Shown one piece after another: positions 1-64,000 of a DNA stretch of 64,000 nucleotides. The position numbers were made by a program, and so were the translations under genes. Source of the stretch: Sphingobacteriaceae bacterium (GTDB lineage Bacteria > Bacteroidota > Bacteroidia > B-17B0 > Aurantibacillaceae); assembly GCA_947480015.1 (NCBI GenBank), contig CANKBS010000020.1:1-64000 (forward strand). Direction: 5' to 3'. The notes beneath the pieces are model-generated. The model saw only the letters and a list, made by a program, of their open reading frames with translations. It searched no databases and had not been told where the DNA came from. The stretch's first letter is position 1. The number at the start of each line of letters is the position of its first letter.

Positions 1-324
1 ACCGTTCAAGGCATTGATCAAAATGGTTGTGTAAATCAAGGCTCGTTTGTTTTAAATGTAAGTTTATGTTTGGGTGTCGATAATTATTCAAGTAATGGCG
101 CTCGTTTGTTAATCTATCCTAATCCATCTCATGGGGAATTTGTGATTGAATTGAATCAGAATGCAGAAATCGAAATATTTAATTCACTTGGACAAAAGGT
201 TTATTTTAACAATTTACTTGAAGGGAAAAATCACATTGAACTTATCAACCAATCAAAAGGGATCTATTTTGTTCAAATGAAATGCAATAATCAGGTTTTA
301 ACTTCTCCACTAATAAAAGAATAA
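1..324 (+). CDS. C-terminal fragment of a T9SS type A sorting domain protein (5' end outside window)
   Basis: Frame open from base 1 (TVQGIDQNGCVNQGSFVLNVSLCLGVDN...); YPNPSHGEFVIEL...IEIFNSLGQKVY...KGIYFVQM sorting-domain pattern; stop at 322-324. Confidence 0.85.
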   Translation, partial: TVQGIDQNGCVNQGSFVLNVSLCLGVDNYSSNGARLLIYPNPSHGEFVIELNQNAEIEIFNSLGQKVYFNNLLEGKNHIELINQSKGIYFVQMKCNNQVLTSPLIKE

Positions 325-347
325 GCGAGTAATTTGTTTGAAATTTA

Positions 348-376
348 AAAGCGGGGAATTTCCCCGCTTTCTTTTT
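348..376 (+). terminator. Rho-independent terminator
   Basis: AAAGCGGGG-AATTT-CCCCGCTTT followed by CTTTTT. Confidence 0.85.
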
Positions 377-411
377 ATACGGCTATGATTTCTAAATAGG
401 AAAGGATTCGT

Positions 412-419
412 TAAATTTG
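412..419 (+). promoter_or_regulatory. Bacteroidota -7 promoter box
   Basis: TAAATTTG (TAnnTTTG) 30 bp upstream of the cysteine desulfurase ATG at 450. Confidence 0.5.
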
Positions 420-449
420 CAAATAAAATCAAAATCAGAAAGTAGTATA

Positions 450-1595
450 ATGAAAGTATATCTCGATAACGCAGCAACGACAAAATTGGACGACGAGGTG
501 CTAAAGGCCATGATGCCGTTGTTTACCGAAGATTTCGGTAACCCATCTTCCATACATGCATTTGGGCGAAAAACGCGCTACTACCTTGAAAATGCAAGGA
601 AGACAGTGGCCAAATTATTAAATGTTACTCCGGCAGAAATATTTTTCACTTCCGGTGGAACGGAAGCCGATAATATGGCTATTATTCAAAGCATCGAAAC
701 TTTTGGCATAAGCCATGTTATTTCAAGTCAAATTGAGCACCATGCCGTAGAACACACCATTAAAATGCTTGAGGAAGCTGGAAAAATTAAAGTGAGCTGG
801 CTAAATACCGATGAAAAGGGCAATGTGGACCTCAATCAACTTGAGGATTTATTAAAAAACAATCCGCGTAGTTTGGTTTCATTAATGCATGCAAACAATG
901 AAATTGGAACGTTACTTCCAATTAAGGAAGTTGGAGCGATTTGTAAAAAATACGAAGCTGTTTTTCACAGTGATACCGTGCAAACTATGGGGCACTACAA
1001 AATGGACCTGCGCGATATTAATGTTCACTTTGTTACTTGTGCCGCTCATAAATTTCATGGACCTAAGGGCGTTGGATTTTTATATATTAATCATCAACAT
1101 AAAATCAAACCATTTATTCATGGTGGATCTCAGGAACGAAACATGCGTGGTGGCACTGAAAATGTATCTGGAATTGTTGGTTTGGCCAAAGCTTTACAGC
1201 TTTGTTTTGATGATATGGAAAAACACCAACACCATATTAGTGGCTTAAAGGAATATATGCGTAACAGTTTAATTGAACAAATCCCTGGTATTGAATTTAA
1301 TGGTGAAACTTCTTTTGAAAACTCACTTTACACGGTATTAAATTGTCGTTTCCCAAAACACTCTGATGCGGAGATGATCTTGTTTAATTTGGATATTCTT
1401 GGCATTGCCGCTAGTGGTGGAAGTGCTTGCAGTAGTGGTTCTAATCAAGGCAGCCATGTGTTGAGAGGTTTGGGTGTCGAAATGGAAAGGCCGTCAGTGC
1501 GGTTTAGTTTTAGTAAGTATAATACGAAGGAAGAAATAGACTTTGTACTTCAAAAAGTAGCAGAGCTTTTTGCAATTAAAGAAAAAGTACAATAA
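450..1595 (+). CDS. Cysteine desulfurase family protein (IscS/NifS-like)
   Basis: MKVYLDNAATTKLDD start, PLP-lysine region AAHKFHGPKGVGFLY, catalytic cysteine region GSACSSGS; ATG at 450 preferred over the longer ORF start at 417. Confidence 0.93.
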   Translation: MKVYLDNAATTKLDDEVLKAMMPLFTEDFGNPSSIHAFGRKTRYYLENARKTVAKLLNVTPAEIFFTSGGTEADNMAIIQSIETFGISHVISSQIEHHAVEHTIKMLEEAGKIKVSWLNTDEKGNVDLNQLEDLLKNNPRSLVSLMHANNEIGTLLPIKEVGAICKKYEAVFHSDTVQTMGHYKMDLRDINVHFVTCAAHKFHGPKGVGFLYINHQHKIKPFIHGGSQERNMRGGTENVSGIVGLAKALQLCFDDMEKHQHHISGLKEYMRNSLIEQIPGIEFNGETSFENSLYTVLNCRFPKHSDAEMILFNLDILGIAASGGSACSSGSNQGSHVLRGLGVEMERPSVRFSFSKYNTKEEIDFVLQKVAELFAIKEKVQ

Positions 1596-1656
1596 AGAAT
1601 AATAAAGAATAGTAAAGGAGTATAGAATAACTAGTAAATTCAGAAAAATTAATTTT

Positions 1657-2217
1657 ATGTCAGATGTAAAGTCAGTGTTAGATTCAACTAAAAGTTTAAT
1701 GGAAAAAGCCATTAACCATCTAGAAAGTGAACTACAAAAAGTACGCGCAGGAAAAGCTAATCCGGCTATGCTTGAAAATATTATGGTAGATTATTATGGC
1801 AGCAAAGTGGCCATCAGCAATACGGCTAGTGTTAATACGCAAGATTCCCGTACATTGATAATACAGCCTTGGGAAAAGAGTATGCTGACACCGATTGAAA
1901 AAGCCATTCAAATGGCTAATCTTGGTTTAAATCCTCAAAATGATGGTATTATTATTCGTATTATGGTGCCGCCCTTAACAGAAGAGCGCCGTAAAGAACT
2001 CACTAAAATGGCAAAAGGTTTAGGTGAAGATGCTAAAGTTGGAATTCGCACATCACGTAAAGATGCTATGGAGCAAATAAAAAAGCTTCAGAAGGATGGT
2101 TTGCCAGAAGATGAAGGTAAAGATGCCGAAACGAAGGTGCAAAGTCTCACCGATGCATATGTGTTGAAGGTGGACAAACACATCGAACAAAAGGAAAAAG
2201 AAATTATGACAGTATAA
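1657..2217 (+). CDS. frr: Ribosome recycling factor
   Basis: 186 aa; LQKVRAGKANPAMLENIMVDYYG, PPLTEERRKELTKMAK typical of RRF. Confidence 0.96.
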   Translation: MSDVKSVLDSTKSLMEKAINHLESELQKVRAGKANPAMLENIMVDYYGSKVAISNTASVNTQDSRTLIIQPWEKSMLTPIEKAIQMANLGLNPQNDGIIIRIMVPPLTEERRKELTKMAKGLGEDAKVGIRTSRKDAMEQIKKLQKDGLPEDEGKDAETKVQSLTDAYVLKVDKHIEQKEKEIMTV

Positions 2218-2246
2218 AAAAACCCGGCTAAAACCGGGTTTTTTTG
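2215..2246 (+). terminator. Rho-independent terminator after frr
   Basis: AACCCGG-CTAAAA-CCGGGTT followed by a T tract. Confidence 0.88.
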
Positions 2247-2361
2247 TTAATTAAAATTTTGAATGTGATTTTGTTCTTTCAAATTTATAATTCAACGAAT
2301 CAGAAACAACTAAGTATATAAATAGGGGTAGAAATCGCAATAATTTAATTAACAGTGAGAA

Positions 2362-2553
2362 TTAAGCCAACTTTACGTTAACGGCATTTAATCCTTTTTT
2401 ACCTTCTTGAATTTCAAAAACAACTTCGTCATTTTCACGGATTTCTTCTTTAATCCCTGAAACGTGAACGAATACTTCTTTTCCTGACCCTTCAACTTTG
2501 ATGAATCCGAAACCTTTTGTTTGGTTGAAAAACTTAACTGTACCTTTTTCCAT
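2362..2553 (-). CDS. Cold-shock domain protein
   Basis: 63 aa MEKGTVKFFNQTKGFGFIKVEGSGKEVFVHVSGI with RNP1/RNP2 motifs. Confidence 0.95.
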   Translation of the reverse strand: MEKGTVKFFNQTKGFGFIKVEGSGKEVFVHVSGIKEEIRENDEVVFEIQEGKKGLNAVNVKLA

Positions 2554-3027
2554 TTTTTTTATTTATTTTTATTTCCCTTTTTATTACTATTAAATACCGA
2601 CAGATAAAAGGGTATGACCCGTCGGCATTATTTCTTTACTCTTTTATAAAAAACGAACAAGTCAATTCTTAAGCCGATTTGCCATTTGTTTATTAATTTT
2701 CATAAAACTTAATTAAAACGAATTGCAAAAGAGATGAAATCGAGGTGTTGTGTGTTTAAGGTTAATTCGTATAAAGATTCAGGACAAATTTAAATAAAAA
2801 TTATCAAATCACAAATAATAATTAAACGACTGTTAATCAATATGTTAAAAAAAATTCTAAGCCTGTTTACAGGTTTAATAAGCTGAATTTGTTCAGAAAA
2901 AATAAATGAAAACATTTAAAATAGTTCTTTAATGACTTTCAAGTACCCAATCCTATTCCGCGTTGAATACCGAATTAACGTATGGTATACCTTTATTCGA
3001 TAGGAGTGAATGCATTTAGGAAATAAC

Positions 3028-3744
3028 TTAGGAGGCTTTAAAGAGGCCGTATTTTAAAATACAATAAATCGCTCTAAATCCGTCTTTCCAACCAATTTTT
3101 TTCCCCTCTTCATAGGTACGTCCATAGTATGAAATGCCCACTTCATAAATTCTAACTTTGGTAATGCGTGATATTTTTGCGGTAACTTCCGGTTCAAAAC
3201 CAAAACGTTTTTCTTTTAATTGAATGCCTTTAATAATATCGGTTCTGAATAATTTATAGCAAGTTTCCATATCCGATAAATTCAAATTGGAAAACATGTT
3301 ACTGATGAATGTTAAAATTTTATTTCCTATAGAATGCCAGAAAAAGAGAATACGATGAGGTTGACTGCCAATGAAGCGACTACCATAAACAATATCGGCC
3401 ATGCCGTTTAAGATCGGCTTAAGCATGAGGTTATATTCTTCCGGATCATATTCGAGATCGGCATCCTGAATGATCAGGTAGTCGCCGCTTGCCTCTCTGA
3501 TTCCGGTATGTAAAGCAGCACCTTTACCCATGTTTACTTCATGTTTACGGTACTGAATATTCAGATTAGGATTGTTTTTTTGATAAGTTATGATTGCATT
3601 TTCGGTATCATCTTTCGAGCAGTCGTTTACGATAATGATCTCTTTTTCGACGTTTTCTAACAGAACAACGTCAGTAATTTTATTAAGTATTAAATGAATG
3701 GTTTTTGCTTCATTGTATACAGGTATGACGATTGATAATTTCAT
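3028..3744 (-). CDS. Glycosyltransferase family 2 (dolichol-phosphate mannosyltransferase-like)
   Basis: [28 protein letters not shown] (DXD region). Confidence 0.9.
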
Positions 3745-3769
3745 GTAAATCTTTCGGTGGTGTTTGTTA

Positions 3770-3777
3770 CAAATATA
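3770..3777 (-). promoter_or_regulatory. Bacteroidota -7 box for the GT2 gene
   Basis: TATATTTG on the minus strand, 26 bp upstream of the ATG. Confidence 0.5.
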
Positions 3778-3825
3778 ATTTAATTATTTTGGTTTATCCC
3801 ATCAAAAAAATTAGTTTTACAAAAA

Positions 3826-5133
3826 ATGAAGAAAGTACTGATCCTCACTTATTATTGGCCGCCCGCAGGTGGTGCAGGGGTGCAACGTTGGCTGAAATTT
3901 GTTAAGTACATGTATTTGTTTGGATGGGAACCCATTGTTTACACTGCCGAAAATGGCGAAATGCCGGTAATTGATAAGAGTCTTGAAAAGGATATTCCAT
4001 CAGGTACTGTTGTTTTGCGCCAGCCAATTTGGGAGCCTTATAGTGTATATAAAAAATTTATTGGTAGAAAAAAAGAGGATAAAATAAACGCGTCTTTTTT
4101 AAGTGAAAATAAAAAGGATGGAATTACGCAAAAAATATCGGTGTGGATTAGGGGTAATTTTTTTATTCCCGATGCCCGTAAATATTGGATCAAACCAAGT
4201 ATAAGGTTTCTTAGCGACTATATAGAAAAAAACAACATCCAGCATGTCATTAGCAGCGGACCGCCGCACAGTATGCATATGATAGCAAAGGGATTAAAGC
4301 GTCAGTTTGCTGAACTAAAATGGTTGGCCGATTTCAGGGATCCTTGGACGAACATTGATTTTTACGAAAAGCTTATGTTGAGTTCATGGGCCGACAAACA
4401 GCATCATGCTCAAGAGCTAAGTGTATTGACCCAGGCCGATGCGGTAATAAGTGTTGGTTATGCTATGAATGAAGAATTCAAATTAATGTATGTCAATTCA
4501 GGGGGAAAGAAGACTGAAAAATTTTCGGTCATTACAAATGGGTTTGATGAGGCCGATGTTTATCAAGGTCCTTTGCAAAAGGACAGTAGCTTTAGCATTG
4601 CCCATATAGGTACGCTCGTTAAGGATCGTAATCCGGATGTGTTATGGCGTGTATTGGGAGATTTAGTAAAAACAGATTCTGAGTTTAAAAACCAGTTAGA
4701 AATTAAGTTAGTTGGGAAGATAGATATTTTTGTAAAAGAAGAAATTGAAAAATACGGCTTAAGCCGTTTTGTGAACAAGATCGATTATTTACCTCATGAT
4801 GAGGTAATCAAAGAGCAACAAAAGTCGAGCGTGTTATTGTTGTTGGTAAATAATACTAAAAATGCAAAGGGTATTTTAACCGGAAAGTTTTTTGAATACA
4901 TGGCTGCTGGTGCGCCAATAATTGCTATTGGTCCGGTTGATGGCGATTTGGCAAAAATCATGGAAAGCAGTAATTGCGGTTTAATAAGTGATTTTGCTGA
5001 TGAGCGCAGTTTAAAAGAGAATATTTTAAATTGTTTTAAAGGGATTACAGAAAGTTCCAATAAGTCTGAAATTGCCCGTTATAGCAGAAAAGCTTTAACA
5101 GAGGACTTATGTCACCTTTTAGATAATCTTTAA
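3826..5133 (+). CDS. Glycosyltransferase (family 4 / GT-B fold)
   Basis: MKKVLILTYYWPPAGGAGVQRWLKFVKY N-terminus; LTGKFFEYMAAGAPIIAIGP donor-binding region. Confidence 0.85.
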   Translation: MKKVLILTYYWPPAGGAGVQRWLKFVKYMYLFGWEPIVYTAENGEMPVIDKSLEKDIPSGTVVLRQPIWEPYSVYKKFIGRKKEDKINASFLSENKKDGITQKISVWIRGNFFIPDARKYWIKPSIRFLSDYIEKNNIQHVISSGPPHSMHMIAKGLKRQFAELKWLADFRDPWTNIDFYEKLMLSSWADKQHHAQELSVLTQADAVISVGYAMNEEFKLMYVNSGGKKTEKFSVITNGFDEADVYQGPLQKDSSFSIAHIGTLVKDRNPDVLWRVLGDLVKTDSEFKNQLEIKLVGKIDIFVKEEIEKYGLSRFVNKIDYLPHDEVIKEQQKSSVLLLLVNNTKNAKGILTGKFFEYMAAGAPIIAIGPVDGDLAKIMESSNCGLISDFADERSLKENILNCFKGITESSNKSEIARYSRKALTEDLCHLLDNL

Positions 5134-5146
5134 AAAAAATCAGAAT

Positions 5147-5992
5147 TTATTCGGTTAATTTTAGAAGTTTTTCAGTAAAAAACTGCGCCATTTTATTGGT
5201 ATAAAATTTCTCTCTGAATTGCCCAACCCATTGAATACCATTAATACTATTGGTTAGAAAAACCTCGTCACCGTTCACGAGTGTGTAATTGGTAATTGGA
5301 GTTTCGAAAGTAAGGATCTTATTTTCGGTGGCTAAATTCATTACTTGTTTGCGCATGATGCCGGCAACACATCCTTCGCTGAGTGGTGCCGTATATAAGG
5401 TGCCATTTTTAACCACAAAAATATTGGAGCTAATACTTTCGCAAATAGTACCATTTTCATTAATTAAAAAACACTCATCCAATTTCATGCTTTGTTTGGA
5501 AATGCCTGCCATCACGTACATGAGCGCGTTACCACTTTTAATATTGGAAAGTTTGTTGATTGATTTTTTAATGTCTGCGTAAACATCTACCCAAAAACCT
5601 TTTTGATTTAATTCATAAGGTCCGGCTAATTCATCACTTTCTATTAAAAACGAAATATCGTTCGTTTCGGGTGTATAAAAACCACCATCATTTCTAAATA
5701 CCGTGAGTCTGATGCGTGCATTTGGTGCATGGGCATTATGTTTTAGCAATTGAATAATGAATTCGTTAATATTCTCACTAGTAAATTCGGCCGGCAAATT
5801 CATGCGCAATACTGTCATGCCTAATTTTAGTCGCGTGAGGTGATCACGCAGAAACATTAATTTATTATTACAAAGGCGAATGGTTTCAAATAAGGAATCC
5901 CCGTAGCGGAAGGCACGGTTGGCAAATGATACGGTGGGTTCGTAAATGCTAATTAAATGGCCATTTAATATGCAGTACTTGTCTTTTGTCAT
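5147..5992 (-). CDS. Aminotransferase class IV (branched-chain aminotransferase or aminodeoxychorismate lyase-like)
   Basis: FRYGDSLFETIRLCNNKLMFLRDHLTRL; ECFLINENGTICESISSNIFVV; EVFLTNSINGIQWV. Confidence 0.88.
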   Translation of the reverse strand: MTKDKYCILNGHLISIYEPTVSFANRAFRYGDSLFETIRLCNNKLMFLRDHLTRLKLGMTVLRMNLPAEFTSENINEFIIQLLKHNAHAPNARIRLTVFRNDGGFYTPETNDISFLIESDELAGPYELNQKGFWVDVYADIKKSINKLSNIKSGNALMYVMAGISKQSMKLDECFLINENGTICESISSNIFVVKNGTLYTAPLSEGCVAGIMRKQVMNLATENKILTFETPITNYTLVNGDEVFLTNSINGIQWVGQFREKFYTNKMAQFFTEKLLKLTE

Positions 5993-6206
5993 TTACGTTT
6001 TTACAAAAGTGCAGTAAAAATCCTGCTAATGCGTTCATTATCAATTTATTTAATAACAATGTAAAGTTAATCTACAGGCATTTAGGGTTTTTGTTAAATT
6101 AAATTGGTGAAAAAGTATGACAAATTAGCGTTAATAACTATTTTGCATCGTATTTGATATACGTAGCCTAACAATTACATTTGACACTAACTAAAAACAA
6201 AAAATT

Positions 6207-6878
6207 ATGTTTGATAATAATGAATTTAGAAAGTATGCCACCAAACATGTGGGCATTAACAGTTTAACTTATGATAGTTATACCTCCAGAATCCAATCTT
6301 CTTTAACGCCATATATTATTGAAGAGCGTTCGCTAAATGTGGCGCAAATGGACGTTTTTTCACGTTTGATGATGGATCGGATTATTTTTTTAGGAACCGG
6401 TATTAATGATCAGGTAGCCAATATCGTTCAAGCACAGCTTTTGTTTTTAGAAAGTGTGGATGCTAAAAAAGATATTCAAATCTACGTTAATTCCCCTGGT
6501 GGCAGCGTTTATGCCGGCTTAGGAATATACGACACCATGCAGATAATTAAGCCCGATGTGGCCACTATTTGTACCGGAATGGCAGCCAGTATGGGTGCAG
6601 TGCTTCAATGTGCCGGTGCAAAAGGAAAACGCACGGCATTAAAACATGCCAGGATTATGATTCACCAACCAATGGGTGGAGCTGACGGACAAGCCAGTGA
6701 TATTGAAATTACAGCCCGTGAGATTCAAAAATTGAAAAAGGAATTATATGATATTATTGCATTACACAGTGGTCAAACCTATGAAAAAGTATGGGCTGAT
6801 AGCGATCGTGACTATTGGATGATTGCTCAGGAAGCAAAAGATTATGGTATGATTGATGAAGTTTTAGAAAGAAAATAA
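6207..6878 (+). CDS. clpP: ATP-dependent Clp protease proteolytic subunit
   Basis: YVNSPGGSVYAGLGIYDTMQ, catalytic GMAASMGAVL (Ser), ARIMIHQP (His), DSDRDYWM (Asp). Confidence 0.96.
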   Translation: MFDNNEFRKYATKHVGINSLTYDSYTSRIQSSLTPYIIEERSLNVAQMDVFSRLMMDRIIFLGTGINDQVANIVQAQLLFLESVDAKKDIQIYVNSPGGSVYAGLGIYDTMQIIKPDVATICTGMAASMGAVLQCAGAKGKRTALKHARIMIHQPMGGADGQASDIEITAREIQKLKKELYDIIALHSGQTYEKVWADSDRDYWMIAQEAKDYGMIDEVLERK

Positions 6879-7043
6879 GAAAACCAACAATTTTAAACCG
6901 GCATAAGCGTTAAGTGGGCAGCAGAGGCTTGCCTTCTTAACATTTATACGTTATTAAGAAAGAATTTTGGCATGGATTTTGCCAGTATCTATTAAATAAA
7001 TATATTTGAGAATCGAACACACGTATAATAAATTTAAAAACAC

Positions 7044-7643
7044 ATGAAAAATCTGTTTGCATTAGTACTCGTAGCATTTAGCTTAACGGTTAGCGCTCAA
7101 AAAAACAAAGCACCAAAAATGGCCCCAGTACTTGCTGAAGGTTACTATGTAGGAACCAAAGGAGATACTGTAAGAGGAATGGTACAAACCAATCCCGAAT
7201 TTGAAGTTGACATGTATAAACAATTTTCGTTTAAACCAGATAAAGGTGGAAAAGTAATGCCGGTTAATCCGAAACGTGCTACTGCTTATGGATACGACGG
7301 AAAACACTTTATTTTGTATAATTATGGCGGAGAAGATGTCTATATTGAAAGATTAACTTCAGGGCGCTTAAATTTTTTCGAATACCGATTAAATGGCAAA
7401 GTGGATGGTTACACTGCAGTGGTTTCTGAATACTTTGCTCAAGATAATAGAGCGGAAGGCGAAGATATTAAACTGAAAGAACTTACTAAAATTTCGAATA
7501 AGTTTTATAAAAAAGATTTAAAGCCTTTTATGAAAGATCAATTAATGATTTGGACTGATTTAGATAAATTTACTTTTGAAAAACAAACGGTGGTTAACGC
7601 CATCATTGAATTTAATAAGTACTACATCATTAGCGCAAACTAA
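7044..7643 (+). CDS. Hypothetical secreted protein
   Basis: 199 aa with signal peptide MKNLFALVLVAFSLTVSAQ. Confidence 0.75.
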   Translation: MKNLFALVLVAFSLTVSAQKNKAPKMAPVLAEGYYVGTKGDTVRGMVQTNPEFEVDMYKQFSFKPDKGGKVMPVNPKRATAYGYDGKHFILYNYGGEDVYIERLTSGRLNFFEYRLNGKVDGYTAVVSEYFAQDNRAEGEDIKLKELTKISNKFYKKDLKPFMKDQLMIWTDLDKFTFEKQTVVNAIIEFNKYYIISAN

Positions 7644-7664
7644 ATTTGTCGTTTAATTTTTAGG

Positions 7665-7692
7665 CCGCTTCAGGATCTGGAGCGGTTTTTTT
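7665..7692 (+). terminator. Rho-independent terminator
   Basis: CCGCT-loop-AGCGG then T8. Confidence 0.75.
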
Positions 7693-7765
7693 TATTTCCC
7701 TAAGGGATAAACTTTTTGACGATTGCTTTGCTTTTAATACTTTAGTTTCCGTAAAATAAAACCCT

Positions 7766-9322
7766 ATGCAATTTGAAAATACAGGACTCCTTTATACAGG
7801 AATTTTATTGGCTTTATTTAGCTTTGTAATTCACCTGACAGGTAAAGATAAATTAGCCATACTTTTTTTGTTCTGTTCGGCTTTATTTGTGCGATTGTAT
7901 ATTGTTCATCTGGATCATTTTTTGCATGACTGGGATGAACGTTTTCATGCTCTGGTAGCAAGAAACATGATGGATCACCCATTTAAGCCTATGTTGTATT
8001 CACAGACTATACTTCCCTATGAGTTTATGTCGTGGACTGAGAACCACATTTGGCTGCACAAACAACCTTTGTTTATGTGGCAAATGGCATTAAGTATGAA
8101 AATTTTCGGCGTGTCGGAATTTGCTATGCGTTACCCGAGTGCTTTAATGGGAGCCATCATGGTAATAGTTGTGTATCGTATAAGTTGGTTATTAAGCAAA
8201 GACCGTCTATTATCCTATGGCGCTGCTTTGTTAATGTGTTTTTCGAATTACCAGTTAGAACTTATGTCAGGTTATATAGGCATGGATCAGAATGATGTTG
8301 CCTTTGGCTTTTATGTTTGCGCTAGCATTTGGGCTTATATAGAATTGCTAAACGATAAGCGCTGGTTTTGGATTCTACTAGTAGGCGTATTTGCCGGATG
8401 TGCTGTTTTAAATAAATGGCTTACTGGTTTACTAGTATTTGGTGGCTGGGGATTAAATATCCTACTGGCAATTAGAAAACCTGAATCGAAAAAGGAAATC
8501 TTTCGGATGCTAATGTCGTTTGGCATTTGTTTACTTGTGTTCGTTCCTTGGCAGATCTACATTCTGAATCAATTCCCACTGGAAGCAAAAAACGAATTTG
8601 CTTACAATTCAAAACATGTATTTGAAGCTGTAGAAAATCATGCGGGCTCTACTATGTTCTATTATCAAAAATTACCTCAGTATTTTGGTTTATTCACCTG
8701 GCAACTTTTTCTGATTGGCATAGCGGTATTTGCTGCTGCTAAAACTGAGGACTGGCGAATTAAGCTGAGTTTGGGTTTTAGTGTTTTAATTATTTTTCTT
8801 TTCTTTTCATTAGTAGTAAAAACAAAAATGCAGTCTTATTTTTTTGTGGTAGGTCCAATTGGATATATTTTTATGGCTTATGCCTTGGTTAGGGGCATTC
8901 AGTTTTTTAAACTTCCAGGCTATTGGCCAAAACTCGTTAGTGGCAGTGGATTGATAATTTGCGCCTGGTTTTTATTTAATTATAGCGGAATAAAAACATT
9001 CTTTCACGATCCAAATGATCCCGACAGAATAACAAAAATAAAAAACACTGCCATTTATAAAGACCTTAAAAAACAACTTAAACCAAATACCAGATGTGTT
9101 CTTAACCTTAGTCAGTTTTCGGAAACAGAGCTGATGTTCTACAATCCGAATCTGGTGGCCTATCACGGTAATCTCAACAAAGAAAGTATAGAAAGACTGT
9201 TGAAAGATAATTTACCAATAGCGGTATTTAAAAATCACGACAGATATAAGGATGCCGATTACCTTCCTACTTCACCATTATTTTATTTAATTGATGAGGA
9301 ATTAGGGGAAGCCAACAAATAG
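7766..9322 (+). CDS. Glycosyltransferase family 39 / ArnT-like integral membrane protein
   Basis: Multi-spanning protein, DHFLHDWDERFHALVARNMM, HKQPLFMWQMALSMKIFGVSEFAMRYPSAL. Confidence 0.85.
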   Translation: MQFENTGLLYTGILLALFSFVIHLTGKDKLAILFLFCSALFVRLYIVHLDHFLHDWDERFHALVARNMMDHPFKPMLYSQTILPYEFMSWTENHIWLHKQPLFMWQMALSMKIFGVSEFAMRYPSALMGAIMVIVVYRISWLLSKDRLLSYGAALLMCFSNYQLELMSGYIGMDQNDVAFGFYVCASIWAYIELLNDKRWFWILLVGVFAGCAVLNKWLTGLLVFGGWGLNILLAIRKPESKKEIFRMLMSFGICLLVFVPWQIYILNQFPLEAKNEFAYNSKHVFEAVENHAGSTMFYYQKLPQYFGLFTWQLFLIGIAVFAAAKTEDWRIKLSLGFSVLIIFLFFSLVVKTKMQSYFFVVGPIGYIFMAYALVRGIQFFKLPGYWPKLVSGSGLIICAWFLFNYSGIKTFFHDPNDPDRITKIKNTAIYKDLKKQLKPNTRCVLNLSQFSETELMFYNPNLVAYHGNLNKESIERLLKDNLPIAVFKNHDRYKDADYLPTSPLFYLIDEELGEANK

Positions 9323-9339
9323 GTTGGATAAAAAACCAA

Positions 9340-10089
9340 TTATGCTTTTTTTAAGCCTGTCTTCACTTCCTTCCAGTCCACCAAATCTCTTATCACCACC
9401 GAAGCACAGGTGAGTCCGAATGCTGCCGGCAAATAGGATATGGTGCCATAAGCCGATTTTTTATATTTACTGCCATCTGTTTTCATAATAGAATATTTGG
9501 CCGGAATTTCGGTACTGTAAACCGATTTAATGCCTTTGTATATATTCATGTAACGTAAACGTTTACGCACATACTGAGCCATGGGACAAATATTGGTTTG
9601 CGAAATATCTACTACTTGAATTTTAGTGGGGTCCATTTTACCACCCGCTCCCATGCTCGAAATAATTCGCTGGTTATTAAAATAAGCGGTTTGAAGCAAA
9701 TATAATTTTGGTGAGATACTATCAATGGCATCAATGACGTAGGAGAATTTTTGCGACATAAACGCCTTCATGTCATCGGGATTTTTAAATTGTTCAATAA
9801 CATTTAATTCAATTTCGGGATTAATGAGTTTTAAACGTTCACCCATAAGTAGGGCCTTGTTTTGACCATGCGTTGACGTAAGCGCTTGAAGCTGACGGTT
9901 ACGGTTGGTAGGGTCAACCGTGTCTCCATCAATAATGGTCATTTTTCCAACACCACTTCTGCCTATGGCTTCAGCGGCGTATGAACCCACACCACCCAAG
10001 CCAACTATGAGCACATGCGCTTGGTTTAATTTTTCCAAGCCTTTTTCACCTATTAAAAGGGAGGTGCGCTCCATCCATGCTGTATCCAT
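9340..10089 (-). CDS. tcdA: tRNA threonylcarbamoyladenosine dehydratase (E1-like ThiF fold)
   Basis: VLIVGLGGVGSYAAEAIGRSGVGKMTIIDGDTVDPTNRNRQLQAL; KRLRYMNIYKGIKSVYSTE. Confidence 0.9.
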   Translation of the reverse strand: MDTAWMERTSLLIGEKGLEKLNQAHVLIVGLGGVGSYAAEAIGRSGVGKMTIIDGDTVDPTNRNRQLQALTSTHGQNKALLMGERLKLINPEIELNVIEQFKNPDDMKAFMSQKFSYVIDAIDSISPKLYLLQTAYFNNQRIISSMGAGGKMDPTKIQVVDISQTNICPMAQYVRKRLRYMNIYKGIKSVYSTEIPAKYSIMKTDGSKYKKSAYGTISYLPAAFGLTCASVVIRDLVDWKEVKTGLKKA

Positions 10090-10113
10090 TGCCGTTGTTA
10101 TTTAAAATCGCGA

Positions 10114-10800
10114 TTATTTACTCAAAGATAATTTAAATACATTCTCGAAATTACTTTGTAATTGTTGTTTAATGATCTCTTCATCTATACCTAGTAATTC
10201 AGAGGCTTTTTTGTAAATGTATTTAATAGAAATGTCCGCATCATCGGTTTCTAAAAAGAAATTTTTTCTACCCACATTTTTTATCGCCTTGGCTGCGTTT
10301 GATTCATAGCCCAGCAAGGCTTTTCCAAAGGAGAATAAAATTCCTTGGTTAACCAAAACCCGAGCAATGTTTTCGTTGTTATTAAAGCCATGAACAATTA
10401 CCGGAACCTTATTGTTGTTGAGGTTTAGACAATTAATTAATTCATTAAAGGCTTTTACGCAATGTACGATTAAAGGTTTTTGGATTTTGTTTGCCAGTTT
10501 AATCTGCTCAATAAAAGCTTCTTCCTGCAAAGCAAAATCAACCGGGCTTAATTTATCGAGTCCACATTCTCCAATGGCTAAACAACGTTTTTCATGAGCC
10601 AGTACTTTTAAATTTTCGAGATCATAGGACAGACTATCCTTGTCTATATACCAAGGGTGAAGTCCGTATGAATAATAATTCGGACGTTCTTTTGAGCCAA
10701 GAGAAAGGTTGACCACTTCTATTTTGGCGTCGTATAATTGAGCGTGCGTATGTGTATTAATGAACAAGTGATAAGGATTTACGCGGGATGCTGTTGACAT
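10114..10800 (-). CDS. TatD family hydrolase
   Basis: FINTHTHAQLYD, AIGECGLDK, LIVHCVKAFNE, FLETDDAD. Confidence 0.88.
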   Translation of the reverse strand: MSTASRVNPYHLFINTHTHAQLYDAKIEVVNLSLGSKERPNYYSYGLHPWYIDKDSLSYDLENLKVLAHEKRCLAIGECGLDKLSPVDFALQEEAFIEQIKLANKIQKPLIVHCVKAFNELINCLNLNNNKVPVIVHGFNNNENIARVLVNQGILFSFGKALLGYESNAAKAIKNVGRKNFFLETDDADISIKYIYKKASELLGIDEEIIKQQLQSNFENVFKLSLSK

Positions 10801-10881
10801 CTTTGCGGTTAAATTTTTTTTGAGACGGATTAATAATTAATTTTATATCAAACTTAGAGAAATATAAAAGAGCTATTTTAC

Positions 10882-12294
10882 ATGGAAGCTATAAATTATA
10901 ACAAAGTGCGGTCAATAACCTTAAAAGCCTTTGAAAACATTGTGGGGACAGATTATATAAGTGTAGATCACGAGCAACTTGAAAAATACGGCCAAGATGA
11001 GACCGAGGACTTTATTTACCATGCTGAGGTGGTTTTAAAACCACAAACCGTTGAACAGGTTGCGGCCATAGCCAAACTTTGTAATGAAGAGAAGATTCCA
11101 TTAACCACCCGTGGTGCAGGAACAGGTTTGAGTGGCGGTGCCTTGCCAATAAAAGGAGGGGTGTTATTGAGCATGGAAAAATTTAATAAGATCCTGAGTA
11201 TAGATGAACGTAATTTACAAGCTGCCGTTGAACCAGGTGTCATTAACTATATTTTTCAGGAAGAGGTAAAAAAAGTGGGATTGTTCTATCCCCCCGATCC
11301 GGCCTCTTGGGGCAGTTGCAGTTTGGGTGGTAACATTGCCCACAGCAGTGGTGGACCAAAGGCGGTGAAATATGGTACGACCCGCGATTATGTGTTGAAT
11401 TTGCAAGTGGTTTTAACCAGTGGTGAAATTATATGGACAGGCGCTAATACTTTAAAATATTCTACCGGATATAATTTAACGCACCTTATGGTTGGGAGTG
11501 AAGGAACATTGGGTATAGTGACAAAAATTGTTTTTAAATTAATTCCTTTGCCGAAGCATGACCTCTTAATGCTGGTACCATTTAAAAGTGCCGAGAATGC
11601 CTGTAAAGCAGTAGCAGAGGTGTTTAAGGCAGGCATTGTTCCTAGCGCGATGGAGTTTATGGAACGTGATGCTATTGACTGGAGTATAAAATATTCGGGG
11701 GAAGTTAACTTCGACATAAAAGCCGATTGGCAGGCCTTATTGCTGATTGAGGTAGACGGTAACAATCAAGATGTTTTGATGTTAGACTGTGAACAGATCA
11801 GTACAGTAATGCAGGCGAATGATTGTGATGAGATTTTATTTGCGGATAGTGCCGAACAAAAAAATGCCTTATGGAAGATCAGAAGAAAAGTAGGGGAGGC
11901 TGTAAAAAGTAATTCGGTGTATAAAGAAGAAGATACGGTTGTGCCCAGAGCAGAACTGCCTGTACTTTTAAAGGGTGTGAAAGCCATTGGAAAAAAATAT
12001 GGTTTTAGTTCGGTGTGTTACGGACATGCCGGCGATGGTAATTTGCATGTAAATATTATTAAGGGCGATCTGTCTGATGAAGTTTGGGATAAAGATCTTC
12101 CTAAAGGCATTAAAGAAATATTTGAATTGTGTAAATCGCTGGGAGGCACTATTAGCGGTGAACACGGCATTGGGCTGGTACAAAAACCTTATTTACCCAT
12201 TGTTTTTAGTCCTTACCATTTAGACCTGATGAAAGGCATAAAAAAAGTATTCGATCCTAATTACATTTTAAATCCGGGTAAGATTTTTGACTAG
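10882..12294 (+). CDS. FAD-binding oxidoreductase (GlcD / D-lactate dehydrogenase-like)
   Basis: PLTTRGAGTGLSGGALPIKGGVLLSMEKFNKI FAD motif; YGHAGDGNLHVNII; GTISGEHGIGLVQK. Confidence 0.92.
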   Translation: MEAINYNKVRSITLKAFENIVGTDYISVDHEQLEKYGQDETEDFIYHAEVVLKPQTVEQVAAIAKLCNEEKIPLTTRGAGTGLSGGALPIKGGVLLSMEKFNKILSIDERNLQAAVEPGVINYIFQEEVKKVGLFYPPDPASWGSCSLGGNIAHSSGGPKAVKYGTTRDYVLNLQVVLTSGEIIWTGANTLKYSTGYNLTHLMVGSEGTLGIVTKIVFKLIPLPKHDLLMLVPFKSAENACKAVAEVFKAGIVPSAMEFMERDAIDWSIKYSGEVNFDIKADWQALLLIEVDGNNQDVLMLDCEQISTVMQANDCDEILFADSAEQKNALWKIRRKVGEAVKSNSVYKEEDTVVPRAELPVLLKGVKAIGKKYGFSSVCYGHAGDGNLHVNIIKGDLSDEVWDKDLPKGIKEIFELCKSLGGTISGEHGIGLVQKPYLPIVFSPYHLDLMKGIKKVFDPNYILNPGKIFD

Positions 12295-12295
12295 C

Positions 12296-12522
12296 CTTGA
12301 AGGGTTCAAAGGGTTCAACCCTTCGACAGGCTCAGGGTGACGTTCAAAGTTCAAAGGTTCAAAGTTCAAAATAGTTGAAGGGGTTCAAATAGGCTCAAAG
12401 GTTCAAAGTTCAAAATAGTTCAAATAGGTTCAAAAAAGTTTACACTAGTTCAAAAATTGTTTAAACTTCTTCAAAGCGTTACTTTCTTATATGACCTTAG
12501 ATCTCTTATGTGGTTCAAAAGG
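12296..12522. repeat. Degenerate GTTCAAA-type short tandem array with embedded dispersed modules
   Basis: GTTCAAAGTTCAAAGGTTCAAAGTTCAAAATAGTT... units spaced 7-10 bp; CCCTTCGACAGGCTCAGGGTGACG at 12319-12342; TTTCTTATATGACCTTAGATCTCTTATGTGGTTC at 12483-12516. Confidence 0.88.
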
Positions 12523-12539
12523 TTACGAGAGATACGCAA

Positions 12540-13613
12540 TTACTCCAATACCTTATCCTTCGTGTATTTGCGCCATTTATCCAATACGGCTTGCATATCG
12601 GCTGGAATCTCACTATCAAAAAATAATTTTTCTCCGCTAATAGGGTGCGTAATGCCCAGTGTTTTGGCATGCAAGGCTTGACGGGGTAAAAGATTAAAAC
12701 AATTTTGAATAAACTGTTTGTATTTGGCCGAATTAATTCCTTTTAAAATCACATCGCCACCATATTCCTGATCATTAAATAAAAGGTGACCAATGCTTTT
12801 AAAGTGAACACGAATTTGATGCGTTCTTCCTGTTTCGAGTTTACATTCTACAAAGGTGATATAACCAAATCGTTCAATGACCTTATAATGTGTTACGGCG
12901 TGTTTACCATGTTCGCTGCCTTCGGGGAAAACATACATTTTTTTGCGGTCACGTAAATCACGACCAACATTGCCAACAATAGTACCTTCATCTTCCTTTA
13001 AATCGCCCCAACAAATGGCAATGTATTTACGATCCATGGTGCGGTCGAAAAAATCTTTTGCTAAACGCGTCATGGCCAGTTCGGTTTTAGCAATGATAAT
13101 AATGCCCGAGGTGTTTTTATCAATGCGGTGCACCAAACCCGGTCTGTCAAGATAGAGATCGTTGTTTAATTTGGTTCTTGATTTGGGTAAATTTTTAAAA
13201 TGAAATACGAGGGCATTTACCAAAGTACCCGTGTAATTGCCATAGGCCGGATGGACCACCATGCCCGGTTTTTTATTTATTAGGGCAATGTAATCGTCTT
13301 CAAAAACAATGTTGAGTGGAATATCTTCGGCAAGAATTTCAAAGCTGCGAGGCGGAACCGTTAGAACGATCGAGATCTCATCCAAGGGTTTTATTTTGTA
13401 ATTCGATTTGGTAGGTTTTCCATTCACCAAAACAAAACCGGCATCGCAGGCATTCTGCACTTTAGTACGGGTAGTGTTGGCCACACGAATCATGATAAAT
13501 TTATCAATACGCATGGTCACCTGACCTTTTTCAACTTTAATGTGATGGTGTTCGTAAAGGGCCTGATCTTCGTCGGTACCTAATTCTTCGGGGTCTTCAA
13601 CCAAATCGGGCAT
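12540..13613 (-). CDS. RluA family pseudouridine synthase (RluD-like, with S4 domain)
   Basis: S4-like RIDKFIMIRVANTTRTKVQNACDAGFVLVNGK; catalytic GLVHRIDKNTSGIIIIAKTE; LETGRTHQIRVHFKSIGHLL. Confidence 0.94.
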   Translation of the reverse strand: MPDLVEDPEELGTDEDQALYEHHHIKVEKGQVTMRIDKFIMIRVANTTRTKVQNACDAGFVLVNGKPTKSNYKIKPLDEISIVLTVPPRSFEILAEDIPLNIVFEDDYIALINKKPGMVVHPAYGNYTGTLVNALVFHFKNLPKSRTKLNNDLYLDRPGLVHRIDKNTSGIIIIAKTELAMTRLAKDFFDRTMDRKYIAICWGDLKEDEGTIVGNVGRDLRDRKKMYVFPEGSEHGKHAVTHYKVIERFGYITFVECKLETGRTHQIRVHFKSIGHLLFNDQEYGGDVILKGINSAKYKQFIQNCFNLLPRQALHAKTLGITHPISGEKLFFDSEIPADMQAVLDKWRKYTKDKVLE

Positions 13614-13620
13614 AGTGTAA

Positions 13621-15576
13621 TTAATGTTGTAAAATTATTTTTTGTTGTTGCAGGGTTTTGCCGTTTTCTTTGAGTGAAAGAAAATAAATACCTGATGACA
13701 ATGTGCTTGTGTTAACAGCTTGTTTGGTGTTTTCAAGACTGCCGTTTAATAGGTCTTGTCCCAATGTATTATAAACGTGGTAAGTAACATGCGGTAATTG
13801 AGGGCCACTAATAAAAAACTCTTCACGCGAGGGATTTGGATAAATTATAAATAGGTCCTTATCATTTTTGGCGTATTCGTTTATCCCAACAGGAGGTGGC
13901 ACATAGCCGCCAAATACGGGGTGAATTAAAAGCGAGCCTCTGAATACCGACTGCGTCCAGCCGCTTCCCGAATCGAAATAAGTATTTGTATGACTGTCGT
14001 AATTTTTATCAAAACCCACGGCTATCCCATCGGGCGATTCCTGCTGAAAGCCTAGGTAGTACGTGCCCGGACCCAGAATGACTTTTTGACTGAGTTGATA
14101 TTCCGGAATAGCTCTAAAGTTTGTGTCGTAAAAAATGGGAAGTTTAGCGGCATCTAGATGAATGCGGCTTCCCGGACCATTTGTGCCACCGTCGGCCCAA
14201 ATACTCATGGTAAAATGCGAGGTTGAGTGGGTGTTACTTACAACCGAAACCATACCAACCGGATCAAAATAAATACGCATGGCCCGCAGTGTATCGGTTA
14301 CATTAACTCTAATTTTAATGGCGATTTTTCCACCCACACCGGTCACATAATAACCGGCTTCGGCGCTTCCATCGTCGTAAGCGTAATAGTTTCTAAATGG
14401 ATGATATTGTATAACGGTATCGTTTTCGAGAATAAAATCAGAACTGCTGGTTGTGCCGCGATCTACCACGTGTTTGATCATAAAATCGGTACTGTCGGTC
14501 ATGTTTGGAAAGAGATAGGTAAAACTGGCATCACCCGCCGGATTGCTGATTGGCTGGAAGGAACAGTAACCAACGGATTTAAAAGGGCCTAAATTATCGT
14601 TACTGCCGGGATAGGAATATACATTAGCTCCTGATTGATTGTATAGTTTGTTTTCGTATTTAAAACTAATTTGCTGACTGTAATTATTTTTTATGAGCAC
14701 CGAATTTTTGTGCGACATTTCTGAACTTTTATATTGTTGAAATGGCATGGCCGAATAATCTTTGAGGAAGGGTGTAGGAACATTGGCAAACGTAAGGTCG
14801 TTGTAAAGCGTATCACCAATCGAATCGCGATTCATGTTGAGGTATACATAATCTAAATTCCAGTGATCAAAATCACCGGCAGTAGTGGCTTTATTTCTAA
14901 ATCGAAAACGAAAACCATCATGAAAATAATCAGGATCCTTAATTGAAATAAAAGCTCTGTAAAAGGCGGTATCACTAAAATTCACATTATTACTGCCTTG
15001 TTTTCTCCAAACCGGAACCCATTTATTTAATAAGGGTTTGTATAAATCAAGAATTAAACTGTCGTTAAGTTCAGGGTTTTCACCATTGCCTCTGGCTTGA
15101 TAATAAAAGGTGAGTCCCACTTTATCGGTAGGAATTATAGTATGTGAGTTAGGGGTTGTATAAAGATTGATGGGCAATGAGGTGAGCGTATCGGCAGGTT
15201 TAGAACTGGCAAGATTTAAAAGGCCCGGAGTATAAGGATAACCGTGTTTGTTCAGTCCATCAAAAGTGGCTACACCAATACTTGGTGGGGCTATGGGGAA
15301 ACCTGAATTAATATATACATTCGAGTCGGCCCAGAGGCTGGCTTTTGGGTATTTGGTTTTGGTGCAGTAAGAAAAGTCGTCGAGAAAGGGAATGGATAGT
15401 GACGTGGACTGAGGTTTATTTTGTGGCGATTGTTGGTTCTGTTGTTGCAACTGCTCATTTGGTCCAAGTGCTTTATAAACGTAGCTTAAATTGGATGACA
15501 AAGGCTTAAGGCTCTCTTGAGCGAAAGCAGACAGGCAAAGGAATGGAAAAATAAAATTACAAACGAACCTTGTCAT
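13621..15576 (-). CDS. T9SS type A sorting domain-containing protein
   Basis: Signal peptide; C-term IIYPNPSREEFFISG...YHVYNTLGQDLL...LSSGIYFLSLKENGK. Confidence 0.88.
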   Translation of the reverse strand: MTRFVCNFIFPFLCLSAFAQESLKPLSSNLSYVYKALGPNEQLQQQNQQSPQNKPQSTSLSIPFLDDFSYCTKTKYPKASLWADSNVYINSGFPIAPPSIGVATFDGLNKHGYPYTPGLLNLASSKPADTLTSLPINLYTTPNSHTIIPTDKVGLTFYYQARGNGENPELNDSLILDLYKPLLNKWVPVWRKQGSNNVNFSDTAFYRAFISIKDPDYFHDGFRFRFRNKATTAGDFDHWNLDYVYLNMNRDSIGDTLYNDLTFANVPTPFLKDYSAMPFQQYKSSEMSHKNSVLIKNNYSQQISFKYENKLYNQSGANVYSYPGSNDNLGPFKSVGYCSFQPISNPAGDASFTYLFPNMTDSTDFMIKHVVDRGTTSSSDFILENDTVIQYHPFRNYYAYDDGSAEAGYYVTGVGGKIAIKIRVNVTDTLRAMRIYFDPVGMVSVVSNTHSTSHFTMSIWADGGTNGPGSRIHLDAAKLPIFYDTNFRAIPEYQLSQKVILGPGTYYLGFQQESPDGIAVGFDKNYDSHTNTYFDSGSGWTQSVFRGSLLIHPVFGGYVPPPVGINEYAKNDKDLFIIYPNPSREEFFISGPQLPHVTYHVYNTLGQDLLNGSLENTKQAVNTSTLSSGIYFLSLKENGKTLQQQKIILQH

Positions 15577-15594
15577 GAATGGCTTAAATTTAGT

Positions 15595-16185
15595 TTATTG
15601 GGCAACCTGACTTGTGTCGGCGCTGGCATCATAATATGCATCTTTTCTGCCCACCACCAGGTCAACCGCCGTACCTTTTTTAATACCGGTACCCGGTTCA
15701 ACACTTCTACCTTTAACAAGTTGTGCTAACACACAGCCATTGCAATCGGACGCTTTTTCACTAATACCACCCGTTTTTAAACCATAACTACTCAAAATAA
15801 GACGGGCTTGTCTTTCACTTCTATCAACCAATTTTGGCATAATAACCTGTGGGGCAACCATACCTGTAACGTAAAGATAGATGGTTCTATTGTGTTTTAC
15901 TTTAGCTTTTATAACAGGGTCTTGCCAAAGTACAATCCCCGATTTTTCTCTCGGGTCGTAAATACTATCAATTATTTTGTAACTAATGTCTTTGTCTTTA
16001 ACAAACTCATCAAGTTGACTTATTTGTTGGCCTTTAAAATCGGGTACTTCGGTGTATTCGCCATGCTGGGTGTAGGATGAGAGCCAACGAAGACTAACGA
16101 ATAAAATGATAAAAATAAGGGCTACAATTATGCCCAACTGAACTAGAAATGTTTTTGATTTAAAAAATGCTAAAATACCTTGCAT
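15595..16185 (-). CDS. PASTA domain-containing protein
   Basis: N-terminal TM segment then PASTA-like units (VPDFKGQQISQLDEFV..., MPKLVDRSERQARLILSSYGLKTG...GTAVDLVVG). Confidence 0.85.
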   Translation of the reverse strand: MQGILAFFKSKTFLVQLGIIVALIFIILFVSLRWLSSYTQHGEYTEVPDFKGQQISQLDEFVKDKDISYKIIDSIYDPREKSGIVLWQDPVIKAKVKHNRTIYLYVTGMVAPQVIMPKLVDRSERQARLILSSYGLKTGGISEKASDCNGCVLAQLVKGRSVEPGTGIKKGTAVDLVVGRKDAYYDASADTSQVAQ

Positions 16186-16221
16186 AAACCTTTGCTAATA
16201 ATTGATTTTTTTTGGAAAGAA

Positions 16222-16647
16222 CTAGGCATGTTCGATCTGAGGTTCATGAACGACTACTTTAAATAGCACGATTACCATGGCGCCGACAATTTGTTCGGTC
16301 ATTTGCCAAATACAATCCATCATGAGGTGTTGCATGCTTAAGTGGCGGGTAAGAGAAATATTCACAATGGTAGCAACCATAAAGAGTGAGAAACCTGCAA
16401 TTACACCGCAAATCACCCCTCTAACAAAAAAATTGCGAATCTTTTTCATGACCTGCGATTCGTACAAGAGGTAAATACCTGCTCCAAAAATTAGATAGGT
16501 GAATGCAGCAAAGGTAACAAACCAAACAAGTGGAAATTGAATGCGTTTAAAATCATTTAAGAAAACACCATGCCATACATAAAATAGTGTAAACATCACT
16601 ATTGCGGAAAAAATCCAGGACAGAAAAAATCGATAACCTACCTTCAT
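16222..16647 (-). CDS. Hypothetical integral membrane protein
   Basis: 141 aa, about 4 hydrophobic segments. Confidence 0.65.
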   Translation of the reverse strand: MKVGYRFFLSWIFSAIVMFTLFYVWHGVFLNDFKRIQFPLVWFVTFAAFTYLIFGAGIYLLYESQVMKKIRNFFVRGVICGVIAGFSLFMVATIVNISLTRHLSMQHLMMDCIWQMTEQIVGAMVIVLFKVVVHEPQIEHA

Positions 16648-16910
16648 TTAATATACAACAAAGATAGTTAAAAATGAATCCCTTTTTTACAAATAAGCAT
16701 AATTATTAAGCAAAAATGTGTTTTTGATTGCCCGCTGCCGGGCGAAATTTTGCCCTAACTTTTTAAGGTCATTTTAAATTACTAAGGCTGGGATAAGACT
16801 CCAACCAAAAAGAAAAAATGGTGGATGAAAAACCTGGTTTAAGCTGAATTTGTTTAAAACGGCCAAGACTTAGGACATTCGTGAGACCTTCGTATGTTCA
16901 AAAATTAATT

Positions 16911-16918
16911 TATATTTG
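16911..16918 (+). promoter_or_regulatory. Bacteroidota -7 promoter box, immediately upstream of an ATG
   Basis: TATATTTG ending 6 bp before the ATG at 16925. Confidence 0.5.
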
Positions 16919-16924
16919 TAACAC

Positions 16925-18508
16925 ATGGTATTCTTTAAAAAAATTTGGCTGCTTGGCCCTGTACTACTCTTACTTTTGGGCTGCAGAAAATCAACCAATG
17001 CCAACTGGGATGTGGATGTGGTGCTACCGGTAGTTAATTCGGTTTTGGATATCAAAAATTTTGTGGGGGATAGTTTATTTAAAACGGATAAAAACGGTTT
17101 GATGACCCTAAGCATTCACCGACAGATTGCCTATATAAAACTCGATTCCTTATTGAATTTGCCTGATACAACTTTTATTAGCAAGTTTACCAATACTGTT
17201 TTTCCGATTGGACTTCAACCTGGAGACAGCTTTACAAACGCCCCCATCACCGAACTCAGTTTTAATGTTGGAACCGGTATTGAATTGAAGCGGGTAGATA
17301 TCAGGCAAGGATTATTACACATAAAATTTAGTAATGATCTTTCTCAGCCACTTGATATTCGCTATGTAATTGCAAACGCCACTAAATATGGACCCTTAGT
17401 CATTACAGAAACCATTCCGCCCGGACAAAATTCACTTGTTAAGGAATATGACCTTTCGGGATATAGTTTAAACATGCAAGGTATTTCGGGCAATAAATTT
17501 AATACCATATCTCAGGCTTATACATTGGCCTTAAATCCGGCTGCCACTTCTTCTGTTACTATATTCATTGGGCAGGGTGCCGCCCTTGAATTGGGTTATT
17601 CTGAAATAATACCACAATATGCCGAAGGGTATTTTGGAAATCAAAGCGTTAATCTTGCCTTGGATACGGCCAGAGTGGGTTTGGTTAAAAACTTCAAAGC
17701 TTCTAATTTTTTATTGAGCGATGCCACCATGAATTTCTCCATCATTAATGAGTTTGGCGCTGAATTCAGGGGTAATCTCACCAATGTAAAATCCATAAAT
17801 ACGCCAGATAATAAACTCATACAACTTAATAACAGTCATCTATCCAGCATTAATATAAATCCGGCCAGTAAAAATGGATCGGTGATTAGTTCTTCTACAA
17901 CTGTACTTTCTTTTAATACTGCTAATAGCAATATCACTTCCTTTATTTCAAATTTACCCGATAAACTCACCTATCAAGGTCAAATTGATTTGAATCCGAA
18001 TCAAAATCATAGGGGATGGAGTGATTTTGCCTTTTACAATACCGGTATTAAAATTCTGGCCGACATTAATATTCCTTTAAGGTATACTGCCAATTATTTT
18101 AGATTAAACACCAATTCTGTGACCGATTTTTCAAGTGTGTCGCAATTAGATAAAGTGAATTACGGACGCTTTGTGATTTTTGCCACAAACGGATTTCCTT
18201 TTAATGCCAGCTTACAAGCTTATATGTATAACGATCAAAACCTAGTGATTGATTCGCTTCTTACCTTTGATGCCAACACCATTATGGCCGGAGCTGTGGA
18301 TTATTACAATGTGGTGCAAACACCAACGGCTTCCAAATTAATTATTTCAATGGATAAAGCTAAAATTGAGAACCTAAAAAAATGCAAGTCCATTAAAGTA
18401 GTATCCAACTTTATTATGCCGGTTAATCCGCCCGAAATTAAGATTTTAGATTCGTACCAAATAAGTGTGAACATAGTAGCTGAAGTAAATTATAATGTTG
18501 GTTTGTAA
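16925..18508 (+). CDS. Hypothetical lipoprotein
   Basis: MVFFKKIWLLGPVLLLLLGCRKS lipobox. Confidence 0.8.
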   Translation: MVFFKKIWLLGPVLLLLLGCRKSTNANWDVDVVLPVVNSVLDIKNFVGDSLFKTDKNGLMTLSIHRQIAYIKLDSLLNLPDTTFISKFTNTVFPIGLQPGDSFTNAPITELSFNVGTGIELKRVDIRQGLLHIKFSNDLSQPLDIRYVIANATKYGPLVITETIPPGQNSLVKEYDLSGYSLNMQGISGNKFNTISQAYTLALNPAATSSVTIFIGQGAALELGYSEIIPQYAEGYFGNQSVNLALDTARVGLVKNFKASNFLLSDATMNFSIINEFGAEFRGNLTNVKSINTPDNKLIQLNNSHLSSININPASKNGSVISSSTTVLSFNTANSNITSFISNLPDKLTYQGQIDLNPNQNHRGWSDFAFYNTGIKILADINIPLRYTANYFRLNTNSVTDFSSVSQLDKVNYGRFVIFATNGFPFNASLQAYMYNDQNLVIDSLLTFDANTIMAGAVDYYNVVQTPTASKLIISMDKAKIENLKKCKSIKVVSNFIMPVNPPEIKILDSYQISVNIVAEVNYNVGL

Positions 18509-18517
18509 GAGAAGTTT

Positions 18518-19795
18518 ATGAGAACCCAAAAAAAACAAAAAATAGTATTTTATTTTAGGCTCAACATGTTGTTTGTCCTTTTGATGTTTTTGAGTAAAAC
18601 CTTAAACGCCCAATACAATACCAATTTTCTAAATTATAGTTCAATGGGTCGCAGTGTGTCGGCCAATCTCGATTTTGAGGCAGGCAGCAATGGCATGAGC
18701 ACACCCTTGGTAAACAAACTGTTTTGGGGTGGCTATATTAGTAAGGATGTAAAAGATCAATCGGCCAAGCATTTAAAAGCCAGTAATAATTTCGGCTTGC
18801 TACTTGACTACGATGTAAACGCTTTTGTAAAAGGCAATTATAAATTTGATTATTTAATAGGTGTAAAAAGTCAGGATGTACTAAATGCCACCTACACCCG
18901 AGATTTTTATAATTTGCTTTTTTATGGAAACGGCGCCTACAAAGGGAAAACAGCCAATATTGGCAATTCCAGTGTAAATGCCCTTCGTTTTAATCAAGTA
19001 ACGTTTGGTGCCGTTTTACACAAGGTGGATTCGGTTGGTAAAATCGGCATTTCTGTTTCGCTTATTCAGGGGCAACAATTGTTTGATGTGAAAACTAACG
19101 CTAATTCCAGTTTGTACACTTCACCCGATGGCACGGAACTTATTTTTAATTCTAATTTTAATATGGCGCTGAGCGACACCACGCGTAAAAACCCCTTAAG
19201 CTTTAATGGCATAGGGGCCAGTGCCGATATCTTTTTTGAAACGCCATACAAAAGCCGTATTGGGAAGCGCAGTGTATTAATTGTAAACGCTAACAATTTG
19301 GGTTTTATACATTGGCAAAATAATTCGGTGCAATATAGCAGCGATTCGAGTTTGCGTTATACGGGTTATAATATTCATAGTATAAATGATCTGCGCGATT
19401 CTACCATTAATCGTTTAAAAAGCGATAGTTTGGTTCAGAATCTTTCTAATGCCCGTCACCAGTCTTTTAACGTAAACATACCAACCAATTTAGTAATTTT
19501 AAATAAGGTTTATTTTTCGGAAATATTTAGTTTGACTTTAGGTTTCAGACATATTTTTAATGCCAATTATGTGCCCTATGTGTTTTTGGAACCGGAGTAC
19601 AAATACAAAAATTTTATTTTTGGATTGCATACCGGATACGGGGGTTATGTGAGGTTAAACGTGGGTGCTAACATTACTTGGAACAGCAAAGCCTGGTTTT
19701 TACGCTTGGGAAGTAATAGTTTACAAGGTTATTTTTTTCCTAACATCACTTATGGACAAGGATTGTATTTAAGCTTAGCAAAAAAAATAAAATGA
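18518..19795 (+). CDS. Outer-membrane protein, DUF5723-like
   Basis: Signal peptide; NYSSMGRSVSANLDFEAGSNG...NFIFGLHTGYGGYVRLNVGANITWNSKAWFLRLGS beta-barrel-like pattern; ends overlapping the next start. Confidence 0.65.
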   Translation: MRTQKKQKIVFYFRLNMLFVLLMFLSKTLNAQYNTNFLNYSSMGRSVSANLDFEAGSNGMSTPLVNKLFWGGYISKDVKDQSAKHLKASNNFGLLLDYDVNAFVKGNYKFDYLIGVKSQDVLNATYTRDFYNLLFYGNGAYKGKTANIGNSSVNALRFNQVTFGAVLHKVDSVGKIGISVSLIQGQQLFDVKTNANSSLYTSPDGTELIFNSNFNMALSDTTRKNPLSFNGIGASADIFFETPYKSRIGKRSVLIVNANNLGFIHWQNNSVQYSSDSSLRYTGYNIHSINDLRDSTINRLKSDSLVQNLSNARHQSFNVNIPTNLVILNKVYFSEIFSLTLGFRHIFNANYVPYVFLEPEYKYKNFIFGLHTGYGGYVRLNVGANITWNSKAWFLRLGSNSLQGYFFPNITYGQGLYLSLAKKIK

Positions 19796-21276
19796 GAAAA
19801 CAACTTATTTACATTCTGGCTTTGCTGAGTTTATTGGTATCAGCGCAGCCCCCCGATAAATTTTATACCAAATTTGGAGGCTCAGGAATTGATATCGGCT
19901 ATGGTGTAAAAGAAACGTTTGATCGCCAATATGTGGTGATTGGTTCTACCAGCAGTTATGGGGCAGGAGGGATGGATGCCTTTATGTTGTTGGTTGACAG
20001 CATGGGGCAACTCAAATGGCAAAAAACCTTTGGTGGCATAGGCACCGATGAAGGAAAAAGTATTTTAGTGAACCCTGCAGATAGTGGTTTTGTGTTTGCA
20101 GGTTATACAAACTCTTTTGGTTTTGGGGGGTATGATGTATATGTGGTGCGAACGGATAAAAACGGCAACATTATTTGGGAAAAAAGTTTTGGTGGTTTTG
20201 ACTGGGATTTTGGAAATGATTTGGTTTTTGCGGCGGATGGGAATTTGGTAGTTTGTGGCTCTTCCTATAGCAGTACTTATGGCAAAAATGACGGCTATTT
20301 AATAAAAATTAATACGAATTCAGGCAATTTAATTTGGCAAAAAAATTATGGCGGCATAGAGGATGATGAATTTAAAGCGGTTGTTAGAAGAACGGGATCT
20401 GATTTTTATCTTGCTGGTAACTCAAAAAGTTTTGGAGACCTAAACGGCGATATGTTAATGTATAAAATTGGTGCAAACGGAGATTCCCTTACATCTATTG
20501 TTTATGGAGGGTCTAAATATGATGGGGCTAATGATGTTATTGTTTTTGACAATAAGGACATAATTTTAGCGGGTGGAAGTAATAGTTTTACGAATGGAAA
20601 GCGGGATGTTTTTGTGATAAAATTCGATTCTTTAAGCAATGTGATTTGGAAAAAGAATTATGGCCAAAGTGGGGATGATGAGGAATGTTATAAAATAGTT
20701 TTTTCTTTGAGCAGCCTTCTCAACGAAGTAGTATTAATTTATACAACTCAAGAGTCAGGAGCATTTACAAAAAAGGACATCAAAACTATTTACCTAAATA
20801 TTTTTGGGGATTATTTTGGAGGGTACAATAGTGGTAAATTCGGATCCTATGGTGATGATGAAGCATTTGATATAGCCCCTGCAAAAAACAAAGGCTATGT
20901 TCAGGTTGGTTATACTACTGGGTATAATGCCCAAAATAAAGATTTGTTTATAGTTAGACAAGATTCTTTACTTGCCGAAGGAACATTTTCTGTTGTTGGT
21001 ATAAATGAAAATATTTCAAAAGAAGATCAAGTCTCAATTTATCCTAATCCATTTACTTCTCATTTTAATATTGATATTACGGAAATTGAATCTAATTCTT
21101 CTATTCAAATTACTATTTATGATGTTTTTGGGAATCTTCTACTTTCCGAAAAACAGATTATTGTTCGTCAATCAAATATGCTGAAAGTTTCAACAATGGG
21201 ATGGAATTCTGGTGTTTATTCATTGTGTATAAAATCGGACATTAAAACATATCACTCAACAATAATTAAGCAATAA
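19792..21276 (+). CDS. T9SS type A sorting domain protein with beta-propeller-like repeats
   Basis: Repeated W-K-(K)-(T/S/N)-(F/Y)-GG...DD/DE units; C-term SIYPNPFTSHFNIDI...ITIYDVFGNLLLSE...NSGVYSLCIKS. Confidence 0.88.
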   Translation: MRKQLIYILALLSLLVSAQPPDKFYTKFGGSGIDIGYGVKETFDRQYVVIGSTSSYGAGGMDAFMLLVDSMGQLKWQKTFGGIGTDEGKSILVNPADSGFVFAGYTNSFGFGGYDVYVVRTDKNGNIIWEKSFGGFDWDFGNDLVFAADGNLVVCGSSYSSTYGKNDGYLIKINTNSGNLIWQKNYGGIEDDEFKAVVRRTGSDFYLAGNSKSFGDLNGDMLMYKIGANGDSLTSIVYGGSKYDGANDVIVFDNKDIILAGGSNSFTNGKRDVFVIKFDSLSNVIWKKNYGQSGDDEECYKIVFSLSSLLNEVVLIYTTQESGAFTKKDIKTIYLNIFGDYFGGYNSGKFGSYGDDEAFDIAPAKNKGYVQVGYTTGYNAQNKDLFIVRQDSLLAEGTFSVVGINENISKEDQVSIYPNPFTSHFNIDITEIESNSSIQITIYDVFGNLLLSEKQIIVRQSNMLKVSTMGWNSGVYSLCIKSDIKTYHSTIIKQ

Positions 21277-21320
21277 AATAAAATAATTATCTATATTTAT
21301 TCCTTAAGAAGTTTTAGTAA

Positions 21321-23828
21321 ATGAATATTAAAAAGTTTTTTATTCTCCTACTCATCTTTTCTTACATAGGCTCCTCAGCGCAGGTTATGAATGTAAGAAA
21401 GTGGCGTAAAACCGAGCGTGATTCGCTTGATTATGGTATGATTTTGTATGAAGAAAAATCATTTTTACAGGCCTTGCCGCTTTTTGAAAAGATTCTCAAC
21501 AACCACTCCGATGAGGAGTTTCTTAAATTTACCTATGCCAAGTGTGCACTTAATCGTTCAGACAAGCATGCCGATGCCTATAAGTATTTGACCGAGGTGT
21601 ATGAAAAAAATAAAAAATTGCCCGACATGCAGTACGACATGGCCTTGGCAGCGCATTATAATTATAAATTTGAAGAGGCTGAAAATTATATCAATCAATA
21701 CGAAGCAAAAAAATTAAGTCCGGAAGCAAAGTTAAAGGCCGATCAATTAAAGCGTTATATTGCAAATGCCAAGGTTTTTTATGCCAATCCCACTGCAGCT
21801 AAAATTAGCAATTTGGGCGATTCCATCAATACGGCCGATGATGAGTATGTGCCGGCCATTACTGCCGATGAGTCCTTGATGTATTTTACCTACGCTGGTT
21901 CTAAAAGTTTGGGTGGGCGACAAAATGCCACTTTACAGGCCGATTCCGGTGGTACATTTATGGAAGATATTTACATGGCGCATCAGCATAACAATAAATT
22001 TCGCAAAGCCATTTCACTCGATAGTTTAAATACCAATGCGCCAGATGCTGCCATTTCGGTGAGCAACGACGGTCGGGTTCTTTTTATTTATCAGGATATT
22101 GGCGATGGTCACGGTGATATTTATAAAAGTGATTTGATTGGTGAGCATTTTTCAAAACCAAAAAAATTACGCGGCGAAATTAATTCATATTCTTGGGATG
22201 GCCACTGCTCCTTGTCTCCCGATGGGCAAACCCTTTATTTCAGTAGCGAACGTATTGATGGCTTAGGTGGTCGCGATATTTACCGCGCCAGTTTGTCGGC
22301 CGATTCGAGTTGGACCCATGTGGTTAATTTGGGTGATTCGGTGAATACGCCATACGATGATGATGCCCCATTTATTAGTGCTGATGGCTTAACCCTGTTT
22401 TTCAGTTCAAAAGGACGCAGCAGCATGGGCGGTTATGATGTTTTTAGAACGGTGATGAATCCGGTAGATTCAAGCTTTAAAAAGTCAGATAACTTAGGAT
22501 ATCCGATTAATTCAACAGCCGACGATATTTATTTTGTAATGGCTGCTAATGGGATTAATGGGTATTACAGTTCGGGTAAAAAAGAAGGCAAGGGTATGAA
22601 AGATATTTACAAGGTTGAACCCAATTTTACTTGGGAAAAACCTGCTTTGTATTTAGTAAAAGGGACTATAAAAAACCTGGAAGGCCCTGTAACTGCTAAG
22701 ATAAAGGTGGAGGTTTTATCTAATAATAATAAGATATACAACACCTTTAGTGCCAATTCAAAAACGGGAGCTTATTTGTTGAGTCTGCCCGGTGGTGCAA
22801 CTTACCGCTTAACATACAGTTATAAAAATCTTAAACCCGAGGTGCTCGACATGGATGCAAGTGCCATAAAAGGTTATCATGAGAAAACAGAAAATATAGT
22901 ATTATCTGTAGCGCCGGAGCCGGTATTGGCAGCGGTTACAGCAATAGCAGCAAATGTAACAGCCACAGTAAATCAGGTAGCAGTTAAAACAAACACAAGT
23001 ACATTAGCCTTAGTCGCAAAAACGACAGCTTCTGAAACAACGCGTATTGCAAAGGTAGAGCCAAAACAAGTTGAAAAAGAACTGAAGGCGGCAGAACCGT
23101 TAGCCAAAGTGGAAGCTGTAAAAACAGAAACAAAAACGGCCGTAATTGCGGAAGTACCAGTTGCAAAAGTAGAGCCTGTAAAAACAGAAACAAAAGCGGC
23201 AGTAGTTGAGGAAGTTGCAGTGGCGAAAGTAGAACCAGTAAAAACTGAAATAAAAACACCTGAGCCGGAAAAAGCAAAAGTAGTTAAAACAGAACCGGTG
23301 AAAGAAACGCTTGCAGTAACTGAAAAACCTGTGTTTAAGCCTGAAGAGGCCAAGCCATTGGCAGAAGCCAAAGTAAGGAAAAGCAAAGAGAAAAATCCAT
23401 TGGCGGCAGCCTGGGATTTTACAGCACAGCCTGTGAGTTCTACTCCATTAAAATTACCGAAGGTGGCGGCTAGTAAAGATGGCTTCACCCCAATTAATGG
23501 TCCACAAGTTAAAACACAAAAATTCGCCGAAAAATACGGTAATGTTGCTGATCAGGATGTGGTGTATTGGGTGCAAGTGGCTGCAATTAAAACCGATAAA
23601 CCGATTGAATTAGCGCATTCTAAAAAATTGGGCAAGGTTGAAAAAATTGATCTGTCGGATGGTTATATACGCGTTACCGTTGGTGGTACCTTTAAAACGC
23701 TGGGTGCAGCTTATAAACATACCAAAAAGGTTGTAAAAGCCGGTCAGAAAGACAGTTTTGTGATTGCCTTGTATAAAGGCAGGCGAGTAAGCTTTGAGGA
23801 ACTTGAAGAGATGGGTTTACTAAAATAG
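21321..23828 (+). CDS. TPR / PD40 beta-propeller protein with K/E/P/V linker repeats and SPOR-like C-terminus
   Basis: N-terminal TPR-like region; SPDGQTLYFSSERIDGLGGRDIY and DGLTLFFSSKGRSSMGGYDVF PD40 units; VAKVEPVKTETK repeats; YWVQVAAIKTDKP... C-term. Confidence 0.85.
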   Translation: MNIKKFFILLLIFSYIGSSAQVMNVRKWRKTERDSLDYGMILYEEKSFLQALPLFEKILNNHSDEEFLKFTYAKCALNRSDKHADAYKYLTEVYEKNKKLPDMQYDMALAAHYNYKFEEAENYINQYEAKKLSPEAKLKADQLKRYIANAKVFYANPTAAKISNLGDSINTADDEYVPAITADESLMYFTYAGSKSLGGRQNATLQADSGGTFMEDIYMAHQHNNKFRKAISLDSLNTNAPDAAISVSNDGRVLFIYQDIGDGHGDIYKSDLIGEHFSKPKKLRGEINSYSWDGHCSLSPDGQTLYFSSERIDGLGGRDIYRASLSADSSWTHVVNLGDSVNTPYDDDAPFISADGLTLFFSSKGRSSMGGYDVFRTVMNPVDSSFKKSDNLGYPINSTADDIYFVMAANGINGYYSSGKKEGKGMKDIYKVEPNFTWEKPALYLVKGTIKNLEGPVTAKIKVEVLSNNNKIYNTFSANSKTGAYLLSLPGGATYRLTYSYKNLKPEVLDMDASAIKGYHEKTENIVLSVAPEPVLAAVTAIAANVTATVNQVAVKTNTSTLALVAKTTASETTRIAKVEPKQVEKELKAAEPLAKVEAVKTETKTAVIAEVPVAKVEPVKTETKAAVVEEVAVAKVEPVKTEIKTPEPEKAKVVKTEPVKETLAVTEKPVFKPEEAKPLAEAKVRKSKEKNPLAAAWDFTAQPVSSTPLKLPKVAASKDGFTPINGPQVKTQKFAEKYGNVADQDVVYWVQVAAIKTDKPIELAHSKKLGKVEKIDLSDGYIRVTVGGTFKTLGAAYKHTKKVVKAGQKDSFVIALYKGRRVSFEELEEMGLLK

Positions 23829-23930
23829 CCAACGCTATTATTTGCTTTTGGTTGAATCCGTTTATTTTAAAAAAATTGACGGATTTTTTTTGAACAATTT
23901 CCTGCCCTCATAGCCTTTGATTGCTTGTTA

Positions 23931-24117
23931 AGCCGCAATAACAGCATAAGTCTAGAAAAAAATGAGATGCTGTCTTAGTGCGGCTAATCCTCATGCGACA
24001 GGCGCATGATGAACTTATTAGTGTTTGTTAGGATTTCTTTTCACACAAAACGCGGAAATCCTTACAAACACTTATATCGCAGAATTGCAGTTTAATTCTG
24101 TTAAGGGTTAAATAAGC
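23931..24117. repeat. Cluster of hairpins upstream of pyrG, including copy A of a dispersed two-hairpin repeat (24018-24117, minus orientation)
   Basis: AGCCGCA..ACAGCAT/ATGCTGT..TGCGGCT; CATGCG-ACAGG-CGCATG; AGTGTTTGTTAGGATTTC/GAAATCCTTACAAACACT; CAGAATT/AATTCTG. Confidence 0.75.
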
Positions 24118-24159
24118 CTTTTAGTGAGCAATTGTTTTAGCAAATCGCTTTTTTTTCAG

Positions 24160-24167
24160 TACTTTTG
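24160..24167 (+). promoter_or_regulatory. Bacteroidota -7 promoter box for pyrG
   Basis: TACTTTTG 32 bp upstream of the pyrG ATG. Confidence 0.55.
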
Positions 24168-24193
24168 CCTACAGTTTTAAAAAACTTCTATAA

Positions 24194-25800
<1,607 letters not shown>

Positions 25801-25801
<1 letters not shown>

Positions 25802-26307
25802 TGGAACTTTTAGAAGTAGGATATTTTAGTAAAACACACGGTGTTAAGGGACATTTAATTCTTCGCACCGAGATGGCTATTTTACTGGAAGATCTGAAAG
25901 CCTTGTTTATTGAGGCCAGTTCGGGCAAAGCCCCTTATTTTATTGAAGAAATAAAAGACAGCAATACCGGAATTATTTTGCGCTTGGAAGAAGTGGATAC
26001 CGTTGAAAAAGCAAAGCCGTTGCTTGGTAAAAAGGTCTTTATTGATGCCTCATTGGTTGAAGAAGAGGAAGCAGATTTTGAATGGTTGGGATATGAGTTG
26101 ATTGATGAGGCGAAGGGATTCTTGGGCATTGTGAATGGGGTTACGAATAACGGACATCAGGTATTATTGAGTATCCCATTCAGGGGGAAAGAAGTGATAT
26201 TGCCCTTGGTAGAAGATTTTGTGCAACGAATTGACGAAAAAGAAAAAAAACTTTATTATAATGCTCCGGAAGGCTTGATAGACTTGTATTTGGAGGAAGC
26301 AGAATAA
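25801..26307 (+). CDS. rimM: Ribosome maturation factor RimM
   Basis: MELLEVGYFSKTHGVKGHLILRTEM; PRC-like C-terminus; TAATG overlap with pyrG stop. Confidence 0.92.
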
Positions 26308-26409
26308 AATAAAAAAATTGTGGATTTTAAATAAAAATTACTTAGATTTGCAATCCAAAATCTGGTAAGCGCTAATGAATGCAGTATACGTTTACTTGGA
26401 AATTGATTG

Positions 26410-26475
26410 GTTAGGTGGACGTCAAATGTCCTTTGGACATTTGAGCGAGCAAGAGCGAAAGCCATCCGCCTAACA
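26410..26475. repeat. Structured element: closing stem with internal hairpins
   Basis: GTTAGGTGGA ... TCCGCCTAAC (10 bp, one G-U) enclosing CAAATGTCC-TTT-GGACATTTG and a possible GC-GAAA-GC hairpin. Confidence 0.7.
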
Positions 26476-26524
26476 AACATAAGAAGCCAAAATATTTTGT
26501 GAAAACGAAATATTAAAATACCTA

Positions 26525-26614
26525 GGTTAGGTGGATGAGTGGCTGAAATCACCGGTTTGCTAAACCGACGTACGGTGTTAAGCCGTACCGGGGGTTCGAA
26601 TCCCCCCCTGACCG
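26525..26614 (+). tRNA. tRNA-Ser (anticodon GCU), CCA not encoded
   Basis: Acceptor GGTTAGG/CCTGACC, long variable arm GTACGGTGTTAAGCCGTAC, T-arm GGGGGTTCGAATCCCCC, anticodon loop TTGCTAA; 90 nt. Confidence 0.93.
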
Positions 26615-26626
26615 CAGATAAATGCA

Positions 26627-26657
26627 AAAAGGTTTGAGCTTTGCTCAAACCTTTTTT
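26627..26657 (+). terminator. Rho-independent terminator after tRNA-Ser
   Basis: AAGGTTTGAGC-TTT-GCTCAAACCTT then T tract. Confidence 0.9.
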
Positions 26658-26715
26658 GTTTTGTGAAGTACCGTCGAAAGCTTGCTTTCGAAAGGGGAGG
26701 CACAAAAACAAAAAT

Positions 26716-26740
26716 AAGATCTGTCTTAGCAGATCTTTTT
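26716..26740 (+). terminator. Second terminator-like hairpin
   Basis: AAGATCTG-TCTTAG-CAGATCTT then TTT. Confidence 0.7.
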
Positions 26741-26821
26741 GCATTATGACTCTGGGACTTTGTGGGGATCAGCGGAGCTAATCCCACCCCCCTGACCGCT
26801 GAAACGAGCTTAAGAAGCTCT

Positions 26822-26848
26822 AAAACCCCCGAAAACAGGGGGTTTTTT
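26822..26848 (+). terminator. Third terminator-like hairpin
   Basis: AAAACCCCC-GAAAACA-GGGGGTTTT then TT. Confidence 0.75.
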
Positions 26849-27243
26849 GTTGACCGTTTTTAAGGGGGTGTAATTTAGGGTGTAATTTCATCAGAATCCC
26901 CCCCCCCCTTGCCTGTAAAATTTTTTACAGAAGAAGCTTTGGCGATAGCGTGGCTTAAAACCTTTATTTAGAAATGTAGTGAATTCTATTAATTGAACGA
27001 TGCGACTAAAATCATTTGCCTTTCTAGGAGTTATCAACTAGTTTAGAAAGTAAATCAAGCGTAAAACAGACACTGTGATGTTGTTAAACGCTAAGAGTGT
27101 ATCGCATGATGCCTGTGGTTAGGTCAATGTGGTGTATTCGTATTTCCCTTGCATTTGTTAGTTTTTTTCATATCTTTACTTGAAATAAATAGCTGCCTCT
27201 ATTTATTGAATGCCGGTAGTATTGTAACCCCAAAAAAATCAAT

Positions 27244-27966
27244 ATGAAAAAGTCCCTACTTGTAATTTTAACCCTCATCTTTTTTATGCAATGTAAAAAA
27301 GATAAAAAAACCGACACAAATACAAATACCGATAATGGTAACACAAATCCTTCAGTTGTTGTGCCTAAAAAAATTGATACCTTAAAACCCTTAAGTTATT
27401 TCCCTGTTTTTCCGGGCTCTTATTGGAAATACCTGGTGAATAATCAAGACACCCTTCGCATTCAAACGAATCCAACTTATATAAAGGATTCATATCCTAT
27501 TCAGATTTACAGTGCTCAGAATATTTACCATGTTTCTGATACGGTGTATGTACCTGTTATTACCAATGCCAATCCGAATTATCTCTACGATTATGTATTT
27601 GCTTCAACAAGCAAGGCTATTTATCAGTATAGTAGCATTGTTCAAATGGGAATAGCATCAAGTGCTTCAACTGGTTTGATCAAAGCTGCTTTTCTTTCTG
27701 AAAGCATTGGTGCTGTTATTACTAGGGGGGGTTATGACTTTCGTTACCCAGACTTCCGTGAAACCATAGTAGTCACTCAAAAAACAGCAATAAATGGTGA
27801 TTCTGTGCTAATTCTGAAAGGGCAGTATAACAAAACAAATCTGCCTAATCTTTTTTCGTATGAGAAGTACATAAAGAATGTAGGTTTGTCACTCCGCTAC
27901 GTGACTGATTCAATAAGTCATGATACGGTATACAAATGTAAATTGTTGAGTTATTATATTAATTAA
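27244..27966 (+). CDS. Hypothetical lipoprotein
   Basis: MKKSLLVILTLIFFMQCKKDKKTD lipobox. Confidence 0.78.
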   Translation: MKKSLLVILTLIFFMQCKKDKKTDTNTNTDNGNTNPSVVVPKKIDTLKPLSYFPVFPGSYWKYLVNNQDTLRIQTNPTYIKDSYPIQIYSAQNIYHVSDTVYVPVITNANPNYLYDYVFASTSKAIYQYSSIVQMGIASSASTGLIKAAFLSESIGAVITRGGYDFRYPDFRETIVVTQKTAINGDSVLILKGQYNKTNLPNLFSYEKYIKNVGLSLRYVTDSISHDTVYKCKLLSYYIN

Positions 27967-28021
27967 TCGCGATCGATTTTTTTTAGAAATATAAATCAGT
28001 TTTTTTTTGATTTTAAAATTG

Positions 28022-28050
28022 AAACCGGATGTAATTCATCTGGTTTTTTT
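28022..28050. terminator. Terminator between convergent genes
   Basis: AAACCGGATG-TAATT-CATCTGGTTT then T tract. Confidence 0.75.
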
Positions 28051-29497
28051 ATTTTATCCCCGCAATGCCTTTAAGCATATTCCGGAAAATAAAAAAATGG
28101 AAAGGTAGCATGGCGTACCAGTAGTTTCGGCCTAAGATTCCCTTAGGACGAAAGGTAGCGGTTTGTTTGAGTACACAGCGTTGTTCGGTTTCAACAATTG
28201 AAAACTCAAGCCAAGCTTCTCCCGGTAATTTCATTTCGGCATATAATAAGAGTCGTTTGTTTTTGTGATCGGCCACTACTACTCGCCAGAAATCAATGGT
28301 ATCGCCAGCCTCAATATCAGTGTCGCTTGTGCGACCTCTGCCAATACCAACACCACCAACAAATTTGTCGAGCAAACCTCTGAACTGCCATAATAAATCG
28401 GCATAGTACCAACCGGTATTACCACCAATGGCAAAAAAACGGGCTGCAACTTCGTCGGCTTTTTCTTTATCTATCTCAATCCATTTACGATCGCGGTAAC
28501 AACCATTCACCGGTACTTCGATATACTGGTTCACATCTAAGCGTGTTAAGCTACTCGAGGCGGCATCTTTCCAACTCGATACCACCATGTTTTGTTCAAT
28601 ACGCTGAAAGGCCATGGTAATAGCATCGCGATAAGAAATTAAGTCTTGTGGGATAATATTTCTTATTTCAAACTCTTTACAAATGGTATCGTTTTTCATG
28701 CTCTGAACTAATTGTCGTGCAATGGTAAAATTAGCAGATGTGGTAAGGTAAAGCCAATAAGCCGAGAGTCCTTGAAAAGCCCCTGGTATGGAAAAGATAT
28801 AACGTTTATAACCTCTGATGTTGGCAAATTCTAAAAGCATTTGTTTATATGATAGTACATCGGGTCCTCCAATTTCGAAAGTTTTGCAGAACATCTTTTC
28901 GTTCATCAAACATTTATGCAAATAGGTAATTACATTTCGGATAGCTATGGGTTGACAGCGTGAGTCGAGCCAGTTAGGAACAATCATCACCGGAATTTTT
29001 TCGGTGATATCACGAATCACTTCAAAGGAAATACTGCCTGAGCCCACAATAATGCCTGCCTCAAAAATAGTGTAAGGAATGCCTGAGTTAACAAACACCA
29101 GCTTTACTACCTTACGCGCCATAAGATGTTTGGATAAATTGACTTCGTTACTGATACCACTGAGGTAAACAATTTGTTTAACCTGTGTAAGACTTGCTAC
29201 CAAAACAAAACAACCGGCCGAACGCAATTCATATTCTTTTAAGGTGGTGAGCGTGTCGCCCAGTGAATGAATAAGATAGTAGGCAACATCATATTGTTTT
29301 TTATTAAAATTTTGAATAGCATTTTCGGGTTGCAGAAAATCAAATTCGATAATTTCAATTTTATCGAGTAAGCCCGGAGCCGGACGAAAGCGGTTACGGT
29401 CTCTCACCACACAGGTTACATCATGGCCGGCTTCAACCAAGGTAGGTAACAACCTCATGCCAATATAACCATTGGCTCCTGTGAGTAAAATTTTCAT
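28049..29497 (-). CDS. SDR-type NAD(P)-binding protein with C-terminal DUF2867-like domain
   Basis: MKILLTGANGYIGMRLLPTLVEAGHDVTCVVRD Rossmann start; internal ATG at 29497 preferred over the ORF start at 29539. Confidence 0.85.
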   Translation of the reverse strand: MKILLTGANGYIGMRLLPTLVEAGHDVTCVVRDRNRFRPAPGLLDKIEIIEFDFLQPENAIQNFNKKQYDVAYYLIHSLGDTLTTLKEYELRSAGCFVLVASLTQVKQIVYLSGISNEVNLSKHLMARKVVKLVFVNSGIPYTIFEAGIIVGSGSISFEVIRDITEKIPVMIVPNWLDSRCQPIAIRNVITYLHKCLMNEKMFCKTFEIGGPDVLSYKQMLLEFANIRGYKRYIFSIPGAFQGLSAYWLYLTTSANFTIARQLVQSMKNDTICKEFEIRNIIPQDLISYRDAITMAFQRIEQNMVVSSWKDAASSSLTRLDVNQYIEVPVNGCYRDRKWIEIDKEKADEVAARFFAIGGNTGWYYADLLWQFRGLLDKFVGGVGIGRGRTSDTDIEAGDTIDFWRVVVADHKNKRLLLYAEMKLPGEAWLEFSIVETEQRCVLKQTATFRPKGILGRNYWYAMLPFHFFIFRNMLKGIAGIK

Positions 29498-29799
29498 GAC
29501 TTTAATTTTATAAGTTAAAGAACCGTCGCCTCTGACCATGGCGAGCTATAACAATATTACAATCAATTGTTCCAAATAAAAATGCGCAAAGTCATGCTTT
29601 GGCTTTTTGCATGCTTACTCATCGACTTGGCACAGACCCCACCCCAATAATAAAGCTAGGAGAGATGGATGATTTTGGTCATTTTGATTTTAACCAATTG
29701 CTGATTAGTGACTTATGGAAGAAAAAAATAGTTAAGGATTAGCCACTACCATTAAATCGGTTTTGAATTCCACATTCGAATGATTTGTGACCGAAAAAT

Positions 29800-31680
29800 T
29801 TACTTGACTAATAATTTCTTAATGAAGGGGGTATAACCACTTTGTACCTTAATCAGATAAATTCCTGAGTCCAAGTTTAAATTTTCGATTTCAATTTCAT
29901 TCGGTTGGTCCGGATGTTCCGGCATAACTGCACGATTAAAGAATTGTTTGCCGGTTAAGTCGCAGATGATTACTTCTACTGCGCCACCAGGGTGTTTATC
30001 TAAATGAATAGAAAGTGTTTCATTGCCGGTAATTGGATTTGGATAAAAAGAAAAACGAAATACATCATCAATGTCAAGATAAACGATTGGGGAGTATTTA
30101 TAAGTGCCATCTACATCCATTTGTTTTAATCGATAATAATCAAATCCTATTTTTGGTTCGGTATCTATAAACTCATAATTTTTTAAAGTGTTGCTATTTA
30201 TCGCGCCTGCAACCGTTCCGATTTTAATAAAATTAAACCCATCGGCGCTTTTCTCAATCTCGAATAATTTATTGTTTTTTTCTGAAGCGGTTTGCCAGCT
30301 TAATTTAATGGTTGACGATTCGGCCTCCCCTTTAAAAAACACCAGTGTAATTGGTAAAGGACCGTTAGCTGAAGCGATGATTCCACCATTATTTGAACCT
30401 CCTCCTCCGGTGGCATTCGTCGTGCCGCCACTGTTATCGCTACCGGGGGTTCCGTTATTGGTTTGTGTTGTAACGTTGGCTGTTGGTTGTGTTATCGAAT
30501 AAATAACCACACCCTGTCCGCCACCAGCACCACCACCATGAGCAGCGGCGTTTCCAACACTTCCGCCGTTTCCGGCATTCGACATAATGGTAAGTGGACA
30601 CGCAGCCGTTGCTGAAAAAGTAGTGGCTTCAAGTAGTATACTACCTCCTGCACCGCCACCACCGGCCCCATCATTCCCACTATTTCCGGTTGTTACCCCA
30701 TTCGCTGAAATCTGAATTGACGATCCACAAGTGGTGTTTGTAGCAATGGTTCCGGCTTTAATTAATATAATACCTCCACCATTGCCGCCAAAGGTAGAAA
30801 CGCCGTTATTAGCTTGGCCACCGCCACCACCACCGCCCATAAAAATACGAGAGGCACTTATTTGTCCTGATAAAGAAATGCCGCCCAAACCTCTGCCTGA
30901 ATTCGCCAAGGTGCAAGGATACCCCAAGCCACCATCACCACCGGCTGAATAATTTCCGCCACCGCCACCGCCAGCGTTGTTCTCACCGCCGCCGCCGCCG
31001 CCATTTAAAATTTTTCCGCGACCGGTACTGAATGAAGTTACGGTTGCCAGATAAATTCCTTCACCTTTTGCGCCTAAGGTGGTTAGGGTTGACGTATACG
31101 ACGTGTTTACGCAGGCAAAATCACCAGATGCATTGGAGGAATAGGAACCTCCTCTAAAACCCAGACCGTCGGCAGTAATACGATGATTAAGTGTTAAGGT
31201 GTTGGTTACATAAAATGCGACTACACCACCCACATTACCATTCCAGCTTAAGCCGCTAATGTTGGCGCTGGTGGTATAACTGGCGCCCAAATCTCTTAAA
31301 CTAATTAGTTGAACAGAGGCGTTTGCGTTGATGTTATAAGCGTTAGATAGCGCCGCACTTAAGGTTAACGACGTTGGTGTGCCGCTTGTTGGTGTCACAG
31401 CAGCAATCGTTCTTATTTCATATAAACCAGCACTGGCAATAGCCGAAAGGTTCCCAAAAGTAACCGCATTGGTGGTATTGGTACCTATGACATTATCCTG
31501 CATTTGCATAATCACCACCTGCCCACCAACAGTAAAGGTATGATTGCTGATATTAACATTAGAAAGCGCCAAAACACTGGAACCAGTAACAGAGGTCACT
31601 TTAGCATAAGCATTAAGGGTGGTTTGGGATTGAATAAAACAAGCACTAAGTACAAAACTAAGAATAAAGACTAATCGCAT
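29800..31680 (-). CDS. Glycine-rich T9SS type A sorting domain protein
   Basis: Signal peptide; Gly-rich NGGGGGGENNAGGGGGG loops; C-term SFYPNPITGNETLSIHL...GIYLIKVQSG. Confidence 0.88.
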   Translation of the reverse strand: MRLVFILSFVLSACFIQSQTTLNAYAKVTSVTGSSVLALSNVNISNHTFTVGGQVVIMQMQDNVIGTNTTNAVTFGNLSAIASAGLYEIRTIAAVTPTSGTPTSLTLSAALSNAYNINANASVQLISLRDLGASYTTSANISGLSWNGNVGGVVAFYVTNTLTLNHRITADGLGFRGGSYSSNASGDFACVNTSYTSTLTTLGAKGEGIYLATVTSFSTGRGKILNGGGGGGENNAGGGGGGNYSAGGDGGLGYPCTLANSGRGLGGISLSGQISASRIFMGGGGGGGQANNGVSTFGGNGGGIILIKAGTIATNTTCGSSIQISANGVTTGNSGNDGAGGGGAGGSILLEATTFSATAACPLTIMSNAGNGGSVGNAAAHGGGAGGGQGVVIYSITQPTANVTTQTNNGTPGSDNSGGTTNATGGGGSNNGGIIASANGPLPITLVFFKGEAESSTIKLSWQTASEKNNKLFEIEKSADGFNFIKIGTVAGAINSNTLKNYEFIDTEPKIGFDYYRLKQMDVDGTYKYSPIVYLDIDDVFRFSFYPNPITGNETLSIHLDKHPGGAVEVIICDLTGKQFFNRAVMPEHPDQPNEIEIENLNLDSGIYLIKVQSGYTPFIKKLLVK

Positions 31681-31830
31681 AAAATTGGAATAAATTCCAA
31701 GATATGGAAAAAAAGAAATCTGTGCAAATGGAAATGAAAACTTATATCAACGACCAGATCTTAATATCTTAAGGAGATTAAAACCGGTATAAAATTTTCA
31801 TCTATAACATTTACTTAACTTTATGCAAAA

Positions 31831-32739
31831 TTGGTACTTGGTATGTTCAAAGGACTTAACAAACATTTTTTATTACTGCATTTAATTGTTTTTATATGGG
31901 GATTTTCGCCTATTCTGGGGCGATATATTACCGCCGATACCTGGCAACTGGTATGGTTTCGGATTCTCATAACCGTTGTGGTGATGTTTACATATTTGAA
32001 ATTTACTAAACACGATTTTAGGATCTCGCGCAAACATTTTTGGCAACTTACCGGCATTGGCATCATTATTATGCTGCACTGGCTTGCTTTTTATGGAGCC
32101 ATCAAAGTTTCTAATGTGAGTGTTACCATGGTGGCTTTTAGCACCGGCACCTTATTCAGTTCTATAATAGAACCTGTTTTTTTCAGACGCAAAGTGCGCA
32201 TGTATGAAATAATAATTGGACTTATTATCATAGCCGCCATAGCATTAATTTTTTCTATCGAAGCGCAATACTGGCTTGGAATAGTTTTAGGAATAGTTGC
32301 TGCATTCACCTCTTCTGTATTCGGGGTGTTAAATGGAATTATGGCACATAAAATGCGTTCGGGTATAATTAGCTTTTATGAATTGAGTGCGGCCCTTGTG
32401 GGATTAACGATATACATTCTTTGTCTCGGAAAATTTGAGGTGACGTTTTTTGTTTTGGATCAAGCCTCTGTGATAGGATTACTTCTCCTAAGTTTAGTAT
32501 GCACGGTTTTCCCATTCATCACATCAGTTAACCTAGCCAAATTTATCAGTCCTTACACCATTGTGCTTACGGTTAATCTTGAAACTGTTTATGGCATTAT
32601 TTGGGCCATTTTATTTTTTAAAGAAAACAATGAAGTGCAGCCTTCTTTCTACTTAGGGGTGGTCATTATTCTACTGGCCATTTTTTTAAATTCCTACCTT
32701 AAAAAAATCAGCGATAAAAAATCAATACAGATTTCCTAA
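31831..32739 (+). CDS. EamA/DMT family transporter
   Basis: About 10 hydrophobic segments, two EamA-like halves. Confidence 0.87.
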   Translation: MVLGMFKGLNKHFLLLHLIVFIWGFSPILGRYITADTWQLVWFRILITVVVMFTYLKFTKHDFRISRKHFWQLTGIGIIIMLHWLAFYGAIKVSNVSVTMVAFSTGTLFSSIIEPVFFRRKVRMYEIIIGLIIIAAIALIFSIEAQYWLGIVLGIVAAFTSSVFGVLNGIMAHKMRSGIISFYELSAALVGLTIYILCLGKFEVTFFVLDQASVIGLLLLSLVCTVFPFITSVNLAKFISPYTIVLTVNLETVYGIIWAILFFKENNEVQPSFYLGVVIILLAIFLNSYLKKISDKKSIQIS

Positions 32740-32741
32740 AT

Positions 32742-33707
32742 TTGACTGTGCAAAAGATTCTCATCATTCGATTTAGTTCCATAGGCGACATTGTTTTAAC
32801 CAGTCCGGTTATACGCTGTTTAAAAGAGCAATTGCCTGATGCGCAAATTCACTATGTAACCAAAGAATTATTTAAACCGGTATTGGAACACAATCCTTAT
32901 GTTTATAAAATTCACACCTTTAAAAAAGATGTTTCGGAGATTTATGAGGAATTATTAAAGGAGCAATTTACTTTAGTCATCGATTTGCATAAAAATCTAA
33001 GAAGCTTACGATTAAAACAAAAATTAAAGCTGCCTTCTTATGCGTTTAATAAACTTAACCTTCAAAAATTTGTGGCAGTTAATTTTAAAATGCTAAACCG
33101 TTTGCCTCAGCAACACATTGTTGACAGATACTTAGAGGCTGTGACAAGGCTTGCTATCAGAAACGATGGCAAAGGCTTGGATTATTTTATTGGTGAAAAT
33201 GATAAGGTGAATAGGTCTGAAATTCCCGCCGGAAAATTTATAGCACTTGTTGTTGGAGGTTCGTACTATACCAAACAAATTCCGCACACAAAATTGCAAG
33301 CGATTTGTGAATTGGCTCAATTGCCAATTGTTTTAATGGGCGGCAAAGAGGATGCCGTTATCGCAAAAAAATTACAAGATCAATTCCCCGGCCTTATAAA
33401 TGCCTGTGGTAAGTATTCCATTAATCAAAGTGCTTCTATCATTAGTCAGGCTGAATGGGTGATTACTTCCGACACAGGACTCATGCACATAGCCTCGGCC
33501 TTTCATAAAAAAATAATTTCTGTGTGGGGAAATACCATTCCTGAGTTTGGCATGGGGCCTTATTTATCCGCCGCCGGTAGCAGAATAGTAGAAGTAAAAA
33601 ATTTACCTTGTCGCCCTTGTTCTAAATTAGGTTATCACAAATGCCCCATTGCGCATTTTTATTGCATGAATCAAAATGATTTTTCTTTTGTGAGTGAATT
33701 AAAGTAA
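32742..33707 (+). CDS. Glycosyltransferase family 9 (heptosyltransferase-like)
   Basis: KILIIRFSSIGDIVLTSPVIRCLKEQLP; VVGGSYYTKQIP; ITSDTGLMHIASAF; non-ATG start (TTG 32742 or GTG 32748). Confidence 0.9.
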   Translation: MTVQKILIIRFSSIGDIVLTSPVIRCLKEQLPDAQIHYVTKELFKPVLEHNPYVYKIHTFKKDVSEIYEELLKEQFTLVIDLHKNLRSLRLKQKLKLPSYAFNKLNLQKFVAVNFKMLNRLPQQHIVDRYLEAVTRLAIRNDGKGLDYFIGENDKVNRSEIPAGKFIALVVGGSYYTKQIPHTKLQAICELAQLPIVLMGGKEDAVIAKKLQDQFPGLINACGKYSINQSASIISQAEWVITSDTGLMHIASAFHKKIISVWGNTIPEFGMGPYLSAAGSRIVEVKNLPCRPCSKLGYHKCPIAHFYCMNQNDFSFVSELK

Positions 33708-33725
33708 TCGAATTATTCTGTCGAC

Positions 33726-36700
33726 TTATTCTACCAGCAATTTTTTTCTGAAGATTTGATCTTGATTTTTGATCTCGATCACATACACCCCTGATGCGAA
33801 CTCAGACAGATCAATCGAAGTAAGAGATCCAATGTTTTTATTGTTGATGATGATCTGTCCTAAATTATTATACATATTCAATTGCAAATCATTTCCCCTG
33901 CATTTTATGCGGATACTATTTTTAGCAGGATTAGGATAAATTTCGAATCCATCATTAGTTGTCATATCAGCAATTCCGGTATTCACACCAACACATGAAC
34001 TTGTTGAGGTGAGACAGCCATTAGCATCTTGAATGGTAAGCGTATAACAACCCGGTAGCAGATTAGAAGCGGTACTGCCATTGCCGCCGCTTGGTAACCA
34101 GCTATAGGTAAATGGCGCAGTTCCTCCCGCCGTGTTTAATTGAATGAAGCCGTCGTTACAAGAACTGCAATTGGCATTGGTAATTGATAAAACCGGCACC
34201 AGATTATTTATTGGAGCAGTGATACTGAATGTTACATTAGAACTGCAACCGGTATTATCGGTAGTTTTTAAGGTGTAGTTTCCTGCGCATAAATTCACAC
34301 AAGGTAAACTGTTACACGATGCCCCGGTTAAAACATAACTATATGGTGCAGCACCTCCCGAACTGGCAGCATTTGCCATGCCCGAACAAGCATTGGTACA
34401 ATTGGCATTGCTGGTGCTGATAACCGATAAGGGATTATTAATAATAACACTCAGGGTTTTTACAGTGCTGCATCCGATGCCGAAACCTGTTACGGTATAT
34501 ACCGTGGTAACGGGTGGGTTAACCAGTACACTTTGACTACCAGCTCCGGTACTCCAGGAATAACTAATGGCACCATTTACGCTAAGGGTTGCGGTTCCAC
34601 CAACACAAATGTATTGATCAAGGGCTACCAAGGTAGGTGAAGGACTAACCAAAACGCTAACTATTTTTGTTGCCACACATCCCGCTGATGATCCGTTTAC
34701 GGTATAATTTATTGTACTAATGGGTGATACAACTAAACTACTACCGGACGCTCCGGTATTCCAGGTGTAGGTGCTTGCTCCCGATGCCTGCAAGGTGGCA
34801 GCATAACCGGCACATATGCTGGCATTGCCGGCCGAAATAGTCGGCAATGAAGAAACCGTTATGGTTCGCGTAACAGAACTGGTGGAGGTTCCATTGCTAC
34901 CCATTAAATTTAAGGTATAAGTTCCCGGTGCCGAATAAGTCACGCTTGGATTGGTGGCGTTTGAAATCGCCGGTGTAGCTCCCTGAAAATTCCAAGTATA
35001 TGAACCGGCACTTGCACTGCTGTTAGTAAAGCTTAGACTTGGATTAGTGATACAAATAGAAGAAGCATAAGTGGTACTTAACGTTGGGGTAGGGAAAACC
35101 AAATTAATATTATCCAAATAAATAGGCTGACCATAATGGCCACGATTAATAAAACTAAACATCACATTGTTTTGTCCTGCTGTGAGCAACGAAATGGCAA
35201 TGGTATCGCGTCGCCACTGGGTTGAGCTCGGACTATAAAAACTTCCCGCATCGGGTGCTGTGGCTAATTGTGTTCCACCCTTTAAATAAATACTGGTCCA
35301 AGTGGTTCCACAATTGGTTGATACTTTCACTTCCAAACTATCCGAAAACACAGCATCGTAACGGGCATAAGCCACATCAAACCGTAACCGCGCGGTGGCT
35401 ACATTGGCAAAACTAAATTTGGGTGAGCGCATCTCGTCGCGGTCACCGGGAGCATTCAAATTAAAATTATCGAAGGTAGCACAGGCGGTACTGGTACCAA
35501 AGCCGCCAACACCAGTAGCGCGCGACCAATATAAATTATCGTTCCAAATATTATTCGGACTCCAACCACTGGGTAAAAACTGATTGGCCTGAAAGCCTTC
35601 AAAAAAGGGCAGGGCAGAGGGCCCTGATACATTTACATAACTAAGTTTGGTTTTTGAATTGCTGCCATTGGCATTACTTACAGTGAGTGAAACGGAGTAG
35701 TTGCCTGCAGTGGCCCATGAAACGGAAGGATTGGAGGATGTTGAAGTGGCCGGGGTACCTCCTTGAAAGGTCCAGATCCAAGTTGTTGGAACATATAAAG
35801 AACTATCATAAAAAGGGATATTGGTATTTGGACAAGTGAAAATTGGAAAGGCATAAAAATTGGCAACCGGCGGTAATGCTGAATACGAAGCGGCACAGGT
35901 CATGGCAGCAAAAGCATCAATTCGTCCCGCCCCTAATTGTGAACCGGGCGCAAAACCGGCATTACCGCCTAAAGTATAAATATTTGCCGCAGTAGTTGAA
36001 ATGCAATTTAAAACATCGTTGCGTGTCATGTTTGGACTTTTAGATAACATGAGTCCTGCTAAACCCGCCACCATGGGCGTTGCCATGGAAGTGCCTGATA
36101 AACCCCCATAGGCAGGTATGCCGGTATATGGTAGGGTGCTGAATATGTTTACACCTGGCGCAGCTACATCTACCCATGTGCCATAACAACTTAAGCCCCA
36201 TGCGACATCGGAAGCGTCAACTGCCGTTACGCAATAAACGTGATTGTATGCTCCGGGATAATTGGGTGTGTTATTACCCGCATTGCCTGCCGCTGCAACA
36301 ATGATGCAACCTCGGTTCCAGGCATAATCAATGGCGTATTGTTCGGTAATTGAAGAGCCCACTTGATTGCCCCAACTACAAGAAATAATTTTTGCTTTTG
36401 CACGGGTCGCATAAATAATACCTTCGTAACCATAGGTCACATTAATCGTTGAACCACTGGCATCGGGTTCACATTGAACCGGAATTAATTTGATGTTCCA
36501 TCCAATGGAGGCAATACCTGAAGCATTATCGGTGCGAGCCCCGGCAATACCTGCACAATGCGTGCCATGAGACATTCCTAAATTAGTGGGATTAGCATTG
36601 TTATTATTATCAGCTACTGAAAAACCATTAATGTCGTCAATATAACCGTTTCCGTCATCGTCAACACCCGTTGTACCTGAGGCTTCCGCAGCATTGGTGT

Positions 36701-37229
36701 AAGTATTTGCAGTAAGATCGGCATGCGACCACATGACGGCATTATCTACAATGGCAACTGTTATGTTAGAGTTTCCATTAAAAACATTCCAAGCATTTTG
36801 TGCGTTAATTTGTGTCAAATGCACTGAGGCAGAAGAAATGGCGAAATCGTTGGGTGTGGCATCCGTTTTCATTAAGGATACTTTTTCGGCATATTCAATT
36901 CCGGGAATGGTTTTTAATTCTGCAATAATGGATTCAATTTGTTGTATTTGGGTGAATTCTAATTTTACCACATCGGGTAAATTGGCATCATCATTGGCTT
37001 GGTAAAAGGGACAAGTGGCTTTACTGATTCCGTATTTTGAAATGAGTGCCTTAACTGAAACCATTTTATTGAGAGAAATATTTTTGGGATCTTCTTTCGA
37101 AAAAGGTTTATGCGCAGCTTTAGTGAACTTTACATACACTCTCCCGTCAATATAGTTAGGATATACGTTTTGAGAAAAACTGCTAAAACTAACAGCCAGG
37201 CATAAAAATGTCAGGAAAAGATATTTCAT
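33726..37229 (-). CDS. S8 (subtilisin-like) serine peptidase with PKD and SprB-like repeats and T9SS sorting domain
   Basis: Catalytic blocks AIVDNAVMWSH, GMSHGTHCAGIAG, GLSGTSMATPMVAGLAGL; PKD-like WTFQGGTPATSTSSNPSVSWATAGNYSVSL; GGTAPFTYSWLPSG SprB-like; FEIYPNPAKNSIRI C-term. Confidence 0.93.
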   Translation of the reverse strand: MKYLFLTFLCLAVSFSSFSQNVYPNYIDGRVYVKFTKAAHKPFSKEDPKNISLNKMVSVKALISKYGISKATCPFYQANDDANLPDVVKLEFTQIQQIESIIAELKTIPGIEYAEKVSLMKTDATPNDFAISSASVHLTQINAQNAWNVFNGNSNITVAIVDNAVMWSHADLTANTYTNAAEASGTTGVDDDGNGYIDDINGFSVADNNNNANPTNLGMSHGTHCAGIAGARTDNASGIASIGWNIKLIPVQCEPDASGSTINVTYGYEGIIYATRAKAKIISCSWGNQVGSSITEQYAIDYAWNRGCIIVAAAGNAGNNTPNYPGAYNHVYCVTAVDASDVAWGLSCYGTWVDVAAPGVNIFSTLPYTGIPAYGGLSGTSMATPMVAGLAGLMLSKSPNMTRNDVLNCISTTAANIYTLGGNAGFAPGSQLGAGRIDAFAAMTCAASYSALPPVANFYAFPIFTCPNTNIPFYDSSLYVPTTWIWTFQGGTPATSTSSNPSVSWATAGNYSVSLTVSNANGSNSKTKLSYVNVSGPSALPFFEGFQANQFLPSGWSPNNIWNDNLYWSRATGVGGFGTSTACATFDNFNLNAPGDRDEMRSPKFSFANVATARLRFDVAYARYDAVFSDSLEVKVSTNCGTTWTSIYLKGGTQLATAPDAGSFYSPSSTQWRRDTIAISLLTAGQNNVMFSFINRGHYGQPIYLDNINLVFPTPTLSTTYASSICITNPSLSFTNSSASAGSYTWNFQGATPAISNATNPSVTYSAPGTYTLNLMGSNGTSTSSVTRTITVSSLPTISAGNASICAGYAATLQASGASTYTWNTGASGSSLVVSPISTINYTVNGSSAGCVATKIVSVLVSPSPTLVALDQYICVGGTATLSVNGAISYSWSTGAGSQSVLVNPPVTTVYTVTGFGIGCSTVKTLSVIINNPLSVISTSNANCTNACSGMANAASSGGAAPYSYVLTGASCNSLPCVNLCAGNYTLKTTDNTGCSSNVTFSITAPINNLVPVLSITNANCSSCNDGFIQLNTAGGTAPFTYSWLPSGGNGSTASNLLPGCYTLTIQDANGCLTSTSSCVGVNTGIADMTTNDGFEIYPNPAKNSIRIKCRGNDLQLNMYNNLGQIIINNKNIGSLTSIDLSEFASGVYVIEIKNQDQIFRKKLLVE

Positions 37230-37377
37230 TCGTTTGAAAAATTATAATTATAAATATAAGAATTTTAGGACTCTTTAACCCCTTAAAATGATGGAAAAGT
37301 ACTTATATTTATCAAATGTACAGGCTCACTGAGTGAATGAAATTGTTTTACCTGAAAATAGATTTTTGAACGGAATT

Positions 37378-38319
37378 ATGAAGCGCATTGCAGTAATAGA
37401 TTGTGGTACAAATACCTTTAACCTGATAATTATTGAATTACAGGACGATAAAAAAATTAAAAAATTATTTAACACCCGCCTCTCTGTAAAGCTTGGCGAG
37501 TCGGCCATTAACCAGGGTTTTATAGCCGAAGCACCCTTTAACCGGGGATTGGCTGCCTTGGAATCTTATAACGAATACTTAGGACAGTTTGATGTTGAAG
37601 AAGTACAGGCCTTTGCCACATCGGCTATTCGTGAAGCTAAGAATGGTAACGATTTTGTTGAGGCTGTAAAAGAACGCACGGGTATTAGTGTGGAGGTTAT
37701 TCAAGGCGATAGGGAAGCTGAACTTATTTACAAAGGCGTGCGGGAAGCTGTTAAGATGCAGGATTCAAACACCCTCATTATGGATATTGGAGGTGGTAGT
37801 ACCGAATTTATCATTGCCAATAAAAACGAATTACTGTGGAAACAAAGTTACAAAGTGGGTACAGCACGTTTGCTTGAATTATACAAACAAGCAGATCCTA
37901 TTCGCGAAGAAGATATTGCCCATATAAACCAACATTTGCAAAAAGAATTTCATTCCCTGTTTGAAGCCGTAGCTAAGTATCAACCCTCAGAACTGGTAGG
38001 TGCTTCAGGCGCCTTCGATTCGATTGTGGAAATGATCCATGGCGAATTAGGCGGCGAGGCCATTACAGCTAATAAAACAGAATACGCCATTGATTTTAAT
38101 CAGCATACAAGCATATCCACCAAAGTTATTCAATCAACGCTTGACGAACGTAAAAAAATAAAAGGTCTCATTGCCATTCGTTTTGATATGATTGTGGTTT
38201 CTTGTTTAATGGTTGATTTTGTGCTCAACAGTTTTCAACTTAATAAAATGCGGCTCTCCACCTATTCTTTAAAAGAAGGGGCTTTAGCCGAATACATCAG
38301 TAATTTAAAAGACATTTAA
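37378..38319 (+). CDS. Ppx/GppA family phosphatase (exopolyphosphatase-like)
   Basis: MKRIAVIDCGTNTFNLIIIEL; FATSAIREAKNG; IMDIGGGSTEFII; ATG at 37378 preferred over 37333. Confidence 0.9.
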   Translation: MKRIAVIDCGTNTFNLIIIELQDDKKIKKLFNTRLSVKLGESAINQGFIAEAPFNRGLAALESYNEYLGQFDVEEVQAFATSAIREAKNGNDFVEAVKERTGISVEVIQGDREAELIYKGVREAVKMQDSNTLIMDIGGGSTEFIIANKNELLWKQSYKVGTARLLELYKQADPIREEDIAHINQHLQKEFHSLFEAVAKYQPSELVGASGAFDSIVEMIHGELGGEAITANKTEYAIDFNQHTSISTKVIQSTLDERKKIKGLIAIRFDMIVVSCLMVDFVLNSFQLNKMRLSTYSLKEGALAEYISNLKDI

Positions 38320-39471
38320 ATGGCAAAAATATTAGTGATTGATGATGAAAATGCTATTCGCCGTTCTATCAAAGAAATTTTGGAGTTTGAAAAACACAGT
38401 GTTGAGGAAGCAGAAGATGGACTAACAGCACTGAGTATGGCCTTAAAAAATAATTACGACATTATTTTAAGTGACATTAAAATGCCAAAATTAGATGGCA
38501 CCGAATTATTACAAAAACTCATCGAAGCTAATTGTCCGAGTACCATTATTATGATGAGTGGTCACGGTACCATCGAAACCGCTGTGGATGCTGTTAAAAA
38601 AGGTGCTTACGATTATTTGGCTAAGCCCATCGATTTAAACCGGCTTTTGGTTTCGGTGCGCAATGCGCTTGAAAAAGGAGAGTTAGTTACTGAGACGAAA
38701 GTGCTCAAAAAGAAGATCACCAAAAGTGTGGACATGATTGGTAACTCACAAGCCATACAGGATATTAAAGACATTATTGAAAAAGTTGCCCCTACCGATG
38801 CCAAGGTTTTAATTACCGGAAGCAACGGAAGCGGTAAAGAATTGGTCGCAAAATGGCTGCATGAAAAAAGTAACCGGGCTTCCGGACCCTTGGTGGAAGT
38901 GAATTGCGCGGCTATTCCATCGGAATTAATAGAGAGTGAATTATTCGGACATGAAAAAGGATCTTTTACCTCGGCTGTGGCTCAGCGTAAAGGAAAATTT
39001 GAAATGGCCGAGGGTGGTACCTTGTTTTTGGATGAGATTGGCGACATGAGTTTAAGTGCTCAGGCCAAAGTATTACGGGCCTTGCAGGAAAATAAAATCA
39101 CCAGAGTAGGGGGTGATAAAGAAATAAAAGTGAATGTGCGTGTGTTGGCCGCTACCAATAAGGATCTTGAAAAGGAAATTGAAAAAGAAACATTCAGACG
39201 AGATTTGTTTCACCGTTTAAATGTTATTCCCATTCATGTGCCTTCTTTAGATGAACGCAAGGAAGACATTCCGGTTTTGGCGGAGTATTTTTTGGATCTT
39301 ATTTGTGAAGAAATGGGGATTGCCAAAAAAACCATTCAGGCAGATGCTGTTAAAGCTATGCAGGACAGGAGCTGGCAAGGTAATATCCGCGAATTCAGAA
39401 ATGTGATCGAGCGCTTAATTATTTTGGGTGGAAAAGAAATCTCGGCCGAGGATCTGAAAAAGTTTTCGTAA
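38320..39471 (+). CDS. Response regulator with sigma-54-type AAA+ domain, no C-terminal HTH visible
   Basis: Receiver ILVIDDENAIRRSIKEIL...ILSDIKMPKLDG; Walker A-like GSNGSGKELVA; GSFTSA; LFLDEIGDM; ends shortly after the sensor II region. Confidence 0.9.
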   Translation: MAKILVIDDENAIRRSIKEILEFEKHSVEEAEDGLTALSMALKNNYDIILSDIKMPKLDGTELLQKLIEANCPSTIIMMSGHGTIETAVDAVKKGAYDYLAKPIDLNRLLVSVRNALEKGELVTETKVLKKKITKSVDMIGNSQAIQDIKDIIEKVAPTDAKVLITGSNGSGKELVAKWLHEKSNRASGPLVEVNCAAIPSELIESELFGHEKGSFTSAVAQRKGKFEMAEGGTLFLDEIGDMSLSAQAKVLRALQENKITRVGGDKEIKVNVRVLAATNKDLEKEIEKETFRRDLFHRLNVIPIHVPSLDERKEDIPVLAEYFLDLICEEMGIAKKTIQADAVKAMQDRSWQGNIREFRNVIERLIILGGKEISAEDLKKFS

Positions 39472-39588
39472 AACTCTTTTTCATTTATCAATTTCCTGCT
39501 TAATGTTTAAATCTCCTTAATATCTCTTGTTGATATTATTTTTATTCCAAAGCTTAAACGGTAATTTTAGGGAGTTTTTAATGATTTA

Positions 39589-40002
39589 ATGAGAATTAAA
39601 CAATTTGAATTCGCGCGTTTAGAATATAACGAATCGACGAACATTCTAATTTACCGGGTTAAACAAGGCATTGTTGTCGACGTACACGAAATTTCTGAGA
39701 TGCTTAAGTACGTGGAAGAATTCATGGGCTATGTTCATCATTATGCCGTTATTGATTTTGGCGATAATCTTTTATCTACTACCGAAGCCCGCAAAGCCTA
39801 TGCCCTTTCATCTTATATACAAAAGTACCGCATCGCCGATGCGTTTTTAGTAAAGTCCTTAGCGGTGCGTTTAGTTGCCAATTTTTTTATTAATGTTACC
39901 AAACCCAAAATCCGCACTAAATTATTTACCAGCGAGGCCCAAGCATTGCAATGGCTTGAGAACATAGAGAAAGCCCTTCCGGCCCAACAGAAGGTTGATT
40001 AG
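39589..40002 (+). CDS. Hypothetical protein, possible STAS/SpoIIAA-like fold
   Basis: 137 aa soluble protein; fold is a guess from the pattern only. Confidence 0.6.
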   Translation: MRIKQFEFARLEYNESTNILIYRVKQGIVVDVHEISEMLKYVEEFMGYVHHYAVIDFGDNLLSTTEARKAYALSSYIQKYRIADAFLVKSLAVRLVANFFINVTKPKIRTKLFTSEAQALQWLENIEKALPAQQKVD

Positions 40003-40194
40003 TGTTTTTTTTAAGATGCTTTAGCCATTTTTAATGCTGGGGAAAATCAAAAAGGTTAACAGCAGTTGAAATGTTTATTGTGGGTTGATTATAAGTGTTA
40101 TGACATTGCTTATAGAATAGTTCGCGAAATTATTTTCGATTAAATCGTAACTTTTTTTGTAGAACATCGTAAATTCACAATAAAACAAATTAAG

Positions 40195-41442
40195 ATGAAA
40201 AAAACACACGTCGTAATGGCGATAATTTTTGCTACACTTAACCTTAAGAGTCAGATTGTTTTTAATGGATCTGTCACTAAAAGTGGTATCGGAGTACCTT
40301 CATTAACATTTACTAAAACTGTTACTGCTGGCAACAATGTTTTGCTTATCGTGGGTGTAACGGTGCAAGATAAAAACATAACTAATGTTTCATTTGCCGG
40401 AACAAATTTAACCCAATTTACCCTAGTCACCCGAAACAGTATGCGCGTGGGTTTGTATTATGGGGCTATGGGAAACTTAGCAGTTTCAGTAACTTCTAAT
40501 GTGGTTGTTACCTTGGCCGCTTCCAGCGATGCGTTTGCGGGTGCGGCAGATTATTCTGGTGTATGGCAGGCCGCTCCATTTGTAAATCCAACCGTTGCGC
40601 AAGCCAAAAATACCCAACCTTCAGTTACCTTTACAAGTGCCGTTGGCCACAAAGCCATCAGTTTATTAGGTGATATTTCTGCAACTCCAATCGCTAACGG
40701 GGCCGGACAAACTCAATATTGGACGTTTACAGGTTCACATTCCAACAGGGCTTGCGAAAAAAACGGAGCGGCCTCCATAACCATGTCTCACACTTTAAGT
40801 GCCAGTGAAGATTGGGTAATGATTGGTGGTACCATGCAGGATTATGCCGTAATAACTTTGCCGATTGAATTAATTGAATTTAATGCCGAACGAACGAGCC
40901 ATTCGGAGGTGAGTTTAAAATGGTGTACGGCATCGGAACTTAATAACGATTATTTTAGTCTTGAAAGAAGCCTGGACGGATTTGAATGGAAAGAAGTGGC
41001 AAAAATAATGGGCGCTGGAACATGCTCTGTTCAGAAAAAATACGTGTATGTCGATAAACTTGAATTCGAGGTGCTAACCAGGAGTGAAGAAGCGCAATTA
41101 ATTTATTACCGACTAACGCAGGTGGATTTTGATGGCACTATGAAAGCCTTTGATATAATATATGTTGAACCTTATGAAACTGATAAAACCGAATTGATGA
41201 TTTTTCCTAATCCCACTTCAGGTGATAAGGTGAATTTGCAGATTGAACTTAAAAATCCGATTCCAATGGCTAAGCTCCAAGTTATCTCAAGTCAAGGGCA
41301 AGTGGTTTACAGCTCCACACAAGCGCTAATAAAAGGGACTAATCATTTTCAACTTAATTACAAATTCGAAAAGGGAGTTTATTTTACCATGCTTTTTTCG
41401 GGCAATACGCTTTTAGCTTATAAAAAGTTAGTTATAAAATAG
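40195..41442 (+). CDS. T9SS type A sorting domain-containing protein
   Basis: Signal peptide; MIFPNPTSGDKVNLQIEL...LQVISSQGQVVYS...KGVYFTMLFSG. Confidence 0.87.
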   Translation: MKKTHVVMAIIFATLNLKSQIVFNGSVTKSGIGVPSLTFTKTVTAGNNVLLIVGVTVQDKNITNVSFAGTNLTQFTLVTRNSMRVGLYYGAMGNLAVSVTSNVVVTLAASSDAFAGAADYSGVWQAAPFVNPTVAQAKNTQPSVTFTSAVGHKAISLLGDISATPIANGAGQTQYWTFTGSHSNRACEKNGAASITMSHTLSASEDWVMIGGTMQDYAVITLPIELIEFNAERTSHSEVSLKWCTASELNNDYFSLERSLDGFEWKEVAKIMGAGTCSVQKKYVYVDKLEFEVLTRSEEAQLIYYRLTQVDFDGTMKAFDIIYVEPYETDKTELMIFPNPTSGDKVNLQIELKNPIPMAKLQVISSQGQVVYSSTQALIKGTNHFQLNYKFEKGVYFTMLFSGNTLLAYKKLVIK

Positions 41443-41572
41443 TATCAGTCATATAAAATGTTTTGAAAATTTTTGATGTTTGGAAGTACTAACTTGCTCT
41501 AATCCGGCCGAACATTTGGAGGAATAACACAACAAAATCTGGTTTCTTAGCGTTCTTCTGATTAGAAACGCA

Positions 41573-41641
41573 ATGAAACGCTTCATCAGTTTATTAATTA
41601 TCTTTTTAGTTTCATCTTTATCCGTTCGCGCGGATCTATGA
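41573..41641 (+). pseudogene. Possible gene remnant: signal-peptide-like start truncated in a palindrome
   Basis: MKRFISLLIIFLVSSLSVRADL*; shares TTTTTAGTTTCATCTTTAT with the start of the 41816 gene. Confidence 0.4.
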
Positions 41642-41651
41642 TCCGTGCGAA
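41625..41651. repeat. Palindrome
   Basis: TTCGCGCGGATC-TAT-GATCCGTGCGAA, 12-bp arms with one G/T wobble. Confidence 0.85.
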
Positions 41652-41815
41652 TATCCCGAGGCTGTCCGCTCTAAGTCACGACCTCATGGGTGCTGCTGCG
41701 GCTTTGCGCAGTATTCGAAATTGTAATTTTCAGGTTGTAATGATTACGATTGATTTTGTTTAATGCACATGACACAACAATTAAAGTGCCTTGACGTTCT
41801 ATGATAAGCTTAACA

Positions 41816-42400
41816 ATGAAATCCTACTTGAGTTTCCTGTCTTTGTTTTTAGTTTCATCTTTATTCTCGCAAGAAAGTAAGGACTATCTCATCAAACTAA
41901 ATCAAGATATCATTTTCCTGAAAGTAATAAAGATAGATCGCCATTTTAAAAAGGTGATGTGCGAACTAAAGGGACGAAAACTAAGCTACCCGGCAAAAGA
42001 TCTTTTAGAAATAAAAAAGGACAGCATCACTTATGAAACCGCCTTGCTGAGCTTGAAATGCCTTCGAGCGAAAAAATATGTTTTTCTTCAAAGAACCATA
42101 AAAGGAAAACTGAGTCTGTATGAAATACCGGTAAAGCGAACTCAATTTGATCTGATAACATTTGCCGGTGATTTTGTTCATTTACGTTGGGTTTACCGGG
42201 CACACGATTGGTCTAAAAGCGAACAGAACATTGTGCATTATTATAAAAAAGAAAATGAAACCCGGGATGCATTTACCAAGCAGTGGAAAGAAAAAACAAA
42301 AGACTGCAAAGCATTGCAAGATGAATTGGTACACAAGTCAAAAGTCGAAATACTTTCACCTGAAGCCATAGTAAGCTTTTATAATTCGCACGGTGACTAA
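41816..42400 (+). CDS. Hypothetical secreted protein
   Basis: MKSYLSFLSLFLVSSLFSQ signal peptide; ATG at 41816 preferred over 41801. Confidence 0.65.
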   Translation: MKSYLSFLSLFLVSSLFSQESKDYLIKLNQDIIFLKVIKIDRHFKKVMCELKGRKLSYPAKDLLEIKKDSITYETALLSLKCLRAKKYVFLQRTIKGKLSLYEIPVKRTQFDLITFAGDFVHLRWVYRAHDWSKSEQNIVHYYKKENETRDAFTKQWKEKTKDCKALQDELVHKSKVEILSPEAIVSFYNSHGD

Positions 42401-42434
42401 AATGAGTGATTTCTTCAAACGAATGCTTGCGAAA

Positions 42435-42761
42435 TTAACTCAGGAATTGCTCATCCAGAGCTTCGTCGCTGGTCATGGTTCCTTTTTTGCTCCATGATTT
42501 TTTAAGAATAAGGTAAACAGCCCAACAGCTAAGCAGGCCTAAAGGAAATCCAATTAGACTGAGTGTTAGCTCCGAAGTGCCCTCTACAAAATCGGTTTTA
42601 AAAAGCACATCCGAAACGGCAATAAGCACACCTAGCAAAAATGAGCCAAAATAAAAAGAAACAATGCCAAGTATGGCAAAACCCCATTTGTTCTTATTAT
42701 GTTCGAGTGCTAATTCGGAAAAGTATTTCCATATAAAGTAGATAACTAAGAAACCTAACAT
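42435..42761 (-). CDS. Hypothetical membrane protein
   Basis: 108 aa with about three TM segments. Confidence 0.6.
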   Translation of the reverse strand: MLGFLVIYFIWKYFSELALEHNKNKWGFAILGIVSFYFGSFLLGVLIAVSDVLFKTDFVEGTSELTLSLIGFPLGLLSCWAVYLILKKSWSKKGTMTSDEALDEQFLS

Positions 42762-42957
42762 ATTTTTGTTTTTTATGGTTGTTTGAAATAGTTATTTGCT
42801 TTCGCCTTTGGGTTTATATTTTTCTTAAATCTAATGGTTTTGAAACAAGTGTGCAAATGCCGCCTGTTAATGCATAAAGATACTTGATTAAGGCACGATT
42901 TAAACATTTTAATGACGTACTGAATGTCATCTTTTCTCAATAGTTGGGCAAATTGAA

Positions 42958-43152
42958 CTAGTTAAGTATAATCTCTATCGAAGACTCATCAACTCTTAAG
43001 CAAAGTAGTAATAGTTTTGCACGACCTTTGTCATGGGTTTTGCAACGATCGAATTCAGTTAAAAGTCCACTTGCATAAAGCCTTTCGTTAACGGTCATTC
43101 CGCCGAGACCATCAATTCCGGAAATTTTTTTTATGAGTTCTTCATCGGTCAT
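42958..43152 (-). CDS. Hypothetical small protein
   Basis: 64 aa acidic/soluble composition (MTDEELIKKISGIDGLGGMTVNERLYASGLL). Confidence 0.5.
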   Translation of the reverse strand: MTDEELIKKISGIDGLGGMTVNERLYASGLLTEFDRCKTHDKGRAKLLLLCLRVDESSIEIILN

Positions 43153-43263
43153 TCTATTATTAGAGTGAAGTCAAAAATTAATTTAGCTTATCCGATAGTA
43201 TCATCATTCATTCAAATTCATTGTGATTTTATTTTGCAATCTGATATTTTCTTACCCGATTTC

Positions 43264-43325
43264 GTTAACCTTAACCTTAACCTTAACCTTAACCTATACC
43301 TTAACCTTAACAACCTATACCTTTG
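43264..43325. repeat. Hexameric tandem repeat (TTAACC / GGTTAA)
   Basis: (TTAACC)n with TATACC variants. Confidence 0.92.
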
Positions 43326-43371
43326 CCTCAATCTGTTACTTGGACGCCCAATACTTAACGCACATCACTAA

Positions 43372-43420
43372 CCTTCAATCTTTAATCTGAAATTTGCAAT
43401 CTGTAATTTTTAATCTTTAA
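43372..43420. repeat. Degenerate heptamer array starting at a stop codon
   Basis: Minus strand: ATTAAAG ATTAAAA ATTACAG ATTGCAA ATTTCAG ATTAAAG ATTGAAG. Confidence 0.85.
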
Positions 43421-44535
43421 TTATACGTAAAGTCATACCTGTATTCCTGTGTCTGGGCCGATCTTCCGAATGCCTCATTAGCAGGCTGAATGTTGCGTGT
43501 TTTTATAATTAAACCTTTTTCGTTATACCAAAACTGTTCGGTAGAATTTAAATTACCACCATTAATCTGTTCAGTTATCTGATTTTTTTCGTTGTACTTA
43601 AATTTGTAATTACTTCCGTAAAAATCTTTTTCTATAAGTCGACCTTTCACATCATAGGTATATTTAGAATCGGCTTCCTTTTCTCCTTTTACCGTGCCGG
43701 TCAATACCGCTTTTAAAAACAAAGGTGAAAAAACATAGTAGTTAAAATCTTCGGGATGTTTTTGCATAAAGGCCATGTAAGCATTTTCGTAATTCATTTT
43801 TCCGGATGCTATGGTGCGGCCCTTGGCATCTGTTTGTGTATAATAGGATTCAATTTTATCGGCTATTTCAATACGACCATTTACCTTGTAAGTAATTTCA
43901 TCTTGATAAAAACAATTATTCTTTACATATGTGCGCTCCACTGTTTTGTTGCCCTGTTTGCGGCCTTTTTCATCTATATCTTCCGGACGATAGGTATAAG
44001 TGATGTAATAATTGTAAATACCCGAAGTGCTGTCTAGGCCGGTAATGGTTTCATACACACTGTCGCCAAGGTATTTATAGGTCACCATTCTGGTTTTATC
44101 TTTTTCTTCACTTAAAACCTTTGTTTCCGATTCGGTGTGTACCACTAATTTTCCATCTTGATAATTACCGTTTTCCTCTTTCAGTAAATAACCTTTATCA
44201 TTAAAAGTAATTGAAGTCCAGGCTTCAATTTTACTGGTATCCTTATCATCAAAACTAATGCGTTTCGTAACCAAACCTTTTGCATTGTATTCGAATTTCA
44301 TGCGATGCCCCGAATTGTTAAAGGTTTCAATCACACGACCGTCTTTATTAAAACAATAGCGCGAAACGGAATTGTAAAGCAAATTGGTTTCAGTAATGGC
44401 ATTAACGCGATTAAGCTTAACTAACGCACGTAAAGTAGTATCCTCATAATAAGTCCCCAATCCTTCAAATTGCGCCATTAATGAACAAAAGTTGATGATG
44501 GTGAGTGTAATAAATATTATATTTTTATTTTTCAT
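43417..44535 (-). CDS. Secreted protein with YD/RHS-like short repeats (paralog of 44690-45832)
   Basis: Signal peptide; DVKGRLIEKDFYGSNYKFKYNEKNQITEQ, YNEKGLIIKTRN repeats. Confidence 0.75.
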   Translation of the reverse strand: MKNKNIIFITLTIINFCSLMAQFEGLGTYYEDTTLRALVKLNRVNAITETNLLYNSVSRYCFNKDGRVIETFNNSGHRMKFEYNAKGLVTKRISFDDKDTSKIEAWTSITFNDKGYLLKEENGNYQDGKLVVHTESETKVLSEEKDKTRMVTYKYLGDSVYETITGLDSTSGIYNYYITYTYRPEDIDEKGRKQGNKTVERTYVKNNCFYQDEITYKVNGRIEIADKIESYYTQTDAKGRTIASGKMNYENAYMAFMQKHPEDFNYYVFSPLFLKAVLTGTVKGEKEADSKYTYDVKGRLIEKDFYGSNYKFKYNEKNQITEQINGGNLNSTEQFWYNEKGLIIKTRNIQPANEAFGRSAQTQEYRYDFTYN

Positions 44536-44694
44536 TTCTCTAATAATCCCTAATCTTTAAGTTCTAATCTTTAATCTTTAATCTTCAATCTTTAATCTTC
44601 AATCTTCAATCTTTAATCTTCAATCTTTAATTTTCAATCTTTAATTTTCAATCTTTAATTTTCAATCTTTAATTTTCAATCTTTAATCTTTAAT
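44536..44694. repeat. Heptameric tandem array (ATTAAAG / ATTGAAR on the minus strand) spanning two paralogous genes' intergenic gap
   Basis: About 20 heptamer units from the stop codon of one gene to just before the next ATG. Confidence 0.95.
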
Positions 44695-45832
44695 CCCTAT
44701 AGCTGTATACAAAAGTACTTTCCTGCTTTGTTACCTGTGCATTCTCCGACAGCGGATCAAGGCTAGTACTTTGTGTTTTGCTAATCAAGCCTTTTTCATT
44801 GTACCAATACAACTGTTTAGTGCTTTGATTTTCTTTGTTCTCACCAAACTGTTCAACAAGCTGGCCTTTTTCATTGTATTTCATTGTATAACAATAAACA
44901 AACAAATCTTTTTCAATCAGGCGACCGGCAGCATCGTAAGCGTTTTTAAATTCCGGGTTTTTTACGCCCTGTACCTTGCCTTCCAGCAAGGCTTTAAGAA
45001 ACACGGGAGCATAGAAATTGGGATTAAAATCTTCGGGATGCTCCTGCATAAAATCCATATACACATCGTCGTAATTAATTTCGCCCACTTCCAGTAGTCT
45101 TCCTTTTACATCCAATTGTATGTATTGCGTTTTAATCTTATTCAGAACCTCGCTTTTACCAAACACCTGATAAGTTAAGACATCATCATAAGTGCAAAAA
45201 TCTTTGGTATAACTTCGTGCGACTGTTTTAACGCCTGCTCTTCTGCCTTTTTCATCCACATCACCCGGTCTGTACTCATAACTCACATAAAATTTTTGTT
45301 TACCCGAGGTGCTATCATGTCCGTAAATGGTGCTGTGGAATTTATTATCCTCATAGCGTTTACGTACAATTCTATACACACCTTTGGCTGTTTTGCTATA
45401 AGTGGATTCGAAGGTTTTACGCATTTCCATTTTTCCGTTTATGTCAACATTTCTTTCTTCCTTCAGTAAGTGATTTTCAACATCCCAGGTCCATATTTTT
45501 ATACTCTCAATCTTGCTGGTGTCTTGACTGTCATAACGAATTGTTTTTGTCCAGCTGCCAATTTTATTATAATAAAACTTGTTACGATTAAAGCCATTAC
45601 CATACACCATGTTGAACTCTGTCACCCTGCCATTCGCATCAAAAAAATACGTTCCGTTGTATTTACTTATACTGTCTACTTTTATATACTCGCTCACAGT
45701 AACAATACGATTAGCTTTAACCTGATTGCGCAGGATAGTATCGTACATAAAGCTACTTATGCCGTCAAATTGCGCTTTGTAAGCGAGCACGCAAAATAAA
45801 ACGCTAACAATAAAGAGAAATTTCTTATTCAA
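44690..45832 (-). CDS. Secreted protein with YD/RHS-like short repeats (paralog of 43417-44535)
   Basis: MNKKFLFIVSVLFCVLAYKAQFDGISSFMYDTILRNQVKANRI parallels MAQFEGLGTYYEDTTLRALVKLNRV of the neighbour; YNEKGLISKTQS. Confidence 0.75.
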   Translation of the reverse strand: MNKKFLFIVSVLFCVLAYKAQFDGISSFMYDTILRNQVKANRIVTVSEYIKVDSISKYNGTYFFDANGRVTEFNMVYGNGFNRNKFYYNKIGSWTKTIRYDSQDTSKIESIKIWTWDVENHLLKEERNVDINGKMEMRKTFESTYSKTAKGVYRIVRKRYEDNKFHSTIYGHDSTSGKQKFYVSYEYRPGDVDEKGRRAGVKTVARSYTKDFCTYDDVLTYQVFGKSEVLNKIKTQYIQLDVKGRLLEVGEINYDDVYMDFMQEHPEDFNPNFYAPVFLKALLEGKVQGVKNPEFKNAYDAAGRLIEKDLFVYCYTMKYNEKGQLVEQFGENKENQSTKQLYWYNEKGLISKTQSTSLDPLSENAQVTKQESTFVYSYRD

Positions 45833-46072
45833 TGGTTTAAGTTTAGATGGCCGTAAAAGTACTAAATTGAATATACTTACTTTAGTTCTACATGCGAATT
45901 TTATAAGGTAATAACCAATTTAACTAAAAATTAAAAAATTTAGCAGACTAAGCATTCATGGGCGTTTCTTATGCTATGATCTCCGATTGAAACTTTGGGG
46001 CTGATACCTATTGGCACTTTGTGGTTAAAGTGTTCGAGTGTTTCTATTTGAAAGGGAAATCAGCCCTTCAGT

Positions 46073-46747
46073 CTAAAACGTATAGGTTAATTGTAATTTT
46101 AAACTTAATTCGGTATTGGTTTGATTCGACATGCCCGATGATGTTTGTGAGCTGTAAAGTGAATTTCTGTGTATAGATTCGCGACCTTTGAAAACATCAA
46201 CTGCTAATTCAGGAGAAAGACAAAGTCGTTTTGAAAGGCCTATTTTATAACCTAAACCAACTAAGAAATTAAATCCATTTTGTGAGCTTGTAAATGTATA
46301 ATCACTCCCAACAACATCATCATTATAATCACCGGAAGCAAATCTGTTTCTATAAATTGCATCCGCAAAGGCATACACACTGTTCTTATAAGTTGTTAAG
46401 GCAAATTGTGTGCCTAACCCCAGTCTAAATTCCTTGTATTCCGCTCTGCCACCAAATTCTTTTTGATAAGTTGAAGAGACTAACGGATGAATGTTGGGTG
46501 AGTAGTACTGCGCATAAGCGGCCTGAGCTCTGAGTCCCCATCTGTTTTTGACATAACGAAAAAAAACACCATTCACATATTCTATTGGTCGCACATAAGA
46601 TGAATTGTTGATCATTCCATAAGGGTTAACACTATTAGAATGAAGCATGACAAGATTAACACCAATTTCAAAACTTTTACCGGTGTTTTGAGCAACAGCC
46701 GTGTGGAGTAAACAGCTTAAAATGATTGCAAGTGATACTGTTTTCAT
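46073..46747 (-). CDS. Outer-membrane beta-barrel protein
   Basis: Signal peptide MKTVSLAIILSCLLHTAVAQ; alternating aromatic strands, terminal LSLKLQLTYTF. Confidence 0.75.
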   Translation of the reverse strand: MKTVSLAIILSCLLHTAVAQNTGKSFEIGVNLVMLHSNSVNPYGMINNSSYVRPIEYVNGVFFRYVKNRWGLRAQAAYAQYYSPNIHPLVSSTYQKEFGGRAEYKEFRLGLGTQFALTTYKNSVYAFADAIYRNRFASGDYNDDVVGSDYTFTSSQNGFNFLVGLGYKIGLSKRLCLSPELAVDVFKGRESIHRNSLYSSQTSSGMSNQTNTELSLKLQLTYTF

Positions 46748-46855
46748 GGTTTGGGGCTTAACATGTTTATTAAAATTACAAAAATTAAATGGTGTTTTTA
46801 CTCATAAATGAAATTTAACATACAAGTAGAGTCAATTCAACTTTACAAACCTTAA

Positions 46856-47280
46856 ACTTTTAAACCCCTTTGAATCTTTTGAACTCCATTGAACCTTTTG
46901 AACCTTTTGAACTTTTGAACTATTTTGAACTTCCTTGAACCTTTGAACCATTTTAAACTTTGAACGTCACCCTGAGCCTGCCGAAAGGTTGAACCATTTG
47001 AACCTTTGAACCCTTTGAACCACATAAGGCACATAAGGTCATATAAGAAGGAGGTTCATTCAAAAAGTTTGAACACCAGAACCCTTAAAGCATTTTCAAC
47101 TTTTAAGGTCACCCTGAGCAAGTTTATGCTGAGCCAGTCGAAGCATAGAAGGGTTGAACTTTTGACCGAAGAACCAACTTGAATCATTAAAAACTAAGTA
47201 CTAGAAACTAAACATTAAACACTATACATTAAACACTAAGCAAAAAAACTAAATACTAAAACAAAGCATCTACTAAACCA
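46856..47280. repeat. Composite short-repeat region: GTTCAAA-type and TTTAGTG-type arrays (minus-strand sense) with dispersed modules
   Basis: TTTGAAC units 46856-47020; GTCACCCTGAGCCTGCCGAAAGG 46966-46988; CACATAAGG units 47021-47050; CCCTGAGCAAGTTTATGCTGAG 47112-47133; AACACTA/ACATTAA units 47190-47275. Confidence 0.9.
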
Positions 47281-47287
47281 CGGTAAA

Positions 47288-50275
47288 TTACTCCACAATT
47301 AGTTTGCCTGAACCAATACTTATACCATCGCCCAGAACCGTATAAAAATAAAGAGCGCTCTCAAGTGAGGTTTTGATATCATTGACGCCGGCTTTTAATT
47401 TTTCCTTTTGAACTATGCGGCCTTGCGTATTTGTAAGTATGAGTTCAATTTGATTATAACCTACTGGACAAATTACGCGGAATTTATTGCTGCAAGGATT
47501 CGGGTAAAGTTCAACAGCTTGATTTAGATTATTTTCTTTCAAACCGGTACAAGCATTCACAATTAATTGCAGGCTCACTGTTTTTGTACAGTTATTAGAT
47601 CCCGTTCCTGTTAGGCTATAAGTTTTACTGATGGTATCCAATACTATTATGGAAGGTGTTGCTTCTCCTGTATTCCATAAATAGGCCGAAGCTCCTGTAG
47701 CCTCAAGTGTCGCAGATTCTCCGGCACAAATGGCACCCGGAATTATATTGGTAGTGATGTTCGGTGCGGGTTTTACAATAATTGAACGCACGCTGGGCAC
47801 TACACTTTTGCAACCTGTTATCGTATCGGTTCCATAAACCGAATAGGTGCTCGTAGCGCTTGGTGTAAATGGAACACTGTTTAAAACGCCTCCGGTCCAG
47901 GTGTATGTATTGGCACCACTTCCGTTGAGAGTAACCGAACTACCTTCACAAATGTTTGAAGCCGATGCATTGGTATTTATTATCGGCAAACTGTTAACCG
48001 TTATACTTGCAATGGCCAGTGTTGGCGAAATACATCCGTTTAATCCTTTAGCTGCAACGGAATAGGCCGTATTTACAAGAGGTGAGATAACCGGGCCACC
48101 GTTCATGTAGGTATAGGTCGCCGCTCCTGTTGGATTTATAGTATAAGAAAAACCTATACACACCGCACCGCTGTTAATGTTAATAAAAGGTACCGGTTTC
48201 ACTGTAACACTATGTATAGCTGTTGTCGCACATGTACCACTGAAACCGGTGACGGTATACGTAATATTGGTGAATGGATTTCCGGATAATGTATTTGTTT
48301 GCATTCCTGTATTCCAGCTGTAGGTAGAAGCCCCGCCTGCTATTAAATTCAAGGGATCTCCCGCACAGGTTACATTGCTGCCGTTTATACTTACCGAAAG
48401 GTTATTTGCCACCGTAATCGTTACAGTTGCAGGAGCGCCTAAGCAACCTGCTGTAGAGGTTCCGCTAACAGTATATACACTGGTGCTTGTTGGCGAAGTA
48501 ATAGAGCTTCCACTTGAATAGGTATAAGTTGCAGCCCCAGATGGATTAAATGTAAAGGAGTTGCCAGTACAAATTCCCCCGCCGTAAACAACAATCTGCG
48601 GTAGTGGGTTAACCGTTATGGTAATGGCTGTTCTGCTGGCACTGGGACCGCAGGTAATGCCTTCAGCGTAAAATGTTGTGGTTGTGGTAAGTGTAGGAGT
48701 GAGAAATGTAAATCCCGAACTTAAATTGCTAGTGCTTGTTGGACTTGAAAACCACTGCATGCTGCCAGTAGTTGAATTTACGGTAAGTGTGCTGCCATTG
48801 CCACTACAAATTAGTTGATTGGCTGGAAGGCTTATGTTTGTGGGTGTTGGAGGTGTATAACACACATCGTAGCGCCAAAAGTCATTTAAAAGTCCGGAAG
48901 CTCCAGCCGAACGGCCAATACCTCCAAATAACCAAAGCCTTCCGTTTAAATCTGTCCAGCTCATATATTCCTGGCGACTTCCGGGCATATTATTAGGCGC
49001 CGCTATGCCTTGGGTGCCATAAACACCAAGCTGGTCAAACAGATTACTTCCCTTCATTAAGGTCCATTGGTTGTTGCTGACGTTATATTTCCACAAATCA
49101 CTCATGTAATTACTAAAAGACGAGGCAGAGCCATAGCCTCTTCCTGCAAACAACCAAAAATTTCCCGCCGCATCCGTCCATCCTTTATGCATATCTCTGC
49201 CTCCAGGTTGGGCCGTGCCAGTTGCAACGCCTATTGGACTATAGTTTGCAAGTTGATTAGGCAAACCCGACCCCTTCATCCAGGTCCAGTTATTTGTTGT
49301 TGGATCGAATTTCCAAAGATCGCTCATTAAACCGGTTGAAGTCGTGCTGTTGCCTTGACCCCATCCACCATAAAACCAGAAGTTCCCCGCCGCATCTTTA
49401 AAAGAACAAGCGTCTTGATGTCCACCGGGTGTGTTGCTGCTTGAAGGAAAACCTTGCGATCCAAATACACCCATGGCATTGGTTGGTTGGTTGCTGCCTT
49501 TCATCCAGGTAAATTGATTGGTAGCGGTGTTATATTTCCAAAGATCATTCATCACACCACCTCCAAATTGTGAAGAACCTACAGTCATACCACTAAACAT
49601 CCAAAGGCTTCCCGTTGCATCACTCCAACCCACTGCCTGCAGTCTTTGTCCCGACAAATTAGAAGAATTAGCAACACCTAGTGTTCCGTATACGGCATAC
49701 TGATTGGCTGAAGTGCCAATACAGCCGCTATAGAAGGTCCATTGATTGGTGGTAATGTTATATTTCCATAAATCGTTCAAGTAATTCGTTCCACCAAGTG
49801 TAGTGGTACCATAATAGCCCATGCCTCCATACAACCATAAATTTCCAGAAGGGTCTACCCAGGTTAAAGCGTTTTTTTTACCGCCAGGCCTGTTTCCCGG
49901 TGCAGCTATGCCCGGTGTTCCGTATGCGGATGGCTGATTAACAAGGGGCGAGCCTTGCATAAAGGTCCATTCGTTTGTTGTTGGATTATAACGCCACAAA
50001 TCATTTAAATAATTATAACCCGATATAAACTGGCCGTAACCTTCACCACCAAATAGCCATAAATTACCGTTTAGGTCTGTCCAAGTAGCTCCCGAACGAC
50101 GGGCACCGGGCGTATTGGCAGTTGAAGGTAAACCCTGAGTGCCGTAAATACCCAAGGCGTTAGGAGTCGTCGTTCCCGTTACCCAGGTAAAATTCTGAGA
50201 GGAAGCAGTTTCTGATATCAAAAAAAGAAAAATGTAAAATGCAAATAGGACTTGGGTTTTGAAAAGTGCTTTCAT
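47288..50275 (-). CDS. Kelch-like (galactose-oxidase-type propeller) T9SS sorting domain protein
   Basis: Repeated GNLWLFGGEGYG...NDLWRYNPTTNEWTFMQGS units; VELYPNPCSNKFRVICPVG C-term. Confidence 0.92.
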   Translation of the reverse strand: MKALFKTQVLFAFYIFLFLISETASSQNFTWVTGTTTPNALGIYGTQGLPSTANTPGARRSGATWTDLNGNLWLFGGEGYGQFISGYNYLNDLWRYNPTTNEWTFMQGSPLVNQPSAYGTPGIAAPGNRPGGKKNALTWVDPSGNLWLYGGMGYYGTTTLGGTNYLNDLWKYNITTNQWTFYSGCIGTSANQYAVYGTLGVANSSNLSGQRLQAVGWSDATGSLWMFSGMTVGSSQFGGGVMNDLWKYNTATNQFTWMKGSNQPTNAMGVFGSQGFPSSSNTPGGHQDACSFKDAAGNFWFYGGWGQGNSTTSTGLMSDLWKFDPTTNNWTWMKGSGLPNQLANYSPIGVATGTAQPGGRDMHKGWTDAAGNFWLFAGRGYGSASSFSNYMSDLWKYNVSNNQWTLMKGSNLFDQLGVYGTQGIAAPNNMPGSRQEYMSWTDLNGRLWLFGGIGRSAGASGLLNDFWRYDVCYTPPTPTNISLPANQLICSGNGSTLTVNSTTGSMQWFSSPTSTSNLSSGFTFLTPTLTTTTTFYAEGITCGPSASRTAITITVNPLPQIVVYGGGICTGNSFTFNPSGAATYTYSSGSSITSPTSTSVYTVSGTSTAGCLGAPATVTITVANNLSVSINGSNVTCAGDPLNLIAGGASTYSWNTGMQTNTLSGNPFTNITYTVTGFSGTCATTAIHSVTVKPVPFININSGAVCIGFSYTINPTGAATYTYMNGGPVISPLVNTAYSVAAKGLNGCISPTLAIASITVNSLPIINTNASASNICEGSSVTLNGSGANTYTWTGGVLNSVPFTPSATSTYSVYGTDTITGCKSVVPSVRSIIVKPAPNITTNIIPGAICAGESATLEATGASAYLWNTGEATPSIIVLDTISKTYSLTGTGSNNCTKTVSLQLIVNACTGLKENNLNQAVELYPNPCSNKFRVICPVGYNQIELILTNTQGRIVQKEKLKAGVNDIKTSLESALYFYTVLGDGISIGSGKLIVE

Positions 50276-50349
50276 ATTGAAAAATTTGCCGTAAAGATAA
50301 GCTTTTTTTGCATATCCTTTTTTGCCTGAGGTCTCCGTTTATGGATTGC

Positions 50350-50582
50350 AGGAGGCGTAACTAAACACTAAACACTAACAACTAGCTAGAGGTAAAGTTT
50401 AGTATGGTTATGAAGTCTTTGAGGTGGCCAAATGCGGTCATGTATTTTTAATCCACATGAGACATTCTCCTTCTGAAAGCTATCAACCGAAGGATTATAC
50501 CCTTTGAACCCTTTGAACCCTTTGAATGTCCCCTGAGCAAGTTTATGCTGAGTTTGGCCGATAACTATCGTACGAAGGATGG
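50350..50582. repeat. Short-repeat region: AACACTA and TTTGAACCC units plus dispersed module
   Basis: CTAAACACTAAACACTAACAACTAG; CCCTTTGAACCCTTTGAACCCTTTGAA; CCCTGAGCAAGTTTATGCTGAG at 50531-50552. Confidence 0.88.
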
Positions 50583-50751
50583 TTAAAAAAATAGGCGTCT
50601 AGCTCCGTGACCTTTGTGCCAAACATTGTGGCCATTGTGGTTAAAGCAAACCATGAAACTATTTCGCTTGCGAACATGGCAGGGTGCGCCTGTTGAATGT
50701 GAACCCCTTGAACCACTATGGTTTTTTCTAAGTAAAAAGCATTAAAAACTA

Positions 50752-50788
50752 ATAAAAAAAACCCTCCAAACCGAAGTCAAGAGGGTTT
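50752..50788 (-). terminator. Terminator of the 50812-53088 gene
   Basis: AACCCTC/GAGGGTT stem with A/T tract. Confidence 0.8.
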
Positions 50789-50811
50789 ATATGATATAAC
50801 AAAGCTTCTTA

Positions 50812-53088
50812 TTAATTGATTGGCTGTGCCGAGAAATCAATCATGATTAAATCTTCTAAGGTATAACGTTTACCATCTACAAACGCTACAATCCATGAAT
50901 CGGCGGTACCTTTGCTTATCGCTTTCTGACGGTGTTTTTCAGCGTCTTTTAACGTAGTAAATTGTTTTTGAGTGAAACGAGTAATGCCATCCGGGTAACT
51001 TTCCGATTCTAATTTACCTAAAGATTGTAATTGCGCACCTTTAAAATTAGCCGGGTTTCTGTATGCACCCACCTGTACTTTAAATACCAAATTACCCGAA
51101 CAATAATTTCCGGCCAATTCCATTAACTGTTTGTACACTGCCGCATCGTTTAACGATTTACCTTTAACCCCACTTAAATCAGGCAGGGTAGGTTCACAAG
51201 GTGCATTTTTCGCTACCACTTCTTTTTCTTCCTTCACCACTATTTCTTTTACAGGAGCTTTAGTTTTTTCCTTCTTTGGTTCTACAACCGCTATAGGCTC
51301 TTCTTTAACAACTTCCATAACAGGTTCTACTTTTACCACTTCTTTCACAGGTTCTACTTTTGCCACCTCTTTCACCGGTTCTTCTTTTACAACAACAGGC
51401 TCCGGAACCACCGGTTTCACCACTTCTTTAGGCTTTACCTTCATAACCGTAACCACCGATTTTTTTGGATTTGGATTAGTGGCTAAATACACAGGCGTAT
51501 ATAAATAAAAGTCTTTGCTCTGCTCCATATACGAAGCTAAAGTCTCAATATCCACATCTTCTTCTACCGGATCAAATCCATCGGCAATAACTTTAATTCG
51601 GTAAACATTACCCGGACTAAGTGCCATTAAATATTTTCCGGTTTTATTATTACTGGTAAATGGACCAATGTTTTCTTTCTTAGCGGTTTTAATCACTTCA
51701 ATTTTCGCTCCAATTGGTTTTTCATCACCATATACGGTTCCTTTAATGAGGGCTACAATTGGCTTCTCACCTAAGATACCCGGGGTAACCATATAAATAT
51801 CTTGTTGACCAAAAGCACCTGCGCCATTTCGGTCACTACTAAAATACCCTTTATCCCCTTTCGAATTAATTACATAATACGAATCATCTTCTGTGGTATT
51901 CAAAGGAATACCCATGCTTTTTGGAGCGGTCCAGCCATTGTCTTCTTTAATAGAGAACATGATATCATATCCCCCAATACTTTGATGCCCTTTTGAACTG
52001 AAGAATAAGGTAATCCCATCGGGGTGAATAAAAGGCGCATCATCATCATAAGGTGTGTTAATGTTTGGTCCCAGGTTAACAGCCGGCCCCCAATCACCAT
52101 CTATATTTTCACTCACCCAAATATCCCTACCTCCTAAACCTTCAGGCCGTTCAGAAGCGAAGTATAAATATTTTCCATCAGCAGAAATGGAACAAGAACC
52201 TTCCCAATAATCAATGGTATTAATATTAGCATTTAAAGCTATTGGTGTTGAATAGTCATTGCCTACTAACTTACTCACCATAATATCACCCGGATTATTA
52301 TTATTACTTAAAAAGGTAAACAAGGTTTGACCACTTGGTGAAATAGCAATGGCAGCATCGTTACCGCTAGTATTTAAATTTTTCATCGGTACCGGTTTAT
52401 TCCATGTGGTGCCTGATGTATCGCGGGTACTGATAAATATATCCGATAAAAACACCCCGTTAACAGGGTCAGATTGAAGGGCGGTGTTTAATTTACCCCC
52501 CATACTTTTACTTCCAATGTAGGTGTATATCAATTCCGACTCATCGGCCGTTATAATAGGTACCCCTTCTAATTCATTGGTGTTTACAGGAGATCCGATA
52601 TTAGTAATCTCAGCATAAATTTTATTCTGCATCAGGTATTTCCCGTTCTCACAATTCTTAATGGTTAAGGCCACCTCATCCAGTAAAAACTTATCTTCTT
52701 TTTTGGTGCTTTTTGATAAAATCTCAACCAAAGGTGTTAAAGTCGCAATGCCCTCATCAAATTTATAGTTTCGGTGAAAGGCTTTCCCTAAATAGACTTC
52801 TACTTCTAGGGTTTTGTAGCGCTGTTTCATATCCTTAAAGATCTCGATGGCACGGTCTTTCTTATCCGCGTAATTTAAACAGCAGATCCCCAATTTAAAT
52901 TGGTAATCGATCTCTTTTGGATAACGTGAATGTAATTTGTCGAAAATTTCATAAGCCTTCACATATTGGTGTGAATTTAAAGCGTCATAACCCTGATCTT
53001 CCATAGTACTACGCGATTGGGCCTTTGAGAGACCTGCCATAAGTATAAATACAAATGCAACGAGGTAATAAGTGTTAAATTTGACCAT
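50812..53088 (-). CDS. TPR / PD40 beta-propeller protein with VEPVKEV linker repeats and SPOR-like C-terminus (paralog of 21321-23828)
   Basis: SADGKYLYFASERPEGLGGRDIW, DGITLFFSSKGHQSIGGYDIM; VFKVQVGAYRNPANF C-term. Confidence 0.87.
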   Translation of the reverse strand: MVKFNTYYLVAFVFILMAGLSKAQSRSTMEDQGYDALNSHQYVKAYEIFDKLHSRYPKEIDYQFKLGICCLNYADKKDRAIEIFKDMKQRYKTLEVEVYLGKAFHRNYKFDEGIATLTPLVEILSKSTKKEDKFLLDEVALTIKNCENGKYLMQNKIYAEITNIGSPVNTNELEGVPIITADESELIYTYIGSKSMGGKLNTALQSDPVNGVFLSDIFISTRDTSGTTWNKPVPMKNLNTSGNDAAIAISPSGQTLFTFLSNNNNPGDIMVSKLVGNDYSTPIALNANINTIDYWEGSCSISADGKYLYFASERPEGLGGRDIWVSENIDGDWGPAVNLGPNINTPYDDDAPFIHPDGITLFFSSKGHQSIGGYDIMFSIKEDNGWTAPKSMGIPLNTTEDDSYYVINSKGDKGYFSSDRNGAGAFGQQDIYMVTPGILGEKPIVALIKGTVYGDEKPIGAKIEVIKTAKKENIGPFTSNNKTGKYLMALSPGNVYRIKVIADGFDPVEEDVDIETLASYMEQSKDFYLYTPVYLATNPNPKKSVVTVMKVKPKEVVKPVVPEPVVVKEEPVKEVAKVEPVKEVVKVEPVMEVVKEEPIAVVEPKKEKTKAPVKEIVVKEEKEVVAKNAPCEPTLPDLSGVKGKSLNDAAVYKQLMELAGNYCSGNLVFKVQVGAYRNPANFKGAQLQSLGKLESESYPDGITRFTQKQFTTLKDAEKHRQKAISKGTADSWIVAFVDGKRYTLEDLIMIDFSAQPIN

Positions 53089-53514
53089 GTTTTTTTGTTT
53101 ATATTAATAAGTATAAAAATTGCAATTAAAGCCTTTGGTATTTTGATGGCCTTAACAAACTTATTAAGAGGGGGATGTTTAATTCCTAAAATTTAGATTT
53201 TTCGGGATTAAACTGGTTATTTAGTGAAACAATGGCAGACTTATTACTTTTAAAAACGATTTAACTACCTGGGTGCAAGGTTTTTGTTCAAAGCAAAGCC
53301 TCGGTTTTATACTAAATGGGCTAAACACGTGAATAAAATGAAACCGCTAAAAGTTTGGGTTTTGCGCCAGGGACACGAAAGGTTTAGCTCTTTTTGAGGC
53401 GCACTATAATTGAACGCCAACTCACACCAAAAAAAAGCCGAAGCCTTAGTGGAGCCTGCAGCGGCCAGCTCGGGCGCCCAAATAAAAAAATGGTGTCATC
53501 AAACTATTAAAAAA

Positions 53515-54117
53515 TTACCAGCTGCAGTTGCAGGGCGAACTAAAAAAGATGGTACAATCGGGCAACATGGCCGAAATGGCATCCTGGTGGTTTTGAGGAA
53601 TGAGAATATTTCGCAAATCCATCCACTTCAGGTTTTTTAGTTTAGACATGGTTTCAGGAAAATACTCCAAATTATTGCTCCACAAATCGGCCACTTCCAA
53701 GTTTTCGAGGTCCCCAAAACTATACGGTAAAACACTCACCTCGTTTTGATTGATGTTTAAGAATTTGAGGTTTTTTAATCCACCAATGTTTTTAGGAAGA
53801 AATTCCAAACCGGTTTTGCTGATGATGAGGTATTGTAAATTCACAAAAGTAACAATGGAATCGGGCAGTTCTTTAATATCGTTTTTACTCAAATCGAGGT
53901 ACTGTAAATTTTTAAATTTATAAACCACACTGGGAAAACCTTTGAATTTTTTTTTACGCAAACTTAACTTTATCACATCATCCGGATTTTTAAGCGCCTC
54001 TCCCAAATCGGTGTATTCCTGATAAGTAGCCAAGGTAATAGAGTCGAGCAGCGTGGTTTGAGCCCAACAAAAATTGCTCAGCCAGCTAAATAAAATAAGT
54101 ATTAAAATTCTTTTCAT
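53515..54117 (-). CDS. Leucine-rich repeat protein, secreted
   Basis: MKRILILILFSWLSNFCWAQ signal; LRR units LQYLDLSKNDIKELPDSI, LKFLNINQNEVSVLPYSF; start at 54117 overlaps the ribF stop. Confidence 0.85.
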   Translation of the reverse strand: MKRILILILFSWLSNFCWAQTTLLDSITLATYQEYTDLGEALKNPDDVIKLSLRKKKFKGFPSVVYKFKNLQYLDLSKNDIKELPDSIVTFVNLQYLIISKTGLEFLPKNIGGLKNLKFLNINQNEVSVLPYSFGDLENLEVADLWSNNLEYFPETMSKLKNLKWMDLRNILIPQNHQDAISAMLPDCTIFFSSPCNCSW

Positions 54118-55052
54118 GAATACTCGGGTCTTAATTGCAGACAAATTTCTTTGTCCTCATTAAGGGCCATTTTTAGTTCAGTTAAGTTAGAGAATTTTTT
54201 CTCGTCACGGATTCTTTTAAGAAAATTTAGTTTAATGGTCTTATTATAAATATCGGCAGTGAAATCAAAAATATGCACTTCCAATTTGATGGCCTCATCG
54301 GCATCGGTAGTAGGATTAAGCCCCACATTCATCATGCCAAAGTACGGAGCGCCATCAACCAACACTTCCACAAAATACACCCCTGTTTTAGGAATGATTT
54401 TTTCTTCACCCTCAGGTTTTACATTGGCCGTGGCATAACCCAGGGTTCGACCCAATTGTTTGCCTTTAACCACTAAACCATTTAAAAAAAAGCGGTGACC
54501 CAAATATTCATTTGCCAATTCAATTTGGCCCTCTTCCAATGCCTTGCGAATCTTGCTGCTGCTAATAGCAATGGTATCAATGTCTTTAGCGCTGATTTCT
54601 TCAACCGAAAAACCAAATTGTTTGGCGTAATTTTTGAGGGTATAAATATCGCCCCCACGGTTTTTACCAAACTTGTGATCGTAGCCTATTACGAGGTGTT
54701 TCACTTGTAATTCTTTGTGCAGCACTTCCTCTACATAAAACTGCGCGTCCATTTCAGAAAAAGCTTTGCTAAAGGGATATACCACGGCCACATCTACACC
54801 ATAGGTTTCAAATAATTCGAGTTTTTCATCGATGAGTGTGAGTAGTTTCAGGTCTTTTTGTTCGGGGAATAAAACCTTGCGGGGATGCGGTTCAAATGTA
54901 AGCACCACGGTTTTTAATCCCGTTTTTTGTTTTAATTCCTGTAAACGTTTCAAAATTTTTTGGTGCCCCACGTGCACCCCGTCGAAGGTGCCAATGGTAA
55001 CAATGGTGGGCGACTCTATTCTAAAATGTTCGGTGTTTTGGACAATCAGCAC
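54114..55052 (-). CDS. ribF: Bifunctional riboflavin kinase/FAD synthetase
   Basis: VTIGTFDGVHVGHQKILKRL; GYDHKFGKNRGGD; ISSSKIRKALEEG; GYATANVKPEGEEKIIPKTGVYFV. Confidence 0.94.
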   Translation of the reverse strand: MLIVQNTEHFRIESPTIVTIGTFDGVHVGHQKILKRLQELKQKTGLKTVVLTFEPHPRKVLFPEQKDLKLLTLIDEKLELFETYGVDVAVVYPFSKAFSEMDAQFYVEEVLHKELQVKHLVIGYDHKFGKNRGGDIYTLKNYAKQFGFSVEEISAKDIDTIAISSSKIRKALEEGQIELANEYLGHRFFLNGLVVKGKQLGRTLGYATANVKPEGEEKIIPKTGVYFVEVLVDGAPYFGMMNVGLNPTTDADEAIKLEVHIFDFTADIYNKTIKLNFLKRIRDEKKFSNLTELKMALNEDKEICLQLRPEYS

Positions 55053-55190
55053 AAAACAAAAGTAAGTTTAATTTAATTAATTCGGAGTTTTTGCCGCCTT
55101 AAACTTTTTTAATAAAAAGTGACCTTTCAAAACTGTTAAAAACCCCTTAATAAATAGCATTTTTTTGTTGATAGAATAAGATTAAAATAC

Positions 55191-55198
55191 TACCTTTG
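55191..55198 (+). promoter_or_regulatory. Bacteroidota -7 promoter box for atpD
   Basis: TACCTTTG, with TTGTTG upstream. Confidence 0.6.
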
Positions 55199-55207
55199 CG
55201 CTCGTAA

Positions 55208-56740
<1,533 letters not shown>

Positions 56741-56815
56741 AGAACCAAGAACCAAGAACCAAGAACCAAGAGCCAAGAACCAAGAGCCAAGATTCAAGAG
56801 CCAAGATTCAGGAGC
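56741..56815. repeat. Heptameric tandem array (ARCCAAG) between atpD and atpC
   Basis: AACCAAG x4, AGCCAAG, AACCAAG, AGCCAAG, ATTCAAG, AGCCAAG, ATTCAGG. Confidence 0.95.
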
Positions 56816-56856
56816 ATTTATCTTGAATTTTCTTCTTACTCTAAAAAACAATTGAT

Positions 56857-57093
56857 ATGAAATTAGAAATTATCACCCCTGATACAAAACTCTACGAAGG
56901 TACTGTGAAGTCAGCCATTTTTCCCGGTAATGAAGGGAGTTTTGGTGTACTCGACGAACATGCTCCAATGATTGCCACGCTTAAAGCAGGTAAAGTAGTG
57001 CTTATAGAAGAAAACAACAGCAAGGTTGAATTTGAGGTAAAAGGCGGGGTGGTTGAGGTTCTTCACAACAAAGTAATTGTATTGGCCGAATAA
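56857..57093 (+). CDS. atpC: F1F0 ATP synthase subunit epsilon
   Basis: MKLEIITPDTKLYEGTVKSAIFPGNEGSFGVLDEHAPMIATLKAGKV; 78 aa, beta-sandwich domain only. Confidence 0.92.
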   Translation: MKLEIITPDTKLYEGTVKSAIFPGNEGSFGVLDEHAPMIATLKAGKVVLIEENNSKVEFEVKGGVVEVLHNKVIVLAE

Positions 57094-57123
57094 AAGCTGT
57101 TCAAATTATTAATTCAAAAAAAA

Positions 57124-57150
57124 TCCTGGTTTTATACCGGGTTTTTTTTT
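57124..57150 (+). terminator. Terminator after atpC
   Basis: CCTGGT-TTTAT-ACCGGG then T9. Confidence 0.75.
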
Positions 57151-57200
57151 GCCCCTATTTCGACGCATGTCTAGAAAACACTTGTGTAATCCAGAAAAGC

Positions 57201-57509
57201 ATGAGCACTAAAGCCGACATTTCGGTTATTAGTTCCAAATCCGAACACGCGCTGGTGTTTCCAAATCCGGTAAACGATAAAGCTACCATCGCTTTTTCGG
57301 CGGGTGATCATAAAAAAGCAAAAATTGACTTAGTTTCCTTAATGGGTCAAAACTTTGCCAGCATTGAAACAGAGGTGAAATCAGCCGGTGATTATGAGGA
57401 AACTATCGACTTTAAAGCCATGAATTTAGAGAGGCGTATTTATTTTATAAACACCACCATTGGTGATCATTCACAAAAACAAAAAGTTGTTTATACAAAA
57501 GCCAATTAG
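57201..57509 (+). CDS. Stand-alone T9SS-type C-terminal sorting domain (102 aa, no signal peptide)
   Basis: LVFPNPVNDKATIAFSAGDHKKAKIDLVSLMGQNFASIE...RRIYFINTTIGDHSQKQKVVYTKAN. Confidence 0.7.
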   Translation: MSTKADISVISSKSEHALVFPNPVNDKATIAFSAGDHKKAKIDLVSLMGQNFASIETEVKSAGDYEETIDFKAMNLERRIYFINTTIGDHSQKQKVVYTKAN

Positions 57510-57525
57510 TCATTTTATTAATTTT

Positions 57526-57560
57526 AAAATGGTCGCACCATAAAGGCGGCCATTTTTTTT
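57526..57560 (+). terminator. Rho-independent terminator
   Basis: AAAATGGTCGC/GCGGCCATTTT stem then T tract. Confidence 0.82.
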
Positions 57561-57627
57561 GGGAAAGCATAACACTGCTAAAACTGAAAATAGAAAAGGA
57601 TTAATTAAATTAGTAAAAAATTAATTC

Positions 57628-58686
57628 GTGGAGACAACTAAAAAAACCAAAATATCGCAGCAGGTATTTCTATTAGGCTTGTTAAATGCAGTGATATGTG
57701 TAACCTGTTTTTTGCTTTTGAATTCCTTTGGGGGATTTAAAACCGATTTAGCTTACCTTCTCCTGTCAACCTTTGCCTGCTTCATTACCGGCTTTCTTAT
57801 TCTTTATTATTTTTATTATGTGGTAGTAACCCGTAACGTTAATGCCTTATCTGATAAAATAAAAAAACGTTTTTTAAATAATGAAATCCCACAGCGTATT
57901 AATCAATTGGAAGAAGAAGATGGAATTGATATACTGGAAGGTAAAGTTGACTTTTTAATTGAAACGCGAGAAAAAGAAGTGATCCATTTTGAAAATTTAG
58001 ATAGCTATCGCAAAGAATACCTGGGTAATGTGTCGCATGAATTAAAAACACCGGTATTTAATATTCAAGGTTATGTAGATACCTTGTTAAACGGTGGCTT
58101 GGAGGATGATACCATCAATGTGGATTATTTAAAACGCGCCGAAAAAAGTATCGATCGACTCATCAATATTATTGATGATTTGGAAACCATTACCCAGTTA
58201 GAAAGTGGTGGCTTACACCTCGATCCGGATGTGTTTGATCTGGCCAATTTAAGCAAGGATGTATACGGTTCACTCGAATTAAATGCTGCTAAACGTAACA
58301 TTAAACTTGAATTGGCGCGAAAGTACGATAAACCAATTTTGGTAAAGGCCGATAAATTCAGAATCAGACAGGTGATGGTGAATTTAATTACCAACAGCAT
58401 TAAATACGGAAAAGACAATGGCACCACCCTTGTATCATTAAGTTTTTTAAACGATGATGTAGTGGTTGAAATTAGCGATAACGGTGATGGTATTGACGAA
58501 AAACATTTGCCTCGTATTTTTGAACGTTTTTACCGCATCGATAAAGGCAGAAGCCGAGAGCAAGGGGGTACCGGTTTGGGATTGGCCATTGTAAAACACA
58601 TCATCGAAGCGCATGGTAAATCAATAAAAGTAGAAAGCAGTATTGGAAAAGGAACCACCTTTACTTTTTCATTGGCTGCGGCCTAG
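57628..58686 (+). CDS. Sensor histidine kinase (PhoR-like)
   Basis: Two TM segments; H-box YLGNVSHELKTPVFNIQGYVDTLL; NLITNSIKYG; GDGIDEKHLPRIFERFYRIDKGRSREQGGTGLGLAIVKHI; GTG start. Confidence 0.95.
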   Translation: METTKKTKISQQVFLLGLLNAVICVTCFLLLNSFGGFKTDLAYLLLSTFACFITGFLILYYFYYVVVTRNVNALSDKIKKRFLNNEIPQRINQLEEEDGIDILEGKVDFLIETREKEVIHFENLDSYRKEYLGNVSHELKTPVFNIQGYVDTLLNGGLEDDTINVDYLKRAEKSIDRLINIIDDLETITQLESGGLHLDPDVFDLANLSKDVYGSLELNAAKRNIKLELARKYDKPILVKADKFRIRQVMVNLITNSIKYGKDNGTTLVSLSFLNDDVVVEISDNGDGIDEKHLPRIFERFYRIDKGRSREQGGTGLGLAIVKHIIEAHGKSIKVESSIGKGTTFTFSLAAA

Positions 58687-58809
58687 TGAGCCAAAAAAAG
58701 GTTTTTTTAGGATAAAAAGGCTCTAAAAGGCATAAAACAAGCAATTTTTAAAAACTTTTAATTGCTAAACTTACCTATTATTACTAAAATTGCAAAAACT
58801 TTAACAACA

Positions 58810-59157
58810 ATGGCTGAAATTCACATTACCGATATCGAATATATAGAAATTAACTCTCAAAGTGGTCTGGATTTTAAATACAAACCCGAAATTCCTAAGT
58901 TAAAAGTGGTTGGCACTTTATTACTTTCTGAAAGCGAAGAGGAAGAAAGTGGTGTGTTATTCTTAACACAAAAACAATTAAACCAAGTGTTGGCGGGTAA
59001 GGATATCGATTTAAAATTACAAGACGACCGTTGGTTATTAGGAAAACCCTTAACCAAAGAACAGGTTAAAAAAGTAGGATTAGTGGATGTTGATGCTGAA
59101 TACATGGGCACTGCCGGCGACATCAAATGTTTTGAAGCTGTAAAAATTTCCGAATAA
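58810..59157 (+). CDS. Hypothetical protein
   Basis: MAEIHITDIEYIEINSQSG...; ATG at 58810 preferred over 58762. Confidence 0.7.
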   Translation: MAEIHITDIEYIEINSQSGLDFKYKPEIPKLKVVGTLLLSESEEEESGVLFLTQKQLNQVLAGKDIDLKLQDDRWLLGKPLTKEQVKKVGLVDVDAEYMGTAGDIKCFEAVKISE

Positions 59158-59179
59158 TTTTCTTTTCGTAGTTAACATC

Positions 59180-59208
59180 GGCTGAACGTAAAACCTTCAG
59201 CCTTTTTT
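59180..59208 (+). terminator. Rho-independent terminator
   Basis: GGCTGAA-CGTAAAACC-TTCAGCC then T6. Confidence 0.8.
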
Positions 59209-59220
59209 ATTTGTTGCCTG

Positions 59221-59904
59221 CTACCAATAGCAAGGACCATATTGTTTGGTGATTGCCGATTTAGGAAACAACTCATAAAACAACTGATCGAACCAAAATA
59301 AGGCTTTAAAACTTAATGAGGGTGAACTCAATTGAACATAGGTTTTGTTGGCGTTCTGCAGGGCAAACCGGTAAGCCACATCGGCACCGGCACCCATCCA
59401 CCTAAGTACTTTAAACTGCATGGTTATGCCGGGCTCATAAAACACAACGGGGTATTTTTTTTCTTCAACACCAAAAGCATATACCCTGTTTTGTTGATGC
59501 CATACAGAACCCATACCCAACTGAATTGGCACACTCAGTTGCCAGCGCTTGGTTTTATAAAAAACAAAATCGGCATAAAAACACAGGTACATAAATTTTA
59601 AATATTTTTTTACGGTGTCAATTTTCCCAAATTCATTTTGAGGATAAAAACGCTTACTCACCGGAGTCTTAAGCCAACTCACACCAAAACCTAATTTTAA
59701 TTTACGCTGAAATGCCAATCCTAAGCGCACCCCGTTAACACTGGTGAGTTCATGGTCAATAAAACTGTTGCGTGATTCAAGTCGGGTATCGATGCTGTAT
59801 TTTTTTTTAAAGAGCGTCCGCAGCGAATCTACAAGTTGTGTTTCACCCTCGTAAGAAAGTAGAAAGATAAAGCATATAAAAAGTAGTTTTCGCAACATAA
59901 ACAA
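59221..59904 (-). CDS. Hypothetical secreted/outer-membrane protein
   Basis: Signal peptide MLRKLLFICFIFLLSYEGETQ; alternating strand pattern. Confidence 0.65.
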   Translation of the reverse strand: MFMLRKLLFICFIFLLSYEGETQLVDSLRTLFKKKYSIDTRLESRNSFIDHELTSVNGVRLGLAFQRKLKLGFGVSWLKTPVSKRFYPQNEFGKIDTVKKYLKFMYLCFYADFVFYKTKRWQLSVPIQLGMGSVWHQQNRVYAFGVEEKKYPVVFYEPGITMQFKVLRWMGAGADVAYRFALQNANKTYVQLSSPSLSFKALFWFDQLFYELFPKSAITKQYGPCYW

Positions 59905-59971
59905 AATTACGTTTATAAAGTTTTTATTCTTTTTCCTTTATTCAATTGTTTCAACAATCTACTTGTAGTAA

Positions 59972-60066
59972 ATTTAACCCTAATCAGAATTGAATAATTC
60001 AATTCTGCGATTAGTGTTTGCAAGAATTTCATTGTTTTGTCGCAAAGAAATCCTCACAAGCAGTAA
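59972..60066 (+). repeat. Copy B of dispersed two-hairpin repeat, abutting the recG start
   Basis: TTTAACCCTAATCAGAATTGAATAATTCAATTCTGCGATTAGTGTTTGCAAGAATTTC...GAAATCCTCACAAGCAGTAA; aligns with the reverse complement of 24018-24117. Confidence 0.8.
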
Positions 60067-62181
60067 ATGCCGATTAAAAATGGAATGTTAGACACGCCGA
60101 TTGAATATTTAAAGGGAATTGGTCCGCTAAGGGCAGAGGTGCTTAAGAAAGAACTTGGTATTTTTTTGTACCGAGATCTGCTGAGTTATTACCCTTTTCG
60201 TTATGTTGATCGTAGTAAATTCATAAGTATTCGTGAAGTAAAGGATGACTTGCCAGGCGTGCAGTTGCGTGGCTTTATAGAAAGCATGGAAGTGGTTGGT
60301 CAAAAACAAGCCAAACGCTTGGTGGTGATTTTTAGAGACAAGTCTGGCAGTATTGAATTAGTATGGTTTAAAGGATATAACTGGATGGCCCAAAAATTAC
60401 AATTGGGTGTTGAGTACATTGTTTATGGTAAGGCCAGCGCTTTTAATGGAAAATTTAATCTCGCTCATCCCGATATAGAAGAGGTAACGGAGCAGAGTTT
60501 GAGTCACCAATCGGCTTTTCAATCGGTTTATAATTCAAGCGAAAAACTCAAGTTTAAAGGCTTGGATAGTGAAGGCATCCGACGATCAATGAGAGCCTTG
60601 GTTTCGCAATTACAACTGGGGCACATCACTGAAACGCTGAGCGAGGAAGTCCTGCAGGATCATCAGCTCATTTCTAACTACGAAGCTTTAAAGTACATTC
60701 ATTTCCCTGAAAATCCTGAACAGTTGAGACGTGCTGAGTTTCGGATAAAGTTTGAAGAACTTTTTTACATACAGTTGAGGCTTTTAAGACTCAATAAAGT
60801 GCGCGCACATACGGTAAAAGGGTTCGTTTTTCCGAGGGTTGGAGAGCAGTTCAATGTTTTTTTTAACAAGCATTTACCTTTTCAGTTAACCAATGCTCAG
60901 AAACGGGTGTTAAAGGAAATTCGAATGGATATGGGCAGCGGCCGACAAATGAATCGCTTGTTACAAGGTGATGTTGGCAGTGGTAAAACCATGGTGGCTT
61001 TGATGAGTATGTTATTGGCTATTGATAATGATTTTCAAGCTTGCTTGATGGCGCCAACCGAAATTCTTGCACAACAGCATTTTGCCACCTTTAACGAATT
61101 ACTCGCTGCCATGCCCATCGAAATGGCTCTGTTAACCGGTTCTTCCAAAACAAAAGAACGGCGTGTTATCTATGCTAAATTATTAAATGGTGACATAAAA
61201 ATACTTATTGGTACGCATGCCTTAATAGAAGATATTGTGAAATTTAAAAACATTGGCCTGGTGGTTATCGACGAGCAGCATCGTTTTGGGGTGGCTCAAC
61301 GGGCAAAGTTGCGAAGTAAAAATACCCATCCGCCGCATATGCTCATTATGACCGCAACCCCAATACCACGCACCTTGGCCATGACCTTTTACGGCGATTT
61401 GGATACCAGTATTATTGATGAATTGCCACCGGGACGAAAGGCTATAAAAACAGTGCATTACAAAGATTCAAAGCGTTTACGCGTGAATGGATTCATGAAA
61501 GAACAAATTGCTTTAGGTCGCCAAGTGTATATTGTTTATCCACTCATACAAGAAAGTGAGAAAATGGATTATCAAAATTTACAACAGGGTTATGATAATT
61601 TGGTTTTAGAATTCCCGCCACCGAACTATCAAATCAGCATTGTTCATGGTAAATTACCCAACGATAAAAAAGATTTTGAGATGCAGCGTTTTATAAAAGG
61701 TGAAACACAAATCATGGTAGCCACAACAGTTATTGAGGTAGGCGTAAATATTCCCAATGCCTCAGTAATGATTATTGAAAGTGCCGAGCGTTTCGGCTTA
61801 TCACAGCTTCATCAGTTACGCGGAAGAGTAGGGCGTGGAGCCGAACAAAGTTATTGTATTTTAATGACCGGTTATAAATTAGGAGCCGACAGTCGGTTAC
61901 GCATGGAGACCATGGAGCGCAGTAACGATGGTTTTGAGATCAGTGAGGTGGATCTAAAATTACGCGGTCCGGGTGATATTGAAGGCACACAACAAAGTGG
62001 GGTCATGGACTTAAAACTGGCCAATCTGGCTCAAGATGGACAAATACTGCAACTGGCCCGCCAAAGCGCTCAGACTTTATTAGATGAAGATGAAAACTTA
62101 ACCTTAGAAAAAAACAAGGTATATGAGCGGCAACTGTCGGCCATGCAGGAAAGCAGAAAGAATTGGAGTAAGATAGGGTAG
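60067..62181 (+). CDS. recG: ATP-dependent DNA helicase RecG
   Basis: RLLQGDVGSGKTMVALMSM, VVIDEQHRFGVAQR, MTATPIPRTLAMTFYGDLD, QLRGRVGRGAEQSYC. Confidence 0.97.
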   Translation: MPIKNGMLDTPIEYLKGIGPLRAEVLKKELGIFLYRDLLSYYPFRYVDRSKFISIREVKDDLPGVQLRGFIESMEVVGQKQAKRLVVIFRDKSGSIELVWFKGYNWMAQKLQLGVEYIVYGKASAFNGKFNLAHPDIEEVTEQSLSHQSAFQSVYNSSEKLKFKGLDSEGIRRSMRALVSQLQLGHITETLSEEVLQDHQLISNYEALKYIHFPENPEQLRRAEFRIKFEELFYIQLRLLRLNKVRAHTVKGFVFPRVGEQFNVFFNKHLPFQLTNAQKRVLKEIRMDMGSGRQMNRLLQGDVGSGKTMVALMSMLLAIDNDFQACLMAPTEILAQQHFATFNELLAAMPIEMALLTGSSKTKERRVIYAKLLNGDIKILIGTHALIEDIVKFKNIGLVVIDEQHRFGVAQRAKLRSKNTHPPHMLIMTATPIPRTLAMTFYGDLDTSIIDELPPGRKAIKTVHYKDSKRLRVNGFMKEQIALGRQVYIVYPLIQESEKMDYQNLQQGYDNLVLEFPPPNYQISIVHGKLPNDKKDFEMQRFIKGETQIMVATTVIEVGVNIPNASVMIIESAERFGLSQLHQLRGRVGRGAEQSYCILMTGYKLGADSRLRMETMERSNDGFEISEVDLKLRGPGDIEGTQQSGVMDLKLANLAQDGQILQLARQSAQTLLDEDENLTLEKNKVYERQLSAMQESRKNWSKIG

Positions 62182-62240
62182 GTTTTAGTGTTTAGGTTTT
62201 AGTTTTAAGCACAAAGTTTTAGTACTTAGTTTTTGGGATA
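62179..62240. repeat. Short degenerate heptamer array after recG
   Basis: GTTTTAG TGTTTAG GTTTTAG TTTTAAG CACAAAG TTTTAGT ACTTAGT. Confidence 0.7.
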
Positions 62241-62569
62241 GTGAACGCTAATCCTAAAGCTGTAATTTTTAATTTCAAAGACAGAAATCGTGTTTCCAAT
62301 AAACCACATGGCAACCCCTTCATTTTCCATAATTTGAAATCATTACAAAATATGGAATTATAAAATTTTTAAACGCGAATTAACATTTGTCTGTTTTTAT
62401 TAAACCTAATGACAAGTTTTTGTTAATTGAACGCCCGTTTTGGTGAATAAAAGCGAATTCGTCGATAAAAACAGTATCTTTATCTGCAAAATCAAAAAAA
62501 AGACGGTAAATGTCGGTGGTTTTAACTTTTTCAATATCTTTAGGTGTTAAATAAATACAAATACAAAAT

Positions 62570-64000
62570 ATGCGATACATACTTATTTTTCTATTTATTG
62601 GAATTGAATTTCTAGGCTTCAGTCAGGCGCCGGCTTTTATTAATTATCAGGGTATTGCCCGTGATGATAAGGGTGCGCCAAAAGGCAACCAAGCGATAGC
62701 ACTGCGTTTTGAAATTTTGCAGGGTTCTTCTTCCGGTAATGTTATCTACACCGAAGATCAAGCAACCGGCATAACAACCAATTCATTGGGATTGTTTAGT
62801 ACTCAAATTGGTAAAAACGCCAACTTGGCTACTGTTAACTGGTCGGCCGGCCCATACTATTTGCGTGTCTCGATGGATATGACAGGAGGAGCCACTTATG
62901 TATCTCTTGGTTCGCAAGCCATTAGCTCTGTACCTTTTGCATTATCAGCGCCGGCCCCCTCACTTTCATACAGCAATAATATTTTAAGTATAGGTGGTAA
63001 TACCATTGGTATCACTACAGCTCAGCAGGTTTCAATTAGTGCTGGCAGTAATGTTACAGTAACAGGCGGACCAATTTATACCATTTCAACAGCATCACAG
63101 ACCCCTCAGGTTTTTCAAACGCTTGCTCTTAGTGCTAATAATGCCAGCTTAGGTATTAGTGGCGGAAACACCATTGCCTTACCGGCAGGATTACCACCAT
63201 CCAATGTTACATCAACATCCGGTATAGCTTCGGTTAGTTCAATCGGACAAAATTCATTTAACGTGAATGTGCCGGCTCCTTCATATAATGCAGCTTCTGG
63301 CGTTTTATCATTTGGTTCAAACACAACCAACGTTGTACCTAATTTAGGTTTGACCTCGGGTATTTTGTATGTTGGACCAACCTCCAATTCCATCAGTTTA
63401 CCGGCAGCGGTAAGTGTTTTGGGCACCGGTATTGCAACGGTAACAGGCGGACCAGCCTATATGGTAAATGTGCCGCAACCAAGTTTAGCCATTTCGGGAA
63501 ATTCATTAATGATTAGTATAGTTGGCGGTAACTCGGTGACTATTCCAACAGCGCCAACTATATCGGCCACGCCGGGTGGTATCGTTTCGGTGAGTGCCGG
63601 ACCAAATTATGCGGTTACAGTGCCATCACCAACCTATAACGGAACCGTATTAACCATAGGAGCGGTTACGACAACCATTGCACCAACGGTAGCCTTAACA
63701 AGCGGCACACTGCTAACCGTTGGTCCACTTTCCAATTCAGTAAGTTTATCGGCACTTGGTCCATGGCGTCAGGGTGCGGGCAGTGTAACCCTTGCTACTG
63801 CGAGCGATAACGTGGCCATTAATACGCCGGGTGCGCCCAGTGCCAAATTAGATATTTCGGGCGGTGCCGCGGGTCTTTTATCTGCCTTAAAAGCCGATAA
63901 CCCCAATGCCGCCAATGCTAATCCAACCGCCGATTTTTCGTCAAGCGGTGTGTTAGGTTTACGAGTAATCAATAACAATGCCGGTGGTGTTGCCGGTAAT
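62570..64000 (+). CDS. Large repetitive secreted protein, tail-fibre/adhesin-like (3' end outside window)
   Basis: Frame read codon by codon and open from ATG 62570 to 64000 (477 codons): MRYILIFLFIGIEFLGFSQAPAFINYQGIARDDKGAPKGNQAIALRFEI...; absent from the supplied ORF track because it runs off the window. Confidence 0.88.
   Translation, partial: MRYILIFLFIGIEFLGFSQAPAFINYQGIARDDKGAPKGNQAIALRFEILQGSSSGNVIYTEDQATGITTNSLGLFSTQIGKNANLATVNWSAGPYYLRVSMDMTGGATYVSLGSQAISSVPFALSAPAPSLSYSNNILSIGGNTIGITTAQQVSISAGSNVTVTGGPIYTISTASQTPQVFQTLALSANNASLGISGGNTIALPAGLPPSNVTSTSGIASVSSIGQNSFNVNVPAPSYNAASGVLSFGSNTTNVVPNLGLTSGILYVGPTSNSISLPAAVSVLGTGIATVTGGPAYMVNVPQPSLAISGNSLMISIVGGNSVTIPTAPTISATPGGIVSVSAGPNYAVTVPSPTYNGTVLTIGAVTTTIAPTVALTSGTLLTVGPLSNSVSLSALGPWRQGAGSVTLATASDNVAINTPGAPSAKLDISGGAAGLLSALKADNPNAANANPTADFSSSGVLGLRVINNNAGGVAGN

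Follow-up and report, generated by a model that had tools for sequence, protein, structure and literature searches.

A stop-anchored heptamer array between two paralogous genes looks like fast-changing gene-end repeat DNA

In the window analyzed here (the whole stretch of 64,000 nucleotides), two similar genes on the minus strand are separated by a tandem heptamer array that runs from the stop codon of the first to just before the start codon of the second (Table 1). This arrangement raises the question of whether the array acts on the second gene, as the initial annotation of this DNA had supposed, or belongs to the end of the first. That both genes are paralogs, as stated there, is borne out by an identity of 41% between the two proteins over 378 aligned positions (E 3e-92) and by Pfam RHS_repeat matches, which are weak, being one of them above the gathering score and the other below.

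Table 1. Coordinates of the array, the genes at its sides and the repeats that follow them in the window.
Feature	Position	Strand	Basis and remarks
Heptamer array, 21 tandem units	44548..44694	(-)	TRF, BLAST and exact parse
Upstream paralog, RHS-repeat-like, 380 aa	44690..45832	(-)	ORF list, Pfam; TAA stop from the array
Downstream paralog, RHS-repeat-like, 372 aa	43417..44535	(-)	ORF list, Pfam; ATG 12 bp past the array
Second, degenerate array of ATTAAAG type	43369..43422	(-)	BLAST E 8.7e-11; begins at the stop codon of the downstream paralog, direct orientation
GGTTAA hexamer array	43265..43311	(-)	TRF score 80; further along the 3' flank of the downstream paralog

An exact parse of the minus strand gives 21 unbroken heptamers from 44694 down to 44548, a count that is read from a draft assembly and may be misestimated. 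The units are ATTAAAG (ten), ATTGAAA (four), ATTGAAG (four) and one each of ATTAGAA, CTTAAAG and ATTAGGG. As previously proposed, the array begins inside the upstream stop codon, because its first unit shares bases with that codon (GAT TAA AG) and provides the TAA. At the other side, 12 bp of non-repeat sequence separate the last unit from the ATG at 44535. Then, of the earlier description of twenty units filling the whole gap, the stop-to-start array is real, whereas the units are 21 and a short tail is left over. A TRF run on the interval, also suggested in the initial annotation, places a 14-mer of 10.3 copies, equivalent to two heptamers, at 44544/44552-44695 with a score of 197; second-order Markov simulations of the window (50 in all) reached a top score of 71, with a median of 49, which puts the array among long simple sequence repeats of the heptamer class. 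Moreover, it contains a 14-bp higher-order repeat, (ATTGAAA ATTAAAG)x4, which in the sequence points to recent slippage.

The array is non-coding, as had been claimed, because stop codons are present in every frame, being 7/7/7 in the sense frames and 5/4/4 in the antisense ones. Its sense strand holds a single C in 147 bases, and RNA of the gap is less folded than dinucleotide shuffles of it (z +2.3). No inverted copy of the array exists in the gap, the ORF list shows no ORF there, and a terminator scan finds no terminator-like site on its minus strand. Also, a sigma-70-like scan returns fewer promoter-like sites than shuffles, and the Bacteroidota -7 motif TANNTTTG occurs 95 times in the window, against 94.9 expected by chance; the one at 44710-44717 on the minus strand is likewise at chance level. 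A search of the window with Rfam gives one tRNA and no other match.

Near the gap, the degenerate array that follows the downstream paralog was considered as a partner of the first one, which would make the latter the upstream arm of an inverted pair around the gene at 43417; this is ruled out by its direct orientation. The hexamer array listed after it is one of the repeats often found behind arrays of the ATTAAAG type. Other short-period intergenic arrays with different words (TTTGAAC at 7-10 spacing, ACTAAAC) are seen in the window at 12342-12475, 46855-47022 and 47185-47261, and the window holds more arrays than most of 20 sampled stretches of the genome.

The array is not a unique feature of this gene pair. 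In the genome of the window (G000; 3.77 Mb in 66 contigs), 23 BLAST matches are found including the array itself, that is, 22 further sites, and the surroundings of all of them were inspected. Gaps between convergent genes hold 13 of the 23, although such gaps account for only about 21% of intergenic sequence when 464 kb are sampled (the window plus 20 stretches picked without regard to arrays). Between convergent genes there is no downstream start to control, and therefore these 13 arrays are not leaders. What many sites have in common is the preceding stop codon: the array starts at most 10 nt from where a sense stop codon ends in 12 of the 23 cases and at most 20 nt from it in 15, whereas random placement within intergenic space (2000 trials) gives a mean of 1.0 and a maximum of 6 for the first distance and a mean of 2.1 and a maximum of 8 for the second; in these counts genes are defined by a simple ORF rule, and several of the tests were designed after part of the data had been viewed. 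This anchoring, which the initial annotation had overlooked, makes the array primarily a feature of 3' flanks.

Seven arrays lie away from any sense stop. Several genes of G000 take their stop from the array itself, as GAT TAA or GAT TGA. The coincidence is in part to be expected, because any gene that such an array invades will terminate there, given its stops in every frame. Stops fill all frames of the antisense strand as well, and the 3' end of the array comes within 10 nt of a stop of opposite orientation in only 1 of 23 cases. This count is not a clean test of orientation, because an array between convergent genes is always in sense with one of its two neighbors. Further repeats are often found on the 3' side of the ATTAAAG units, and their succession is recurrent: first GGTTGA/GGCTAA hexamers, then CAAGAAC heptamers and then ACTAAAA heptamers. 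For example, on contig C5 (L058, about 41090-41500) a composite of GATTGCAG, GGTTGA/GGCTAA, CAAGAAC and ACTAAAA is present in approximately four tandem copies and finishes at a terminator-like hairpin.

Among relatives, for which each species is represented by a single genome, often a draft in which tandem arrays are liable to misassembly, the array does not follow the genes. In 60 genomes, relatives of the paralog outside G000 occur only in G009, G010 and G051, and the tandem pair only in G009, where the gap is 37 bp long and the array is absent. Gene for gene, the identities between G000 and G009 are 36.5% and 38.1%, above the 30.7% and 34.2% of the cross pairs. Together with the array-free gap, these values suggest that the gene pair probably predates the array, or else that G009 lost it.

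These observations bear on the proposal that the array forms the 5' leader of the downstream paralog, whose translation or transcript level would be set by the number of units. The first part stands conditionally, since the array is necessarily a leader if both genes share a transcript, and no terminator-like site interrupts the minus strand of the gap. Tuning by unit number is not supported by the 22 other copies, by the 13 convergent sites or by the pair in G009. The position from stop to ATG would suit such a role, the 7-bp period and the 14-bp higher-order repeat suggest that unit number can change, and precedents exist in the related TAACTGA repeats upstream of starts and in the AGAT repeats in the leader of Moraxella catarrhalis uspA2, which affect expression (PMC4679880). 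However, most sister arrays are not leaders, the only comparable pair lacks the array and no Bacteroidota -7 promoter motif rises above chance, so that an expression tuner seems quite unlikely.

A further possibility is an effect on the preceding gene: poor in C, lacking structure and carrying stops in all three frames, the array could terminate translation and influence how the upstream mRNA ends or how stable it is. Sense orientation, stop anchoring, convergent bias and the 7/7/7 sense stops would all agree with this. On the other hand, the antisense strand likewise has stops in all frames, there is no hairpin, most genes do without an array, and arrays are not conserved at orthologous 3' ends: after rsgA, an array of the ATTAAAG type is present only in G000 among twelve genomes inspected. 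A functional element of the 3' end is thus very improbable. At that same place, G012 and G061 carry a different intergenic repeat, GTCATCCCGAGGAACGAGGGATC (L148 and L152), so the convergent gap after rsgA acquires different repeats across species.

The account that we prefer, with slightly better than even confidence, is that the array is a lineage-specific, stop-anchored copy of a dispersed heptamer family, expanded by 7- and 14-bp slippage and mostly passive. Because it is one of about two dozen copies, most of which start at the preceding stop codon, it looks like fast-changing gene-end repeat DNA rather than a dedicated switch for the next gene. According to this account, G000 would accumulate dispersed heptamer arrays at gene ends, and the present one, which is tied to the stop of the gene before it and runs in the sense orientation of that gene, would have grown by slippage or unequal exchange in steps of 7 and 14 bp. 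If the two genes are co-transcribed, the array would serve just as a spacer rich in A and G, devoid of structure and of any dedicated regulatory function, which gives the upstream gene its stop and would keep the downstream start site open. Also, it would resemble the stop-proximal arm of junction elements found in the genus, minus their complementary start-proximal arm.

Pattern searches in 40 members show that ATTAAAG-like and ACTAAAA-like arrays occur elsewhere in the genus, the ATTAAAG type being far commoner in G000. In relatives, the ATTAAAG-like arrays take the form of sense arms near a stop, of inverse arms near an ATG, or of hairpins that combine the two. A close analogue of the array is found in G014 (L012), where a co-directional gap of 74 nt is filled with a sense, unstructured array.

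Two gene junctions illustrate the variety of these elements. In the window, a CAAGAAC array begins in the atpD stop codon, in the gap between atpD and atpC (56741-56856). Most genus members examined have at this junction (L248-L277) a hairpin with complementary arms, yet its sequence is different altogether from one species to the next, as in G001 (AGTCAATAGTC / GACTATTGACT), G011 (CGGGTTTCGCGTTTCGGG / ACTCGAAACACGAAA) and G041 (GATTAAAG / CTTTAATC); in some members the gap is merely 2-29 bp. Among the 20 automatically delimited gaps of at least 20 nt, 65% fold at z below -2, and matched halves out-pair mismatched ones (p 5e-5, n=14). Heptamer runs of the GATTAAAG type were also seen in 17 stretches of IMG/VR contigs (L115-L131). 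At the junction of pdhA and pdhC (L132-L143) the genomes compared show a PF05635 ORF with arms (G000, G012, G016 and G061), a broken ORF relic with arms (G001), a hairpin alone (G006 and G011), a single arm (G007) or nothing notable (G004 and G046). Judged from the sequences, this junction is a hot spot with turnover.

The PF05635 ORF of this last junction connects the array with a wider group of cassettes. One of the arrays of the G000 set, on contig C18, has pdhA on one side and, on the other, a PF05635 gene (23S_rRNA_IVP, S23 four-helix bundle), whose protein has 2rld as its only solved relative by sequence (E 3e-23). G000 has this gene (L157) and another on C8 (L156), with CAAGA repeats upstream and TCTTG repeats downstream, whereas a match on C44 falls below the cut-off; there are no others. 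In the genus, PF05635 is found in 32 of 40 genomes, and its genes lie between two co-directional genes in 65 of 69 contexts, none of the 69 being a convergent gap. These loci (L156-L227; for example L183, L170, L184, L164 and L169) sit within core operons and have complementary repeat arms. The flanks are repeat-like in 44% of cases, against 6% of control gaps. Moreover, when true intergenic arms are taken and genes with co-directional neighbors serve as controls, the two sides of the gene, ahead of its start codon and behind its stop codon, are complementary to each other with a mean z of -3.5 (n=49), against -0.2 in the controls (n=108; Mann-Whitney p 3e-18). Pairing is also stronger in matched arms than when arms are swapped between loci (p 5e-5, with fixed 100-nt flanks that include neighboring genes). 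In their sequence features, these ORFs with complementary arms look like intervening sequences of mRNAs, not of rRNA. In the literature searched, which includes few subscription journals and so is no proof of novelty, no paper was found to describe cassettes of this kind, with PF05635 and repeat arms, between the genes of operons.

It could be argued that the array is a solo relic of such a cassette, that is, of a two-armed hairpin with or without the PF05635 ORF, reduced to its stop-proximal arm and then expanded. This would agree with the various states at the pdhA-pdhC junction, with the fact that the upstream arm of the pdh cassette of G000 (C18:7360-7407) is itself a BLAST match of the array, and with the location that both share, between co-directional genes and starting at the upstream stop. 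However, the gap retains neither a second arm nor an ORF, in G009, the only relative possessing the pair, the gap is small and free of repeats, and most sister arrays are in convergent gaps, where no PF05635 cassette is seen, making this history of the array unlikely. A broader version takes the array as the surviving arm of genus-wide elements between operon genes, similar to intervening sequences, which would be repeat-built RNA hairpins whose arms remain complementary despite sequence turnover, some carrying an ORF of the S23/Avd fold (PF05635) and possibly processed by RNase III like the intervening sequences of rRNA. This version is also improbable, although a little less so. CAAGA words are more frequent in the cassette arms of other genomes than in control gaps (15 of 67 against 9 of 194; p 7e-5, post hoc), whereas the 7-mers shared between the lone arrays of G000 and the PF05635-cassette arms of other genomes are not significant (p 0.26). 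Then, a relationship between lone arrays and two-armed elements is plausible from their layout, the general shared 7-mer test having failed.

As the array illustrates, a heptamer run in a leader can be a stop-anchored repeat of a gene end, which advises caution against reading all leader repeats as tuning or phase variation. Furthermore, the PF05635 ORFs with complementary arms and the atpD-atpC hairpins suggest that elements of the intervening-sequence kind exist beyond rRNA, and the cassettes between operon genes would be a place to seek the function of S23/Avd-like proteins.

Among known systems, the closest in form are the TAACTGA heptamer direct repeats of Beggiatoaceae, cyanobacteria and five Bacteroidetes (MacGregor 2015, PMC4679880). 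In one genome these lie mostly just upstream of start codons, close relatives of two of the Bacteroidetes have repeat-free gaps, and roles in translation or rearrangement were proposed (PMC4679880). Both cases share intergenic tandem heptamers with many sets per genome, long arrays in some Bacteroidetes and absence from the same gap in close relatives, and one TAACTGA set also lies right after a stop codon. However, the unit here is ATTAAAG / ATTGAAR instead of TAACTGA, the G000 set is stop-anchored and enriched between convergent genes and not just upstream of starts (this array ending 12 bp before an ATG), and several repeat classes follow the G000 arrays in recurrent order. Cyanobacterial STRR heptanucleotide repeats are also intergenic tandem heptamers, with different words and in a different lineage. 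For long simple sequence repeats with units of 5-11 nt, heptamers are the commonest class in most genomes surveyed and polymerase slippage was proposed, according to the account of Mrazek et al. (2007) given in PMC4679880; the G000 arrays differ from this class in being a dispersed, word-sharing family with a fixed relation to gene ends.

Finally, the intervening sequences of rRNA have complementary borders, some of them with an S23 ORF, and are cut by RNase III, as in the Coxiella element (PMC4990558), and PF05635 resembles the Avd protein of diversity-generating retroelements (PMC10053308). The array itself shows neither stem-forming complementary borders (z +2.3) nor an S23/PF05635 ORF, and lies between protein genes rather than in an rRNA gene. 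Its sister elements in the genus do have complementary borders around a PF05635 ORF, and stem-loops devoid of the ORF occur too, whereas they differ from the rRNA sequences in lying between protein genes and in having arms made of repeat arrays.
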